Origin: Pseudoalteromonas xiamenensis
GTDB taxonomy: Bacteria; Pseudomonadota; Gammaproteobacteria; Enterobacterales; Alteromonadaceae
Assembly: GCF_030994125.1 (NCBI RefSeq)
Contig: NZ_CP099917.1
Coordinates: forward strand, 806,001-870,000
Reading direction: 5' to 3'
Length of the DNA: 64,000 bases
Every line of letters begins with the position of its first letter. The stretch's first letter is position 1. The notes under the pieces were generated by a model that was not told the DNA's origin, made no database searches, and was given only the letters and a program-made list of their open reading frames with translations. Position numbers and translations under genes: made by a program. Positions 1-64,000 of the stretch are shown here, in pieces.

Positions 1-1345
1 AATGATTGACCATTGATGGTGATAGGCGCGTAAATCCAGATTAGGACAGTTCCTGCTCCAGAAACCATACCAGCCAACGCACCATAGAAGTTCATTCTGG
101 ACCACAGTAAGCTAATAATCACGAGTGGTCCAAATGCCGCGCCGAACCCAGCCCAAGCGTTACTTACTAAGCCTAAAATAGTGCTGTCGCGGTCGTACGC
201 AAGGTAAATCGCAAGCACAGCGACCAATGCAACACTGATACGGCCCACGAATACCAGCTCTTTGTCAGAAGCATCTGGGCGCACGAAAATCTTGTAAAAG
301 TCTTCCGTTAATGAACTTGAACTCACTAAGAGTTGCGACGAAATAGTACTCATAATTGCAGCAAGGATCGCCGCGAGTAAAAAGCCTGCAATCAATGGGT
401 GGAATAATAGCTCAGAAAGGATAAGGAAAATCGTTTCAGGATCATCCACCACGATACCTTTTTGCGCGGCATACGCAGCACCAAACAAACCTGTAGAGAC
501 TGCACCAAGTGCTGAAACTATCATCCAGCTCATCCCAATGCGTCGCATCGTTGGCATGTCTTTAACACTACGAACAGACATAAAACGCACAATGATATGC
601 GGCTGACCAAAATAGCCAAATCCCCAAGACATCGCAGAAATGATACCCAGTGCAGAACCTGCACCAATCCAACTCAGCATATTCGGATTAATGTTCACTA
701 ATGTTTCGCCAAGCGGCGCATCAAGTAAGCTGTAAGTTACGGTTGGTACTAATATCAGCGCAATGAACATGATACATCCTTGCACGAAATCCGTTAAACT
801 CACCGCAAGGAAACCACCAAATAACGTGTATAACACGACCACACCTGTTGTGACGTACAAGCCCGTTTCGTAACTCATTCCAAACGAGTTTTCAAACAGC
901 TTGCCACCCGCAACAACACCAGATGAAGTGTACAACGTGAAGAAGATGATAATAACGAGCGCCGAAACAATGCGTAATGCATGGCCTTTATCTTCAAAAC
1001 GGTTGGCGAAATAATCAGGAATGGTAATAGAATCATTGGCAACTTCGGTATAGACACGAAGTCTCGGTGCGACGATTAAATAGTTACACCATGCCCCAAT
1101 CACAAGTCCAATTGCAATCCAAGTGCTACTTAATCCTGACACAAACATCGCACCAGGTAGCCCCATCAAAATCCAACCACTCATATCCGACGCACCCGCA
1201 GAAAGTGCGGCTACACTCGGGGTAAGCTGCGCCCACCCAACATATAGCCTGACGCATCGCTAGTTGATTTTTGGTATGCATAAAGACCTATACCGAGCAT
1301 TGCGATGAAATACACCGCTAAAGAAATCAGAGTACCTGTTTCCAA
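1..1345 (-). pseudogene. putP: Na+/proline symporter PutP, cut by window edge and frameshifted
   Basis: Read on the minus strand, this encodes the first roughly 450 residues of a sodium:solute symporter of the PutP type, an inner-membrane Na+-coupled proline uptake carrier. The start is a TTG at 1345 behind a strong AGGAGG. The first 40 codons read well (an N-terminal helix, then YMLGGRSL), but the frame then hits a TAG. Moving by one base near 1219-1223 restores a continuous symporter frame to the window edge: SVAALSAGASDMSGW, IPDYFANRFEDKGHALR, and many hydrophobic segments. This is what loss of one base from a C-rich stretch would give. The 3' end lies outside the window. Either the gene is broken or there is a one-base sequence error. 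Identification as PutP is confident; its functional state is not. Confidence 0.75.
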
Positions 1346-1630
1346 TTCTTCCTCCTATTATTATGGGTCTCTTTCACAATCGCACGCTCTTTCAACCTGC
1401 ATTGGGGAAACGACCTGTTACTGAACAAGAATACCCACTATAACATGCTCAAGTATCAGAACTCCAACCGCTGAGATGAGCCGTTACATTCTTCCAATAT
1501 TCGGAACGATACTAACTGACCAATTCCCATACCAAATCATGGAATAGTTTCATAAAAAGAATGAAATCCTAGTCAGTTTGACTTATATTTCCTATTAAAT
1601 TGTGAAGTATATTTTTGGATTTAGTGGTTT

Positions 1631-2854
1631 ATGTATTTCTATGCGGCACGCCAACCTATTCTCGATGTTAACAAAAATTTAATCGGCTACGAACTACTCT
1701 TTCGTGATGGCGTTAGCAATGTATTCCCTGATATTGACGGTGACGAAGCAACATCCCGTTTGATTGAAGGTAGTCAATTCAATTTCGGCTTAGAAGACCT
1801 CACCGATGGAAAGCCGGCCTATATCAATTTCACCTTAGAAACCCTACTGAAGGGCTATCCAACGATGCTTGGGCGAGAACAACTCGTTGTGGAAATTTTA
1901 GAGACCGTGCAACCGGGGAAACGTTTACTTGCCGCGGTGCAGGAGCTCAAAGAAAAAGGCTACACGATTGCACTTGATGATTATCAACATCAAAAAGTCT
2001 GGCGTCACTTTTACCCATTTGTTGATCAAATTAAAATTGATTTTTTAAACACTACGCTCGATACGATTAAAGAAATCAAAGCTGCGCTTGAAGAGTTCCC
2101 CCATATTTCCCTCGTAGCGGAAAAAATAGAAACGTATGATGCGTATAAACAAGCAATGGATTTAGGTTTTACGCTCTTCCAAGGCTTCTTTTTCGCTAAA
2201 CCAGAAATGGTGCAAAGCAAAGCATTGCCGCCATCCGAAATGGCATTAGCAGAATTGTTGTACGAGACATCAACGGTGGATATGGACTTAAAACGCGTGA
2301 CGCAAGTGTTTGAACGTGATGTCAATCTTTCCTACAAACTACTACGATACGCAAACTCGGCAGCGTTCAAACGCCGCGCTGAAATATCCACCATTAAACA
2401 AGCGCTAGTTGTGTTGGGTAATGCTGAACTTAAAAAGTTCTTGTCACTTCTTTTTGCAGCACAAGTGTCTTCAGAAAAACCTATAGAACTGATTAAGTTG
2501 TCGTTAACTCGGGCTCGTTTCTGTGAATTATTGGCTGAAAAACACGGTAAACTTAAAGATACTGGAACCGCATTTTTGACCGGCATGATGTCCTTGATGG
2601 ACGCCATCTTGGATGAATCCATGGACAGCGTGATGAATAAGCTACCTTTATCCATCGACATAAAGGATGCATTACTTAGACGAGATGGGCAGCTGGCCGC
2701 ATATCTCACTTTAGTTATCGATTACGAACAAGCACACTGGGAAAAGGCCAATAAGGGCGCAAGCCAAATGGGGTTAAGCCAAGACGACTTACCGGCTTTC
2801 TTCCAAGAAGCGCTCCATTGGAGCCAAGAACAAATGGGTGTGCTTGAAGTTTAA
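1631..2854 (+). CDS. EAL + HDOD domain signalling protein (CdgJ/YuxH type)
   Basis: A 407-residue cytoplasmic protein with an N-terminal EAL-like domain (about 1-200) and a C-terminal HDOD domain (about 205-395), the architecture of Vibrio CdgJ and YuxH-like proteins. EAL landmarks are altered: ELLFRDG at 21-27 stands where EALLR is expected, IALDDY at 113-118 replaces the usual DDFG context, and QIKIDF follows at 133-138. Several acidic metal-ligand positions remain, so cyclic-di-GMP hydrolysis is doubtful. CdgJ relatives act through interaction, usually in motility or biofilm control. HDOD domains are non-hydrolytic HD relatives. The gene stands alone between putP and a convergent esterase. 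The start at 1631 has only a weak ribosome-binding site, but the MYFYAARQPI opening is typical of the family. Confidence 0.85.
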   Translation: MYFYAARQPILDVNKNLIGYELLFRDGVSNVFPDIDGDEATSRLIEGSQFNFGLEDLTDGKPAYINFTLETLLKGYPTMLGREQLVVEILETVQPGKRLLAAVQELKEKGYTIALDDYQHQKVWRHFYPFVDQIKIDFLNTTLDTIKEIKAALEEFPHISLVAEKIETYDAYKQAMDLGFTLFQGFFFAKPEMVQSKALPPSEMALAELLYETSTVDMDLKRVTQVFERDVNLSYKLLRYANSAAFKRRAEISTIKQALVVLGNAELKKFLSLLFAAQVSSEKPIELIKLSLTRARFCELLAEKHGKLKDTGTAFLTGMMSLMDAILDESMDSVMNKLPLSIDIKDALLRRDGQLAAYLTLVIDYEQAHWEKANKGASQMGLSQDDLPAFFQEALHWSQEQMGVLEV

Positions 2855-2902
2855 TCCGACAGTCTGTGCAAAGTCCGGCAATATCGAACTTTGCACAGTA
2901 CG

Positions 2903-3766
2903 TTAAAGTGGCTGTTTTGTTTTTGCTTCAGGTTCTTTAAACAAAAACGATAGTCCGTCATACGCCGCTTTATGTAGCGCATCACCGTGATTGAGCTCGG
3001 GGTAAAATTGAAAACCGATAGGCTTGTTGGCAAATTTTTCAACGAGCTTATCATGTAGTTTCGTCGCATCTTCTTCCATTATCTTCCCTTCTTTGCCAAC
3101 CGCGATAAATGTTCGGTTAAACGACGCGTCGCTCGATGCAATTTGCTCAAACAAGCTACCGTTGTCCCACCACATGCTGGGGCTAACGATCAGGTAATGT
3201 GTGAATAACGTTGAGTGTTTGAGCAATATTTCCGTTGCAAGCAAACCACCAAGTGACTGTCCCATTAATACTTTGATGTCGGACACACGATATTGCTGTT
3301 CAAGCAGAGGCATTAATTCCTGCTCAAGAAACTGGATAAATTCGGCACTGTGGCCTGTTGTCGGAAAATCCTTTTTGTCTCGCTCATCGGTTGTAACAAA
3401 CGTAAAATCTCGTTTTCTGTCCACATTTTTGATGCCAACGACAATCGATTCAGGGATGTGCTTTATCCATGGGAAACTCAAAAACTGCGTTAGACCCGCG
3501 ATGTGCATAAAGTCTTCGTCGAGCCCACCATCTAAAACCACAATGACCGGGAAAGTCTCTGACATGCGGCTCTGGTAAGCTTCGGGCAATCGAATATTTA
3601 ACGTTCGTGATTCGTGTAATACTTTGGAATCGAAAGTAAGTTGCTCACCTACCACTAAATCGGCCATTTTCGCTTTAGGAACAACAAGTTCTGTGCTTGC
3701 GTTTGCATGAAAGCAGCCTATGGCCCCGAACATAAACAGAATGAAATAAGGGACTGTATTAGTCAT
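2903..3766 (-). CDS. secreted alpha/beta-hydrolase, putative esterase (IroE/Fes-like)
   Basis: A 287-residue predicted periplasmic esterase. I start it at 3766, giving MTNTVPYFIL and a signal peptide ending near ANA (residue 23). A longer reading from 3877 would lie inside the upstream gene. The serine hydrolase core is visible: VIVVLDGG (strand and oxyanion region, about 74-81), the nucleophile elbow MGQSLGG with Ser171, and a C-terminal ELNHGDALH with the likely catalytic His260. This arrangement fits the putative esterase family (PF00756) that includes siderophore esterases such as IroE, but no siderophore genes are nearby, so the substrate is open. The start overlaps the stop of the upstream SpoIIAA-like gene by 8 bases, suggesting translational coupling. 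Confidence 0.75.
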   Translation of the reverse strand: MTNTVPYFILFMFGAIGCFHANASTELVVPKAKMADLVVGEQLTFDSKVLHESRTLNIRLPEAYQSRMSETFPVIVVLDGGLDEDFMHIAGLTQFLSFPWIKHIPESIVVGIKNVDRKRDFTFVTTDERDKKDFPTTGHSAEFIQFLEQELMPLLEQQYRVSDIKVLMGQSLGGLLATEILLKHSTLFTHYLIVSPSMWWDNGSLFEQIASSDASFNRTFIAVGKEGKIMEEDATKLHDKLVEKFANKPIGFQFYPELNHGDALHKAAYDGLSFLFKEPEAKTKQPL

Positions 3767-4139
3767 TATTGTCCAACCAATCAAGTGCTTCCATACGCGT
3801 CGCAAAAAACTTAACCTGGCCACTGATAAACCAACTCGCCACTTTGCCAAGCCAATTTGCGCTCGTGTGAGCACCAACGACAGCGATTTTGTTGAACTCT
3901 TTACCGTGCTTCAAACCAAATTTAAAGTCATCCCATGCAGCTTGTAACTCCCAACCTTGCCAGTCACTTGCGTCAAACAACACATCGATTTGAGGATGTG
4001 AGATGCCTGACATTGCATTTTCCAACATGGGGATGATCGTTTGATAATCGTCGTGCGTTAACTTGCCAATCGCTTTTAATGAAACAAAAATTTGTGTATT
4101 TATGCGCTCAATACCGATTGATAAACCATGAGTTTGCAT
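3759..4139 (-). CDS. SpoIIAA-like (STAS-fold) protein
   Basis: A 126-residue soluble protein with the pattern of the SpoIIAA-like family (PF11964): an N-terminal strand region (GLSIGIERI), GKLTHDDYQTIIPMLENA, then DASDWQGWELQAAWDDFKFG and KIAVVGA followed by W-rich segments. The family has a STAS-like fold, and members are suspected to bind lipids or small hydrophobic molecules. No enzymatic role is established. It is the first gene of a two-gene minus-strand unit with the esterase; the 8-base overlap (ATGACTAA) suggests co-translation. The start at 4139 has an upstream AGGAGG-like sequence. Confidence 0.8.
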   Translation of the reverse strand: MQTHGLSIGIERINTQIFVSLKAIGKLTHDDYQTIIPMLENAMSGISHPQIDVLFDASDWQGWELQAAWDDFKFGLKHGKEFNKIAVVGAHTSANWLGKVASWFISGQVKFFATRMEALDWLDNND

Positions 4140-4411
4140 AACAGACCTCCTTTGTTAAACACACTATAAAAAGCAACGTCTCGCATGGAAACAGAAATGA
4201 GACAAAACTTTGCCTTACATCAAAAGAAAAGAACCCTACGTCACATCAAACTTTTGCGACATTGTAAAATTTATCTTAATAAAATCAGATCACTGCCTAA
4301 AGGTGCCATCTCCGCAAACTTCCATTTTCTAAAAGTGCGACAATTTGTCACATCCTCACTTACGTGTTGGTCCGATAAGATCAAATTTATTCATCGTGTT
4401 AGGGAATAAAA

Positions 4412-6430
4412 ATGAAACGCTCTCTGTTAACAACAGCCGTATTGGCCAGCTTTGCCGCTTCTGTCACCGCCGACGAACTCGAAAAAATCGTGGTCATTGC
4501 CCCTATGCAAACACCGCTAACGATTAGTACCGACCCTAAATTACCTCGTCAACCTATGCCTGCTCAAGATGGCGCTGATCTACTCTCAAGTATAGCGGGG
4601 TTTTCGTTAGTTAAAAAAGGTGCCGCGAGTGGCGACCCTGTCTTTCGCGGAATGGCTGGCTCTCGTTTAAATATCGTCACGGATGCAGGCTCGACGCTTG
4701 GCGGGTGTGGCAGCCGCATGGACCCGCCTACAGCCTACATTACTCCACAAAGCTTTGACACATTGACCGTTATCAAAGGCCCTCAAACCGTCCTGTACGG
4801 CCCAGGGAACAGCGCAGCCACAGTTGTGTTCTCTCGCGACAACGAACGTATGGAAGAAGCTGGGGTTTCTGGGTTTATGAACTCAGTTGTTGGTAGCTTT
4901 GGCCGCAAGGGGATAAATACCGATATCAAAGTGGGTAATGAAACGTACTTCACCCGTTTAACCGGCAGCTATCAAGAATCCGATGACTATAAAGACGGTA
5001 ACGGTGATGATGTGCACAGCGCCTACGACAAATGGAACATGGATGCAGAATTTGCGTACACACCAACAGACAACGAGTTTGTTATTGTGAGTGTAGGGAA
5101 AAGCGATGGAAATGTCGCGTATGGTGACCGTTTGATGGATGGCAGTCTTTTCGACAAAGAGCATCTTGGACTACGATTTCAACTCGGTGAACTCACCTCA
5201 TTTATTAATCAAGTCGAAGGACAGATTTACTATAACTATATTGACCACGTAATGGACAACTACAGTCTGCGTCCATTTGTGCCCTCAATGATGATGAAAA
5301 TGCCGATAGCCTCCAACCCTGACAGACGCACGTTGGGTGCAAAATTCAAACTCAGTTCTACCTTAATGGATAACTCTACGCTCCAATATGGCGTGGACTA
5401 TCAACGCAATGAGCATCGCAACCGGACCGTAATGAATGCACAAATGGCTGATTTTGACGATTTCAACCGAGTGGAAGACGCTGAATTTCGCCAAACGGGT
5501 GTGTTTGCCGAACTCGAATATCGTTATAAACAAAATCGGCAGTGGATTATGGGACTTCGTGCAGACGATTGGAAAGCAACCGACAAACGCCTATTTCTCA
5601 GTACCATGATGGGTTCTACACCAAACCCAACAGCGGATAAATCTAAAGACGACACACTAATGAGTGGCTTTATTCGTCATCAGTGGCAAACAGAACAAAC
5701 CTCATTTTACGCAGGACTAGGTCACACTGAACGTTTCCCAGACTATTGGGAACTCATTGGCGGAGGAAGAGCATCTGAAAGCGGACCAAATGCCTTTAAT
5801 GTTGAGTCAGAAAAAACCACGCAACTTGACCTTGGTGGAGTTTTCAAAGGTGAAGCTTGGCAAGGTAGTGCCTCCTTTTTCTTGAATCAAGCTGACGACT
5901 ATCTACTTATCGACAACAACTATGAAAAAATGGGCAAAACGACAAGCGCAGTGCGTAACATTGATACGAGGAGTTATGGTCTTGAATTAGAGCTTCAAAA
6001 ACAATTTGGCGCTGCATGGCAGGTTGCAAGCGCGCTCAGTTACGTGAAAGGTGAGAACCGTTCTGATGATGTGCCACTTGCTCAGCAGCCTCCGCTTCGT
6101 CTAAAGACAACCATAACGTATCAGTTGTACCAATGGGAATTCGGTGCACTGCTTGACCTTGCAAAAGGGCAACATCGTGTCGCCATTGGTCAAGGAAATA
6201 TTGCAGGACAAGATGTGTCTGAAACGTCAGGTTTTGGGACCGTTGCGCTAAATGCAAGTTATCAAATTAAAACAGATACGGTATTGTCGTTTGGTGTAGA
6301 TAACCTCTTTGACAAACTGTACGCGGAACATTTAAGTCGGGCCGGCAGTGCGGTAAGCGGCTACACGCAAATTGACCGAATCAACGCGGCAGGCCGAACA
6401 CTATGGGCAAATTGGGATTGGCGTTTCTAA
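4412..6430 (+). CDS. oprC: TonB-dependent copper receptor (OprC family)
   Basis: A 672-residue outer-membrane beta-barrel receptor that imports copper using TonB energy. A signal peptide ends near TADE (residue 20). The plug domain (about 25-150) carries the subfamily landmark GCGSRMDPPTAYI at 98-110, and the barrel ends in a terminal Phe (WDWRF). Cys99 and Met103 give the CxxxM copper-binding element described for Pseudomonas OprC. Extra methionine clusters (SMMMKMP near 290, STMMGSTP near 395) suit a copper carrier. It lacks the full seven-cysteine pattern of siderophore receptors. The gene is single and ends at a strong bidirectional terminator. The 270-base upstream region should hold its promoter, but I see no recognisable copper operator. 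Confidence 0.9.
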   Translation: MKRSLLTTAVLASFAASVTADELEKIVVIAPMQTPLTISTDPKLPRQPMPAQDGADLLSSIAGFSLVKKGAASGDPVFRGMAGSRLNIVTDAGSTLGGCGSRMDPPTAYITPQSFDTLTVIKGPQTVLYGPGNSAATVVFSRDNERMEEAGVSGFMNSVVGSFGRKGINTDIKVGNETYFTRLTGSYQESDDYKDGNGDDVHSAYDKWNMDAEFAYTPTDNEFVIVSVGKSDGNVAYGDRLMDGSLFDKEHLGLRFQLGELTSFINQVEGQIYYNYIDHVMDNYSLRPFVPSMMMKMPIASNPDRRTLGAKFKLSSTLMDNSTLQYGVDYQRNEHRNRTVMNAQMADFDDFNRVEDAEFRQTGVFAELEYRYKQNRQWIMGLRADDWKATDKRLFLSTMMGSTPNPTADKSKDDTLMSGFIRHQWQTEQTSFYAGLGHTERFPDYWELIGGGRASESGPNAFNVESEKTTQLDLGGVFKGEAWQGSASFFLNQADDYLLIDNNYEKMGKTTSAVRNIDTRSYGLELELQKQFGAAWQVASALSYVKGENRSDDVPLAQQPPLRLKTTITYQLYQWEFGALLDLAKGQHRVAIGQGNIAGQDVSETSGFGTVALNASYQIKTDTVLSFGVDNLFDKLYAEHLSRAGSAVSGYTQIDRINAAGRTLWANWDWRF

Positions 6431-6461
6431 CTTTTATACACCGCAATTTATAAAAACAGCC

Positions 6462-6505
6462 TCGAACACAACAAAGCCTGCATTCGCAGGCTTTGTTGTG
6501 TTCGA
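6462..6505. terminator. bidirectional terminator between oprC and the FKBP gene
   Basis: A perfect 19-bp inverted repeat (arms 6462-6480 and 6487-6505) with a 6-base loop separates two convergent genes. The arms end in A-rich/T-rich tracts (ACACAACAAAG and CTTTGTTGTGT), so it can terminate transcription from both sides. Confidence 0.85.
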
Positions 6506-6514
6506 CTTATCGAA

Positions 6515-6997
6515 TTATTCAATCGCAATCAAATCAACGTCAAAAATCAATAAAGAGCCCGGTGGGATAGACCCAACGCCTTTGTCGCCATACGCCAACT
6601 GTGACGGGATGAAAAAGCGTACCTTCTCCCCCTCTTTCATCAATTGTAAACCTTCGGTCCAACCAGAAATGACTTGATTGAGCTTAAAGCTAATCGGTTG
6701 CCCGCGCTTAATCGAGCTATCAAAAACCGTTTCATCCAGCAGTGTGCCATGGTAATGCACCTTGACTTGGCTCGTTGCTGTCGGCTTTTGCGCGTCACGC
6801 TCAACGCTTACCAGCATTTCATATTGCAGCCCAGTATCCGTTTCATGAACTTCCGGGCGCTGTTTATTTTGCGCTAAAAATGAGGCTTGAGCTTGATGGT
6901 TTGTTTGTGCGATTTGTTTATTTCGCGCACCAGCACGCAAAATCAAAATCACCAAAACAACGATAACGGCGATTAACACAATATTGGTGGTGCTCAT
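6515..6997 (-). CDS. membrane-anchored FKBP-type peptidyl-prolyl cis-trans isomerase
   Basis: 160 residues: an N-terminal membrane anchor (about 4-22, IVLIAVIVVLVILILRAG), a linker, and a single FKBP domain (about 60-160). FKBP landmarks are VKVHYHGTLLDETVFDSS, GQPISFKLNQVISGW, KVRFFIPSQLAYGDKG and the closing LLIFDVDLIAIE. It should catalyse prolyl isomerisation on the periplasmic side. It resembles the FklB/FkpA class, but the short uncleaved anchor and absent dimerisation domain set it apart. Its ATG overlaps the stop of the upstream Lon-like protease gene by four bases (ATGA), so the two are probably translated together, linking a folding factor with a protease. Confidence 0.85.
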   Translation of the reverse strand: MSTTNIVLIAVIVVLVILILRAGARNKQIAQTNHQAQASFLAQNKQRPEVHETDTGLQYEMLVSVERDAQKPTATSQVKVHYHGTLLDETVFDSSIKRGQPISFKLNQVISGWTEGLQLMKEGEKVRFFIPSQLAYGDKGVGSIPPGSLLIFDVDLIAIE

Positions 6998-9405
6998 GCG
7001 TCTTCCTTCTCTGTTTTTTCCTCTTCTTCATCGCCACTCACAACCAGTGCAATTCTAGCCAAACGCTCTAAAGCCATCGCATTGATGGAGCCTTCTGGGT
7101 AGGCACCATTAACCAGTTCACCCGCCTCGACATCCATGAGTAACGTTAACGCTTCATCGACCGTGGCAACGGGGTAAATGTGGAATTTGCCTTGCTCAAC
7201 CGCCGCGATTACCTCATCTTCTAATACAAGATTTAAACAGTTTGAACTAGGAATAATAACGCCTTGCTCCCCCGTTAATCCGCGTAATTGGCAGAGTTTA
7301 AAGAAGCCTTCAATTTTCTCGTTTACGCCACCAATAGCCTGTACTTCACCGTGTTGGTTTATCGAACCCGTCAGAGCTATCGTTTGTTTGATTGGGAGAT
7401 GTGTAATTGCAGAAGTGAGCGCACACAATTCAGCCAGCGAGGCACTATCACCGTCAATAAAGCCATAGTTTTGTTCAATAGCAATATTGGCACTGAGTGT
7501 GAGTGGAAAAGATTGCGCATAACGGTTACCAAGGTAACCAGTTAAAAGCATAACACCTTTCGAGTGAATTGATTTACCTAGTTCAGCTTCGCGCTCAACG
7601 TCAACAACGCCCTCAGAACCTGCGTAAACAGTAGCCGTAATTCGCGCTGGTGTACCAAATGCCGTGTCACCAATATGCAACACCGTTAAACCGTTCACTT
7701 TAGCAATGGCTTTGCCTTCGGTTTCAATTAGAATATGCCCTTCTTTCACTTCATCAAGCATGTTCTCACTGATTTGTCCTGTGCGGTATTGCTTACCTTT
7801 TATTGCTTCATCAATGTGCGTATCTTCAATTTCAGTAACATCGTCTTGGCGAGCGTAAAAACTGGCTTCTGCAACAAGCTCTAACACATCAGCAAAACGT
7901 GCAGAGAGTTTGGTTTGATGTTCCGCCTGACGGTAACTGAATTTCAATAGACGCATCATGGCCATTGATGAAATCGACATCTGCAGAGTTTCTTGACAGT
8001 ACTCGGCAACCTTAGTGATAAACTGGTACTGCACTTTGTCACTACCCGGCAGGTAATAATCAAAATCCGCTAACACCCGAAACAATTCACCAAATTCTTC
8101 GTCGTATTCACCAATCGTGTAATACAGATCACGAGAGCCAAGTAAGATGATTTTCACATCAAGTGGGATCAATTGTGGGCGCAGCGTAAAACTGCTGCCT
8201 ACCGAAGAATCTTGGTACGGTAAATCAGCTTTAATTTGTTTAGTTTTAAGTGAAAGTTTAAGACCATCCCACACTTGCGAGTTCGCCAGCACTTTCTCAG
8301 CGTCCATAATTAGGTAACCGCCATTTGCGCGATGCAACGCACCCGCTTGAATAGAGCGGTAACTTGTGATGAGCGTGCCTTGTGAGGTGGCATATTCTAC
8401 TTTACCGAAAATATTACCAAACGTCGGATTAGGTTCGTACACAACCGGTGCAGGGTCGCCCTCTTTATACTCAACCAGAATGTTCGGCGCAAAGAAATCC
8501 GTCAACATGCCTTTAGAGTCAAACTCTTCTTGCTTATCTTCTGCACTTGCAGGCGTATCCAACCAATCTAGCACCGCATCAACGAGTTCAGATTTGAGAT
8601 CTTTCAAATATCTGAGCACGCCTAAGTTCGCCGCATATTTATGCTCAAGTGCTTTGAGAAGTGGCTTAGTTGCCATTTCTATGGTGGATTTTTTCAGGTT
8701 TCTTAGTTGCTCTGACGATTCACGTTTCCAACGAGGCAACTCGATCAACGCTTCGTTTAGGGCATCTTCTAGCTCTTCGATTGCGGTAAAAAACTGCGCT
8801 TGAACGTGTTCATCAAGCGTCGCAAACTCTTGGTCTTCGAGTTGCTTACCGTCCACGACAGGTGAAAACAACACCATGCCATTTTCTTCAATCATGGCGA
8901 CGCTTTTTTCGGCGGCAAGTTGATCTACCCCAGTCATCGCCGCATCGTATTTTTTATCAAACTCGCGGTCGATTGCTTTTTTCTTGCGTTGATAACCCGG
9001 GTTATCAAAGGCCGCAGGGAACGTATCGACAACTTCATCGAGTAATTCATCAATGTCGTCCGATAACTGGCGGCTTTCACCCGCATTTAAGAACATCGCA
9101 ATAGGTTCACGGTGGTCGTCATAATTATTGACGTATAACCACTCTTTGGGCGTTTGACGCGTTTTGCTGTGCGCTTCTAACTTGTCTTTAACCATCGTGA
9201 AACGGCCCAGTGCCGCTTCACCCATCACATACATATTGTAACCGGGTAGTTCCATACCTAACGCAAAATCCATTGCGGTCTGAGCACGTTGCTGACCAAT
9301 AAAAGGAAGCGCCTCTGGATATGGATTAGTCATACAGCTTTCGACATGCGTCAAAGACACTTCAGGTGCTAACTTTAACGCAGGCAAGGATTTGGTTTTT
9401 ATCAT
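6994..9405 (-). CDS. Lon-family AAA protease (LonH/YcbZ-like)
   Basis: 803 residues. The C-terminal third is a Lon-type peptidase (S16): Ser654 in GDSAS and Lys697 in NEKIEG form the Ser-Lys dyad, 43 residues apart as in classical Lon. The N-terminal AAA part is degenerate: the P-loop position reads GEAALGRF instead of GxxxxGKT, while a Walker B-like GGYLIMDAE is kept. This is the pattern of the E. coli YcbZ (LonH) group, which lacks the normal Lon N-domain. The C-terminus is acidic (GDEEEEKTEKEDA). Cellular substrates are not known from sequence. It sits upstream of, and overlaps, the FKBP gene. Start at 9405 (MIKTKSLPAL). Confidence 0.85.
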   Translation of the reverse strand: MIKTKSLPALKLAPEVSLTHVESCMTNPYPEALPFIGQQRAQTAMDFALGMELPGYNMYVMGEAALGRFTMVKDKLEAHSKTRQTPKEWLYVNNYDDHREPIAMFLNAGESRQLSDDIDELLDEVVDTFPAAFDNPGYQRKKKAIDREFDKKYDAAMTGVDQLAAEKSVAMIEENGMVLFSPVVDGKQLEDQEFATLDEHVQAQFFTAIEELEDALNEALIELPRWKRESSEQLRNLKKSTIEMATKPLLKALEHKYAANLGVLRYLKDLKSELVDAVLDWLDTPASAEDKQEEFDSKGMLTDFFAPNILVEYKEGDPAPVVYEPNPTFGNIFGKVEYATSQGTLITSYRSIQAGALHRANGGYLIMDAEKVLANSQVWDGLKLSLKTKQIKADLPYQDSSVGSSFTLRPQLIPLDVKIILLGSRDLYYTIGEYDEEFGELFRVLADFDYYLPGSDKVQYQFITKVAEYCQETLQMSISSMAMMRLLKFSYRQAEHQTKLSARFADVLELVAEASFYARQDDVTEIEDTHIDEAIKGKQYRTGQISENMLDEVKEGHILIETEGKAIAKVNGLTVLHIGDTAFGTPARITATVYAGSEGVVDVEREAELGKSIHSKGVMLLTGYLGNRYAQSFPLTLSANIAIEQNYGFIDGDSASLAELCALTSAITHLPIKQTIALTGSINQHGEVQAIGGVNEKIEGFFKLCQLRGLTGEQGVIIPSSNCLNLVLEDEVIAAVEQGKFHIYPVATVDEALTLLMDVEAGELVNGAYPEGSINAMALERLARIALVVSGDEEEEKTEKEDA

Positions 9406-9450
9406 TCTAAACTTCTTAATCGACTACGTATTTTGCGTTTGCAAAAATAC

Positions 9451-9924
9451 CTAAGGATGCAGAGCTTTCCGAACAAACAACGCTTGCCCGCACTCTGTAC
9501 AAGGCAAAACCGTTTGCGCATAAAAAACATCATAATTATGGCCACAATTTTTACATACTAATCGGCCTAAAGCTATCGAATCCCCCGCCTTATACACTCC
9601 ATCATGCTCAAAATCTTTCAGTAATGCGTGCCATTCTAATTGCGTACGGTCCTCGAGCTGAGACAATTCATACCACAACGAGTCTTGAAACTCTTGCCAA
9701 GCCAGCTCCGAATAGTTGTCTCGATGTGTGTTGAAATGCTCTAAATCGCGTAACAAGTACATACGATATTCCGCAATCCTATCCGCTGAGAGCTTAGAAA
9801 AGGCATCTTGATATTCCATAAACCGAGCGACTAAATCTTTTACTTCGTGCTCATTAACGTCCTTTAACCAAGTAGAAAATTGTTCAAGCCATTGTCGATA
9901 TTCAAACATACCATCCTGCTCCAT
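9451..9924 (-). CDS. zinc ribbon-containing protein (YbeL-like, DUF1451)
   Basis: A 157-residue protein with a charged helical N-terminal part (about 1-110) and a C-terminal zinc ribbon made by CKNCGH and CTECGQ, about 20 residues apart. This matches the YbeL/DUF1451 family, whose role is unknown; in E. coli the gene lies in the leuS neighbourhood, as here. The ATG at 9924 is supported by AGGAAAGG at a good distance. It is divergent from leuS. Confidence 0.8.
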   Translation of the reverse strand: MEQDGMFEYRQWLEQFSTWLKDVNEHEVKDLVARFMEYQDAFSKLSADRIAEYRMYLLRDLEHFNTHRDNYSELAWQEFQDSLWYELSQLEDRTQLEWHALLKDFEHDGVYKAGDSIALGRLVCKNCGHNYDVFYAQTVLPCTECGQALFVRKALHP

Positions 9925-12916
<2,992 letters not shown>

Positions 12917-12917
12917 G

Positions 12918-13415
12918 ATGCCGGTAAGGCTTTCTAAGCAAATCAGCCTAGCGCTTCTTGCGCTAGGCCTTTGCGCGCTTAGTGGATGTGGTTTTCACTT
13001 GAAAAAAGCATCTTACATTCCAGAAGATTTACGCCAAATGGTGTTAATTGGAGAAGATCCCAAATCAGCATTATTGGAACAGTTACAGGCGGATCTAAGT
13101 CGTTCACAAGTGCAACTAAATGCCAAATCATCTGCACAAAGCGCAGAGGTCGTGTTGTTGAAAGATAGATTAGAGCGCCAGACGCTGAGTCTATTCAAAA
13201 ATGGACAAGTTGCGCAGTATGAACTTGCTTATAGCGTGGCATATCGAGTAACCCGACCAGGTCAAAAACCAACGGAGCACAGCTTTGAGTTGTATCGCAA
13301 TTACCAAGACGATCCGGACAATGCCCTTGCGAAATCGAAAGAGCTGGATCTGCTATTAAGTGAACTTCGCAAGCAAGCAAGTCAACGAATTATCCGACAA
13401 CTGTCCCAGTTATAA
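12918..13415 (+). CDS. lptE: LPS-assembly lipoprotein LptE
   Basis: I start at 12918 (MPVRLSKQIS), not at the longer frame that reads back into leuS. The 165-residue product has a lipoprotein signal with lipobox LSGC, so Cys is about residue 22. LptE plugs the LptD beta-barrel and helps deliver lipopolysaccharide to the outer-membrane surface. Short, divergent sequence is usual for this family; position right after leuS is its main support, together with GFHLKK after the lipobox. Its stop overlaps the holA start by one base (TAATG). Confidence 0.93.
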   Translation: MPVRLSKQISLALLALGLCALSGCGFHLKKASYIPEDLRQMVLIGEDPKSALLEQLQADLSRSQVQLNAKSSAQSAEVVLLKDRLERQTLSLFKNGQVAQYELAYSVAYRVTRPGQKPTEHSFELYRNYQDDPDNALAKSKELDLLLSELRKQASQRIIRQLSQL

Positions 13416-14458
13416 TGCGATTTTACGCGAATCAATTAGCCCAAGCGCTAAATAAGGACCTTCAGCCATTTTACATGGTGTTTGGTGAAGAACCGTACCA
13501 AGAACAACAATGTGTTGATGCGATACGAGTTCGTGCTCGACAACTCGGCTTTGATGAAATCATCAAATTTACCAATTTACCTGGTTTTGATTGGCAAACT
13601 GTCGTCGCACAATATCAAAGTATGTCCCTCTTCAGTGCCCGCACACTCATTGAACTCGATTTAGCTCAAACTAAACCAAGCACAAGCGGTGCGGCAATTT
13701 TAAAGTCTTTTGCAGAATCACCAAATCCAGACATGATTATTGTGCTTAAGAACTTAAGCGCAGGTCAAGACGTACAGCGCACCAGTTGGTTTAAGGCTCT
13801 CGATAAACTGGGTGCGTTCGTACCCTGCTATCCGTTGACAGGAGCCCACTTAAAACGCTGGCTAGATGAGCAATGCCACAAGTTAAAGTTGAACATGACT
13901 GGTTTGGCCAAAAGTGCCCTACTGGAGTCAACTGAAGGCAACTTACTGGCGTGCCACCAAGAACTTGAAAAACTCTCTTTACTGTTTGGCGAAGCCAATA
14001 TTGACGATCACACTTTGCAACAAGGGTTGTTAAACCAAGCGAAATTCAACATCTTCGATTTGGGAACTGCGCTATTGCATGGTAACAGTCCGCAAATTTG
14101 TAAAGTGATGGAAAAACTCATGTCGGATAATATTGAACCGATGAGTATTGTGTGGGCGTTGCAAAAAGAAGCTCAATTACTGTTAGCGTTGTATAAAGGC
14201 CAACAAAATGGGATCCCATGGGCCACATTATGCAAATCCCATAATGTTTGGAAAAATCAAGAAACGTCTGTTCAACAAGCCTTATCAAGACTTAACGTGA
14301 GCGTGGTGCAACAAATTCAGTTGAATTTAGCTCGCTTTGATGATGCCTTTAAACATCAACTGGTAGCCGCACCGTACCAAGCACTGCTCCACATTTCGCT
14401 GCAGTTCGCCCGTCCTATCCCATTTGACCTCCCAATATCCGTGGAGGAAAATGTGTGA
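13415..14458 (+). CDS. holA: DNA polymerase III delta subunit
   Basis: 347 residues, the expected length. Delta is the wrench of the clamp loader: it opens the beta sliding clamp. The N-terminal AAA+-like domains begin with LAQALNKDLQPFYMVFGEEPYQ, typical of HolA, and there is no functional P-loop, as known for delta. The middle shows LKRWLDEQCHKLKL and ESTEGNLLACHQELEKL, well conserved in the family. The start ATG overlaps the lptE stop by one base, and the end overlaps the nadD GTG start by four bases, so the run is translationally coupled. Confidence 0.96.
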   Translation: MRFYANQLAQALNKDLQPFYMVFGEEPYQEQQCVDAIRVRARQLGFDEIIKFTNLPGFDWQTVVAQYQSMSLFSARTLIELDLAQTKPSTSGAAILKSFAESPNPDMIIVLKNLSAGQDVQRTSWFKALDKLGAFVPCYPLTGAHLKRWLDEQCHKLKLNMTGLAKSALLESTEGNLLACHQELEKLSLLFGEANIDDHTLQQGLLNQAKFNIFDLGTALLHGNSPQICKVMEKLMSDNIEPMSIVWALQKEAQLLLALYKGQQNGIPWATLCKSHNVWKNQETSVQQALSRLNVSVVQQIQLNLARFDDAFKHQLVAAPYQALLHISLQFARPIPFDLPISVEENV

Positions 14459-15099
14459 TTGTTGTATTTGGGGGAACGTTCGATCCTGTCCACCGTGGCC
14501 ATGAGAACATGGCAAAGCATGCCGTTACTGCGCTGAGTGCTGACGCGCTTTATTTTATGCCATGCGCGCTTCCAGTCCATAAAGCGGCACCGGGCGTCAC
14601 AACTAAACATCGTGTCGAAATGCTAAAATTGGTTTGTCAAAGTAATGCTTCTTTTCACATCGATACGCGAGAACTGGAACGTACAACACCATCTTATTCT
14701 TTGCTGAGTATTGAACAGTGGCGTGACGCCAATCCTGAAGAGCCAATCGCTTTCTTACTTGGGATGGATTCATTTAACAACTTAACAAGCTGGTATCAGT
14801 GGCAAACGCTCGTAACGCTATGCCATATTGTCGTTTATCAACGTCCTGGGGAGTCATTTCTTCCGAATCAAGAACTACAGGACTACGTTTTTCGTTGCCG
14901 AGCCGAATCCACCGAACAACTCACAAAACAAACCAGCGGCCATTGTTATTTTTTAGCAGGCCCTACTGTAGACGTTGCTTCCTCTTCGCTTCGAGTCAGC
15001 CTTGGGCGCGAAGAAGCCAATGATTTATTTTTATCGAAAGAAGTCCTTGCGTACATTAATCAGCACGGACTCTATACTGAAAACCCCAAATCAACGTGA
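14455..15099 (+). CDS. nadD: nicotinate-nucleotide adenylyltransferase
   Basis: 214 residues. It adenylates nicotinate mononucleotide to deamido-NAD in NAD synthesis. The nucleotidyltransferase signature GGTFDPVHRGH at residues 6-16 holds the HxGH element, and the C-terminal SSSLRVSL supplies the ISSTxxR-like motif. The start is GTG at 14455, overlapping the holA stop (GTGA) behind GGAGG. It ends 39 bases before rsfS, as in many gammaproteobacteria. Confidence 0.96.
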   Translation: MIVVFGGTFDPVHRGHENMAKHAVTALSADALYFMPCALPVHKAAPGVTTKHRVEMLKLVCQSNASFHIDTRELERTTPSYSLLSIEQWRDANPEEPIAFLLGMDSFNNLTSWYQWQTLVTLCHIVVYQRPGESFLPNQELQDYVFRCRAESTEQLTKQTSGHCYFLAGPTVDVASSSLRVSLGREEANDLFLSKEVLAYINQHGLYTENPKST

Positions 15100-15138
15100 T
15101 AAACTAACACTTTTAGCGACATACGGAGAATTATTAAC

Positions 15139-15456
15139 TTGAATTCGCAACAACTACTCGACTTCGCGTTTGACAAAGTAGACGATATGAAAGCAAAAAA
15201 TATTGTTACGTTAGACGTTCGCAACAAATCCAGTGTAACGGACTATTTAGTCATTTGTTCTGGCACATCAAAGCGTCATGTTCAATCAATTGCTGACCAC
15301 GTTGCCAAAGAAGCGAGACACGCAGGTGAAGTACCTTTAGGTTATGAAGGCCAAGATCAAGGCGAATGGGTACTTGTGGATTTAGGCAATGTCGTGGTGC
15401 ACGTGATGCAAGATCAAACACGTGGTTTTTATGAATTAGAAAAGCTTTGGGGCTAA
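15139..15456 (+). CDS. rsfS: ribosomal silencing factor RsfS
   Basis: 105 residues. RsfS (YbeB, DUF143) binds ribosomal protein uL14 and blocks subunit joining when nutrients are scarce. The characteristic run is present: [48 protein letters not shown] and a C-terminal YELEKLWG. The start codon is TTG at 15139 with CGGAGAA upstream. It lies four bases before rlmH, which also uses TTG; the rare start may keep both proteins low. Confidence 0.96.
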
Positions 15457-15460
15457 TCGT

Positions 15461-15931
15461 TTGAAGATCCAACTTATTGCAGTCGGAACAAAAATGCCTT
15501 CTTGGGTCGAAACGGGTTTTACGGAGTATCAACGCCGCTTTCCTAAAGACATGGCGCTGGAGCTTATCGAGATCCCTGCCGGCAAACGGGGCAAAAATGC
15601 TGACATCAAAAGAATTCTGCAACTTGAAGGTGAAAAAACCTTAGCGGCAATCCCAAAAGGTAATCGGATCGTGACGCTTGAAGTGACGGGCAAAGCATGG
15701 GATACGCACGAACTTGCAGGCAACATGCAAAAATGGCAACTTGATGGACGCGATGTTAGCCTTCTTGTTGGCGGTCCTGAGGGTCTTGCGCCTGAATGTA
15801 TTGCTGCATCGGAACAAAAATGGTCACTCTCAAATCTGACCTTGCCCCATCCTTTAGTTCGTATCATCGTCGCAGAAAGCTTGTATCGAGCATGGAGCTT
15901 GAACAACAATCATCCATACCATAGGGAATAA
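15461..15931 (+). CDS. rlmH: 23S rRNA (pseudouridine-1915-N3) methyltransferase
   Basis: 156 residues, the normal length. RlmH is a SPOUT (knotted) methyltransferase acting on pseudouridine 1915 of 23S rRNA in assembled ribosomes. The family is clear from [34 protein letters not shown] (cofactor knot) and the C-terminal [23 protein letters not shown], which is nearly invariant. The start is TTG at 15461. It is followed after ten bases by mrdA. Confidence 0.97.
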
Positions 15932-15941
15932 GTAACCATCC

Positions 15942-17813
15942 ATGCTTAATCGTCGCCCCACCATTCGAGATCATTCGGCTGAAGCAAACTTGTTTGCACG
16001 ACGTGCATTTATTAGCTTCATTTTTGTCATGATGCTTGTTGGGGTACTGGCTTACAATGTTTATAACTTGCAGGTTTTACAATACGAAACGTATTCAACA
16101 CGCTCGAATGATAACCGCATTAAAGTCATTCCTGTTGCGCCAAACAGAGGGTTAATATACGACCGAAATGGTGTATTGCTGGCTGAAAACCAACCGGTGT
16201 ACAACCTTGAGGTGATCCCTGAAGATGTGGAAAACCTCGACGCTTCACTCACCGCCGTGAGCCAACTCATTCAAATCTCGGACCAAGAACGAGACGAGTT
16301 TCTAAACGACATCAAGCATAATCGTCGCTTCAAAAGCCAAGTACTAAAGGCACGTCTGAACGAAGAAGAAGTTGCCATTTTTTCCGTTAATCAGCACAAG
16401 TTTCCCGGTTTTAGTGTTGAAGCGCGTTTAACACGTTTTTATCCATATGGTGATACGCTCACCCACGCGGTTGGTTACGTCTCTAAATTGAACAAAAAAG
16501 AGCTTCAGGAACTTGAACTTCAAGATAAAGAACAAAATTACCGCGCGACCCATGACATCGGCAAACTCGGCATAGAAAAATACTACGAGGAAGCGCTTCA
16601 TGGTATGGTGGGTTCACAACGTGTTGAGGTGAACAACCGAGGACGGATCATTCGTACGCTTGAATTAGATCCTCCAACACCAGGCAAAGACCTGATACTG
16701 ACGCTAGACATCGGTTTACAACAAATCGCGCAACACGCTCTTAAAGACCGACGCGGTGCTATTGTCGCAATGGATGCAAAAGATGGCGGTATTCTTGCTA
16801 TGTATTCCAATCCAAGTTATGACCCTAACTTGTTTGTGCATGGTATTAGCAGTAAAGATTATCAAGGCTTATTGAATCCAGACAGACCTTTAATTAATCG
16901 TGCAACCCAAGGCCGATATGCCCCTGCCTCGACGATTAAACCGTTTATGGCAATTTTAGGCTTAGAAGAAAACGTCATCAGCGAATCGACTCAAATGTTT
17001 GATCCTGGTTTTTTCAAAATTCCTAACGTGGATCACCGTTGGCGTGATTGGAAACGCTGGGGCCATGGCAAAGTCGATGTATACAAAGCCATTGAAGAAT
17101 CCTGCGACACTTTTTTTTATGATATTGCTTATCGTTTAGGTATTACCAAAATTAGCGATTTCATGACGCAATTTAGCTTTGGCGATTTAACGGGTATTGA
17201 TATCTACGAAGAGACAACTGCAATTTTGCCAAACACCGACTGGAAACGTGAGCGTTTTAAAGAGAACTGGTGGCCGGGCGACACAATTTCCGTTGGCATT
17301 GGGCAGGGTTATTGGACAGCAACCCCACTGCAAATCGCGAATGCGACAACCATTATGGTGAATAGAGGCGTGCATCATCAACCTCATTTTGTACAAATTG
17401 CACGCCAAGATTCAGAAATCGAACAGCTTTTTACAGAAGAACGCCCACCTATCAAACTCAAAAATGAGAAGCATTGGGACGTTGCTTTAAACGCTATGCA
17501 CAATACGGTTCAGAAAAAATCGGGAACGGCACACAGTGCCTTTGCAGGAACTCATTACGATGCGGCGGGTAAAACCGGTACTGCGCAACTCGTAAGCATT
17601 GCTCAAGGCGAGCGATATGATGCAAAAAAATTACAAGAACGTCTGAGAGATAACGGCTTTTACGTCGGTTTTGCGCCCTTCAACGACCCTCAAATTGTCG
17701 TCACGATTATTGTTGAAAACCTTGGGGGTGGTAGCTACACCGCCGCCCCTATTGCCCGTCAGCTCATGGACTATTATTTCTCCGCAAACCCCATTGAGGG
17801 GACTACGCCATGA
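15942..17813 (+). CDS. mrdA: penicillin-binding protein 2 (elongasome transpeptidase)
   Basis: 623 residues. PBP2 is the class B transpeptidase that cross-links peptidoglycan during lateral growth with RodA. One N-terminal transmembrane helix (about 24-45) anchors a dimerisation domain and the transpeptidase domain. The active serine is Ser330 in ASTIK (the same number as in E. coli PBP2), the second motif is SCD in EESCDTF, and the third is KTGTAQ. The stop overlaps the rodA start by four bases, as expected for the pair. Confidence 0.97.
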   Translation: MLNRRPTIRDHSAEANLFARRAFISFIFVMMLVGVLAYNVYNLQVLQYETYSTRSNDNRIKVIPVAPNRGLIYDRNGVLLAENQPVYNLEVIPEDVENLDASLTAVSQLIQISDQERDEFLNDIKHNRRFKSQVLKARLNEEEVAIFSVNQHKFPGFSVEARLTRFYPYGDTLTHAVGYVSKLNKKELQELELQDKEQNYRATHDIGKLGIEKYYEEALHGMVGSQRVEVNNRGRIIRTLELDPPTPGKDLILTLDIGLQQIAQHALKDRRGAIVAMDAKDGGILAMYSNPSYDPNLFVHGISSKDYQGLLNPDRPLINRATQGRYAPASTIKPFMAILGLEENVISESTQMFDPGFFKIPNVDHRWRDWKRWGHGKVDVYKAIEESCDTFFYDIAYRLGITKISDFMTQFSFGDLTGIDIYEETTAILPNTDWKRERFKENWWPGDTISVGIGQGYWTATPLQIANATTIMVNRGVHHQPHFVQIARQDSEIEQLFTEERPPIKLKNEKHWDVALNAMHNTVQKKSGTAHSAFAGTHYDAAGKTGTAQLVSIAQGERYDAKKLQERLRDNGFYVGFAPFNDPQIVVTIIVENLGGGSYTAAPIARQLMDYYFSANPIEGTTP

Positions 17814-18916
17814 CTGATTTACAAAATAGAATAACGATTTGGCAACGCCTCCATCTTGATTTGCCCCTCTTGCTTGCCCTGCTCACCATGATGATTGGCA
17901 GTATTGCCATTGTTTACAGTGCCAGCGGGCAAGAAGCAGGCATGATGGTGCGTCATTTAACACGCATGGCTGGTGCTTTGACCGCAATGTTCATTCTTGC
18001 TCAAGTCTCTCCTAGTACATTGAAACGAATCGTGATCCCCATGTACCTGATCGGCTTGGGAATGCTGGTCGCCGTTTTGTTTGTAGGTGTAAGTTCTAAG
18101 GGGGCACAGCGTTGGCTTAATCTTGGTATTACACGATTTCAACCGTCTGAAATTATGAAACTGGCCGTTCCAATGATGGTAGCATGGTACATTGGCCGTC
18201 ATCAGTTGCCGCCTAAAATGTGGCAGTTAATTGTCGGTTTCGCGATTGTGCTTGCCCCGACTATTTTAATTAAAGAACAACCCGACTTAGGGACTTCAAT
18301 CCTCATCGCCAGTTCCGGTATATTCGTGTTATTTCTCTCTGGATTGAGTTGGAAACTCATTGGGTCAGCCGTTTTACTGGCGATCCCCGGCGGCTACATT
18401 TTGTGGCACTTTGGGATGCACACCTACCAAAAACAACGTGTACTCACTTTTTTAAACCCTGAAAGCGACCCCTTGGGGACAGGTTACCACATTATCCAGT
18501 CGAAGATTGCGATAGGGAGTGGGGGGATTGAAGGAAAGGGTTGGTTACATGGTACACAATCGCAACTTGAATTTTTACCTGAGCGCCATACTGATTTTAT
18601 TTTTTCCGTTTTGAGTGAAGAGTTTGGTCTTGTAGGCGTTATACTTTTACTTTGCGTATATCTCTTTATCATCGCCCGGGGTTTATACATTGCGGTGAAT
18701 GCACAAGATGCCTTTGGTAAATTATTGGCTGGAGCATTGACTCTCACCTTTTTCGTTTATGTTTTTGTTAATATTGGAATGGTGTCAGGCCTACTCCCCG
18801 TTGTTGGCGTTCCTCTTCCCTTAATTAGTTATGGTGGCACTTCGATGGTGACATTGATGGCTGGATTTGGGATTATTATGTCTATCGCAACAGAAAAGAA
18901 ACTTTTGCTCAAATAA
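17810..18916 (+). CDS. rodA: peptidoglycan glycosyltransferase RodA
   Basis: 368 residues with about ten transmembrane helices. RodA (MrdB) is the SEDS glycosyltransferase that polymerises lipid II in the elongation complex with PBP2. SEDS landmarks include GSIAIVYSASG, KGAQRWLNLGITRFQPSEIMK (split here: RFQPSEIMK is the core), KEQPDLGTS with the catalytic-region Asp, and PVVGVPLPLISYGGTS near the end. Start ATG overlaps mrdA by four bases, and its stop overlaps the rlpA ATG by one. Confidence 0.97.
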   Translation: MTDLQNRITIWQRLHLDLPLLLALLTMMIGSIAIVYSASGQEAGMMVRHLTRMAGALTAMFILAQVSPSTLKRIVIPMYLIGLGMLVAVLFVGVSSKGAQRWLNLGITRFQPSEIMKLAVPMMVAWYIGRHQLPPKMWQLIVGFAIVLAPTILIKEQPDLGTSILIASSGIFVLFLSGLSWKLIGSAVLLAIPGGYILWHFGMHTYQKQRVLTFLNPESDPLGTGYHIIQSKIAIGSGGIEGKGWLHGTQSQLEFLPERHTDFIFSVLSEEFGLVGVILLLCVYLFIIARGLYIAVNAQDAFGKLLAGALTLTFFVYVFVNIGMVSGLLPVVGVPLPLISYGGTSMVTLMAGFGIIMSIATEKKLLLK

Positions 18917-19683
18917 TGAATATGTTACTGCGTCATTTTATCCTTGCTTGTCTAGTTTTAGGCTTTCTAACTGCATGCAGTGCGGGTCGCTATCATATTC
19001 GCCAAGATGCCGCTCCGCTTCGCACGCCTACTCCACTTGAAATACAGGATGCATTGGTTACCAACGAAGCAAAGAGTACCGCTGCTGGCCGACCCTATAC
19101 CGTCCTTGGCAAGAGCTATACACCACTAAAAACAGAAAAAGGCTACCGAGCAGAAGGCATCGCATCGTGGTATGGCCGTAAATTTCACGGCTACTACACC
19201 TCCAATGGTGAAGTGTTCAATATGTTTGCCATGACAGCAGCACACAAAACGCTTCCCCTACCGAGTTTTGTTAAAGTAACCAATTTAGATAATGGCAAGT
19301 CAGCGATTGTTCGAGTGAACGACCGTGGACCTTTTCACGACGACAGAGTTATTGATTTATCCTACGCAGCCGCATACAAATTAGGCTATCTATCAAATGG
19401 TACAGCGCGAGTTAAGATAGAGGCGATTACTCTGGACGAGCCTGTCACTCGATACACCTACGTACAGGTTGCAGCATCATCACAACTAGATAATATAACG
19501 GCATTGGGTGCGAATTTGGCGAAACAGTTTAACCTTGGCACCAATGTGATTGAAGAAAAAGGGCTTTATAAGCTGAGATTGGGCCCTATTGTTTCTGATG
19601 AGGAAGCGCAAAAACTACTTGCAACGCTTCGTGATGGACAATTTAACCAAGCTTTCTTGCTTTACAGTGAAAAGCAACTTTAG
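18916..19683 (+). CDS. rlpA: septal/rare lipoprotein A, SPOR-domain lytic transglycosylase
   Basis: 255 residues. A lipoprotein signal ends at LTAC (Cys about 21). The double-psi beta-barrel domain (about 75-165) carries EGIASWYGRKFHG, the catalytic-region TSNGEVFN and VRVNDRGPFHDDRVIDLS, all hallmarks of RlpA. The C-terminal segment (about 177-255) is a SPOR domain, which binds denuded glycan strands at the septum. RlpA of Pseudomonas is a lytic transglycosylase acting on such strands. Co-translated with rodA (TAATG overlap). Confidence 0.95.
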   Translation: MNMLLRHFILACLVLGFLTACSAGRYHIRQDAAPLRTPTPLEIQDALVTNEAKSTAAGRPYTVLGKSYTPLKTEKGYRAEGIASWYGRKFHGYYTSNGEVFNMFAMTAAHKTLPLPSFVKVTNLDNGKSAIVRVNDRGPFHDDRVIDLSYAAAYKLGYLSNGTARVKIEAITLDEPVTRYTYVQVAASSQLDNITALGANLAKQFNLGTNVIEEKGLYKLRLGPIVSDEEAQKLLATLRDGQFNQAFLLYSEKQL

Positions 19684-19727
19684 AATAAGATGTCTTTTAA
19701 GATTAACAAACAAAAGTTACGAGTGTA

Positions 19728-20891
19728 ATGACCGTGTTGAAACCCACCTTAGTCAAAAAAATCTGCGCCGTAGTGTGCAGTGCCGCTGTTTTTTCAGCGT
19801 CCGCACAGATCCTTCCTCCTCCTCCTGAAGTTAACGCGAAGGGTTATATACTTGTCGACTTTACGACGGGCAAAGTGTTAGCGGATGGCAATGCCGACTC
19901 AAAACTTGCTCCAGCAAGTCTAACAAAAATGATGACAAGCTATGTGATCGGCACGGAAATTCTAGCGGGCAATATTTCACCTACTGACATGGTAACCGTA
20001 AGTAACAAAGCTTGGGCAAAGAACTTCCCTGGCTCCTCTGTTATGTTTATCGAAGTCGGCAAACAAATCAGCGTGGATGAGCTAAATCACGGTGTGATCA
20101 TCCAATCAGGCAATGACGCGTGTGTTGCCTTGGCTGAACATATAGCAGGCACGGAGTCGGCGTTTGCCGATTTAATGAATGCCCATGCTGAAAAACTTGG
20201 CATGACGAACTCACATTTTATCAATAGCCACGGTTTAGATACTAACGAGCATTATACAACACCACGTGATATGGCTACCTTAGGCGCGGCGCTTATTCGT
20301 GATGTACCTGATGAATACTCTATTTATAGTCAAAAATCATTCACGTATAACGGCATTAAGCAATATAACCGCAACTCACTGTTGTGGGATGCGAGTTTAG
20401 ATGTGGATGGGATCAAAACAGGTCACACCTCGGAAGCAGGTTATAGCCTCGTCAGTTCAGCCAAGAAAGATGATATGCGTCTTATTGCGGTTGTTATGGG
20501 CACAGAAAGCGAACGTGCTCGTAAAGACGAAAGTAAAAAGTTGCTTAACTATGGTTTCCGTTTTTATGAAACAATTACGCCGTACAAAGCTGGCGACAGC
20601 TTCGCTAAGCAACGAATCTGGATGGGTGACAAAGAAGAAGTTTCTCTTGGTATTTTACAAGATACACCGATCACCATTCCTCGCGGTCAACGCAAAAATT
20701 TAAAAGCGACGTTTGAGTTAGACAAAACCCTTGAAGCGCCAATTGCTAAAGGCACTAAAGTCGGCACACTATTCCTTCAATTAGAAGGCGAAGAAATTGC
20801 GAATTATCCATTGGTCACTTTAGAAGAGGTGGCAGAAGGTAGTTTCTTTAGCAAGATTTATGACTACTTACGTTTACAGATCATGCAATAA
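19728..20891 (+). CDS. dacA: D-alanyl-D-alanine carboxypeptidase (PBP5/6 type)
   Basis: 387 residues. It trims the terminal D-Ala from peptidoglycan pentapeptides in the periplasm. A signal peptide ends near SASAQ (about 26). Active-site motifs are SLTK at 64-67, SGN at 127-129 and KTG at 230-232. A C-terminal beta domain (about 290-375) precedes an amphipathic membrane-binding helix (FFSKIYDYLRLQIMQ). Last gene before a strong terminator, closing the mrdA-rodA-rlpA-dacA group. Confidence 0.97.
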   Translation: MTVLKPTLVKKICAVVCSAAVFSASAQILPPPPEVNAKGYILVDFTTGKVLADGNADSKLAPASLTKMMTSYVIGTEILAGNISPTDMVTVSNKAWAKNFPGSSVMFIEVGKQISVDELNHGVIIQSGNDACVALAEHIAGTESAFADLMNAHAEKLGMTNSHFINSHGLDTNEHYTTPRDMATLGAALIRDVPDEYSIYSQKSFTYNGIKQYNRNSLLWDASLDVDGIKTGHTSEAGYSLVSSAKKDDMRLIAVVMGTESERARKDESKKLLNYGFRFYETITPYKAGDSFAKQRIWMGDKEEVSLGILQDTPITIPRGQRKNLKATFELDKTLEAPIAKGTKVGTLFLQLEGEEIANYPLVTLEEVAEGSFFSKIYDYLRLQIMQ

Positions 20892-20902
20892 ACCAGTAAA
20901 AG

Positions 20903-20936
20903 AAAAACGCCCCTACTTTTTGGGGCGTTTTTTTTT
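20903..20936 (+). terminator. rho-independent terminator after dacA
   Basis: Stem AAACGCCCC (20905-20913) pairs with GGGGCGTTT (20922-20930) around an 8-base loop and runs into a tract of nine Ts. Textbook form. Confidence 0.92.
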
Positions 20937-21010
20937 GTCTAATAAATGGTAGAATGCCCGCCAATTCCGTCATCCAGCGAATTCATTCGCAAAAGCGTGA
21001 GGACACAGTA

Positions 21011-21289
21011 GTGGCTAATCAAGTTCAAAACACTAAATTCGACGAATACTTAGAGTTTCCATGCTCATTTACGTTCAAAATAATGGGCCTTGCAAACGTA
21101 GAATTGACCGAGCAAGTATTAACCGTCTTGCAACGCATTGCACCTGGCGATTACGCGCCAAAAGTTAAGCCAAGCAGCAAAGGTACATACGAATCGGTCA
21201 CGCTCGTCGCTATTGTGACGAGTAAAGAACATATCGAGCTAATTTATAACGAAATTGGCGCATTGGAAGACGTACGTCACGTATTATAA
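21011..21289 (+). CDS. ybeD: YbeD family protein (DUF493)
   Basis: I start at GTG 21011 ([20 protein letters not shown]), which has GAGGAC upstream; a longer frame from 20954 begins inside the promoter region after the dacA terminator. The 92-residue product matches the YbeD family: [13 protein letters not shown], then [12 protein letters not shown] and a C-terminal LEDVRHVL. The fold is ferredoxin-like, resembling an ACT-type regulatory domain. Its function is unresolved; the constant place just before lipB suggests a link to lipoate metabolism. Confidence 0.92.
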
Positions 21290-21350
21290 TTACGTGTTCG
21301 ATGTCGCGTAGTGCGATTAACACCCAACGTACCGCAAAGTAGGAAGTGCT

Positions 21351-22004
21351 GTGAAACCCGTTGATGTTTATGTCCGCCATTTAGGTCGACAAAGTTATGA
21401 GCCGATTTGGCAGCGTATGCAAAGCTTCACCGACGTGCGCGATGAGCACGATCCAGACGAGATCTGGCTTGTAGAACATGAACCCGTATTTACGCAGGGG
21501 CAAGCAGGTAAAGACGAACACGTACTGGCTCCCGGTGATATTCCCGTGATAAAAGTAGACCGTGGCGGTCAAGTCACCTATCACGGTCCTGGTCAGCAAA
21601 TGCTGTATGTTCTGTTTAATTTACGCCGCTTAAAAATTGGCGTGAGAGAACTCGTGACGTGGCTTGAAGAATGTATTATTGACCTCCTCAAAGAGTACGA
21701 CATAAAAGCTTATGCTAAACCTGATGCACCAGGCGTCTATGTCAACGACTGTAAAGTAGCCTCTTTGGGACTGCGCGTTCGTCGAGGCTGTTCTTTCCAC
21801 GGTTTAGCGTTAAACGTAAACATGGACCTTGCTCCATTCCTGCGCATAAACCCATGTGGTTATGCAGGAATGCAAATGGTACAAACAAAAGATCTAAACG
21901 GACCGCAGAATGTTGAAGATGCGGGTCACGGTTTAGTGAAACATATGCTTAAGCGTCTCCAAGCGGAGCACGTTTTGCACACAGAAGGGTTTGAGAACGA
22001 ATGA
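21351..22004 (+). CDS. lipB: octanoyltransferase
   Basis: 217 residues. LipB moves octanoyl groups from acyl carrier protein to lipoyl domains, the first step of lipoate synthesis. The catalytic pair is visible: Lys135 in [13 protein letters not shown] and Cys169 in [20 protein letters not shown] (71-82) forms the conserved acyl pocket. Start is GTG at 21351 with AGGAAG upstream. The stop overlaps the lipA ATG by four bases. Confidence 0.97.
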
Positions 22005-22966
22005 AAAATCCAGTAAAAATGGAGCCAGGGGTAAAACTCCGTGATGCGGAAAAAATGGCACTTATCCCAGTCAAAGTATTACCGACTGAACGTGATGAGA
22101 TGTTAAGAAAACCTGAATGGTTAAAAATCCGCTTACCTAAGTCGAGCGAACGTATTGATGGCATCAAGCAAGCCATGCGTAAACACGGCTTGCACTCTGT
22201 GTGTGAAGAGGCTTCTTGCCCGAATTTATCCGAGTGTTTCAATCATGGTACTGCAACGTTCATGATCTTGGGTGCAATTTGTACTCGTCGTTGCCCTTTC
22301 TGTGACGTTGCGCACGGCCGTCCATTAGCACCTGATGCGGCGGAACCAGAAAAGCTTGCTTTAACCATCAAAGACATGAAGTTGAAGTATGTTGTTATCA
22401 CCTCGGTTGATCGCGACGACCTACGAGACGGTGGCGCACAACATTTTGCTGATTGTATTCGCGAAATTCGCAAACACAACCCAGGCATTACCATCGAGAT
22501 ATTAGTACCGGACTTCCGTGGTCGTATGGATCGAGCTCTTGAAATTCTTTCTGCGACTCCTCCAGACGTGTTTAACCACAACTTAGAAACTGCACCGCGT
22601 CTATACAAACTAGCACGACCTGGAGCAGACTATAAATGGTCTCTAGAATTACTACGCCGTTTCAAAGAAGCACATCCTGAAGTCAAAACTAAATCTGGAC
22701 TGATGGTCGGCCTTGGTGAAGAAATGAGTGAAATTGAAGAAGTATTACGCGACTTACGTGAGCACAACGTAGACATGCTCACTGTTGGTCAGTATCTGCA
22801 ACCGTCAAAACACCATTTACCCGTTAAACGCTACGTGCCTCCAGTCGAATTTGATGCATTAAAAGAGTACGCCGACGAAATTGGGTTTGTACATTCTGCT
22901 TGTGGGCCTTTTGTCCGTTCCAGCTATCATGCGGATCAACAAGCGGCTGGGAAAGAAGTTAAATAA
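22001..22966 (+). CDS. lipA: lipoyl synthase
   Basis: 321 residues. LipA inserts two sulfurs into octanoyl chains. It holds two 4Fe-4S clusters: the radical SAM cluster from Cys94, Cys98 and Cys101 (CTRRCPFC), and the auxiliary cluster from Cys68, Cys73 and Cys79 ([12 protein letters not shown]), closed by the C-terminal RSSYHAD serine. Translationally coupled to lipB. This housekeeping radical SAM enzyme is unrelated to the three peptide-modifying radical SAM enzymes near the end of the window. Confidence 0.98.
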
Positions 22967-23102
22967 CATCGATGACTTGCGTTTACTTAAAAGCGCAAGT
23001 CACCTTCTTCCTACTTTATGATTCAACTGTGCTTTTCCTCTTTCAGTGTTTTCGCATTAATTTCATTAAAGTAAGCAGTTTTTTACCGCTTGTTCAGTGT
23101 GT

Positions 23103-23120
23103 TGTAAAACATAGGTTACA
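23103..23120 (+). promoter_or_regulatory. candidate TyrR box upstream of the aromatic amino acid transporter
   Basis: TGTAAA-N6-GTTACA matches the TyrR operator consensus TGTAAA-N6-TTTACA with one mismatch. It lies 90 bases before the transporter GTG start, a sensible place for regulation of aromatic amino acid uptake. Confidence 0.6.
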
Positions 23121-23209
23121 GTAATGTGCTTTGATTTATAGCAAATCTATTTCATTTTTCTGCCACTAATTATATCGTGCGTAACTCTCACTGGATTTAA
23201 GGGCAGTTT

Positions 23210-24412
23210 GTGCAAAAAAATAAAACACTCGGCAGTATGCTTATCGTTGCCGGCACAACCATCGGCGCAGGTATGTTGGCGCTGCCAATTGCGTCAGCGG
23301 GTCTGGGCTTTTCAACCGCATTGTTTATGATAATTCTTATGTGGGCATTAATGACTTACACTGCCCTCCTCATGCTTGAAGTACATCAACACGCCGAACC
23401 ACATGCAACGCTCAACACGCTAGCAAAACAATGGTTAGGCCGTCGGGGCCAAGTTGTGGCCAACTTTGCTATGGTCTTTTTGTTTTATGCGCTATGCGCA
23501 GCTTACATTGCCGGCGGCGGTGGACAGCTTCAAAGTAAACTGAATCTCGCGTTGAATACGGAATTAGCGCCGCAGACGGGTTCTATCATTCTAGCCATCG
23601 CCGTTGCGACCATTGTGACTCTCGGCACAAGCACGGTAGATAAACTCAATCGAGTACTCTTTACGGTAAAAGTATTCGTGCTTGGCAGTTTGTTCTTTGT
23701 GTTAACACCCTATGTCCGCGGTCAACATTTGCTTGATATGCCGGTACAACAAGGCCTAATTGTCTCCGCCCTCCCTGTGATATTTACATCTTTCGGTTTT
23801 CACGGTTCTATCCCTTCTATTGTGAAGTACGTTGGGTTGGACATCAAAACCTTACGCAAGGTGATGATTGCGGGCGCTTCGCTTCCTCTGGTGATCTATG
23901 TGTTTTGGCAATTGTTAAGTCTAGGTATTTTAGGTCAAGCAAATTTAATGGCAAGTTCAGGACTGCAAGGCTTTGTGAGTAGTGTGTCTGAAATTGTACA
24001 CAGTGAACAGGTTTCAACCTCAGTGTCGATATTTGCAGACCTAGCGCTTGCGACCTCATTCCTGGGAGTCAGTTTAGGCCTATTTGATTTCTTTTCAGAT
24101 ACGCTAAAAAAACAAAACAATAAGTCTGATCGTATCAAAACTGCACTGGTCACCTTTTTGCCACCGCTTGGCTTTGCGCTTTTCTATCCGCAAGGCTTCA
24201 TTATGGCACTCGGCTACGCTGCAATTGCACTCGTCGTCTTGGCTGTTTTCTTACCTGTGGCGATGGTATGGCAACAACGTCGCTCAGCACTCACTCAGGG
24301 CTACCAAGTAAGGGGAGGCAATATGGGGCTTGCGATAGCCGCCCTTTCAGGCGCTGTGATTATTGGTGCTCAATTACTGCAAATGGTTGGAATTGTACCC
24401 GCTATCGGCTAG
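23210..24412 (+). CDS. aromatic amino acid transporter (TyrP/Mtr type, HAAAP family)
   Basis: 400 residues with about eleven transmembrane helices. The family opening is clear: LGSMLIVAGTTIGAGMLALP, in which the unwound first helix binds substrate, followed by a long run of hydrophobic segments and a GFHGSIPSIVKY loop. Family members carry tyrosine or tryptophan inward with protons; TyrP is the more likely sub-type but tryptophan transport is possible. The start is GTG at 23210 behind AAGGGCAG. A TyrR-like box about 90 bases upstream supports aromatic amino acid control. It converges with the mnh operon at a shared terminator. Confidence 0.88.
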   Translation: MQKNKTLGSMLIVAGTTIGAGMLALPIASAGLGFSTALFMIILMWALMTYTALLMLEVHQHAEPHATLNTLAKQWLGRRGQVVANFAMVFLFYALCAAYIAGGGGQLQSKLNLALNTELAPQTGSIILAIAVATIVTLGTSTVDKLNRVLFTVKVFVLGSLFFVLTPYVRGQHLLDMPVQQGLIVSALPVIFTSFGFHGSIPSIVKYVGLDIKTLRKVMIAGASLPLVIYVFWQLLSLGILGQANLMASSGLQGFVSSVSEIVHSEQVSTSVSIFADLALATSFLGVSLGLFDFFSDTLKKQNNKSDRIKTALVTFLPPLGFALFYPQGFIMALGYAAIALVVLAVFLPVAMVWQQRRSALTQGYQVRGGNMGLAIAALSGAVIIGAQLLQMVGIVPAIG

Positions 24413-24433
24413 CACCAATGAAAACCGGATTAA

Positions 24434-24456
24434 AAAAGGGCTCGATGAGCCCTTTT
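24434..24456. terminator. bidirectional terminator between the transporter and mnhG
   Basis: AAAAGGGCTC (24434-24443) and GAGCCCTTTT (24447-24456) form a 10-bp stem around a 3-base loop, with A/T tails on both sides. It separates convergent genes. Confidence 0.85.
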
Positions 24457-24475
24457 GCATTTCTAGTGGTCTGCT

Positions 24476-24805
24476 TCAATCTTCTTCGATGTTCTCTTCA
24501 CCTTTAGTATTTTTGCTTGCAGGAAGACGATGATGGATAGCAGATTTAATTAACATGTATCCGCTAATTGGAGCAGTAAGCAGTAAAAAAATAGAAATTA
24601 GGACTTCTTTCGCACTAATACCTTCAGCAGATTTGCTAAAAAAGACAATGGCTGCAGTTAAGAGACAGGCCATACCGAGCGTTGTTGCCTTAGTAGGGCC
24701 ATGTAAACGCATAAAAAAGTCCGGCATTTTCACAAGACCAATTGACCCAATCAGTACAAATCCACCACCAACAAGCAGTAAAACTGAAATAATTATTTCT
24801 GACAC
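24476..24805 (-). CDS. mnhG: Mrp/Mnh Na+/H+ antiporter subunit G
   Basis: 109 residues with three transmembrane helices. MnhG is a small subunit of the multisubunit Na+/H+ antiporter. The family pattern is GGGFVLIGSIGLVKMPDFFMRLHGPTKATTLG, given here in part: MPDFFMRLHGPTKATTLG is the diagnostic stretch. The acidic C-terminal tail (KNTKGEENIEED) is cytoplasmic. Last gene of the operon, 13 bases after mnhF. Confidence 0.95.
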   Translation of the reverse strand: MSEIIISVLLLVGGGFVLIGSIGLVKMPDFFMRLHGPTKATTLGMACLLTAAIVFFSKSAEGISAKEVLISIFLLLTAPISGYMLIKSAIHHRLPASKNTKGEENIEED

Positions 24806-24818
24806 AGGTTCACCTTAT

Positions 24819-25088
24819 TTACTCAATAATATCGCCACGAAGTAAGTATTTACAAACTGCAACTGTACTTACAAAACCTAGCATCGCGATTAGCAATGCA
24901 GCTTCAAAATACAATGCGGTCCCCATACTCATACCGTATAAGATAATTAGTGCAATAGAATTAATGTACATTGTATCTAACGCCAATATTCGGTCAGGTA
25001 GTGAAGGACCGACAACAAGTCGCCACACACTGAGAAGTAACGCCAGTCCCAACATTGCAAACACAATCAGCAAAACCGTTTCTAGCAT
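24819..25088 (-). CDS. mnhF: Mrp/Mnh Na+/H+ antiporter subunit F
   Basis: 89 residues with three transmembrane helices. The MnhF family signature VVGPSLPDRILALDT is present at about 26-40. It belongs to the small-subunit module (E, F, G) of the antiporter. It overlaps mnhE by seven bases. Confidence 0.95.
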   Translation of the reverse strand: MLETVLLIVFAMLGLALLLSVWRLVVGPSLPDRILALDTMYINSIALIILYGMSMGTALYFEAALLIAMLGFVSTVAVCKYLLRGDIIE

Positions 25089-25618
25089 TCAAATATCTCC
25101 TTAAGCGGCGCTTCATAGCGACGCTTTATGGTTTCAATAAGCTCAGCCTCATCGTCAAGATTCAGGACGTGGATAAGAAGATAACGCTGTTCTGGCTCTT
25201 CCCCTGGTTCTAATGCTTCAGCCCAAGGATACACTTCAGCACTCACTGTTCCGGGTGTTAATGACACGGTACTGGCCAAAATGGTGATGGGCATTGCCTC
25301 TGTTAAATCGAGGGGCACTTTCACGAAGGCCGGGTTTAACTTTTTATTAGGACCTAATATTAATGCAGCTACTTGTACGTTCGCGGTAATGATATCAAAG
25401 AGCACAATAGCTAACTGTTTTAACGCGAGCCCTGGCTTCAAGATGAGTGGCTGAGGATCACGAAAAGGAAAGGTAATCCACGGAATTACTATCGCCAAAA
25501 CACCACCTAGAATAAGATGCCCAAGTGAGACACTGTTGTTGAGTAAAAGCCAAACTATAAACAACATTAGACTTCTAAAAGGCGTTGGCAGCCAACTAAA
25601 ACGCGATTCTACACGCAT
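25082..25618 (-). CDS. mnhE: Mrp/Mnh Na+/H+ antiporter subunit E
   Basis: 178 residues: two or three N-terminal transmembrane helices and a cytoplasmic C-terminal domain. Family landmarks include FVKVPLDLTEAMPITILAST and SLTPGTVSAE, followed by YLLIHVLNLDDEAE. Needed for assembly or stability of the antiporter. Its ATG overlaps the mnhD stop by one base. Confidence 0.95.
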   Translation of the reverse strand: MRVESRFSWLPTPFRSLMLFIVWLLLNNSVSLGHLILGGVLAIVIPWITFPFRDPQPLILKPGLALKQLAIVLFDIITANVQVAALILGPNKKLNPAFVKVPLDLTEAMPITILASTVSLTPGTVSAEVYPWAEALEPGEEPEQRYLLIHVLNLDDEAELIETIKRRYEAPLKEIFEC

Positions 25619-27135
25619 TACGAACGCCCTCCTAATACCAACGTTTTCATGGCATCTTGGTTATGAAGCCATCCAGCAGCCACTTCACTAAGTTCGGTAA
25701 AATAGCCCGCAAATATAACCAGTAACGGTGAACAGGCTACCAATAGGTAAACTGCAACAAGCTGATTGTTTGACGCGTCTTCTGTTTCAATTACCGCGAT
25801 GTCTTTTTGCGGGCGTTGCCAAAACACCGTAGCGCCTGCTTTCGCAAGCGCAACTAAAAGTGCAAAACTCGCAAGTAAATAAACAGGCCAAAAAACAGCT
25901 GCATGTTCAGCATCAAATGTGGCATCCAACAACCACAATTTGCCTATGAATCCAGAGAAAGGTGGCATGCCAATCACTGTTAGGCCTGCGATTAAAAACG
26001 CAACGCCCAACACGCGTTCCTGATTGACTCCTCGACCCGCGGTAATTCGGTCGAGTACTTTACCACGCTGACGTGCGATTAAATCGGCGAGCAAAAAGAG
26101 CGCGGCAGACACTAACGTGGAATGCACCATATAAAAAATAGCAGCTGACGTCGCTTCTTTGGTCTGTACCGCCAACAATGCGACTAACGTGCCAACAGAT
26201 ACGATAACCAAGTTTGCAGCGAGCCTACGGAGATCTTGGCTCGCCAGTACACCTATCGCCCCTACCACAATCGTTGCAATTGCAAGCCCCCAGAGCCAGT
26301 GCTGTGCCATATGACTAAGTTCGCCTGCACCTTCACCGAAAATCAGGGTGTAGACACGCATCATAGAATAAACACCAACCTTCGTCATAATAGCAAAGAG
26401 GGCACCAACTACAGGTGTTGCTGACGCATAGGTACTTGGAAGCCACAAGTGCAGAGGTAATAACGCCGCTTTAAGTGCAAACACGACTAAAAGCAGTAGG
26501 CCTCCAATTTTCGCGAGATAGACGTCATCACCAGTCAGTGCAGCCACTTTCACTGCCATGTCTGCCATATTCAAGGTTCCAGTTACCCCATAGAGGATCC
26601 CAAGTGCAATTAAGAAAACTGCCGAACCAACTAAGTTCATAATGACGTACTGCAATGCTGCGCGAGTCGTATGCTTGTCAGCTGCATGCATCAGCAGGGA
26701 ATAAGAAGCTATAAGTAAAACTTCAAAAAAAACAAATAGATTGAAAGCATCTCCCGTTAAAAACGCGCCGTTTACACCCAGTATCAGAAAATGCAAAAGC
26801 GGATGGAAAAAGCTGCCTTTTTCATCGTCACCGCTCACACTATATAGCGCACACACAAGTCCTAAAAACGACGTTAAGCTCGCCAATATTGCAGCGAGAG
26901 GATCAGCCACCAAAACAATGCCAAATGGTGCTTGCCAGTTACCTACTGCATAAACAATTGGTTCTACAGTAGTCACTTGATAAAGTAACCTGATACAAAT
27001 TGCGAGTGTCAGGGCTAATAGACTAACTGATACAACACGACGAACTTGTACGTTTTTACCACACGGCGGCATCAATAAGATTACGCCCGCCAACATAGGA
27101 AGTAAAATCGGCAATGCGACAAGATGTTCAAACAT
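25618..27135 (-). CDS. mnhD: Mrp/Mnh Na+/H+ antiporter subunit D
   Basis: 505 residues with about fourteen transmembrane helices. MnhD is homologous to the NuoL/M/N proton-pumping subunits of complex I. Characteristic segments are FFEVLLIASYSLLMHA (with the conserved Glu), KAALLPLHLWLPSTYASA and PPFSGFIGKLWLL. It forms one of the two ion-translocating antiporter-like units. It lies eight bases after mnhC in the operon. Confidence 0.96.
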   Translation of the reverse strand: MFEHLVALPILLPMLAGVILLMPPCGKNVQVRRVVSVSLLALTLAICIRLLYQVTTVEPIVYAVGNWQAPFGIVLVADPLAAILASLTSFLGLVCALYSVSGDDEKGSFFHPLLHFLILGVNGAFLTGDAFNLFVFFEVLLIASYSLLMHAADKHTTRAALQYVIMNLVGSAVFLIALGILYGVTGTLNMADMAVKVAALTGDDVYLAKIGGLLLLVVFALKAALLPLHLWLPSTYASATPVVGALFAIMTKVGVYSMMRVYTLIFGEGAGELSHMAQHWLWGLAIATIVVGAIGVLASQDLRRLAANLVIVSVGTLVALLAVQTKEATSAAIFYMVHSTLVSAALFLLADLIARQRGKVLDRITAGRGVNQERVLGVAFLIAGLTVIGMPPFSGFIGKLWLLDATFDAEHAAVFWPVYLLASFALLVALAKAGATVFWQRPQKDIAVIETEDASNNQLVAVYLLVACSPLLVIFAGYFTELSEVAAGWLHNQDAMKTLVLGGRS

Positions 27136-27143
27136 TCAGATCT

Positions 27144-27491
27144 CTACCTCTTTTTCTTTAACTTTGGCGTTGGCACAACGCCATTAACATGGTCATTTCC
27201 AAGGTCTGCACGTCCACGGATTGCTAATATCACAACAAAAGCCGTCATCGCAAAGCCGATGACAATCGCCGTGAGTACCAAAGCTTGCGGCAGCGGGTCG
27301 GCATAACTTTCACCCGTACCAAGTACCACTGCTTTATTTAAACTCAAGCGACCTGCGGCAAATAAAAAGAGATTCACTGCGTACGACAACATCGTCAAGC
27401 CAAGTACGACAGGAAATGTTCTGCCGCGCAGAATAAGAAATACGCCGCAAGCTACGAGCAAACCCACGCTCGATGAATACAACAGCTCCAT
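27144..27491 (-). CDS. mnhC: Mrp/Mnh Na+/H+ antiporter subunit C
   Basis: 115 residues with three transmembrane helices, homologous to NuoK. Landmarks are GVFLILRGRTFPVVLGLTML, then DPLPQALVLTAIVIGFAMTAF. The ATG overlaps the mnhA stop by one base. Only a short positively charged tail (KLKKKR) follows the last helix. Confidence 0.95.
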   Translation of the reverse strand: MELLYSSSVGLLVACGVFLILRGRTFPVVLGLTMLSYAVNLFLFAAGRLSLNKAVVLGTGESYADPLPQALVLTAIVIGFAMTAFVVILAIRGRADLGNDHVNGVVPTPKLKKKR

Positions 27492-30283
27492 TACGCCTCC
27501 TTATCTTTTTCTACAGCTTGGGTCGTTAATTTTCCCAAACTTGCGAGGATCATCATCGTCGCGCCAACCACCGTGATATAAACCCCTAAATCAAACGCCA
27601 TCGCACTTGCTAATTCAATCTTACCAATACCAGGCAAATCAAAATATTCGAACCAACTAGTTAGGAATGGTCTATCAAAGAACCAACTGCCTACGCCCGT
27701 CGCCATGGCTATGGCTATACCTGATGCGATGATTTTGCGATAGTTCATGGTAAAACGTTCCGCTATCCACTCGGAGCCGTGTGCTATGTACTGTAAAATA
27801 AACGCAATCGCAGTAACTAACCCCGCGATAAAGCCACCACCTGGTAGGTTATGGCCACGTAAGAAAATGTAGACCGAGACCAATAACGCTAGCGGCAAAA
27901 GAGCTTGCGAAATACTCGCGAGTAAAATTGGATAGCGCTCTTTTGCCCATGGACGCCCTTCCCCATCTCCAGCCGGCATAAATAGAGGCAAGTTTATCAA
28001 TAGCTTGAAAATACCTAGCGCAGCAATACCTAGAACCGTGATTTCACCCAACGTATCAAATCCACGAAAATCGACCAGAATCACGTTGACCACATTTGTC
28101 CCGCCACCGCCGGTTTTCGCATTTGCCACAAAAAAGTCAGAGATAGACGACAAAGGCCGGGTAACCAACGCATAGCAAATACTCCCCACAATTACACCGA
28201 TTGAGGATGCAATAAAGAGGTCTCGAACAATACGCAATGGGCTAGATTCTTTTGGCGTCGTCTGCGGTAGGAAAAATAGCGCCAGCATCAGTAAAATTAC
28301 CGTGACCACTTCGACTGTAAGCTGTGTAAGCGCAAGGTCGGGGGCTGAAAAACGCGTAAACGCAACGGAGACCATCAATCCCACGATAGAGATCATGATA
28401 AGCGCTACTATTCGCGCACGATGCCAAATCACGGTGCCAAGAGCGCCAACCATAAGTAACGCCGCACCAATCCCAACATGAACATCAATATCGGTTGGCG
28501 CCTTATCGCCGACCAATTTATGCATTTCAAATAACGGCCATGCTGCTGCCACTAGAATGACTAAAAACATCAGAAGCAGGTAGCGTTGCAGCGAACCATT
28601 CTCCATTGCATCAATTTTTTTGCGACTCCACGCCATTGTACCCGAGATGAATCGCTCAAATACCGATTTTGCACTGAATGGTGGTAAAGACGATTGGAAC
28701 TGGAACAGATGCTTACGTTGAGTATAAATGACCAAACCACCGGTCACTGCAAGTGCGCTCATTAGCAGTGGTAAATTGAAACCATGCCAAATCGCAACAT
28801 AGTATTCTGGCGCAGCTTGACCCAGTACACTACTCGATGCCAAACGTAAGATGTCATCAACAATGAAGTTCGGAAACATGCCAACCAACAAACAGAGAGC
28901 AACTAAAATTTCGATAGGCACTCGCATATAGCGAGGCGCTTCGTGCGGCTCTTTAGGTAAATCTATCGGTTGACCATTAAAAAACACATCGTGAATAAAC
29001 CGAGCGGAATACGCAACGGAAAAGGCCCCAGCAATCGTCGCAAGTACAGGTATAAGCCACGACATCGAACCAAGTAACTGTTGGTGTAGCGTCTCTGCGA
29101 AGAACATTTCTTTTGATAAGAAACCGTTCAGCAGCGGCACCCCCGCCATTGCTGCCGCGGCGACCATAGCCAACGTCGCGGTGTATGGCATAAACTGCCA
29201 CATACCATTAAGCTTTCGCATGTCTCGGGTGCCCGTTTCATGATCGATGATGCCCGTTGCCATGAAGAGCGACGCTTTAAACGTTGCATGATTGATAATG
29301 TGAAATACAGCTGCAACAGTCGCCAATTCGGTGTCCAAACCCAACAGCAGTGTAATTAAACCCAAATGACTAATGGTCGAATACGCCAGTAAACCTTTTA
29401 AGTCATGCTTAAACAACGCAATGTATGCACCAACTAATAAAGTCGCGAGGCCAGTTAAACCAACCAAAATAAACCAAATGTCGGTTCCCGCAAGCGCTGG
29501 ATAGAAACGCGCAAGGAGAAAGATGCCCGCTTTAACCATCGTCGCAGAGTGCAAATAGGCACTGACTGGCGTCGGCGCTGCCATTGCGTGTGGCAACCAA
29601 AAATGAAAAGGGAATTGGGCGGATTTTGTAAACGCACCCAACAACACTAAAATAAGGGTTATTTCATATAATTCATGAGCTTGAATAAGTGCTCTATTTG
29701 CCAAAATCACGTCTAGGTCGTAGCTACCAACGATATTACCGAGCAATAGAAGCCCTGCCAGTAAGGCAAGTCCACCACCACCAGTAACAGCAAGTGCCAT
29801 ACGTGCACCATTTCTCGCTTCAGATTTGTGATTCCAATAGCTAATTAATAAGAACGAACTGATGCTTGTAAGCTCCCAAAACAGCCACAACTGAATGATG
29901 TTGTTGGATAAAACAATCCCAAGCATTGCCGTCATGAAGAGTAGAAGATAAGAATACAACTTCGGCATTGAATCACGCGAACTCAAATAGTAACGCGCGT
30001 AAAACAAGACAAGACAACCAATGCCTAAAATCAATAAAACAAAGAGTAAAGCCAATCCGTCTAGACGAAATGATAGATCAATCCCAAGTAATGGGATCCA
30101 CTCGAGAGAATAACGAACAGCATGGCCATTGAAGACATCAGGTACCATCTGAAACGTTGTGATTAGCGCGGCTATTGGCGCTAAAAGAGCAACCGTCGTT
30201 AACTGATTTCGATTCAGCCGTCCGAGTGTTGAAGTAAGAAAACTGCCAATTAAGGATAACAAGGGTATCCAAAGCAATGCCAT
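27491..30283 (-). CDS. mnhA: Mrp/Mnh Na+/H+ antiporter subunit A fused to subunit B
   Basis: 930 residues with more than twenty transmembrane helices. The first 500 residues are a NuoL-like antiporter unit: [45 protein letters not shown]. Then come the MrpA C-terminal extension with [21 protein letters not shown] and a MrpB domain at the end ([21 protein letters not shown] region). Fused A-B subunits mark a six-gene (A/B, C-G) operon like rhizobial Pha and the group found in marine bacteria. The complex exports Na+ in exchange for protons and supports salt and alkali tolerance. First gene of the operon. Confidence 0.96.
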
Positions 30284-30418
30284 AGAACCTACCTTTTACT
30301 TGTAGTAAACCACCAAGGAAATACCGACTCTGACATTCAGCATTAACTTGCTTGGTTTGCCAACTCGCACTTTCCAAGCGCATAAATTGCTTGCTTTTTT
30401 TCAAGCATAACGGGCACA

Positions 30419-30448
30419 GTTATACTGTAAAATAGCGTCATTTGTCCA
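30419..30448 (-). promoter_or_regulatory. candidate promoter of the mnh operon
   Basis: On the minus strand TGGACA (30443-30448) and TATAAC (30419-30424) are 18 bases apart, about 135 bases before mnhA. Reasonable sigma-70 spacing; the match to consensus is moderate. Confidence 0.35.
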
Positions 30449-30557
30449 GTTATAGCGGTATTAGGTGTTTCGATTTTGAACACATTAACAAGCCATTATG
30501 TGTTATTTAATACCAAATTCAATTTCCACTATGGCTTTTGCGCTTTTATTCACTTAC

Positions 30558-31655
30558 TTAAAGTGACTGACTGATGCGTTCACCATCTAATATGACCGTC
30601 CAAAGTTCCCTGTACAAGTCCGGTAGAGGCATTGATTGATACTGCAAGTTACTCCAACGCTCTACAGGCCTGAATGAACGATACTTACCAAACTGACAAC
30701 TTGGACTTTCACTCCAGCCTGCGGGTTCATCACCGTGTTCACCGACATATAAGTTTGGTGCGTGTCGACCCTTTTGCGCACATTTCAGTTTAGTCTTACT
30801 CGCTGAAAATACATATTCATCTTCAAAGCCGCTGAAATGCATCAGCTCATGAACCAGCACAGCATAACCACTTTTATGATTTAGGGTCATCACATTCCCC
30901 CGCACGTTCGCTAGGCCTTGTTGAGTAACATAAAGACGATGGTCGGCATTCAGCGGAGCAATATCGTCATTTACATGACACTTGGCATAACCTTGTTTAT
31001 CAATACGGCATTGAACGTGACCGTTACTATATCGAGGTTTTTTAAAACAAAATGCCCCTTTAAAAGGCTCTGGTTTCTGACGGTACTGATCCATGGCTTT
31101 TTCTATCACGCTTAGCCCGTCAAGCGAATCAACAAACACCTCGATTGTTTTCACGCATTGAGAGGGTGGAAGAATCGGTGTCCCTAACGTGAGTCGTGAG
31201 GCCAACCAAGCTGGTATTTCGTCCACCGCTTGACCATGGTAGATACGAATAATTTGCTCAATCTCTTGTGGTAACTCGACTAGTTCACCAAGTCGTGCAA
31301 GTAACTCAACTTGCTGTTTTGCTAGCAACCAGTCGCACACCACGCTTTTTTGTTCGAGTGACCAATCCCCCATAACACTTTCAGCAAAAAGTAAGAAGTC
31401 ATCGATTCTGTTGGCATGAAGTAATCGCCGCGCTTTTTCAACTTGTACGTGTGATACGTCCATTTCGGACAATTGACTTATCACGGGCTCGGACAGTTTC
31501 TCAGGAGAAATGAGTTCGGGGTTATACAAGAAGTACGCCAGAGGTTTTTTGTTTATTAACGTAGTAAATGAGATGCTTACTGTGCTTGAGCTCGATGGCG
31601 TAATAAAAACCAAGCCAAGTAAGCATCCGAAAAAAGCGAAATGCTTAGCTTTCAC
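30558..31655 (-). CDS. secreted HExxH metallopeptidase-like protein coupled to nlpI
   Basis: 365 residues with a hydrophobic N-terminal signal (about 6-25). I do not recognise a named family, but VLVHELMHFSGFEDEY holds an HExxH zinc motif (His269, Glu270, His273) with acidic residues (Glu278, Glu280) where a third ligand could lie. The N-terminal half is helical and may be a repeat or substrate-binding region; the half around the motif has several cysteines (Cys203, Cys216, Cys226 and others), consistent with disulfides in the periplasm. The start overlaps the nlpI reading frame by 11 bases, so the two are translated together. A periplasmic protease or a protease relative is the best guess. 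Confidence 0.6.
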   Translation of the reverse strand: MKAKHFAFFGCLLGLVFITPSSSSTVSISFTTLINKKPLAYFLYNPELISPEKLSEPVISQLSEMDVSHVQVEKARRLLHANRIDDFLLFAESVMGDWSLEQKSVVCDWLLAKQQVELLARLGELVELPQEIEQIIRIYHGQAVDEIPAWLASRLTLGTPILPPSQCVKTIEVFVDSLDGLSVIEKAMDQYRQKPEPFKGAFCFKKPRYSNGHVQCRIDKQGYAKCHVNDDIAPLNADHRLYVTQQGLANVRGNVMTLNHKSGYAVLVHELMHFSGFEDEYVFSASKTKLKCAQKGRHAPNLYVGEHGDEPAGWSESPSCQFGKYRSFRPVERWSNLQYQSMPLPDLYRELWTVILDGERISQSL

Positions 31656-32523
31656 TTATTCCTCTCATTAGGTCCAACTCAAGCCTCGCATACTTATGTT
31701 CAACAAACTCATACACATTTGTTGCTAGAGCTAGTTTGAAGAAATCAGCTGCAACGCCTTTTTCACCTCTCGCTTGATAGAGTTTCGCAAGATAAAAATA
31801 AGCTTCACATAAACGCTCAGCGTAAGCCTGTTGCGAATCAATCCCCGCGGATAAATTACTTAAGAAATCGGATTCAGACAAATTGCCAAGATATAAGTCA
31901 ACAATTTGGACAGCCCAACTCGCGTTATCTAAACCTACTCTATTTTCACGAAGTGTCGCGGCTGCCGCTGCATCATCAAGGTGACTTTGTGCGAGATATA
32001 ACCAAAGTGCGCGATAAGGATCTTTCGGCGCTCGGGACAAAAACGTACTAAAATCTTTTTCAGCTAAATCCGCACGTTCGCCGTAATACAACGCAATACC
32101 GCGATTTAAATAGGCAAAATCGTGTTTATCGTTAAGTTCGATAACGGCGTCAAACATTTCGTATGCTTGTTCATACTGCTGCAATAACGTGTGATGTATA
32201 CCTAAAAAGTTATACACCTCGGCCAAATCAGGCTTCATTTTTACTGCTCGATTAAAATCGATACGTGCGAGAGTGGTTAAACCTAGACTGTCGTAAAGAA
32301 CGCCTCGGTCGTATAACAATTGCGCTTGCTGATCGGCAGGCAATTCTGTGCGAGCCAGTAATTCTGAAAAGCGCGCAATTGCAATCTCATTGCGGTAATC
32401 CGCAATCAGCGGAATACCAAATGGAACGTTTAAAACGGGTTGTGCTTGTGGCGTTGAAGTACTTTGGCATCCTGCCAAAATGGATAAAGCACCCATAGCA
32501 AATAAAATTGGTTTTAACTTCAT
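31645..32523 (-). CDS. nlpI: lipoprotein NlpI (TPR adaptor)
   Basis: 292 residues. Lipobox LAGC puts the lipidated Cys at about residue 19. TPR repeats follow from about 60 to 190: AQLLYDRGVLYDSLGLTTLARIDFNRA is the first, then a YNFLGIHHTLLQQYEQAYEMFDA unit and a YLNRGIALYYG unit (each partly quoted). In E. coli NlpI is an outer-membrane adaptor that brings the protease Prc to peptidoglycan endopeptidases. Place after pnp is conserved. Here it is translationally coupled to an HExxH protein, which is a possible client or partner. Confidence 0.92.
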   Translation of the reverse strand: MKLKPILFAMGALSILAGCQSTSTPQAQPVLNVPFGIPLIADYRNEIAIARFSELLARTELPADQQAQLLYDRGVLYDSLGLTTLARIDFNRAVKMKPDLAEVYNFLGIHHTLLQQYEQAYEMFDAVIELNDKHDFAYLNRGIALYYGERADLAEKDFSTFLSRAPKDPYRALWLYLAQSHLDDAAAAATLRENRVGLDNASWAVQIVDLYLGNLSESDFLSNLSAGIDSQQAYAERLCEAYFYLAKLYQARGEKGVAADFFKLALATNVYEFVEHKYARLELDLMRGISES

Positions 32524-32717
32524 AGACTCCTCAGCCTTTAGCGATGCACGAATTTCCTGAAGATCGGATAAACAAGAGAGACAGTCGAGACTTTGTTGTC
32601 AACGATAAATGTGAATGCAAGTTATTTCCCATCATTTAGGCTTTTGTTAATTCAGCCCTAAAATCAGTAAGACTAGGATAACTTTCCAAAGTTCAGGCAG
32701 TTAATTAAAGCATAAAA

Positions 32718-32739
32718 AAAGGGGCTAAGCAGCCCCTTT
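32718..32739 (-). terminator. terminator after pnp
   Basis: AAAGGGGCT and AGCCCCTTT (9-bp stem, AAGC loop) followed on the minus strand by a run of seven Ts (32714-32720). It ends the pnp transcript. Confidence 0.88.
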
Positions 32740-32763
32740 CGTTAAACCTATTTTATATCAGCA

Positions 32764-34896
32764 TTATTCTGCTGATGGCGCGTCGCCTTGAGCTTCGCCC
32801 GCTGGTTTGTCAGCCGCTTCTTTCATGCTCAAACGTACACGGCCTTGACGGTCTACTTCAAGTACTTTAACCGTCACTTCTTGACCTACTGATAAGTGAT
32901 CAGCAACATTCGTTACGCGCTCATTGCTGATTTGCGAAATGTGAACAAGACCATCTTTACCAGGTAGTACGTTTACGAACGCACCAAAGTCAACGATACG
33001 TACCACTTTACCTGTGTAAACTGTACCTACTTCAAGCTCAGCAGTTAACGCTTCAATACGACGAATTGCTTCTTTCGCGCTTAGCCCGTCAGTTGCCGCG
33101 ATTTTAACTGTACCATCATCTTCGATTTCAATCGTTGTGCCAGTTTCTTCAGTTAATTGACGGATTGTAGCACCGCCTTTACCGATAACTTCCGCGATTT
33201 TCTTCGGTGGAATATTCATCGTGTAAATACGTGGAGCAAATTCAGACAGCTCTTCTGCTGGGCAAGAAATCGCTTCGTCCATAACACCTAGGATGTGTAA
33301 ACGAGCCGCTTTAGCTTGCTTAAGCGCGATCTGCATGATCTCTTTTGTGATACCTTCGATTTTGATGTCCATTTGAAGTGCAGTTACACCTTCACGTGTA
33401 CCCGCTACTTTAAAGTCCATATCACCAAGGTGATCTTCGTCACCAAGGATGTCTGAAAGAACCACGAAATCTTCGCCTTCTTTCACAAGACCCATTGCGA
33501 TACCCGCAACTGATGCCTTGATTGGTACACCCGCGTTCATCAGTGCAAGTGATGCACCACATACAGACGCCATTGAAGATGAACCATTTGATTCGGTAAT
33601 TTCAGAAACCACACGGATTGAATATGGGAATTCAGCCAGTGTTGGCATAACTGCTTGAACGCCACGCTTAGCAAGGTTACCGTGGCCGATTTCACGACGC
33701 TTTGGTGAACCAACAAAACCAACTTCACCTACACTGAAAGGAGGGAAGTTGTAGTGCATCATGAAGTGGTGCTTTTTCGTACCAACTAGGTCGTCGATAA
33801 GCTGTGAATCACGCTCTGTACCTAAAGTTGCCGTTACAAGTGCTTGAGTTTCACCACGAGTAAAGATTGCTGAACCGTGAGTACGTGGAAGTACGCCAGT
33901 CATTACGTCAAGTGCGCGAACCATGTCAGTGTCACGGCCATCGATACGTTTTTCACCAGCAATAATGCGGCTACGTACGATTTTCTTCTCAAGTGAACCA
34001 AATTGTTTTGCGACGACTTGTGAATCAAGGCTTTCACCTTCTGCAAGCTCAGCAGTTAGTGTCGTGACAAGTAGCTCTTTAGCTGCAGTTAACGCTTCTT
34101 TACGTGCCACTTTGTCAGTGATACGGTACGCTTCACCTACTTTCTCACCCACAATTGCTTCAACTTTCTCAGCAAATGAAACGTCTTTCTCAGGAGAAGT
34201 CCATTCCCAATCAGCTTTACCAGCCATTGCTTTGAATTCGTTCACTGCATTGATAATTGCTTGAGATTGTTCATGACCGTAAACTACAGCGCCTAACATG
34301 ACGTCTTCTGATAACACACCAGCTTCTGACTCAACCATAAGCACTGCGTTTTCAGTACCAGCAACCACTAAGTCTAATTGGCTGCTTTCTAGCTCTTTAA
34401 GCGTAGGGTTTAGAACGTATTGACCATCAATGTAACCAACACGTGAAGCGCCTAGTGGACCATTGAATGGGATACCAGAAACAGCAAGTGCTGCAGATGT
34501 ACCAATCATCGCAACGATGTCTGGTTGGATCTCTGGGTTAACGGATACCACTGTTGCAATTACTTGTACTTCGTTTACAAAACCATTAGGGAAAAGTGGG
34601 CGAATTGGACGGTCGATTAGACGTGCAATAAGTGTTTCGCCGTCTGAAGGACGACCCTCACGCTTAAGGAAACCACCTGGGATACGACCCGCAGCGTACA
34701 TACGCTCTTGGTAGTTTACTGTTAGAGGGAAAAAGTCTTGGCCAGGAGCCGCTTCGCGTTTACCAACAACTGTAACTAAAACTGAAGTGTCACCGATGCT
34801 AGCAAGAACAGCACCGTCAGCTTGACGCGCGATTGCGCCAGTTTCAAGAGTAACCGTGTGACGGCCCAATTGGAATTCTTTAATAATTGCTTGCAC
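32764..34896 (-). CDS. pnp: polynucleotide phosphorylase
   Basis: 710 residues. PNPase degrades RNA from the 3' end with phosphate and is the core of the degradosome with RNase E. Two RNase PH domains (about 10-230 and 310-540) flank a helical linker; then a KH domain ([20 protein letters not shown], about 558-577) and an S1 domain ([20 protein letters not shown], about 620-639, then GLVHISQIS) bind RNA. The C-terminus is Ala/Glu-rich. The leader carries a long hairpin like the RNase III target that mediates autoregulation in E. coli. Confidence 0.98.
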
Positions 34897-34926
34897 AATT
34901 TATTCCTTTCATTTTTATAAAACAAA

Positions 34927-35021
34927 ACGCCAACTGGAACCAATTACAGTCTTAAGCAGACTTATGTCTTTGTATAACTTAGGCAATCAGCTTAAGTACT
35001 ACAATTGGCAAAGTTTGGCGT
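34927..35021 (-). promoter_or_regulatory. long hairpin in the pnp 5' leader (putative RNase III/PNPase autoregulation site)
   Basis: The outer arms ACGCCAACT (34927-34935) and AGTTTGGCGT (35012-35021) pair with one bulged base. CCAATT pairs with AATTGG (34940-34945 with 35003-35008), and AGTCTTAAGC pairs with GCTTAAG-T-ACT further in. The result is a roughly 95-base interrupted hairpin just before pnp. In E. coli a similar leader hairpin is cut by RNase III and then allows PNPase to destabilise its own mRNA. Confidence 0.65.
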
Positions 35022-35072
35022 GACTTAACACAATGCTAAATCGGGTTAAGTATACTTGTGATAGACCAACAA

Positions 35073-35098
35073 AAAAAGGGGCTAATAAGCCCCTTTTT
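35073..35098 (-). terminator. terminator after rpsO
   Basis: AAAAAGGGGCT (35073-35083) pairs with AGCCCCTTTTT (35088-35098) around a 4-base loop, with a T tract on the minus strand. Partial read-through into pnp would match the E. coli rpsO-pnp arrangement. Confidence 0.88.
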
Positions 35099-35135
35099 CC
35101 CAACAGGTTAAATTTAACCCATCGTAATCAATTTA

Positions 35136-35405
35136 TTAGCGACGTAGGCCAAGTTCACTGATTAGTGCAGCGTAACGCTCAACGCTTTTACCTTTAAGGT
35201 AGTCAAGAAGCGTACGGCGTTGGCTAACTTTGCGAAGAAGACCACGACGTGAGTGGAAATCGTGCTTGTGGTTAGCAAAGTGACCTTGTAGCTTGTTGAT
35301 ATCAGCAGTTAGAAGTGCAACTTGAACTTCTGGTGAACCAGTGTCGCCTTCAGCGCGTGCGAATTTTGCAACGATTTCTGCTTTTTCTTGATTGCTTAGT
35401 GACAT
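35136..35405 (-). CDS. rpsO: 30S ribosomal protein S15
   Basis: 89 residues, exactly the usual length when started at ATG 35405 ([10 protein letters not shown]), preceded by TTGGAG. Upstream in-frame TTG codons would overlap the ribosome-binding site, so I reject them. The family core [21 protein letters not shown] is clear (given here to its 20th residue [20 protein letters not shown]), as is [13 protein letters not shown]15 binds the 16S rRNA central domain early in 30S assembly, and in E. coli represses its own translation. Confidence 0.97.
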
Positions 35406-35514
35406 AATAAACTCCAAAATTTATGGTGTATAACACGCTTTAGCCGATCACTAATTCAGCCAAAGCAATTTAGCGGACGGATTCTATCAGGCTTACCTGT
35501 AAATTACTACCGCT

Positions 35515-36459
35515 TTATTCTTGTGTGTTCGACAAAGCGCGTTTCGCTTTTAAATGCCCATGAGGGTTCCGTTCACCAAGACCAATAAAGCGTCCATCAG
35601 CCATTACTTTAATGATGCCGTCAGGGACTTCGCCACTTTCTAATTTAACTACTTGTCCATGGCCAAACGCTTTGCCTTGCTCCGCGTTAATCTGTACCGT
35701 CGGTAAATCAGCAAGCGCCGTATCCATAGGCAAAAGCAATGGATCAAGCAACGCAAACCGAGCTGTTTCGTCTTGCGCAACTGATTGAACCAAGGCTTCA
35801 AGTGCCTCAAAGCTCATCATCTTATCACTTGGGTAATGACCTACTTCACTGCGATGTAGCATAATTACATGCGCACCACAGCCAAGTTTTTCACCCAAAT
35901 CATCAACAATAGTACGAATATACGTCCCTTTTGAAACGTGCACAGTCATTTGAATTTCCTGTGCTTGTTCATCGTATTCATCCAGTGAAATACTAAAGAC
36001 AGTAATACGACGACATTTTCTAGGAACTTCTATGCCCTCACGCGCGTATTTGTAAAGCGGTTGACCTTGGTACTTCAAAGCAGAGTACATTGAAGGATAT
36101 TGGTCAGACTCGCCCAAGAAGCTTGCAACCTCTTGCTCAAGCTGAGCACGCGTAATGTTAACGGGGCGAGTTTCAACTACTTCACCATCAGAATCTGATG
36201 TTGTCGTACGCTCACCTAATTTGGCGCGAACCACATACGTTTTGTCCGTATCGAGCAAAAACTGCGTGAATTTAGTCGCTTCACCAAAACAGATGGGGAG
36301 CATACCAGTTGCAAGCGGATCGAGCGCACCAGTATGTCCAGCTTTTTGTGCACCGAACAGAAACTTAGCTTGTTGAAGTGCTTTATTTGAAGAGATGCCC
36401 TGCGCTTTGTTTAATAATAAGATGCCGTCAATCGGCCTTCCTTTATTGCGCCTTGCCAT
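35515..36459 (-). CDS. truB: tRNA pseudouridine-55 synthase
   Basis: 314 residues. TruB makes pseudouridine 55 in the T loop of tRNAs. The catalytic Asp47 lies in HTGALDPLATG. Other family marks are GILLLNKAQGISSN, YVVRAKLGERTTTSDSDG and KGTYIRTIVDDLGEKLGCGAH (partly quoted). Its ATG overlaps the rbfA stop by one base. Confidence 0.97.
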   Translation of the reverse strand: MARRNKGRPIDGILLLNKAQGISSNKALQQAKFLFGAQKAGHTGALDPLATGMLPICFGEATKFTQFLLDTDKTYVVRAKLGERTTTSDSDGEVVETRPVNITRAQLEQEVASFLGESDQYPSMYSALKYQGQPLYKYAREGIEVPRKCRRITVFSISLDEYDEQAQEIQMTVHVSKGTYIRTIVDDLGEKLGCGAHVIMLHRSEVGHYPSDKMMSFEALEALVQSVAQDETARFALLDPLLLPMDTALADLPTVQINAEQGKAFGHGQVVKLESGEVPDGIIKVMADGRFIGLGERNPHGHLKAKRALSNTQE

Positions 36460-36890
36460 TACTCTTCTGAACCCTTGTGCTCTGAATCATCTTGAATTTC
36501 ATCTGACTCATCGCCACGTTTTGCTTTATCTTCACGGATCACCGAATCGACCAGATTCGAAATACGCATACCTTCCATCAATGAATTATCAACGACAAAA
36601 CGAAGTTCAGGCATAATACGCGCACGAATACGCTTGCCCAGTAATGAACGAATAAAGCCGGTTGCTTCATTCAACAATTTTACACTTTGCTTTGTCTTGT
36701 CTTCATCGTTGGTATTGAGAACCGTAATGAAAATTTTGGCATAGGACAGGTCTCTCGACACTTCTACAGCAGACACTGTTACTAAACCTAAACGTGGGTC
36801 TTTAATTTCTCTTTGAATAATAACCGCAATTTCTTTTTGAATTTGCTGGCCTACTCTATCTGTACGAGAAAATTCTCTCATGCTCACCAC
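36459..36890 (-). CDS. rbfA: ribosome-binding factor A
   Basis: 143 residues. RbfA binds the immature 30S subunit and is needed for 16S rRNA 5'-end processing and cold adaptation. The KH-like fold is recognised by [41 protein letters not shown] and the C-terminal LRFVVDNS. An acidic tail ([17 protein letters not shown]) extends beyond the core domain. Coupled to truB by a one-base overlap. Confidence 0.96.
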
Positions 36891-36925
36891 TTATCAAAAT
36901 TTAACCAATTAAACAACGGCAAAAA

Positions 36926-36941
36926 GGGGGCTGTTGCCCCC
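36926..36941 (-). terminator. hairpin with T tract between infB and rbfA
   Basis: On the minus strand GGGGGC-AACA-GCCCCC is followed by TTTTTG. It has the form of a rho-independent terminator inside an otherwise continuous operon, so it may attenuate rbfA and truB relative to infB. Confidence 0.75.
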
Positions 36942-36963
36942 ATTTTCTGGAACTATGAAGACG

Positions 36964-39621
36964 TTACAGTGTACGTTGTACTTCAACCGTTTCGAATACT
37001 TCGATTTGGTCGCCTGATCTTACATCATTATAGTTCTTAACGCCGATACCACACTCCATACCGTTACGTACTTCTTGTACGTCGTCTTTGAAGCGGCGTA
37101 GTGACTCAAGTTCACCTTCATAGATAACCACGTTATCACGAAGTACACGAATTGGCGCGCTACGCTTAACGATACCTTCAACAACCATACAGCCAGCAAC
37201 CGCACCAAATTTAGGTGAACGGAATACATCACGTACTTCTGCAAGACCGATAATTTGTTGTTTGAACTCAGGCGCAAGTTTACCAACCATTGCTTGTTTC
37301 ACTTCTTCGATTAGATCGTAGATTACGCTGTAGTAACGTAGGTCTAACGATTCAGTCTCGATAACTTTACGCGCAGATGCATCCGCACGAACGTTGAAAC
37401 CAACAAGGATTGCGTTAGATGCAGCTGCAAGTGTTGCGTCAGTCTCAGTAAGACCACCTACACCTGAACCTACAATCTTCACTTTCACTTCGTCTGTAGA
37501 CAGTTTAACCAATGCGTCGGAAATCGCTTCCACAGAACCTTGTACGTCCGCTTTAAGAACGATATTAACTTCTGAGATGTCGCCTTCAGTCATGTTAGAG
37601 AACATGTTCTCTAGTTTCGCTTTCTGCTGACGAGCAAGCTTCACTTCACGGAATTTACCTTGACGGTACAATGCCACTTCACGCGCTTTACGCTCATCTT
37701 TAACCACAGTCGCTTCGTCACCCGCTGCTGGTACGCCAGAAAGACCTAAAATCTCAACTGGAATCGATGGACCTGCAGACTTGATGTCATGACCGTTCTC
37801 GTCTTTCATCGCACGAACTTTACCGTACTCAAGACCACATAAAACGATGTCACCTTGGTTTAGTGTACCTGATTGAACAAGTACCGTTGCAACCGGACCA
37901 CGGCCTTTATCAAGACGAGATTCGATAACAACACCTGCCGCCATACCTTGGTGCGCCGCACTTAGCTCTAGAAGCTCAGCTTGCATTAGGATTGACTCAA
38001 GCAACTCATCAATGCCAAGACCTGTTTTCGCCGAAATATAAACGAACTGAGTCTCACCACCCCACTCTTCAGGAATGACATCAAGTGCAGCAAGTTCGTT
38101 CTTAACGCGGTCAGGATCAACACCTTCTTTGTCCATTTTGTTTACAGCAACAATAAGAGGAACACCAGCCGCTTTCGCGTGTTGTACCGCTTCTTTTGTC
38201 TGAGGCATTACGCCATCGTCTGCTGCAACAACAAGTACTACGATATCCGTTGCTTTCGCACCACGAGCACGCATTGACGTAAACGCCGCGTGTCCAGGTG
38301 TATCTAGGAATGTGATCATGCCACCTTCCGTTTCAACGTGATATGCACCGATATGCTGTGTGATACCACCAGCTTCACCTGAAGCCACTTTCGCTTTACG
38401 AATGTAGTCAAGTGTCGATGTTTTACCGTGGTCAACGTGACCCATTACTGTTACAACTGGTGCACGGTGTTCTTTTTCACCACCTTCATTACGGTCGCTA
38501 AGCACCTGCTCTTCTAGTTGGTTTTCTTTCACTAGAACAACTTTGTGACCCATTTCTTCCGCAACAAGTTGAGCCGTTTCTTGGTCGATGACTTGGTTGA
38601 TAGTTACCATATCACCCATCTTCATCAACGTTTTAACGACTTCAGCACCTTTTACTGCCATACGTGACGCAAGTTCTGCTACCGTGATTGTCTCACTGAT
38701 ACGAACTTCGTTTTTCACTTCAGCAGTCGGCTTTTGGAAACCTTGTTGTAACGTAGAAGGCGCTTTTAGCTTGCCTTTGTGAGCCTTACGGTTCACTGGC
38801 AATTCACGCTCTTTGGAGCTTGCTTTAGTCTTGCTCTTCTTCACGCTACGACGAGCATTTTTCTCTTCACGCTCATCTGATTCATCTTCTGCTTGGCGTG
38901 CATAAGTCGACGTAGTGATGTGGTGATCGCTATTTGCATCACGCTCACGACGTTCTTCTTCTTCACGTTGCCAACGCACTTCATTTTCTTCAGCTAGTTT
39001 ACGTGCAATCTCTGCTTGACGTACTGCTTCTTCTTCGGCTTTACGAATTGCAGCTTCCTCCGCTTCTTTACGTAGACGCTCTTCTTCAGCGCGCTCTTGC
39101 TCAAGCTCTGCGTCAGAACGAGCAGGTTTAGCAGCACGATCTGCTTCAGCTTTTTGCTTCGCTAGATCTTGTTGTGCTTTCTTCTCTGCTTCTTCTTTCG
39201 CTTTACGCTCAGCTTCTTGCTTTGCTAGCAATTCTGCTTCACGTTGTGCTTGTAATTCAGCTTCGCGTTGCGCTGCGTCTTCTTGTGCTTGACGCTCTAA
39301 ATCTTGTTGCTGTTCAAGCGCGCTCTTCTTAACGTAAGTGCGCTTTTTACGAACTTCAACCTGTACCGACTTTGCCTTGCCTGTAGCACCAGTTACGCTC
39401 AGAGTGCTTTTACTCTTGCGTTGCAAAGTCATACGCTCAGGGCCTTCAGAGCCTTTACCGCCATGTTGCTTGCTCAAATGATCAAGCAACTGCGCTTTCT
39501 CTGATTCCGTAACCGTTTCACCTTTGGCTTTGGTGATACCAGCGTCTTGTAACTGCTGGAGTAACTTATCAACAGTTGTATTGATTGTCTCGGCTAGTCT
39601 CTCAATGCTCACTTCTGCCAT
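36964..39621 (-). CDS. infB: translation initiation factor IF-2
   Basis: 885 residues. IF-2 is the GTPase that brings initiator tRNA to the 30S subunit and promotes subunit joining. The N-terminal IF2-N module ([20 protein letters not shown]) is followed by a long charged, coiled-coil-forming Ala/Glu/Lys/Arg-rich region (about 100-240). The G domain starts near residue 390 with GHVDHGKTS, then DTPGHAAF and NKMDKEG. Domain II and the fMet-tRNA-binding C-domain follow. It lies 26 bases after nusA. Confidence 0.98.
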
Positions 39622-39647
39622 TGTGTGTGTTACCTCCCGTTAATAAA

Positions 39648-41147
39648 TTACTCATCACCAAACCAACAGATGTTACGTGCAGCCATGATTAGGGCACCTG
39701 CTTGCTCATCTGTTATGTCTGTGATCTCTACTAGGTCATCAATACCTTGCTCAGCTAAGTCTTCAAGCGTAATAATACCCTTACTTGCCATAACTAGCGC
39801 CGTGTGACGATCTAGGCCTTCCAAAGCTAAAAGCTCATCTGAAGGCTCAGCACCTTCTAAACTTTCTTCGTTTTTAAGTGCTTTCGTTGTTAATGCATCT
39901 TTTGCACGGTTACGCAGCTCTTCAACTGTGTCTTCGTCAAGACCATCAATTTCTAAAAACTCAGCAACAGGCACGTACGCAACTTCTTCCAATGAAGAGA
40001 AACCTTCGTTGATTAGAAGCGCCGCGAAGTCATCGTCAATGTCTAAGTTTTCAGTGAATAGATTCACTAACTTGTCTGACTCTTCTGCGTTCTTACGCTG
40101 CATGTCTTCAACCGTCATCACGTTTAGCTCCCAACCAGTTAGTTGGCTTGCCAAACGAACGTTTTGACCGTTACGACCGATTGCTTGTGCTAGATTGTCT
40201 GATTCAACCGCGATGTCCATTGAACGCGAATCTTCGTCAACAACAATTGACGCAACTTCTGCTGGCGCCATTGCATTGATTACGAACTGAGCAGGGTTGT
40301 CATCGTAAAGAACGATATCAACGCGCTCGCCACCAAGTTCAGACGAAACCGCTTGTACACGAGCTCCACGCATACCAACACATGCACCAACAGGGTCAAT
40401 ACGTTTGTCGTTTGATTTAACCGCGATTTTTGCACGAGAACCTGGGTCGCGTGCTGCGCCACGTAGTTCAATCATCTCTTCGCCAATTTCTGGCACTTCG
40501 ATACGGAACAATTCCATCAACATTTCAGGTTTTGAACGTGTAACGAATAGCTGTGCACCACGTGCTTCTGGCTTAACTTCGTAAAGTAAACCACGAACAC
40601 GATCACCTGGACGGAAGCTTTCGCGTGGCAGCATATCGTCGCGGTAAATTACCGCTTCTGCGTTGTTGCCTAAATCGATAATAACGGCATCACGTGATGC
40701 TTTCTTTACGACACCCGTAACTAACTCGCCTTTTTGATCTTTATACGCATCAACAACTAACGCACGCTCAGCTTCACGTACTTTCTGTACGATAACTTGC
40801 TTCGCCATTTGCGTTGTAATACGGTCAAACTTGATAGACTCAATTTGTTCTTCTACGTAGTCACCAAGTTGGATTTCTGGCTCGTCGAAACGCGCTGCAT
40901 CTAGTGTAATTTCTGAAAATGGGTTCTCTAAGCCACCGTTCTCTAATGGCTCAACAACTCTCCAGCGACGGAAAGTATCGTAATCACCAGTTTTACGGTC
41001 AATAGAAACACGAACTTCAATCTCACCTTCGTGTTTTTTCTTTGTTGCCGTCGCTAGTGCGAACTCTAAAGCTTCAAAGATTTTTTCTCTTGGAACCGCT
41101 TTTTCATTAGAGACGGCCTCTGCCACCAATAATATTTCTTTTGCCAT
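39648..41147 (-). CDS. nusA: transcription termination/antitermination protein NusA
   Basis: I start at 41147 ([14 protein letters not shown]) rather than 33 bases earlier, since GAGG lies at a suitable distance. 499 residues: N-terminal RNA polymerase-binding domain, S1 domain ([20 protein letters not shown], about 134-153), two KH domains ([20 protein letters not shown] and [14 protein letters not shown]) and two C-terminal acidic repeats (AR1 and AR2, about 365-495) typical of gammaproteobacteria. NusA controls pausing, termination and antitermination. Confidence 0.98.
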
Positions 41148-41185
41148 AGGTAATGCCTCGTTTGCCCTGTTCCTTCGCACTCTAA

Positions 41186-41641
41186 TTAGAATTTCGCGAT
41201 GATGTTGGCACGCTCAACGTTGCTAAGCATTAACATATGCTCTGCACCATCGATCTTCAGCGTGATCACATCACCGTTAATTGCCACTAAATCGCCTTTA
41301 AAGTTACGACGACCATCCTGAGGTAATTTAGTACGTAAACGTATTTCCTCACCGACCGCCTGTTCAAAGTGCGCTTGCTTAAACAAAGGTCTGTCAACAC
41401 CTGGTGATGAGACCTCTAAGGTATACTCGTTTGTAATCGGGTCTTCGACATCCATGATGGCACTCACTTGATGACTGACTTCCGCACAGTTATCCACATT
41501 GATGCCATTTTCATGGTCAATGTATACGCGTAGTGTCGAGTGACGACCAGCAGTTACAAACTCAAGACCCAATAGCTCAAAACCAAGTGCTTCTACAGCA
41601 GGTTCAAGCATTGCGGTTAAATCTTGCTCGAGTTTTGTCAC
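41186..41641 (-). CDS. rimP: ribosome maturation factor RimP
   Basis: I start at GTG 41641 (protein begins [12 protein letters not shown]), with GGAGG nine bases upstream; a frame continuing back to 41872 runs through hairpins and a terminator and is not credible. 151 residues. RimP assists late 30S assembly. Landmarks are [44 protein letters not shown] and [11 protein letters not shown]. First protein gene downstream of tRNA-fMet, as in E. coli metY-rimP-nusA-infB. Confidence 0.96.
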
Positions 41642-41660
41642 GAATTTCCTCCATACAAAC

Positions 41661-41680
41661 AAAAAAAGGGCTCGTTGCCC
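41661..41680 (-). terminator. terminator-like hairpin immediately upstream of rimP
   Basis: On the minus strand GGGC-AACGA-GCCC is followed by seven Ts, ending only about 20 bases before the rimP start. It may end the tRNA-fMet transcript or attenuate the rimP-nusA-infB operon. Confidence 0.7.
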
Positions 41681-41921
41681 CAGTAAAGCTGTAACATGCT
41701 CTAAACCCGATTCTCTGGGTTTAGATACAACAACGCCCCGAACCAAGCGGGGCGTCACACAAAAATCAACGGTGTGGCCAAAGGCCAGCTTGGTTGCGGC
41801 AAGAAAGGCTTCATTGAGCATAGTGCTTAAACGCAAAACGCGCATTACAAAGAATGCGCGAACTAGAAACAAACACTAACGTGTTTTCAACGTATTCACT
41901 ATGCTTAACAAGCACAAGTCT
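41681..41921 (-). other. hairpin-rich region between tRNA-fMet and rimP
   Basis: No gene is credible here. It holds three perfect 8-bp stems: 41701-41708 with 41717-41724 (CTAAACCC), 41733-41740 with 41748-41755 (ACGCCCCG) and 41839-41846 with 41853-41860 (CGCGCATT). A 9-bp inverted repeat, AGCATAGTG at 41817-41825 and CACTATGCT at 41897-41905, encloses the last. The stems suggest tRNA-transcript processing and termination, or a structured leader for the rimP operon. Confidence 0.6.
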
Positions 41922-41998
<77 letters not shown>

Positions 41999-42004
41999 GC
42001 AACT

Positions 42005-42022
42005 GACATTACAAGTAATGTC
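42005..42022. repeat. perfect 18-base palindrome in the tRNA-fMet leader
   Basis: GACATTAC-AA-GTAATGTC lies between the tRNA 5' end (41998) and its promoter. It could be an operator or a leader hairpin that guides tRNA 5' processing. Confidence 0.6.
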
Positions 42023-42036
42023 TAAAACTGGCGCTT

Positions 42037-42065
42037 ATTATAAAGAGTGTTACATTAATAAGCAA
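42037..42065 (-). promoter_or_regulatory. promoter of tRNA-fMet
   Basis: TTGCTT (42060-42065) and a perfect TATAAT (42037-42042), 17 bases apart on the minus strand, followed by a GC-rich discriminator (AAGCGCC) typical of stringently controlled stable-RNA promoters. Confidence 0.75.
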
Positions 42066-42192
42066 CCGCAGAGGAAAATAAAGTTCTTTTGTGGATTGTT
42101 CTTATTTTATCAACAACTAAACGCAAAAAGCTTGTTCCTGTTTAAGATTTATCTATATTAACGGCTATTTTACCCATTATAGGAAAATTAGA

Positions 42193-42978
42193 ATGAAAAG
42201 TAGAGCTTACAAATCTCTTTTAATGAGCATTGCCTTCGGGATGACGTCATCTTATGCAATCGCTGATTCATGCGAAGGTTTTGGTCCTCAGACCCCTCGC
42301 GATATTGACAGTGTTCTTGGCGAAAATGCTCGCTCTTTCTCAAAAGCGCCTCAAAGTTCAGAAATGAACTTGTGTAACATCCACTTCCACAAAAATGCTG
42401 AACACAAAGCAAAAGATTTTTCTGTTTTTGCAGGCCCTGGTGAACACGGTGGTTACCAATGTAACGCAACGAGCTCATTAACAGCTGCAGAACTCAAAGC
42501 ACCAAAAGGCAAAGTTTGTAAAAATGTGAAACCAGGTGACACCATTGAAGTGCACTGGGTGCACAGTTCATGTGATGTCAAACCAGGCAAAGGCCTTGGC
42601 TCTTGTTTAAACGATAAATGTGCTAACCCAGATTTACGAGTTGAAACTCAAGTTTTCTTAGTGGTTAACGATTCGAATGCACTTGATTTCAATGAACTCG
42701 GTTATGATGGTAACGTGGTAAATGGTTATCACCAACCAAAGCATATCCCAGATAACACAGGTAAACCGGTAGAATTTTTAGGTTCGACAACCGGCCCTAA
42801 ATACACCAGCCAACAATGTTCGCCACTTCAAGTAACGTGGAGCGTTCGTCCGAGCTGTGCCAAAGTTGACATTAACAGTTTGGCAAAATGGTGTGAAAGT
42901 AACGAATTCGAAGAAGACCATGCGCATGGTGTTCGTGAGCTAGTAACGGATCCTAAGTTACTGTCTCCAATAAAGTAA
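42193..42978 (+). CDS. delta-class carbonic anhydrase
   Basis: 261 residues with a signal peptide ending near YAIA (24), so periplasmic or secreted. It matches the delta-type carbonic anhydrase proteins first known from diatoms and also found in marine proteobacteria: an opening SCEGFGPQTPRDI, a probable zinc site in CNIHFHKNAEHK, a second HWVHSSCD element, and a C-terminal SVRPSC region. Paired cysteines suggest disulfides. It would hydrate CO2 to bicarbonate outside the cytoplasm. It stands alone, divergent from tRNA-fMet, with a modest AGGAAAATTAG before the ATG. Family assignment is from memory of motifs, and substrate activity is inferred. Confidence 0.8.
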   Translation: MKSRAYKSLLMSIAFGMTSSYAIADSCEGFGPQTPRDIDSVLGENARSFSKAPQSSEMNLCNIHFHKNAEHKAKDFSVFAGPGEHGGYQCNATSSLTAAELKAPKGKVCKNVKPGDTIEVHWVHSSCDVKPGKGLGSCLNDKCANPDLRVETQVFLVVNDSNALDFNELGYDGNVVNGYHQPKHIPDNTGKPVEFLGSTTGPKYTSQQCSPLQVTWSVRPSCAKVDINSLAKWCESNEFEEDHAHGVRELVTDPKLLSPIK

Positions 42979-43024
42979 TTCCAATCCGATATAAATTTGT
43001 CAGAAATTACGCACAAATTTTTTC

Positions 43025-43050
43025 GCGAATGTCGCAAAGTCGACATTCGC
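43025..43050. repeat. perfect hairpin after the carbonic anhydrase gene
   Basis: GCGAATGTCG (43025-43034) and CGACATTCGC (43041-43050) form a 10-bp stem with a 6-base loop. No T tract follows on either strand, so it may be a factor-binding palindrome or an RNA-stabilising end rather than a terminator. Confidence 0.5.
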
Positions 43051-43119
43051 TGTCTATACTCAATCCAAACATTCTAGTTTGAGCAAAAGGATGCGCTCCT
43101 GATTTTTATTGGGGCGAAT

Positions 43120-43590
43120 ATGAGCATATCACCATATCAATACCGCATGTTGACGCAATCACTCGCGGTGGTTAGACCTAACTTTCACTGTTTCTGTGTT
43201 TCTTTTAGAAAACAACTCTCAAATTATCAACTCAATACATCATTCACTTTTTCTGACGAAGGGATACTCAATGATGAAAACGAATTTTTTGGATTCGTAC
43301 ATCAATGTGTTGGTTTAATTCTCGAACACAACAATCTGGTCGATTACCTAAGCCAGACGGCTAAAAAGCTGAGTGAGTACAATTTAACAGAGCGCGATAT
43401 TTGCGTGCTTTGTAACTGTTTCCTAGCCACTATACAGCTTCATCTAGGCAAACAATATACGCTTGCTATGCGAAACGCTTGGCGCCGACTGCTGCATGTC
43501 GTGTCAAACATACTCAATCACGAAATGCATGGCCGAACGAACGTAGTTAGCCTGCATGAGCACCGATTGAAAAAATCACAGGCCTCTTAG
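43120..43590 (+). CDS. globin-like protein lacking the proximal histidine
   Basis: 156 residues. The whole sequence can be laid along a bacterial single-domain globin: an A/B-helix region (LTQSLAVVRPNFHCFCVSFRKQL), an E-F region ending DYLSQTAKKLSEYNL, and a G/H region with FLATIQLHLGKQYTLAMRNAW RRLL, whose Trp121 stands at the conserved AW of helix H. Where globins have the heme-binding proximal His (usually RRH-x-GY), this protein has Leu84 in KKLSEY. It may thus bind no heme, as in globin-fold sensor modules, or bind by another residue. Assignment rests on pattern only. Its neighbours are a carbonic anhydrase and a decayed gene. Confidence 0.45.
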   Translation: MSISPYQYRMLTQSLAVVRPNFHCFCVSFRKQLSNYQLNTSFTFSDEGILNDENEFFGFVHQCVGLILEHNNLVDYLSQTAKKLSEYNLTERDICVLCNCFLATIQLHLGKQYTLAMRNAWRRLLHVVSNILNHEMHGRTNVVSLHEHRLKKSQAS

Positions 43591-43668
43591 TGTGGGTTGA
43601 GGCAAGAAACGTAACGAATATAGCTAAAACAGTATAGAATGGGACTATCCCATTACATTGATTTGTTT

Positions 43669-44084
43669 ATGGTTAAACTCGGAGAAATTACGAAGCATCA
43701 GTTACTTCTTGCCTCGGGTTGCCTTCTTGCCCCATCCGGTTGCGACGTGTTTGATACAACGAACAATAAATTGGAACAGCAGTACTGAAATCAAGATCCT
43801 GAACTGCAAGCTGCGTTTTCAGCAATAAGAGAAAATGGCCTCGATACAGTCTCCAAGACGGCTGAAAAAGACAGTCTGCATCCTGTGTCGCTAAGTTTGA
43901 AAGTGAGCTTCTTGGATTGTTATCGGCGGTTGAAGGAGCGCTTCAAGACTGCGCAAATTTAACGGTTCTTTTTTCCACAATAGCAGAACTCTCGAGCAAA
44001 GAAATTTCACTTGAACCGAGCCCAAATCTGCTTCGTCAGGGTGTGGAAACATTAAATTATCTGCGTACCTTACTGAGTCAATAG
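43669..44084 (+). pseudogene. decayed protein gene with internal stop and frameshift
   Basis: A frame from ATG 43669 reads MVKLGEITKHQLLLASGCLL and stops at TGA 43786 (codon 40). The same frame then stays open (NQDPELQAAFSAIRENGLDT). Near 43875 the coding character moves to another frame (SASCVAKFESELLGLLSAVE, then LSSKEISLEPSPNLLRQGVE) and ends at TAG 44082-44084. Read together this is about 138 codons of a helical protein of unknown family. One nonsense change and one indel are needed. No recognisable domain. Confidence 0.5.
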
Positions 44085-44271
44085 GCGTTAGCCGCGCTCA
44101 ACACTAAATCAATGGACGTCCTTGATCATACGCAAAGACAAAGCGCCGATGTGGGATCACACCGACGTATTTTTATAGCGCAATGTGAAAGGCTGCATTC
44201 AACTCAAATTTTAAAGTGAGCCAAATCCTTCCCTAGTTCGTATTGACGTTAATAATGCAGAATGAGCGAAG
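44085..44271. other. intergenic region before the cry-DASH gene
   Basis: No open frame, repeat or RNA is evident. It should hold the promoter for the photolyase pair; part of it may be further remnant sequence of the decayed gene. Confidence 0.4.
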
Positions 44272-45534
44272 ATGATGCGGACCGGTATCTTCTTTATTTA
44301 TAAAAATTTTCGATTAGTTAACAATAACGCCTTATCCATTTTTGCCGCGAACGTTGATAGGCTTTTGATCTGTGTCCTTAGAGATGAGACTCGCTATTCA
44401 ACGCAATGTCTTGCGCGTCGCAAAACCAGTGACGTTGTGTTGAACGCCCACGTTGATGTTGAACGTGAATTCGTCGCACGATTTGCGCAGCTCAATCATG
44501 GCGTGGCTCAACTCTCTATGTTCTATTTGCCAGCGTTACTTTCACTGTTGCATGAGCATGCCGTAACGGATTGCGCTTTGCCCTTTCATCCAAGTTATGA
44601 CTTGTCCCGAATGTGGCTATCTTTACGCGAAAAATGCCAAAACATGCGCTTTCACTCACTCCCCGGCAATACCCTATTTCAAGAATACGAACTGCCTTTC
44701 AAGTCAGATTCGTTCCCGAAAACGTTTTCAGATTTTCGCCGAAAAGTAAACGACATTACGATTGCCGAAAACCTCACATCGCAACTGCCCGATTTGCCTA
44801 GGTCCGTTTTACCCGTTTGTTCTGATAGACACCCCGTCGTCAAGGCAAAACATGGGGAAAGTGCAGCAGCGCAACACTTACTCGATTACTTTTGCAGTCG
44901 CCATCCAAGTCATTATAAAGAAACGCGCAATCAGTTGTCGGGGGAATGGTTTTCAACCGGGTTTTCACCCTTTTTAGCACTCGGTACAGTGAATGTGCAC
45001 GAAATTCTGAGCCGTTTGCAGGAATACCAACTTGTCTATGGTCAAACTGATTCAACAGAATGGATCTATTTTGAGCTACTTTGGCGAGAGTATTTTTATT
45101 GGTACGCGAAAGCGCATGGAATAAAGCTTTTTCTTAGACGCGGGTTAAATTCAATAAATCCACCCTCTTCATTTTATGCCCCAACTTTCAAAACATGGTG
45201 CGAGGGCAAAACTGAATCGGATTTAGTGAATGCTATCATGAAGGAACTCAATACAACGGGGTGGATCTCTAATCGAGCTCGTCAAATTACGGCAAGCTAC
45301 TTGGTCAATGAACTCGGTATCGATTGGCGACACGGGGCAGCTTACTTTGAGCAAACACTGATTGATTATGATGTCGCTATCAATTGGGGAAATTGGCAGT
45401 ACATCGCTGGCGTTGGCGCTGATCCGAGAGGTGGTCGCCACTTCAATATTGATAAACAAACCCAGCTCTACGATGAACTCGGACATTATCGTAGGCAATG
45501 GCTAAAAGAACACAATACAGAACGGTCACTTTAG
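44272..45534 (+). CDS. cryptochrome DASH family photolyase
   Basis: 420 residues. Cry-DASH proteins bind FAD and an antenna and repair cyclobutane dimers, mainly in single-stranded or looped DNA, and may also sense light. The photolyase fold shows an alpha/beta antenna domain with LARRKTSDVVLN, and a FAD-binding helical domain with FELLWREYFYWYAKAHG, NTTGWISNRARQITASYL, then NWGNWQYIAGVGADPRGGRH (all DASH-typical). Followed closely by a second, unrelated photolyase type, so the two probably form a light-damage repair unit. Confidence 0.93.
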   Translation: MMRTGIFFIYKNFRLVNNNALSIFAANVDRLLICVLRDETRYSTQCLARRKTSDVVLNAHVDVEREFVARFAQLNHGVAQLSMFYLPALLSLLHEHAVTDCALPFHPSYDLSRMWLSLREKCQNMRFHSLPGNTLFQEYELPFKSDSFPKTFSDFRRKVNDITIAENLTSQLPDLPRSVLPVCSDRHPVVKAKHGESAAAQHLLDYFCSRHPSHYKETRNQLSGEWFSTGFSPFLALGTVNVHEILSRLQEYQLVYGQTDSTEWIYFELLWREYFYWYAKAHGIKLFLRRGLNSINPPSSFYAPTFKTWCEGKTESDLVNAIMKELNTTGWISNRARQITASYLVNELGIDWRHGAAYFEQTLIDYDVAINWGNWQYIAGVGADPRGGRHFNIDKQTQLYDELGHYRRQWLKEHNTERSL

Positions 45535-45539
45535 AATCC

Positions 45540-47099
45540 ATGTCGTCACAACAATACGCTAAACTTCGTCTCATTCTTGGTGATCAACTTAATGCATCAC
45601 ATTCTTGGTATCGTGAAAAACACGAGGACACCGTATATCTAATAGCGGAACTACGCCAAGAAACGGACTACGTTAAACATCATGTACAAAAGGTTTCTGC
45701 CTTTTTCGCCGCCATGGAAAACTTTGCTACAGCACTTAACTCAGCAAGGCATCATGTCATTCATTTAACGTTAGACGACACTTGCCATTATCCAACGTTA
45801 TGCGATCTCATTGCCCATTTCTGTACGAAATTCTCTGTTGACGTTTTTGAGTATCAAAGACCTGATGAATACCGAGTACTGGCACAACTTCGCGCATTCA
45901 GCTCGCAGCAAATCTATCAGTGCAACGAGTACGATACGGAACATTTTATGTTGCCCTTCGATGAAATTGAATCAATGTTCGTCAAAGGAAAACATCATAC
46001 AATGGAATATTTCTATCGTTCGATGAGAAAACGATACAACTTACTTATGGATCATAACAAGCCGATTGGTGGGAAATGGAACTTTGATTCTGAAAATAGG
46101 CAATCCTTTAAAGATAACGATTTAAAGGAAATTCCAACACCGGTGTGTTTTGAAAACTCGGTTGAAGCCATACTCGTTCGGCTCGAACATCACCAAGTTA
46201 AAACCTTTGGCCAGTCAAACACTCAATTATTATGGCCAGTTAACCGTCAGCAAGCACTTACATTACTGTCTTTTTTTTGTGAACATTTATTACCTCGATT
46301 CGGAAAATATCAAGATGCCATGACCTGCCAAAGCCAGCATGCTTGGAGTTTGTATCACTCTCGCCTTTCCTTTGCGCTCAACGTTAAAATGCTGAGTCCA
46401 ATACAAGTAGTCCAAGCCGCAATTAAAGCCTATGAAACGTCCCCAGAACAAATATCCTTACCACAAGTCGAAGGTTTCACTCGACAAATTGTTGGCTGGC
46501 GAGAGTTCATTCGAGGAATTTACTGGCGAAATATGCCTGAATATGAGCAATACAATGCGCTCAATGCACAGCGAGCACTGCCTCAGTACTTTTGGCATGG
46601 CGAAACCAAGATGCGCTGCATGAATGAGGTCATTACACAGAGCCTGGACTACGCGTATGCGCATCACATTCAACGACTTATGATCACCGGTAATTTTTGT
46701 CTTCTCGCAGGCATAGAGCCTTCACAAGTAGATGATTGGTATTTGGGCATTTACATCGACGCTTTACAATGGGTTGAGCTTCCAAATACAAGGGGAATGA
46801 GTCAGCACGCAGATCATGGGATCATTGCAACCAAACCGTATGCTGGCAGCGCCAATTACATTAACAAGATGAGTGATTATTGCAAACATTGCTATTACGA
46901 CAAAAAATTAAAGCATGGTAAAAAAGCATGCCCATTCAATAGTTTATATTGGCATTTTCTCCATCGTCATCAAAATGCATTTAGCCAGAACCAGCGAATG
47001 AGCATGATTTATCGGAATTGGAATAACCAAGCAGATGACGAGAAGAATAAGGTTTTGGAACAAGCTCAACGTTATTTAGATAATCTCGAGAGCCTTTAA
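45540..47099 (+). CDS. FeS-BCP photolyase ((6-4) photolyase PhrB type)
   Basis: I prefer ATG 45540 (MSSQQYAKLRLILGDQLNAS), six bases after the cry-DASH stop; a start at 45498 would overlap that gene. 519 residues of the deoxyribodipyrimidine photolyase-related family (PF04244), the prokaryotic (6-4) photolyases with an iron-sulfur cluster. Counting from this start, Cys360, Cys448, Cys451 and Cys464 repeat the exact spacing (88, 3, 13) of the four cluster ligands of Agrobacterium PhrB. GFTRQIVGWREFIRGIYW and TRGMSQHADHG are further landmarks. It would repair (6-4) photoproducts, complementing cry-DASH. Confidence 0.9.
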   Translation: MSSQQYAKLRLILGDQLNASHSWYREKHEDTVYLIAELRQETDYVKHHVQKVSAFFAAMENFATALNSARHHVIHLTLDDTCHYPTLCDLIAHFCTKFSVDVFEYQRPDEYRVLAQLRAFSSQQIYQCNEYDTEHFMLPFDEIESMFVKGKHHTMEYFYRSMRKRYNLLMDHNKPIGGKWNFDSENRQSFKDNDLKEIPTPVCFENSVEAILVRLEHHQVKTFGQSNTQLLWPVNRQQALTLLSFFCEHLLPRFGKYQDAMTCQSQHAWSLYHSRLSFALNVKMLSPIQVVQAAIKAYETSPEQISLPQVEGFTRQIVGWREFIRGIYWRNMPEYEQYNALNAQRALPQYFWHGETKMRCMNEVITQSLDYAYAHHIQRLMITGNFCLLAGIEPSQVDDWYLGIYIDALQWVELPNTRGMSQHADHGIIATKPYAGSANYINKMSDYCKHCYYDKKLKHGKKACPFNSLYWHFLHRHQNAFSQNQRMSMIYRNWNNQADDEKNKVLEQAQRYLDNLESL

Positions 47100-47106
47100 T
47101 CTTATT

Positions 47107-47132
47107 GCCTTGATCGAAGAAACAATCAAGGC
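47107..47132 (+). terminator. weak hairpin after the photolyase pair
   Basis: GCCTTGAT (47107-47114) pairs with ATCAAGGC (47125-47132), followed by TTCATTTTA. A plausible weak terminator between convergent genes. Confidence 0.5.
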
Positions 47133-47157
47133 TTCATTTTAAAGGAGTGTGACATCA

Positions 47158-47568
47158 CTAAAACAATCGCCAGCGGCGTTTTTTAGTGCGAATTTTATGA
47201 ACCCAATTGACCTCAATTGTGCCCTCGGCAATCACACTCGCGGATTCCCTAGCGACCAACTCATAAGTCACTGTTTGAGTGCGGGCGAAGCTATAAAGGT
47301 AGTTAACCGTTTGCACTTCCTTCCAACAGCCTATCGGCATCGCTTGGTCTTTTTCACGTAAGCAATATTCTTTTCTATCCGGCATCTGTAAGGTGAAGGT
47401 AACATCCGCAAAACAGGTTCGGCCCTCATTCAATGCAACACATTTATTTGGGCTCACTTTCAGAGCTTGTGCTTCTTCCAATGTAATATCTGACGCTTCC
47501 GTGCTTGTTGCCGCTAATGAGTGCATTGGTGCACAAATTAACGCCAAAACGAGGAGTTTAGAATACAT
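47158..47568 (-). CDS. DUF3019 family periplasmic protein
   Basis: 136 residues with a signal peptide ending near LAA (20). Family pattern: LKVSPNKCVALNEGRTCFADVTF, a central YCLREKD, an IGCW and a C-terminal beta-rich segment ending EVNWVHKIR. The two cysteine pairs suggest disulfides. Function unknown; in related marine bacteria the family often lies beside MipA/OmpV proteins and two-component systems. It overlaps the mipA-like gene by 11 bases, so the products are made together; no two-component genes are adjacent here. Confidence 0.75.
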   Translation of the reverse strand: MYSKLLVLALICAPMHSLAATSTEASDITLEEAQALKVSPNKCVALNEGRTCFADVTFTLQMPDRKEYCLREKDQAMPIGCWKEVQTVNYLYSFARTQTVTYELVARESASVIAEGTIEVNWVHKIRTKKRRWRLF

Positions 47569-48391
47569 ACTTCACTCCCATAAAAAATACGCGCGCGTAA
47601 TTCGTTTCGACAATGGGACTGCGCTTTATGCTGCTATCACCAATGATGAACGACGCACCACTACTGAATACCCAACTGTCAGAAATAGCCCTGTTCAGTT
47701 CAAATTGAAGAAATACGCTAGTAGCATCGCCAGCATCGTGCTCTGGCCGAAAAGACGTAGCCTCCTCTTCACTCACACCATAATAGTAATTGTGAAAACG
47801 CGATGAGTAATAATTCAAACCGAAATTCAGCCACAGATCCCAATTACGTAGCTCAAAATTACGTGTCGCTTCTGCATGAGCAACCCAACCATTTGTTGGG
47901 CCAAAAACGTCATAAACCAGTTCCAATGACGTTTGAAAGTTACCGTAAGTACGATAATAAGACAGGCCGAAGGACTGATCTTGGCGGCGTTTTTTAATTC
48001 CTTTCAGTTCAGGAATAACGTCATCTTTTTCAAAGTAACCATATTCATCAAACTCAAGTTGGTAGTTTCCGTAAATAACATCAACGCCCCAATCAGGCTC
48101 AACAATGAGCTGATAGCCGATATCCGAACCACCATAGAAATCGCCCGTTTTGCTATCGAGATAGAAGTTTTTATATTCGATAGTCACGTCACTTAAAATA
48201 GTGAGTCCTTCATATTGACTATCATCACCGGCTAACTTTGGCATGGTCATATTAATACCGTATACGCCAAAAGACAGCTGCCAGCTAAATGCGCCGTCTT
48301 GCGGTTCTTGCTGCGCTGCATCCGATTGACTGGCTAAGCACGCGACACTGAAAAATGCAGATAAAACGAAGAGTAGGTATTTCTGTATCAT
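47558..48391 (-). CDS. MipA/OmpV family outer-membrane protein
   Basis: 277 residues with a signal peptide ending near CLA (about 20) and an outer-membrane barrel to the terminal Phe (GVKYVF). Typical segments are FYLDSKTGDFYGGSDIGYQL, DQSFGLSYYRTYGN and EATRNFELRNWDLWLNFGLN. MipA scaffolds murein enzymes in E. coli; other members are induced by osmotic or antibiotic stress. Aromatic-rich strands alternate as expected for a barrel. First gene of a two-gene unit with the DUF3019 protein; divergent from the phospholipase-like gene. Confidence 0.82.
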   Translation of the reverse strand: MIQKYLLFVLSAFFSVACLASQSDAAQQEPQDGAFSWQLSFGVYGINMTMPKLAGDDSQYEGLTILSDVTIEYKNFYLDSKTGDFYGGSDIGYQLIVEPDWGVDVIYGNYQLEFDEYGYFEKDDVIPELKGIKKRRQDQSFGLSYYRTYGNFQTSLELVYDVFGPTNGWVAHAEATRNFELRNWDLWLNFGLNYYSSRFHNYYYGVSEEEATSFRPEHDAGDATSVFLQFELNRAISDSWVFSSGASFIIGDSSIKRSPIVETNYARVFFMGVKYVF

Positions 48392-48563
48392 TTTTTTATT
48401 TGTCCCTGAATTCTCGCTTAGTCTATCGCAAATTGTAATTAATTTGAATGTTGAGATAAAAAAGCCAGAAATTTTATGTTAACTTTTTATTAATATTTTT
48501 GTAACGTATAGTTGTTGTAATCCCGTTCCAACTTATAGAGCAACTACTTTAAGGTTCGCAAAA

Positions 48564-49577
48564 ATGAAAAAAAGATATACTCTCGCGCTACTTCTACCGC
48601 TACTTGCAAGCAAAACTTATGCATTTAGCCAAGAAACACATAAACGTATTGTAATTGATGCAGTGAACTACATGGCACAGCATCCTACAACAACTCAATT
48701 CTCAAAATTGCAAGCCTATGCGACTAAAAATGGTCTGACTCTTGACCAATTGGCCGACGTATTGGGCCAAGCGGCTTACGATGTTGACGATTTTGAAGAC
48801 ACATTCTTGTGCGGCGCAGTTACAGGTAATTGTGTACAGGCACCACTTTGGGGTGCCGCTGAGAGCATTGTGAAATACACAAGCTACTGGCACTTTCAAA
48901 ACCACACCCAAGGCGCAGATGCACATGGTAACGATTTTGGTGGATATAATTATGACAAACTAACGGTTTGGGGCAGTGTTGACACGATGGCTGCGACTTG
49001 GTTGAAAGGTGACCATTTAGATGATGGCAAAGGAGGTCAATCGGGTTGGTTTGGTGCCGACGGCAGCAAGTACAACAGTTACGGTATCACTGAAGCACAT
49101 TACCGCATTGACAGCACATCAAGCTACTCGATGTACAAAGATTTCGAAAAAATCCCGTTTCAACCAATCGATAACTTAGGCCAATACTGGTATCAAAATT
49201 ACCTTGCGTCAGGCCAACCTCAAATCTTAGGTTTTGTGTTCCATACTACAGACCTATTGCAACCGCACCACACATGGACAACGTCTGATCTCAACCATTC
49301 TAGTTGGGAATCTTGGGTGAAGGACTATTACGATCAAGAGCTTTTAAACGACCAAGCGCTTGTTACTGAAGCAATGAACTATTACGCACCACTTCGTGCA
49401 ACAGATAGCGATATTCGTCCATTACTGACTCAAGGTGGTTCATATTCGTATGCGCAAGGTTCAATTGTACTTAACTCTCAGGATCACTATGACCGTGTTC
49501 AAATTGGCCGCCAAGTAATTCCACACGCCATTGCAATGGTTGTACAACTTCTGAATCACGCGATGGTAGCGCGTTAA
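48564..49577 (+). CDS. secreted phospholipase C / S1-P1 nuclease-fold protein
   Basis: 337 residues with a signal peptide ending near TYA (20). The mature N-terminus FSQETHKRIVIDA, the histidine-rich YWHFQNH and the central FHTTDLLQPHHTW (a variant of the HxxxDxxQPLH zinc element) place it in the phospholipase C/P1 nuclease superfamily, whose members bind three zinc ions and cut phosphodiesters in lipids or nucleic acids. Which substrate is used cannot be told from sequence. It is followed one base later by a parvulin-like gene, then a membrane-anchored helical protein, an apparent three-gene cassette. Confidence 0.75.
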   Translation: MKKRYTLALLLPLLASKTYAFSQETHKRIVIDAVNYMAQHPTTTQFSKLQAYATKNGLTLDQLADVLGQAAYDVDDFEDTFLCGAVTGNCVQAPLWGAAESIVKYTSYWHFQNHTQGADAHGNDFGGYNYDKLTVWGSVDTMAATWLKGDHLDDGKGGQSGWFGADGSKYNSYGITEAHYRIDSTSSYSMYKDFEKIPFQPIDNLGQYWYQNYLASGQPQILGFVFHTTDLLQPHHTWTTSDLNHSSWESWVKDYYDQELLNDQALVTEAMNYYAPLRATDSDIRPLLTQGGSYSYAQGSIVLNSQDHYDRVQIGRQVIPHAIAMVVQLLNHAMVAR

Positions 49578-49578
49578 T

Positions 49579-50754
49579 ATGCGATTTTCTGTTGTAATTT
49601 GGGTGGTAGGGTTTGCTCTACCCCTTTTCGCGCATGCGAGCGTCGAGACTAAACCACTTGAAATGTTGCTTGTGAACGTCCAAAAAGCGAGCGGTCAAAA
49701 CACCTCTCAACAGCAAGTGCACGAACGTTTGATTGAAAACGAGTTCCTTTTTCAAGAATTAAACACGTACGCTGCAACACTCGTCACGAGACAATCTCAA
49801 GTCGGCTTTAGCAATCGCTACCATGCTGAACAACTTGCTATGACGCTGTTAATAAATAATTTTGGTGATATTACCTATCAATCTTTAACGCCTCAGCAGA
49901 CCTCACCGTTTGATAAAGCTTGGCTGATGAAAGCACTTGGTACGTACCCGGTTTCCGGTGTATACGACAAAAGCGCGTTATCAGTGCTCGACTCGATTCA
50001 ATTGAAAGGCTTGCCCTTTGCTCTTTCGATGAAAGACATTGTAGAGACTCTCTCAATGCAGAAACGTCTGCGACTGCACCAAGGCGAAACTCAAGTACTC
50101 TATGCAGAATTAGACCGACGCTTTCGGATGTTGCAATTGCAAAATGTGCACGCCAAGAAACTAAAGGACTTAGGCATAAGTTACGACGCACTTTATCACG
50201 TTGCCCTAACTGAAATAGTACGTGCACCCGCACAAGCCTATTTTGGACTAAAACAACAGATGCACGGCGAACGCAGTGAATATGTTGAACATCTTAAAGG
50301 TAAAATATCGAATGCTGACATTTCGAATTTCTATAAAGAAAACAAGACCAGATTTCGCTATGTTGCTTCAGTTGAAGCTTGGGCTGGCTTGTTTAGTTCA
50401 AGAAAGCTCGCCGAACAATGTCGAAACTTAGCGCAAGATAAGGCCGCACCAAAAACCGTACTTAACTGCGCACAAGATAAGCCCCTTGAACTGCTTTCAC
50501 CCACAATTAAGCGGGAAACAATTAGGGGTAACTGGGCCGCACAAGCCGCATTCAATTTACCTGAAGATACGCTTTCACAACCGATACGCACACCAGAGGG
50601 AAAATGGCTTGTAATTGCAACGGGAAAACGAGTGTACGACTACTATCTTGAACATAGCGAAACAGTGAAGTATCAAGCAACAACGGCATTACTCACTCAA
50701 GTTGCTTTAAAAACGTTTGAAGACAAATTTAGTCGTTGGAAACAAACACTGTGA
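49579..50754 (+). CDS. periplasmic parvulin-like peptidyl-prolyl isomerase
   Basis: 391 residues with a signal peptide ending near AHA (20). A SurA/PpiC-like helical chaperone part (about 25-250) precedes a divergent parvulin domain (about 255-360) seen in ISNADISNFYKENKTRFRYV and later LPEDTLSQPIRTPEGKWLVI. The catalytic-site residues of parvulins are not clearly kept, so chaperone action may dominate. It starts one base after the phospholipase C-like gene and overlaps the next gene by four bases, arguing that it is the dedicated folding factor of that secreted enzyme. Confidence 0.7.
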   Translation: MRFSVVIWVVGFALPLFAHASVETKPLEMLLVNVQKASGQNTSQQQVHERLIENEFLFQELNTYAATLVTRQSQVGFSNRYHAEQLAMTLLINNFGDITYQSLTPQQTSPFDKAWLMKALGTYPVSGVYDKSALSVLDSIQLKGLPFALSMKDIVETLSMQKRLRLHQGETQVLYAELDRRFRMLQLQNVHAKKLKDLGISYDALYHVALTEIVRAPAQAYFGLKQQMHGERSEYVEHLKGKISNADISNFYKENKTRFRYVASVEAWAGLFSSRKLAEQCRNLAQDKAAPKTVLNCAQDKPLELLSPTIKRETIRGNWAAQAAFNLPEDTLSQPIRTPEGKWLVIATGKRVYDYYLEHSETVKYQATTALLTQVALKTFEDKFSRWKQTL

Positions 50755-51284
50755 ATACCAAAGTGAAGCTTATTGTCATTTTATCGCTTATTGGCTTTAT
50801 TGCTTTTTGCATTAATCAGCTCACATCGATTGATGTGAGTGCTCAAAGTGTAAATCAGTCTGCCGAGGTAGCCTCCTCTAGAATGCCCATTGAGGACGAA
50901 AGCGATACGTCAATCACTTTCAGAGACGTTAAGTTAAAACCAAGCAAAAGCGAAGAAGCACCTGCGTATGGAGCCGATGTAAAAGCGATCACACCTTCCG
51001 AGTACCTTCCGCCAATTGCAAAATCCACTCATGATGAGCAACACTATTCCGGCAATTTGAATGACTATCAAGCCTATGAAGCGTTTCATCACGAAAAGGA
51101 CAGAGCATTGAAACAAGCCTACGTTCAGGCTGCCACGGAAAAGATATCTGTACTTGAACAACTACTGCAAAAAGGAAAAGAAGCGAATCTGCCTAAAGAG
51201 CAACTTCAAGAAGCTATCGATAAAATCGAAGCTCTTCAAGAGCTTACAAATAAAATTAAGTCTGAGTTAAAAAGTAAAAATTAA
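50751..51284 (+). CDS. membrane-anchored coiled-coil protein of unknown function
   Basis: 177 residues from GTG 50751, which overlaps the preceding stop (GTGA); an ATG at 50736 is the alternative. One N-terminal transmembrane helix (about 5-23, LIVILSLIGFIAFCI), a disordered acidic stretch (about 30-100), and a C-terminal charged helix (about 115-177) with heptad-like leucines (EKISVLEQLLQKGKEANLPK, EQLQEAIDKIEALQEL). I do not recognise the family. A single anchor plus periplasmic helices recalls steric chaperones (lipase foldases) that accompany secreted lipases, and the gene order fits, but there is no sequence proof. Confidence 0.6.
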   Translation: MNTKVKLIVILSLIGFIAFCINQLTSIDVSAQSVNQSAEVASSRMPIEDESDTSITFRDVKLKPSKSEEAPAYGADVKAITPSEYLPPIAKSTHDEQHYSGNLNDYQAYEAFHHEKDRALKQAYVQAATEKISVLEQLLQKGKEANLPKEQLQEAIDKIEALQELTNKIKSELKSKN

Positions 51285-51286
51285 AA

Positions 51287-51305
51287 GGGGGGATACTCTT
51301 CCCCC
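51287..51305 (-). terminator. terminator of the 50-residue peptide gene
   Basis: On the minus strand GGGGG-AAGAGTAT-CCCCCC is followed by TTTTAATTTTTACTTTTT. On the plus strand there is no T tract, so the hairpin serves the minus-strand small gene. Confidence 0.75.
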
Positions 51306-51309
51306 ATGA

Positions 51310-51462
51310 TCAATTAAAATGGGTATCTTTACACTTTAATGGAAACGCCAGACAAATATCCGTAGGTATAATGATAATGTCTCGGAACTCCACATCCACT
51401 TTTGCCGATGAGTTAGGCACATATACAACCGATAATAGTAGTGACATTGCTAACGCTTTCAT
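51310..51462 (-). CDS. small secreted peptide, 50 residues
   Basis: A gene too short for ordinary ORF finding. ATG 51462 follows AAGGTGG at seven or eight bases. The product begins MKALAMSLLLSVVYVPNSSA, a good signal peptide with a likely cut after SSA, and the mature part is about 30 residues: KVDVEFRDIIIIPTDICLAF then PLKCKDTHFN, with two cysteines seven residues apart that could form a disulfide. A matching terminator lies just after the stop and a tandem 11-base repeat about 100 bases upstream. I do not recognise the peptide. Its gene lies downstream of, and in the same direction as, the membrane-bound regulator gene. Confidence 0.6.
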   Translation of the reverse strand: MKALAMSLLLSVVYVPNSSAKVDVEFRDIIIIPTDICLAFPLKCKDTHFN

Positions 51463-51559
51463 AATACTTACCACCTTTAATTTAGTAATAGTTAATGATT
51501 GACGTGCCTATATTTACTCGAAGCCATACAATTGTTAATTCACTTGACGTAATCATTAT

Positions 51560-51581
51560 GAAATCTTTCTGAAACCTTTCT
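51560..51581. promoter_or_regulatory. tandem 11-base repeat, possible winged-helix binding site
   Basis: GAAATCTTTCT (51560-51570) is followed directly by GAAACCTTTCT (51571-51581), one mismatch between copies. Direct repeats one helical turn apart are the usual target form of OmpR/PhoB/ToxR-type winged-helix proteins. It lies between the regulator gene's stop and the small peptide gene. Confidence 0.45.
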
Positions 51582-51622
51582 GTATGATCTTGTTTTTAAA
51601 AAATATATAAAAAAAAATTCAC

Positions 51623-53656
51623 CTACAAAGGGATCGATAGAAGCTCAGAACTATCTCCCGAATCACTACGCAAAACCACTTTCATTTCTTTTTTCAAAAC
51701 ACTGAATTTCGGTTTTACCAATTGGTAGCTGAATTGAGTTTTCGTCAGCTCTGGTTGTTCAACATTCGACAGATCAAGTTGAAAAAAGGACACGTCAACT
51801 AAATCGTGTTCTGACCAAATAACACTATTTCCAATGACATCCCAAAACGTGTTTCCAGAAAGTATTGCAACTCTATTTAGGTTTTCGAGGTTGTTATCAG
51901 CTAAATTAAGAAGGTACATTTCTCCGCTTTCTTTTACAACGACCAACCTATTCCCCATTGTTCGAACATACTTGAAATTATCTAATAGCTTGATATTTTC
52001 GCCGCTTCCCACTTTATGGCGTACTAACTCCCAGTTATTTTCGCCTTTCGTGGTGAAGTAAACGTATTCACCATTATTGGACAAAGTTGCATCACCAACA
52101 TATATGTCACTCGAAGTAATACGCTCAATACTTGAGTTTTCGTAATCTAAATATACAAGTTGGTTGCCTTCTAAAAATAGAAAAATGGGCTCAGCTCCAC
52201 TTCCCATTAAGCCTGTCAATTGCGAATCGGATGCATAGAGTGGCTTCGAATGATTTCCTTGCAAATCAACTTTATTAATTTCGTTCACATTATCCCGTTC
52301 GATAATCACAATACGCGCATCGTCTGCGTTTGAATCAAACATTTGTATTGTGTCGTCTTCAAGTTTCAGAATCCGTGTAGTTTCGAAATTAGATACTGGC
52401 AATTCACGCTCGTAATAGAGCGCTTCGGATTTTTTTCTTCCAATTGCGATAACTGAATTGTTTAACTGATCATAGGTAAAGATGCCTAATTTTTCGTCCG
52501 CGACAACAAGCTCAGAGCTTGCGTTTATTAAGTGGAGTTTATGCAGACCTAAACTGGAGGAATAGATAATCTCGTTCTCATTTACCCATTGCACGTCAAA
52601 TACAGCGTCGTCTAATACTTTCCCGAATACTCTCTTATTATTTCTTCTATCAAGAACTCGGATATCATATCGATTCTGAAAACTATCAAAACGAACAACA
52701 GCAATTTTTTCAGCACTTGGCGACACAGCTACTTGTAAGTCGTTTAGCTCTTTATTAGGGCTGAAGGTAACCGGACTTACTTCTTTTGTCGTGGTATCGT
52801 ATCGATTTAACACGATTGGTTCAGATGGGAACTTAGTGCCTGTAAAATACAACGCATTATCCTTTTCCACATTAACGAGGTCGCTAATCAAGTAGTAATC
52901 CCGCAATAGAACGTCGACTTTCTGGTCTTCGATTGAAACAGAATTGAGTGAACTATTCCCTTCTATTAGATCGATAAAATACAGTTTTTTTTCGTCATTC
53001 GAAAACGACAGACTGATTGGAAAGTGAGCGTCACTTGAAATTGGTACAGTGTTTATACCGTCACTAGCATAAAATATCTGATACCCATCTTTTTGAGACA
53101 GACTACCTGCATAAGCAAGTTTCCCCGTGCGACTTTTGGCGATTGCTACTTTGTCGCCAGGTAATGATTGGATAATCTGAATATCTTCTGGTTTTTCAAC
53201 AAATATTAGTACGCTAACCGTCCCCAAAAATAGAATTATGGCGATTGCACAAGCGACTATGACTTTAGCGTGTATGTAAGATACTTTAGATAATCTCTGT
53301 TTCGCAGTTTCATGTGTATGTTCATTTAAAGCCTCAATGTGTACCGGTATTTCTTCGTCCACGAAATTTACATGACAAACAAGCTTGTATCCGCGCTTGG
53401 GTGTTGATCGAATAAACCTAGGTTCTTTAGGGTTGTCACTTAATACTTGCCTTAACTTACTAATACAACGTCTAACTGCTGCGTCACATACAAGAGTTCC
53501 ATTCCATAGATTGTCATGTAGTTCACTCACAGAAACATATCTATCTTTGTTGTCAAACAAGTATAAAAGTACAGCAAACACTTTTGGTTCTAGACCGACA
53601 TTTTGCTCATTTACTACTATGTGCATTTCTTCCTTGCACACAAAAATAGTTTCCAT
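51623..53656 (-). CDS. membrane-bound ToxR/CadC-type transcriptional regulator with beta-propeller sensor
   Basis: 677 residues. An OmpR/PhoB-type winged helix-turn-helix lies at about 5-95 (EPKVFAVLLYLFDN, VCDAAVRRCISKLRQVL, FIRSTPKRGYKLV); a transmembrane helix at about 130-153; then a large periplasmic part (about 160-677) of repeated beta-strand units like the TolB/WD40 propeller (DKVAIAKSRTGKLAYAGSLS, SFSNDEKKLYFIDLIEG, LSNNGEYVYFTTKGENNWEL). This is the CadC design, in which a periplasmic signal acts on DNA through the membrane. GAGAGGG precedes the ATG. It is divergent from the RiPP-like locus, with inverted motif copies between them, so it is the probable cluster regulator; the signal is unknown. 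Confidence 0.85.
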   Translation of the reverse strand: METIFVCKEEMHIVVNEQNVGLEPKVFAVLLYLFDNKDRYVSVSELHDNLWNGTLVCDAAVRRCISKLRQVLSDNPKEPRFIRSTPKRGYKLVCHVNFVDEEIPVHIEALNEHTHETAKQRLSKVSYIHAKVIVACAIAIILFLGTVSVLIFVEKPEDIQIIQSLPGDKVAIAKSRTGKLAYAGSLSQKDGYQIFYASDGINTVPISSDAHFPISLSFSNDEKKLYFIDLIEGNSSLNSVSIEDQKVDVLLRDYYLISDLVNVEKDNALYFTGTKFPSEPIVLNRYDTTTKEVSPVTFSPNKELNDLQVAVSPSAEKIAVVRFDSFQNRYDIRVLDRRNNKRVFGKVLDDAVFDVQWVNENEIIYSSSLGLHKLHLINASSELVVADEKLGIFTYDQLNNSVIAIGRKKSEALYYERELPVSNFETTRILKLEDDTIQMFDSNADDARIVIIERDNVNEINKVDLQGNHSKPLYASDSQLTGLMGSGAEPIFLFLEGNQLVYLDYENSSIERITSSDIYVGDATLSNNGEYVYFTTKGENNWELVRHKVGSGENIKLLDNFKYVRTMGNRLVVVKESGEMYLLNLADNNLENLNRVAILSGNTFWDVIGNSVIWSEHDLVDVSFFQLDLSNVEQPELTKTQFSYQLVKPKFSVLKKEMKVVLRSDSGDSSELLSIPL

Positions 53657-53733
53657 ATTGCCCTCTCACGACCTGATTTATTGCCAAAAAAAACACTAAT
53701 TCTATAAAAAACAGATACGTACATTTTGGTTAC

Positions 53734-53771
53734 GCAAATTTTACAATTTGCTTATTCCATGCAGATTGTAA
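53734..53771. promoter_or_regulatory. three copies of a GCAAATTGTA-like motif between regulator and peptide locus
   Basis: GCAAATTTTA (53734-53743, plus), GCAAATTGTA (minus strand, 53742-53751) and GCAGATTGTAA (53761-53771, plus). The first two form an 18-base palindrome, GCAAATT-TTAC-AATTTGC. Position in the divergent promoter region fits an operator for the neighbouring regulator. Confidence 0.5.
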
Positions 53772-53781
53772 GGTTTTTATA

Positions 53782-53809
53782 TTGACTAGTGCAAGCAAGT
53801 AAATACTGA
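53782..53809 (+). promoter_or_regulatory. candidate promoter of the peptide locus
   Basis: TTGACT (53782-53787) and TACTGA (53804-53809), 16 bases apart, 30 bases before the first peptide gene. The -35 is good, the -10 poor, as expected for an activator-dependent promoter just downstream of the triple motif. Confidence 0.4.
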
Positions 53810-53838
53810 TTTTTAAGAAAAATGTTGGAGTTTGAGAA

Positions 53839-54036
53839 ATGAAAAAATTGGACGTTCTAAAGAACAAACTCAGCAAAAATGAGATTCAACTCCCAAACTC
53901 ACAGCCTGGGCAATTAACAAATATAACAAAACACTTACATTCATGTGATTCCTGTAATAACCAAGGCGGATGTGACCAGAAAAGTGAAACTTCCGCCGAA
54001 AACATGGCTTTAGTGTCTCCATTGCGAATTCTGTAG
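53839..54036 (+). CDS. Cys-rich small peptide, putative RiPP precursor (type 1)
   Basis: 65 residues from ATG 53839 with GGAG upstream. It begins MKKLDVLKNKLSKNEIQL, a charged helical stretch like the leaders of the five peptides that follow, then a Cys cluster HSCDSCNNQGGCDQK (CxxCxxxxxC). There is no signal peptide. The rest (SETSAENMALVSPLRIL) differs from the other peptides. As first gene of the locus it may be a second class of substrate for the radical SAM enzymes or a regulatory peptide. A hairpin begins inside its stop codon. Confidence 0.6.
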   Translation: MKKLDVLKNKLSKNEIQLPNSQPGQLTNITKHLHSCDSCNNQGGCDQKSETSAENMALVSPLRIL

Positions 54037-54062
54037 ATGCGGCCGTTCACCCCCGCTTCTAC
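54033..54062 (+). terminator. hairpin between the first peptide gene and the tandem precursors
   Basis: GTAGATGCGG (54033-54042) pairs with CCGCTTCTAC (54053-54062), one mismatch in ten, loop of ten bases. It overlaps the stop codon of the first peptide gene. No T tract, so an mRNA processing or stabilising element is as likely as an attenuator. Confidence 0.45.
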
Positions 54063-54101
54063 GGTCTTAACATTAGGGTGAGCACATTTAAGGAAAAAAT
54101 T

Positions 54102-54242
54102 ATGAAAAACATGAATAACTTAAAAAATCTAGTAAAGAAAAACAACGTTAAAGCTTCAGATAATGTACTGCAAATTATGCGTACTCAGGGCTGTTCAAGC
54201 TGCTGCAGTATGATGGATGGCGGTAACGTCAAACAACAGTAA
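54102..54242 (+). CDS. RiPP precursor-like peptide, tandem copy 1
   Basis: 46 residues, ATG 54102 behind AAGGAAAAAA. Leader MKNMNNLKNLVKKNNVKASD, then NVLQIMRTQ and the Cys motif GCSSCCSMMDGGNVKQQ with Cys31, Cys34 and Cys35. There is no signal peptide, so export would depend on the downstream ABC systems. The motif, the leader-like helix and the radical SAM neighbours make it a likely modified-peptide precursor. It is the most divergent of the five copies at the N-terminus. Confidence 0.8.
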   Translation: MKNMNNLKNLVKKNNVKASDNVLQIMRTQGCSSCCSMMDGGNVKQQ

Positions 54243-54254
54243 CAAGGATTTGCG

Positions 54255-54395
54255 ATGAAACTTGAAACCCTAAAAGCACAAGTAAAGGCACAAAATATGA
54301 AGTCTTCAGACCGTGCTTTGGAAATCATGCGCACTCAAGGCTGCTCAAGTTGTTGCAGCATGGGTGACGGCGGTAACTCTAAAGAAATGAAGTGA
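54255..54395 (+). CDS. RiPP precursor-like peptide, tandem copy 2
   Basis: 46 residues, 12 bases after copy 1, with AAGGATT upstream of the ATG. Leader MKLETLKAQVKAQNMKSSD, then RALEIMRTQ and the core GCSSCCSMGDGGNSKEMK (Cys30, Cys33, Cys34). It shares the RTQ junction with copy 1, whereas copies 3-5 have RVQ, so copies 1 and 2 form one sub-group. Confidence 0.8.
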   Translation: MKLETLKAQVKAQNMKSSDRALEIMRTQGCSSCCSMGDGGNSKEMK

Positions 54396-54402
54396 GAACT
54401 AC

Positions 54403-54543
54403 ATGAACATTGAAAAACTAAAAGAACTTTCTAAAGCCAAAAACCTGTCTGCATCAAAACAAGTGTTAGACATCATGCGTGTACAGGGTTGTTCAAGCTG
54501 CTGCAGCTTGAGTAGCGGTGGCAACGCCAAAGAAATGAAGTAA
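54403..54543 (+). CDS. RiPP precursor-like peptide, tandem copy 3
   Basis: 46 residues, only seven bases after copy 2. Leader MNIEKLKELSKAKNLSASK, then QVLDIMRVQ and GCSSCCSLSSGGNAKEMK (Cys30, Cys33, Cys34). Its C-terminus KEMK equals that of copy 2, its leader that of copies 4 and 5, so it looks like an intermediate or recombinant copy. Confidence 0.8.
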   Translation: MNIEKLKELSKAKNLSASKQVLDIMRVQGCSSCCSLSSGGNAKEMK

Positions 54544-54624
54544 TCCACACGGTAGGTATTCAGTCCTTTTGGCATAGGTAGTTTGCACACCGATGCAATC
54601 ACGAAACATAAAGAGATAAACAAA

Positions 54625-54762
54625 ATGAATATTGAAAAACTTAAAAAGTTATCACAAACCAAGAACATGGCAGCGTCAAAGCAAGTTCTTGAAATTATGC
54701 GAGTTCAAGGCTGCTCTAGCTGTTGTAGTTTGAGCAGCGGTGGAAACGCGAAAGCGCAATAA
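54625..54762 (+). CDS. RiPP precursor-like peptide, tandem copy 4
   Basis: 45 residues after an 81-base gap. Leader MNIEKLKKLSQTKNMAASK, then QVLEIMRVQ and GCSSCCSLSSGGNAKAQ (Cys30, Cys33, Cys34). Nearly identical to copy 5 through the leader, a sign of recent duplication. Confidence 0.8.
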   Translation: MNIEKLKKLSQTKNMAASKQVLEIMRVQGCSSCCSLSSGGNAKAQ

Positions 54763-54789
54763 GATTTGGGCTAACTAAATCGACTTGAA

Positions 54790-54844
54790 AAAGTCACTTG
54801 ACCCGGAATGTTGATATTGCAAAAGGATTTGCTTCAGTGACTTT
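54790..54844 (+). repeat. inverted repeat between precursor copies 4 and 5
   Basis: AAAGTCACT (54790-54798) and AGTGACTTT (54836-54844) are perfect complements 37 bases apart. It may form an mRNA hairpin in the 112-base spacer. Confidence 0.4.
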
Positions 54845-54874
54845 GTAATATTTGAACAACAAGAGAGTAATGCG

Positions 54875-55015
54875 ATGAATATCGAGAAGCTAAAAAAACT
54901 ATCACAAGCAAAAAATATGGCAGCATCTAAGCAAGTACTTGAAATCATGCGAGTACAAGGGTGCTCAAGCTGCTGCAGCTTAAGTGATGGTGGAAATCCA
55001 AAGCAGCAGCGTTAA
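54875..55015 (+). CDS. RiPP precursor-like peptide, tandem copy 5
   Basis: 46 residues. Leader MNIEKLKKLSQAKNMAASK, then QVLEIMRVQ and GCSSCCSLSDGGNPKQQR (Cys30, Cys33, Cys34). Across all five copies the invariant parts are the IMR-x-QGCSSCCS block, GGN and a basic residue shortly after; the residues between CCS and GGN vary (MMD, MGD, LSS, LSS, LSD). The GG lies after the cysteines, so a double-glycine leader cut would discard them and is unlikely. Confidence 0.8.
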   Translation: MNIEKLKKLSQAKNMAASKQVLEIMRVQGCSSCCSLSDGGNPKQQR

Positions 55016-55035
55016 TTGCTACTTAAATCTTCATC

Positions 55036-55060
55036 GATCTACCGGCTATGTCGGTAGATC
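55036..55060 (+). terminator. hairpin between the precursors and the first radical SAM gene
   Basis: GATCTACCG (55036-55044) and CGGTAGATC (55052-55060), a perfect 9-bp stem with a 7-base loop. No T tract, so partial termination or 3'-end stabilisation of an abundant precursor mRNA is likely. Confidence 0.5.
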
Positions 55061-55105
55061 TCTTCGCGACGTGTTAAACATTAATAACTATAAAAAGGTG
55101 TACTC

Positions 55106-56506
55106 ATGGTACAGGCGCTAAAGAAAGACATTCTGCTTTCTTCCCAAGAAGAAGAAGGAATTGTTTACCTTGAAAGACAACTTCCAGACAGTTCAAAAGT
55201 TCAAATAAAAATTCATCCGTTGCAAGCTTTTATCATGACACTTTTTGATGGTACACGAGAGACTGATGAAGCAATTCATGTACTCTCTGAAGTCATGGAA
55301 TTAGGGTTGGAAGAAGCCAAAGATATCGTCAATAAAGTATTAGATAGATACAGCCTTTTTTTCAGTGAATTAGAGAAAACGTCAATAGCTTATACTTCTC
55401 ATAATCCAGGTGACTTTATTTTTAAAGGTGATGACTCCATCATTTTAAGTAGTCGAGAAGATGCTCCTAGTGCCATGATTTGGGTCGTGACCGAAGATTG
55501 CAACCGCAAATGTAAGTATTGCTATAAAGATGCAAAATACATTGAAAACGGCTTCGCTACTGACATTAAATTTCCATATAGTCGCGTTGTAAAAGTAATA
55601 GATGAAGCAGCTCTGATAGGTGTCAATCGTCTGATATTTACAGGTGGAGAACCACTGCTCAGGCCTGACCTTCCCGAAATTATTACACATACCATTGAAC
55701 AGAACATCGTTCCTGTCGTTATTACCAAATATCGTATAGAAGGCGAGTTGATGGAACGCCTGTCCGCAAGTGGCCTTGAAGATATACACATCAGTCTCGA
55801 TTCGATTGATCCCGAAGACGTACTTGAATTAGTAGGCGTAGAAAATGCACTTGAAGATATGTTGGTGTCAATTCGCGAATGCGTGAAACATGGAATAAAA
55901 GTAATTCTCCGTCCAGTGATGACCGCTATCAATGTTGAAAAACTAGAAAAAACAATTGATACAACTTACCAAATGGGTGTACGTCACTTCATCATTGACG
56001 TCTACGGACAAACTTGTGGCCGTCACGAGCCAAAATTTTTACTAACGAAAGAACACGAAATTAAACTCATGTCTGATGTAGAAATTTTACGTAAACGCTA
56101 TCCCCGCGCCATTTTCTCTTTCAATTTCGAGCAAAAAACAGACAAAGGGACTAAAGGCTGTATGGAGGGTCTGAGGGGGATTACCGTTCAACCAGACGGA
56201 ACGGCTGTCAAATGTGAGCACATTGCACCTGGCCCACACAACACATTTGGAAATCTGAACGAGAGTGGATTGTTGGACATTTGGATTTCTGAAAAAACCA
56301 AAGAAATCGTTATTCCAAGTCGTAAATTCTTCAAAGGTACAGCATGCTACAAATGCGATTTGTTTAGAGATTGTAATTACGTTCGTGGACGTTGCACTGT
56401 TTCAGCTAAAAGTAAATTCGGCACAATCCACGCGCCTGATGTGTATTGTCCAATAGGTGAATTTAAACGTTCGAATCATATCGATGTAAAAATCGTTTCA
56501 GCATAA
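55106..56506 (+). CDS. radical SAM/SPASM peptide-modifying enzyme 1 with PqqD-like domain
   Basis: 466 residues. The N-terminal 90 residues (VQIKIHPLQAFIMTLFDGTR) look like a PqqD-type RiPP recognition element that binds leader peptides. The radical SAM domain has Cys132, Cys136 and Cys139 (CNRKCKYC) for the 4Fe-4S cluster and FTGGEPLLR (178-186) for S-adenosylmethionine binding. The SPASM domain has Cys352, Cys370, Cys414, Cys417, Cys423, Cys430 and Cys448, a seven-cysteine set for auxiliary clusters. Enzymes of this layout make thioether or carbon-carbon cross-links in peptides (AlbA, PqqE, QhpD). Its place after the GCSSCC peptides makes them the expected substrates; the bond made is unknown. 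Confidence 0.9.
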   Translation: MVQALKKDILLSSQEEEGIVYLERQLPDSSKVQIKIHPLQAFIMTLFDGTRETDEAIHVLSEVMELGLEEAKDIVNKVLDRYSLFFSELEKTSIAYTSHNPGDFIFKGDDSIILSSREDAPSAMIWVVTEDCNRKCKYCYKDAKYIENGFATDIKFPYSRVVKVIDEAALIGVNRLIFTGGEPLLRPDLPEIITHTIEQNIVPVVITKYRIEGELMERLSASGLEDIHISLDSIDPEDVLELVGVENALEDMLVSIRECVKHGIKVILRPVMTAINVEKLEKTIDTTYQMGVRHFIIDVYGQTCGRHEPKFLLTKEHEIKLMSDVEILRKRYPRAIFSFNFEQKTDKGTKGCMEGLRGITVQPDGTAVKCEHIAPGPHNTFGNLNESGLLDIWISEKTKEIVIPSRKFFKGTACYKCDLFRDCNYVRGRCTVSAKSKFGTIHAPDVYCPIGEFKRSNHIDVKIVSA

Positions 56507-56516
56507 GGAGAACGTG

Positions 56517-57929
56517 ATGAAATATTTTGGCAAGCTTGCACATGTAGAACATAAGAATGGGCAATATTACTTACAGTACTTACCAACGATTCAAGGTGAA
56601 GTTGGACCTCGACTTCCTCTCCATCCTCTAGTCGTTTTCATACTAATTAAATTAGATGAACAGAAAACCGTCGCCGAGGTCGTATCAGAGCTCACGCAAT
56701 CATTTGATATTAGCAGCAATGACGCACAAGAAATCACTGACGATGTCGATGTCGTCTTTGAACGACATTTTTCAGAGCAAACACCTGATCCAGAACGTTT
56801 AAATGTCGATAAGCCAATGTTGATGTCAATGATTAATGAACTGAGAACACTCGGGGAATTTAAGACTCGGAACACTGTTTTCATAGGAAATCGCTCCCCG
56901 TTCCCGCTTACGTTACAGTGGCTGGTTACTGATTATTGTAATCGTAAGTGCGTTTACTGCTATCAAGGTGCACCACTAAGCAGTAAGGCCAGTGATTCGA
57001 TAGTTGACGAAAACGTCATCAAACGACTTATCCGAGAAGCCGCTCAGCTCGGTACAAAAGAAATTTTCTTAACAGGTGGAGAACCTCTGTTGCGAGAGGG
57101 TATTTACGACATCATCGTTTATGCTTTAGAGCAAGGTCTTACGCCGGATTTCGTTACTAAGCAATTCATCAATGAACACGATGCACAAAAAATGGCTAAA
57201 GCCGGCCTCAAAGATGCCTATCTTAGCATTGATAGCCTTGAAAAAGATTCGGCATCGGAACTTACCGGCATTGGTGGATTTGCTCGCAAAATATCTCAAT
57301 CGGTTCAAAATTTAGTCTCTGCAGGTATTCGTGTGCACGCAAAATCCTTGCTGACTTCGATAAACGCACATGCCTACAAAGAAACGCTAGAGCTTCTAGA
57401 AAGTCTGGGGGCTTCATCAATCACAATTGATACCTATTCGGACAATCTTCAAAGGCACGATGACAAACTAAGAGCATCAACTGATCAATTACAGGTAGTT
57501 CAATCAATCGTTGATGACTTCAAAGCAAGCAATCCAGATCTTACTGTTTATTATCGCTCAGATTTCAGTGTAAACGACCTAAATTACGATATTGATGGCT
57601 TTATCTGCCACAACGGCCGAACGCAATTATTGTTTTATCCAAATGGAGACATTTCTAAATGCGATAAAAAGTTGCCGGGTGGCGACATGATTGTGGGTAG
57701 TGTTTTAAATCAAAGTGTATTCGACGCATGGTACAGCGACAGCTTACTCGAATCTCTCGATCCACCTCGAGAAAAATACAAAGGTACGCCATGTTTCAGT
57801 TGTGATTACTTTGACACCTGTAACATTCGAGGACGTTGTTATTACGGAGCATATATGTCAACCGGAACACTTTATGGTCCACAAGAAGGTGCATGTAAAT
57901 TTATGGTAGGAGTTAAAAGTGTTTGCTAA
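56517..57929 (+). CDS. radical SAM/SPASM peptide-modifying enzyme 2 with PqqD-like domain
   Basis: 470 residues from ATG 56517, preceded by AAGGAG; a GTG three bases earlier is the alternative. The layout repeats enzyme 1: PqqD-like region to about 95 (LPLHPLVVFILIKLDEQ), cluster cysteines in CNRKCVYC (Cys141, Cys145, Cys148), FLTGGEPLLREG, and a C-terminal SPASM set with FICHNGRT, SKCDKK, CFSCDYFDTC, GRCYYG and EGACKF. It is a paralogue of enzyme 1 with clearly different sequence, so it probably makes another modification or acts on another site. Eleven bases of overlap link it with the next gene. Confidence 0.9.
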   Translation: MKYFGKLAHVEHKNGQYYLQYLPTIQGEVGPRLPLHPLVVFILIKLDEQKTVAEVVSELTQSFDISSNDAQEITDDVDVVFERHFSEQTPDPERLNVDKPMLMSMINELRTLGEFKTRNTVFIGNRSPFPLTLQWLVTDYCNRKCVYCYQGAPLSSKASDSIVDENVIKRLIREAAQLGTKEIFLTGGEPLLREGIYDIIVYALEQGLTPDFVTKQFINEHDAQKMAKAGLKDAYLSIDSLEKDSASELTGIGGFARKISQSVQNLVSAGIRVHAKSLLTSINAHAYKETLELLESLGASSITIDTYSDNLQRHDDKLRASTDQLQVVQSIVDDFKASNPDLTVYYRSDFSVNDLNYDIDGFICHNGRTQLLFYPNGDISKCDKKLPGGDMIVGSVLNQSVFDAWYSDSLLESLDPPREKYKGTPCFSCDYFDTCNIRGRCYYGAYMSTGTLYGPQEGACKFMVGVKSVC

Positions 57930-59310
57930 TTGTTATCCAAAATTAAAACCAAAATCGAGACTAACAAAAGAAACAAACCGTGTTGTATTGTACGAGGTAG
58001 ACCGTGGAGAGAAATTTTTATCTCTTCACCCTATTCATGCATTAGCACTTACACTTTGTGATGGAAGTTCGAGTTTCGAAGCTATTTCGACAGGATTATC
58101 TGAAGTTTTTGATTATTCTCCCTTACAAGCTAAGGAATTAGTCAGTGATTTATTGAAGCAAGCTTATGAGTTTATCGATCTAGGATCTGAGCCGTATTCT
58201 GAATTAAACGACCGCTACGATCCGTCAGAATTTGTTTATGAGCCTACAGAAGCAAAATGGACGAATAAACTAGAAGTACCTAATACTGTCGTCTGGATGA
58301 CGACAAATCGGTGTCCTGCAGATTGTGTATATTGCGTGATACCAACACTCAAAGCCAATGAGTTTGCCCCGAATGAACTTAACACCGAACAAGCGTTTCA
58401 CTTCCTAAAAGAATGTGTTGACCTTGGTGTAAAATATATCAACTTACACGGTGGTGATCCATTTCTCAGAAAAGACATGGTCGAAATTATCGAGTATTTA
58501 CTTTCAAATGATATTTTCGTCGATGTTTCAACGAAGATGCCACTGCGGGAATCGCTCATTGAGCGCCTAGCTAAAGCTGGATTAGATACCTTACAAGTTA
58601 GTGTAGACAGTAATTTGCCTAAGCTTGCTGACGAGATCGTGCGTGTTAAAAACTGGCTACCTAAAATCAATCAAACCATCGATCTTTGTCAAAAATACAA
58701 TTTAAAGGTTCGAGCGAATATCGTAGTCACAACAAAAAATATTAACGGCATTCCTTCGCTGCTGAATTATCTGATTAATCGGAAAAACATAAAAGATATT
58801 GGTATGTCGGCCTATTTACGCTCCGAGCATAAGCATGATGACTCATTGCTTATTACTCAAGAACAGCGTGAACGACTAATTCAACAAGTTAATGAAATAT
58901 CAGCTCAATATCCTGATGTCAAAATAGGTAATATTTCAGCAATCAGCGAACGTGATATCTCGCTTTCTATTCCTGGGTTTGGATCCTGTTCCGGAGGTAA
59001 AACTGCATTGGTTGTTGGCTCAGATGGTGAATGTGCAACCTGCGACAGAACCATGCCTTATTCGGAAGCCCGCATCGGAAATGTGAAAGAGTCATCGATA
59101 GCCGATATTTGGAACGGCAACGCTCTTGAATATTTACTCGACCCGCCGATGGAAGCTTACAAAGGAACATCTTGCTATGAATGTGACCACTTTCAGCAAT
59201 GCAATGTAAGACAACGATGCTTCTATCGCGCAAGGTTAATTAATGGAAAACTGTTTGCACCTGATTACCTTTGCGCAAAATTACCTGAGCCACCTATCGA
59301 AATGTTTTGA
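57919..59310 (+). CDS. radical SAM/SPASM peptide-modifying enzyme 3 with PqqD-like domain
   Basis: 463 residues from GTG 57919 behind TAGGAG, overlapping enzyme 2 by 11 bases. PqqD-like region to about 90 (LSLHPIHALALTLCDGSS). The cluster motif is CPADCVYC (Cys132, Cys136, Cys139). The usual GGEP is GGDP here (NLHGGDPFLRKDM). SPASM cysteines lie in GSCSGGKT, CATCDRT, CYECDHFQQC, RQRCFYR and DYLCA. The N-terminal CYPKL adds an extra Cys. It is the most divergent of the three. All three together suggest stepwise tailoring of the precursor set. Confidence 0.9.
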   Translation: MFANCYPKLKPKSRLTKETNRVVLYEVDRGEKFLSLHPIHALALTLCDGSSSFEAISTGLSEVFDYSPLQAKELVSDLLKQAYEFIDLGSEPYSELNDRYDPSEFVYEPTEAKWTNKLEVPNTVVWMTTNRCPADCVYCVIPTLKANEFAPNELNTEQAFHFLKECVDLGVKYINLHGGDPFLRKDMVEIIEYLLSNDIFVDVSTKMPLRESLIERLAKAGLDTLQVSVDSNLPKLADEIVRVKNWLPKINQTIDLCQKYNLKVRANIVVTTKNINGIPSLLNYLINRKNIKDIGMSAYLRSEHKHDDSLLITQEQRERLIQQVNEISAQYPDVKIGNISAISERDISLSIPGFGSCSGGKTALVVGSDGECATCDRTMPYSEARIGNVKESSIADIWNGNALEYLLDPPMEAYKGTSCYECDHFQQCNVRQRCFYRARLINGKLFAPDYLCAKLPEPPIEMF

Positions 59311-59318
59311 GGTAAGTA

Positions 59319-60317
59319 ATGAATATAATTACAACAACCGCTATCTCTAAGTCATTTGCTAAACAAGTTGCAAAATCACCCAATGGCAGTTTTGCAACCA
59401 GATTCAAAGAGTTATTTTCATCCCCAACGATTAAGACTCGTGTTCTAAATAATATTGACTTGCAGGTTGAAGCGGGTGAATTTATTGGACTACTCGGCTC
59501 TAATGGGTCAGGTAAGTCCACACTTCTCAAGTTGCTGACGGGGATTTTAATCCCCGACAGTGGCTCTATTGAAATTTTGGGTTTAAACCCGGTCACTGAT
59601 CGCAAAAAGTATACCGCAAACATCGGTGTTGTATTTGGTCAAAAAAGTCTGCTCTGGTGGAATGTACCTATTATAGAATCATTTAAGTTGTACGCTTCTA
59701 TATATCGATTGAGTGCAAAAGAACGTGATTCCAGAATTGAGGAGCTTTCAGCTCTTCTTGGCTTGGGAGAGATATTATTTTCACCTCCAAGAAAATTGTC
59801 CTTAGGACAAAGAATGAAAGCTGAAATAGCGGCGTCTCTACTTCACAAACCTTCACTTATTTTTCTTGATGAGCCAACTATAGCCTTGGACCCAGTATCT
59901 CGTATTAACTTAATGAATTTTCTTTATGATCTAAACCAGAATGAGGGCACTACTATCCTATTCACTTCACATAACATGGCTGACGTTCACAATTATTGTA
60001 AACGTTGTGTCATTTTAAATGATGGTAGTGTTATTTATGATGGAAAAACTGAAGAACTCATTGCTTTCGAAAACTACAAGACATTGGAGCTGAAAACGGA
60101 ATCCGATTTCGATATAGCGCTTCTCAGTGATTTTGAATATGAGCAAATTGATTCAAATTGGTACAAGATAAAAGCCTCATACAACGATATACATAAAGCA
60201 TTTTCGTCGCTCGCATTCAATAAAGCGGTGACAGACCTAAATGTTTCCCCTCCAACACTAGATAGTGCGGTAAGTCATTTTATGAAAAAGTCAGAGGCCT
60301 ATAAAAATGCATCTTGA
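59319..60317 (+). CDS. ABC transporter ATP-binding protein (ABC-2 exporter)
   Basis: 332 residues. Nucleotide-binding domain with Walker A GSNGSGKST (about 64-72), signature LSLGQRMKAE, Walker B LIFLDEPT, and the switch His in FTSHNM. A C-terminal extension (about 230-332) follows, as in DrrA/NodI-type ATPases that work with ABC-2 permeases. The motif order fits an exporter. It starts eight bases after enzyme 3 and overlaps the first permease by 11 bases, so it belongs to the locus and would energise export of the modified peptide or self-immunity. Confidence 0.93.
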   Translation: MNIITTTAISKSFAKQVAKSPNGSFATRFKELFSSPTIKTRVLNNIDLQVEAGEFIGLLGSNGSGKSTLLKLLTGILIPDSGSIEILGLNPVTDRKKYTANIGVVFGQKSLLWWNVPIIESFKLYASIYRLSAKERDSRIEELSALLGLGEILFSPPRKLSLGQRMKAEIAASLLHKPSLIFLDEPTIALDPVSRINLMNFLYDLNQNEGTTILFTSHNMADVHNYCKRCVILNDGSVIYDGKTEELIAFENYKTLELKTESDFDIALLSDFEYEQIDSNWYKIKASYNDIHKAFSSLAFNKAVTDLNVSPPTLDSAVSHFMKKSEAYKNAS

Positions 60318-61095
60318 TACCTTTTACAGTTTTTTGAGACTGTCTTTTAAAGACCTATCCGTATTTCGCTCTGATTTTTTTATCAGCATTATCCACTTAA
60401 TAATATACCAAGGTATCTTCATTCTATTTTGGGATGCTTTACTTGGAAAGATAGGTGTCGACCTTGGTGCTTGGGATCAAGGTTCTTTATCACTTCTTGT
60501 TTTGACAGGATTAATATTTTCTTCTATTCGATTACTCTTTTACGGCTTCACTACAATGAGCGAAAAAGTAGTGACTGGCACGATCGACAAGTACCTGTGT
60601 AGACCTATTTCGCCTATTTGGGCATTGCTGGCTGAGGATACAAAAATTTGGGCTTCGTTTCATTCTTTATTTACATGTTTACTGTTGTTCATTGCCTTAG
60701 ACTTAAACTACCACTTTGTATTCTCTGTAAAAAACGCCTTTTACTTTATGTTTTCTGTCGTCCTTGGTAGTTTAACACTTGTGCTATTTGAAGGAGTTGT
60801 ATCGCTATCCTCATTTTGGTTTGGAAGAACTGATAAAATATTTTATCTGGTCAATAGTTTTGCTGACTTCCAACGATACCCTATATCTCTATTCCCATCT
60901 TTTATTCAACATTTGCTGATGTGGGTTATTCCTATTGCATTAGTTTCATCTATCCCAGTGATGTTTCTATTTGGTAAATTTGAATCGCCTGAAATCTTAT
61001 TATTAGCTCAAACCATTCTAATGCTAACTTGGTTTTTTCTGTTCATATACCTCTGGAAGAAAGCATTAAAAAATTACGACTCAGTTGGAGGTTGA
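60307..61095 (+). CDS. ABC-2 type permease 1
   Basis: 262 residues with six predicted transmembrane helices. The segments VTGTIDKYLCRPISPIWALL and the C-terminal WKKALKNYDSVGG are typical of the ABC-2 family permeases (DUF990-like) that come in pairs with a DrrA-type ATPase. It probably dimerises with the next permease. Overlaps the ATPase gene by 11 bases and ends three bases before the second permease. Confidence 0.85.
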   Translation: MHLDTFYSFLRLSFKDLSVFRSDFFISIIHLIIYQGIFILFWDALLGKIGVDLGAWDQGSLSLLVLTGLIFSSIRLLFYGFTTMSEKVVTGTIDKYLCRPISPIWALLAEDTKIWASFHSLFTCLLLFIALDLNYHFVFSVKNAFYFMFSVVLGSLTLVLFEGVVSLSSFWFGRTDKIFYLVNSFADFQRYPISLFPSFIQHLLMWVIPIALVSSIPVMFLFGKFESPEILLLAQTILMLTWFFLFIYLWKKALKNYDSVGG

Positions 61096-61098
61096 AAA

Positions 61099-61880
61099 AT
61101 GAGCACTCTACAAATAATGAAGCTAGAGTTAAAGGACAATACGCACTTCAAAGTAAATATGTATGCCTGGTTGTTGTCACACCCATTACAACTGACAATT
61201 ATCTATTTTCTATGGGCAGGAATTTATCAGTATACTAACAGTATTTCAGGTGTTAGCTTTAACGAAATAATAACATATTATTTTATTGTTCACTTTATTA
61301 GTTCAACACTTTCTTCTGCTTACTCTGTTAATTTCTATGTATGGACTGACGTGAATGAAGGCGGTATTGACAAATTTTTATGTCGCCCTATCGACTACAT
61401 AAATACAATCTTAGCAAAAAGTTTTGTAAAACCTGGTATCGACGCCATCTTTGCAATTCCGGCTCTTATTGCAGTAGTATTTATAAGCAACAATGATATA
61501 TCACTTACGCAGCTTTCCTTTTTTCTTTTTCGCTATTTCTAGCGCTGTGTATTTTGGTAGAAATTCAAAAGTGCATAGGCTTATTATCTCTTTGGTTTGA
61601 AAAGGTATTTGGAATTAGAGATATTATTTTCAGCCTTATGACCCTTCTTTCTGGGCAGCTAATTCCATTATCTTTTTTACCAGAGAAAATATCATCTATC
61701 GCACTTTACACGCCATTCGCATCGATTTTTAACGCACCAACATCTCAACTAGTTAATTTCAACCATCAATCAAGCATTGACATGATCTATTTACAAATAT
61801 TCTGGTTGCTATTATTTTACATTACCGCTCGAACATTATGGAAACTAGGCAGACCACGATATGCATCTTTAGGCGGATAG
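61099..61880 (+). pseudogene. ABC-2 type permease 2, apparent frameshift in a T tract
   Basis: The frame from ATG 61099 (MSTLQIMKLELKDN) runs to TAG 61540-61542 (147 codons), giving the N-terminal half of a permease with GGIDKFLCRPIDYINTILAK. The remaining half continues one base out of frame (LFLALCILVEIQKCIGLLSL to TLWKLGRPRYASLGG) and ends at 61880. The two halves join if one T is added in the TTTTTTCTTTTTC tract around 61519-61531. The C-terminal SLGG motif matches permease 1. So the gene is either broken, mis-sequenced at a homopolymer, or expressed through slippage. If truly broken, the exporter would lack its second permease. Confidence 0.75.
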
Positions 61881-61897
61881 AAGAAAGAGTCATCGCT

Positions 61898-61927
61898 TTG
61901 ACTAATTAAAATTGAAAGTGCATTAAT
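61898..61927 (+). promoter_or_regulatory. candidate promoter before the second exporter
   Basis: TTGACT (61898-61903) and ATTAAT (61922-61927), 18 bases apart, in the 80-base gap before the MacB-type ATPase gene. Weak but well spaced. Confidence 0.3.
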
Positions 61928-61962
61928 AAAAATAAAGATTATCGTCAACAAGGATTTTAAAC

Positions 61963-62655
61963 ATGCTTAAAGCAGAAAATTTATCAAAAATTTACCGAAC
62001 AGACACTGTACTAACAACCGTCTTTGACAACCTTTCTTTCGAAGTTGAGACCGGCGAGTTTGTTGCCATTACAGGACCTTCCGGAGCAGGTAAAACAACG
62101 CTTTTAAACACATTAGGTTTACTTGAAAATTTTCAAAAAGGAAATTTGTACATCAACGATCAAAACGTTGCTTCATTGAGCGACAAAGCACTTTCAACCT
62201 TACGCAACACCCATATTGGATTCGTATTCCAGAATTTTAATTTACTTCCTGAGCTGTCCGTATTAGATAATGTCTCGCTCCCACTAGAAATCGCAGGCAT
62301 CGCTAAAGCTAAAGCTAATCAAGAAGCCAAACAACAACTTGAGTATATGGGCTTGCTTGGTCGCTGTCATCACAAGCCAAACCAACTTTCTGGAGGACAA
62401 CAGCAACGTGTCGCGATTGCTAGAGCGCTTGTCAGTGCTCCTCAACTAATTCTTGCCGATGAACCCACTGGTAATCTTAATTCTGCAATGGCACAAGAAA
62501 TCATGCTGTTATTAAAAAGAATTAATGACGAAGGGACTACAATTATTATGGTAACTCATGACGATGTGTTAGCTAAAATGGCGAGTCGAACGATTGAATT
62601 AATGGATGGAAAAATATTGAACGCAAACGAAAAAGGGTTTGTCGAATGCGCTTAA
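61963..62655 (+). CDS. ABC transporter ATP-binding protein (MacB/LolD type)
   Basis: 230 residues. Walker A GPSGAGKTT (about 39-47), Q-loop FVFQNFNLLPELSV, signature LSGGQQQRVAIARAL, Walker B LILADEPTGNL, switch His in MVTHD. This is the pattern of ATPases that drive MacB/LolD/FtsX-like mechanotransmission exporters of peptides, antibiotics or lipoproteins. AAGGATT precedes the ATG. It overlaps the next gene, an FtsX-like permease, by ten bases. As a second export system in the locus it may serve immunity. Confidence 0.93.
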   Translation: MLKAENLSKIYRTDTVLTTVFDNLSFEVETGEFVAITGPSGAGKTTLLNTLGLLENFQKGNLYINDQNVASLSDKALSTLRNTHIGFVFQNFNLLPELSVLDNVSLPLEIAGIAKAKANQEAKQQLEYMGLLGRCHHKPNQLSGGQQQRVAIARALVSAPQLILADEPTGNLNSAMAQEIMLLLKRINDEGTTIIMVTHDDVLAKMASRTIELMDGKILNANEKGFVECA

Positions 62656-63935
62656 GATCAATACTACAAGGAATTTTAACGCAACGATTAGTCGCATTAT
62701 TAGTAACTGCGCTTATCGCGCTCGCACTGGGTGCGTTTGGTACCACTCTCTCTGTATTTCAAATTATGTCCAGTAACCCAATGACTCCAGTTAACTCAAC
62801 GACAGCCTATGTCGTTATTGATGACTGGGATCCGTTGAATGAACTCGATTGGACTCCTCCGCTATTGAGTTACAACGATGGTTTGCAACTATTCGAATTG
62901 GCCTCTGAAAGTAAAAGAGTTTTGACTTACGATTCCAAAGCGGTTCTCCACATACCCAATTCTAATCGCCTTTTTGATTACTCAGGTCGGGTAACAACAC
63001 CTGACTTTTTCTCAACGTTTGGAGCCAAGTTTCAATATGGTGACTCGTGGAACTTACAGGAAGATTTATCTAGAGACCGTTTGATTGTACTTTCAGACGA
63101 TGTAAACAAAGAGATTTTTGGTGGGAGCAATAGCGTAGGAAAAACGCTGTTAGTCGAAGGTGAAAACTTTACCGTGTCAGGTGTATTAGCGCCTTTTGAA
63201 ATGACACCTAAAGTATATGACTTACATGTCAACCCATTTGGCAAACCAGAAGGGTTTTACATTCCCTTCAATACGGGTATTGAGATTCAACTTTTACCTC
63301 AAGGCCGTCTCTTAGGGTGGCGCAATGAAGAAATCCAAAATCTTGAGGATGTACTAAAAACGTCAATGATTTGGCTCCAATTATGGTTACAATTTGACGA
63401 CCCTAACGACATCGCTGTTTATCAATCAAAGGTACTATCCTTTGTCGAAATTCTCCGACAAACAGGCCGAGTTCAGCGTCATGGAGAAAGAGTCTTCCTT
63501 TATTCCCCTTCACAATGGCTCCAAATTAATCATGTCGTTAAAAATGACAGCAAATTACTGCTTTTAATGGCCATTGTGTTTCTCATTATTTGTTTGCTCT
63601 GTGTCGTCGGATTAATGTTAGCAAACTACGCTTCTAGGAAAAAAGAGTTTGCTATTTATCGCGCATTAGGAGCTTCGAGAAATTATCTAATTAAACGCCT
63701 TTCTTTTGAAGTTATGTTGCTCACGACCATGGGATGTTTTATGGGCGTGTTACTCATATTTTTAGGGCTCAACGGTATACAACAACTGTATGGAGAAAGT
63801 TACCGTGCTGTCACTTCAGTTGATGTAACGAATTTACTAATTGCGATTGCCATTATCTATGTGTCAACACTTTCAGTTTGTGCGTTCCCTATTACCAAAC
63901 ACAGCTCATCGCTTCCAGCTTCGCTTCTTAAGTAA
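62646..63935 (+). CDS. FtsX/MacB-like ABC permease
   Basis: 429 residues. One N-terminal transmembrane helix (about 12-38) precedes a large periplasmic domain (about 40-310; VIDDWDPLNELDW, TFGAKFQYGDSW, IVLSDDVNKEIFGGSNSVGK, a MacB_PCD-like region), then three transmembrane helices (about 320-425) with the FtsX-type ASRKKEFAIYRALGASRNYL. It pairs with the preceding ATPase. The C-terminus is short, as in permeases of the MacB group that form heterodimers, and a second permease seems to begin right after it. Confidence 0.88.
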   Translation: MRLRSILQGILTQRLVALLVTALIALALGAFGTTLSVFQIMSSNPMTPVNSTTAYVVIDDWDPLNELDWTPPLLSYNDGLQLFELASESKRVLTYDSKAVLHIPNSNRLFDYSGRVTTPDFFSTFGAKFQYGDSWNLQEDLSRDRLIVLSDDVNKEIFGGSNSVGKTLLVEGENFTVSGVLAPFEMTPKVYDLHVNPFGKPEGFYIPFNTGIEIQLLPQGRLLGWRNEEIQNLEDVLKTSMIWLQLWLQFDDPNDIAVYQSKVLSFVEILRQTGRVQRHGERVFLYSPSQWLQINHVVKNDSKLLLLMAIVFLIICLLCVVGLMLANYASRKKEFAIYRALGASRNYLIKRLSFEVMLLTTMGCFMGVLLIFLGLNGIQQLYGESYRAVTSVDVTNLLIAIAIIYVSTLSVCAFPITKHSSSLPASLLK

Positions 63936-63948
63936 AGGCCTATTGACA

Positions 63949-64000
63949 TGTATTTATCGACAACAGCTAAATTTATAAGTCATCGTAAGCTCGCCTATTT
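63949..64000 (+). CDS. start of a further gene, probably a second FtsX-like permease (cut by window end)
   Basis: Only the first 17 codons are in the window: MYLSTTAKFISHRKLAY and continuing. It begins 13 bases after the permease stop in the same direction. Similar exporters often have two permeases in tandem, and the basic N-terminal stretch suits the lead-in to a first transmembrane helix. The product cannot be identified from this alone. Confidence 0.4.

Follow-up and report, generated by a model that had tools for sequence, protein, structure and literature searches.

A putative radical SAM RiPP locus of Pseudoalteromonas with tandem GCSSCC precursors and three maturases

Introduction

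Why would a bacterium retain three radical SAM (rSAM) enzymes side by side for small peptides of two types? The question is raised by a locus of Pseudoalteromonas xiamenensis (GCF_030994125.1) in the window analyzed here, 64,000 nt of NZ_CP099917.1 (positions 806,001 to 870,000, forward strand), in which a preliminary description had recognized a candidate RiPP biosynthetic locus. The probability that this locus serves the biosynthesis and export of a radical-SAM-modified RiPP of a new family, probably with Cys thioethers, two types of precursor and a set of three maturases, is put at about two in three.

Results

Genes for a Cys-rich peptide (pepX), five GCSSCC peptides (A1 to A5), three enzymes of the radical SAM/SPASM type and two ABC exporters share one strand, as established from ORF calls and family scans of the window (Table 1). 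The two exporters and the common direction agree with the preliminary description, whereas the extent given there (53734..64000) falls short of the true unit, which takes in a divergent ToxR-type regulator as well as the last permease, beyond the end of the window. The NCBIfam and Pfam scans were run on the same 10 proteins, including three of the six peptides (pepX, A1 and A5), and 8 further proteins were scanned separately. The scan for promoter-like sites returned 29 against 37.9 expected, and that for terminator-like sites 18 against 9.5 expected.

Table 1. Features of the locus, in window positions.
Feature	Position	Strand	Basis
Divergent regulator, 677 aa	51623..53656	-	Pfam Trans_reg_C (PF00486), 54.1 bits
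pepX, 65 aa, CxxCx5C, probable second precursor type	53839..54036	+	ORF
Precursor A1, 46 aa	54102..54242	+	ORF; motif shared with relatives
Precursor A2, 46 aa	54255..54395	+	Motif shared with relatives
Precursor A3, 46 aa	54403..54543	+	Motif shared with relatives
Precursor A4, 45 aa	54625..54762	+	Motif; codon comparison with A5
Precursor A5, 46 aa	54875..55015	+	Motif; codon comparison with A4
Predicted RNA hairpin, 11 pairs, between precursor and enzyme genes	55036..55060	+	Folding against shuffles
rSAM1, 466 aa: RRE, radical SAM, SPASM	55106..56506	+	Pfam/NCBIfam, predicted structure, motifs
rSAM2, 471 aa, GTG start: PqqD-like region, radical SAM, SPASM	56514..57929	+	Pfam/NCBIfam, alignment, motifs
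rSAM3, 463 aa, GTG start: PqqD-like region, radical SAM, SPASM	57919..59310	+	Pfam/NCBIfam, alignment, motifs
ABC-2 type exporter ATPase, 332 aa	59319..60317	+	PF00005
ABC-2 permease 1, 262 aa	60307..61095	+	PF06182, 97.4 bits
ABC-2 permease 2, two frames (61099-61542 and 61554-61880)	61099..61880	+	PF06182 matched by both pieces
MacB/LolD-type exporter ATPase, 230 aa	61963..62655	+	Best NCBIfam model DarD, below cut-off
FtsX/MacB-type permease 1, 429 aa	62646..63935	+	PF12704 and PF02687
FtsX/MacB-type permease 2, 394 aa	63948..65132 (only 63948..64000 inside window)	+	L004:1449-2633

The same gene set was found in four other Pseudoalteromonas genomes (loci L006 to L009), those of P. amylolytica JW1, P. 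byunsanensis JCM 12483, P. peptidolytica DSM 14001 and Pseudoalteromonas sp. T1lg23B. With gene set and peptides alike conserved there, the locus is not a product of chance. The precursors occur in 5 of the 108 Pseudoalteromonas genomes searched, the window's own included. Among the flanks examined, those of L006 and L007 show a different insertion site; on its left side, L009 is cut off by a contig end. Precursor matches in G337, G338, G339 and G243 were dropped, being weak (E 2.3e-5 to 6.4e-4) and each containing at least one stop codon; three of these loci have an open frame of more than 1,000 aa that looks, by eye, like a polyketide synthase or NRPS.

With an rSAM1 profile at E ≤ 1e-60, the window's own genome was the only one retrieved among 398 genomes of the phylum, and likewise among 394 of the order. 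A single rSAM1 query at E ≤ 1e-70 retrieved 2 of 295 genomes of the family, the window's own and P. amylolytica. Since these samples missed most of the known carriers, the locus is judged to be rare, and not absent. Eight plasmid records hold rSAM proteins just 23-26% identical, and seven distant relatives were found in viral contigs (24-35% identity in the best segment). rSAM1 and rSAM3 each have a separate clade of distant relatives, mostly metagenomic; two of the 14 for rSAM1 are named Thermoanaerobaculia or Acidobacteriota, and those for rSAM3 carry no taxon label.

The five tandem peptides share the motif GCSSCCSxxxGGN, and the invariant QGCSSCCS block previously noted was found in all five. 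The invariant part is nonetheless GCSSCCS, which is common to 13/13 peptides (five from the window and eight from relatives), because Q is replaced by E in 6/8 of the relatives' peptides. A1 could alternatively start with GTG at 54078 or ATG at 54111. In 5/5 loci, two to five of these peptides follow one another in tandem, each built as a leader and a core, next to rSAM/SPASM enzymes and exporters; such short precursor genes adjoining maturases and conserved with them are a general mark of an rSAM RiPP. Judged from their codons, the GCSSCC peptides are under purifying selection; the differences between A4 and A5 comprise 22 synonymous and 4 non-synonymous codons.

The 65-residue Cys-rich peptide is present as described, with Cys at 36, 39 and 45. 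Its counterparts by position in L006 to L009 are 54-57 aa long with the spacing CxxCx4-5C. They are tied to pepX by position, length and Cys spacing, since tblastn with the window's pepX gave no match to them. Among L006, L007 and L008, dN is lower than dS for these counterparts. pepX is probably a second type of precursor, which the preliminary description had not stated.

The earlier remark that the motif matches no named RiPP class holds across the sources searched: pepX, A1 and A5 matched no family above cut-off in NCBIfam 20.0 and Pfam, PHROGs, searched with four proteins, gave no family for the three peptides among them, and the GCSSCC string was absent from a text search of 5.39 million papers, most subscription-journal papers lying outside that search.

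Each of the three enzymes has a complete set of motifs, with one CX3CX2C AdoMet-cluster motif and a SPASM region containing seven Cys. The radical SAM family PF04055 scored above the Pfam cut-off in all three; for SPASM (PF13186), rSAM1 and rSAM3 exceeded the threshold and rSAM2 just reached it (21.5 vs 21.5). Their initial assignment as radical SAM/SPASM enzymes stands, whereas the PqqD-like domain attributed to each is borne out by structure for rSAM1 only. The rSAM1 N-terminus has no Pfam PqqD match, and its predicted model has a fold like those of PqqD and lasso-B1 leader-binding domains (RRE), and also like the CteB RRE, with a best Foldseek E for this domain of only 2.3e-3. PqqD-like matches at the N-termini of rSAM2 (18.1 bits) and rSAM3 (15.6 bits) lie below the Pfam cut-off of 23.4, and these regions align weakly to the rSAM1 domain (15-23%). 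The model thus supports a leader-binding RRE on rSAM1, and a similar function may be expected in rSAM2 and rSAM3.

The nearest folds of the whole rSAM1 include SkfB (matching residues 35-423), SuiB (model residues 2-411), PqqE and CteB. SuiB and PqqE form C-C bonds. Their presence alongside SkfB and CteB would also suit an rSAM RiPP with non-thioether chemistry, such as a C-C or C-O link, an epimerization or another change, which would leave the Cys free for metal, the product being a metallophore or a redox peptide. Cysteines spaced as CxxC are a pattern of metal-binding sites, the core hardly varies, as expected of a metal-binding peptide rather than of an arms race, and in marine Microbulbifer a RiPP cluster that binds copper has been reported (PMC12538549). 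Against such chemistry, the core contains neither Trp nor Tyr in 13/13 peptides (Phe in 5), and none of the locus genes scanned with NCBIfam and Pfam was recognizable as one for metal uptake or for a receptor. It is considered unlikely.

The NCBIfam results comprise the best 25 of the 76 (rSAM1), 86 (rSAM2) and 64 (rSAM3) families matched, and every maturase model among these best 25 lies far under its cut-off. The StsB model NF045574, which represents one sactipeptide subfamily only, gave 53.5, 70.4 and 61.5 bits for rSAM1, rSAM2 and rSAM3 (cut-off 625). The ranthipeptide PapB model NF047865 gave 43.2 for rSAM2 and 44.7 for rSAM3 (cut-off 340), and is not in rSAM1's best 25 of 76. The 'rad_SAM_trio' model TIGR03913, for a maturase of GDL-motif peptides, gave 50 bits for rSAM1 and 70 for rSAM3 (cut-off 591.75), and is not in rSAM2's best 25 of 86. 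The exporter ATPases likewise scored below the cut-offs of their best NCBIfam models: DrrA for the ABC-2 type (173.7 bits, cut-off 312.45) and the darobactin exporter DarD for the MacB/LolD type (259.9 bits, cut-off 375). Were the locus simply an ordinary case of a known family (sactipeptide, ranthipeptide or darobactin-like) that the models score poorly, it would share the RRE-rSAM-SPASM architecture and Cys-rich cores common to such classes, and DarD is the best model for the MacB/LolD-type ATPase; the low StsB, PapB and DarD scores, and the absence of Trp from all 13 GCSSCC peptides, make this highly improbable. It is equally hard to maintain that the short peptides are metal- or cluster-binding helper proteins and that the enzymes act on something else. 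pepX and the precursors are indeed small with three Cys each, and pepX weakly matches an NCBIfam anti-sigma factor model (14.5 bits, cut-off 62.5), but the tandem leader-core copies in 5/5 loci and the RRE fold on rSAM1 speak against it.

ABC-2 permease 2 is a single 260-aa frame in L006 and L009 and is open in L007; in the window it is apparently broken by a frameshift. The regulator has an OmpR/ToxR-type winged helix at its N-terminus; inspection adds a segment that probably spans the membrane and a sizeable C-terminal portion. Counterparts with 27-28% identity are found in L006, L007, L008 and L009 in the same place and orientation, and from this kept position the regulator is assigned to the locus.

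The 90-nt gap between the precursor and enzyme genes folds at -18.4 kcal/mol (z -2.08; 9/200 shuffles as low). The 150 nt 3' of the precursors also hold a hairpin in L009 (z -2.55), and fold no better than expected in L006 (z -0.94). The predicted hairpin may shield the precursor message or set it apart.

Discussion

The proposal of a RiPP locus gains from the co-conservation of peptides and enzymes, the RRE fold of rSAM1, its nearest structures, which include peptide maturases, and the purifying selection on the peptides. We infer that the five GCSSCC peptides are the substrates of the enzymes. Their leaders (about 28 residues), and probably that of pepX, would bind the RRE domains of the three RRE-rSAM-SPASM enzymes. 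The enzymes would abstract hydrogen from the core, most probably linking the thiol of Cys to a carbon of the backbone or of a side chain in a sactionine- or ranthionine-like manner. Two cores would result, one of the CxxCC type, compact and strongly conserved, and one of the CxxCx4-5C type. The two ABC exporters would carry these products out, protect the cell, or do both; expression would be controlled by the membrane-bound ToxR-type regulator. A core so nearly invariant is unlike a diversifying antibiotic and suggests a fixed target, a metal or a signal.

Darobactin is an rSAM RiPP of Gram-negatives with a Trp-based core. Its locus shares a MacB/LolD-type exporter ATPase with the present one, which differs in the low DarD score, the three maturases and precursors without Trp. 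Streptide (SuiB) and PQQ (PqqE-PqqD) resemble it in combining an RRE with an rSAM/SPASM enzyme, PqqD matching the N-terminal domain of rSAM1, and differ from it by the lack of Trp and Tyr in the core here. The structural match of SkfB to rSAM1 recalls the sactipeptides (SKF, streptosactin); unlike these, the enzymes score far under the StsB cut-off and the scanned peptides match no named family. Ranthipeptides (freyrasin/PapB, thermocellin/CteB) have a Cys-rich core and an rSAM/SPASM maturase, as PMC11002830 describes for the class, and CteB matches the whole of rSAM1 and its RRE, whereas the PapB model scores far under its cut-off. Thuricin CD, a two-component sactibiotic of Bacillus (TrnA/TrnB with maturases TrnC/TrnD), also combines precursors of two kinds with several rSAM maturases in a single locus, and a division of labor between its two rSAM enzymes has been shown (PMC12093266). 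It differs in having two maturases instead of three, and three nested thioethers in a hairpin instead of a multi-copy, near-invariant CxxCC core.

Tentatively, the locus could define a new RiPP class, with CxxCC and CxxCx4-5C precursors, three old, non-interchangeable RRE-rSAM-SPASM enzymes and a conserved two-component or metal-binding product. The literature text search, which left most subscription-journal papers outside, returned no item pairing 'three radical SAM' with 'RiPP'. If such a class exists, its enzyme set may extend beyond Pseudoalteromonas, given the distant clades of rSAM1 and rSAM3. Present in named strains, the locus is a compact system open to test, with its small precursors, its RRE and its three maturases, and it bears on how labor may be divided in pathways with several rSAM enzymes.

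Gene content of the locus

A Cys-rich peptide (pepX), five tandem GCSSCC peptides (A1–A5), three radical SAM/SPASM genes (rSAM1–rSAM3) and two ABC exporters had been listed in the preliminary description, and all were found as listed. The locus is larger than this, with a divergent regulator and a second FtsX permease added. The second and third radical SAM/SPASM genes overlap. ABC-2 permease 2 lies in two frames in the window and is a single 260-aa frame in the related loci L006 (P. amylolytica) and L009 (P. peptidolytica); the split may stem from an error in the sequence or may mean that one exporter has truly been lost.

Features of the locus (window coordinates unless a related locus is named)
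Feature	Position	Strand	Size or remark
Regulator, OmpR/ToxR-type winged helix	51623-53656	-	677 aa, divergent
pepX, three Cys	from 53839	+	65 aa
Five peptides, shared leader and GCSSCCSxxxGGN core		+	45-46 aa
Three radical SAM/SPASM genes		+	466, 471, 463 aa
ABC-2 ATPase and two permeases		+	
ABC-2 permease 2	61099-61880		frames 61099-61542 and 61554-61880
MacB/LolD-type ATPase and FtsX permeases		+	
FtsX permease 1	62646-63935		
Second FtsX permease	63948-65132		past window end
RNase P RNA gene (rnpB)	L006 19002-19362		directly downstream of P. amylolytica locus
RNA hairpin	L009 3274-3423		13 pairs, between precursors and rSAM1

Conservation and genomic placement

The search for related loci returned four, all in Pseudoalteromonas: L006, L009, L007 (strain T1lg23B) and L008 (P. 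byunsanensis). The regulator, the precursors (queried with A1 and A5), the three enzymes and the exporter proteins were each matched in all four, and the position of the regulator is kept throughout. This ToxR-type one-protein regulator shares 27–28% identity with those of the relatives, compared with 65–75% for the enzymes. Counterparts of pepX were not found in the four loci by tblastn with the window peptide; each locus has one by position, linked to pepX because position, length and Cys spacing agree. GCSSCC peptides number two per related locus versus five in the window. The locus is a unit. Among 108 genomes of the genus, precursors occur in five, namely the window genome and those of the four related loci; four further weak matches were dropped.

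The outer neighbours tested in the window (two on each side) had no match in the four related loci. The L006 locus is flanked by an rsmI-like gene, judged from its ORF, and, downstream, by the RNase P RNA gene; the left side of L007 is the same. L009 begins at a contig end. The elongation-factor-P-like gene to the right of the window locus is, in P. amylolytica, on a different contig from the locus. The G+C content is 38.6% over 51623-64000 versus 44.2% over 1-51600. Its differing neighbours and lower G+C suggest that the whole locus moves together as one block.

Distant relatives

The precursor profile search (E ≤ 10) gave eight proteins: three from the window, four from Pseudoalteromonas (P0007–P0010), and P0011, identical to A1 starting at an inner Met. 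As the search depends on shared five-residue words, remoter precursors could escape it. For rSAM1, 14 relatives (P0015–P0028) were found at 36–41% identity (E ≤ 1.5e-87), followed by a gap down to E 1.9e-42; two are labelled Thermoanaerobaculia or Acidobacteriota and the remainder carry no taxon. rSAM3 has three relatives at 39–41% (P0113–P0115) and a fourth at 32%; no taxon is attached to any of them.

A tree was built from 21 proteins, among them six of the 14 relatives of rSAM1, the three nearest to rSAM3 and three remoter proteins. Each of the Pseudoalteromonas enzymes forms a group of its own, with support values of 100/100, 100/100 and 100/99. The six relatives of rSAM1 join it at 100/99, and the three of rSAM3 join that enzyme at 99/100. 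Provided that the root is not within one of these groups, the divergence of rSAM1 from rSAM3 is therefore older than the separation of the Pseudoalteromonas enzymes from their distant kin. The best model for FtsX permease 1 is ADOP, a duplicated-permease model of acidobacterial origin (116.2 bits, cut-off 622.3). This match and the two acidobacterial relatives of rSAM1 together hint at exchange with Acidobacteriota.

Proposed maturation and novelty

In the likeliest scheme, the PqqD-like RRE domains would receive the leader peptides and the three enzymes would modify the cores. The enzyme fold fits sacti-links, ranthi-links or C–C chemistry alike; Cys-to-carbon thioethers are the likeliest product, as the GCSSCC core is Cys-rich and devoid of Trp and Tyr. 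With its CxxCx4-5C block and an N-terminus weakly similar to the precursor leaders, pepX is probably a second substrate. In two-component thuricin CD, both precursors are processed jointly by two enzymes (PMC12093266). The two exporters would export the product and possibly provide self-protection. No leader-removal peptidase was recognised among the scanned locus genes.

An RNA hairpin lies between precursors and enzymes in the window (z -2.08). That of L009 (z -2.55, 1 of 200 shuffles as low) occupies the same gap and differs in sequence by eye; the L006 stretch downstream of the precursors showed no clear hairpin. The hairpin may hold the precursor message in excess.

Radical SAM RiPPs with an RRE are a well-known type of system. 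No named family was obtained for the scanned peptides (pepX, A1 and A5) in NCBIfam or Pfam, nor for three peptides in PHROGs, and the literature text search found no occurrence of the GCSSCC motif. None of the sources searched described a system that combines a multi-copy invariant CxxCC precursor with a second precursor type and three RRE-containing radical SAM/SPASM enzymes.

Selection on the peptides

Over 44 codons, A4 and A5 differ by 22 synonymous and 4 non-synonymous changes. dN is lower than dS in every peptide pair with estimable dS, dS being saturated in the others. By these codon comparisons, the peptides are genes under selection. The alignment of 13 peptides has 18 invariant columns. 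In GCSSCCSxxxGGN the columns average 0.30 bits of entropy, compared with 1.08 for the leader and 1.44 for the tail. As a general expectation, an antibiotic peptide in an arms race would seldom have a core less variable than its leader; the pattern suggests that the GCSSCC core has a fixed partner, metal or signal.
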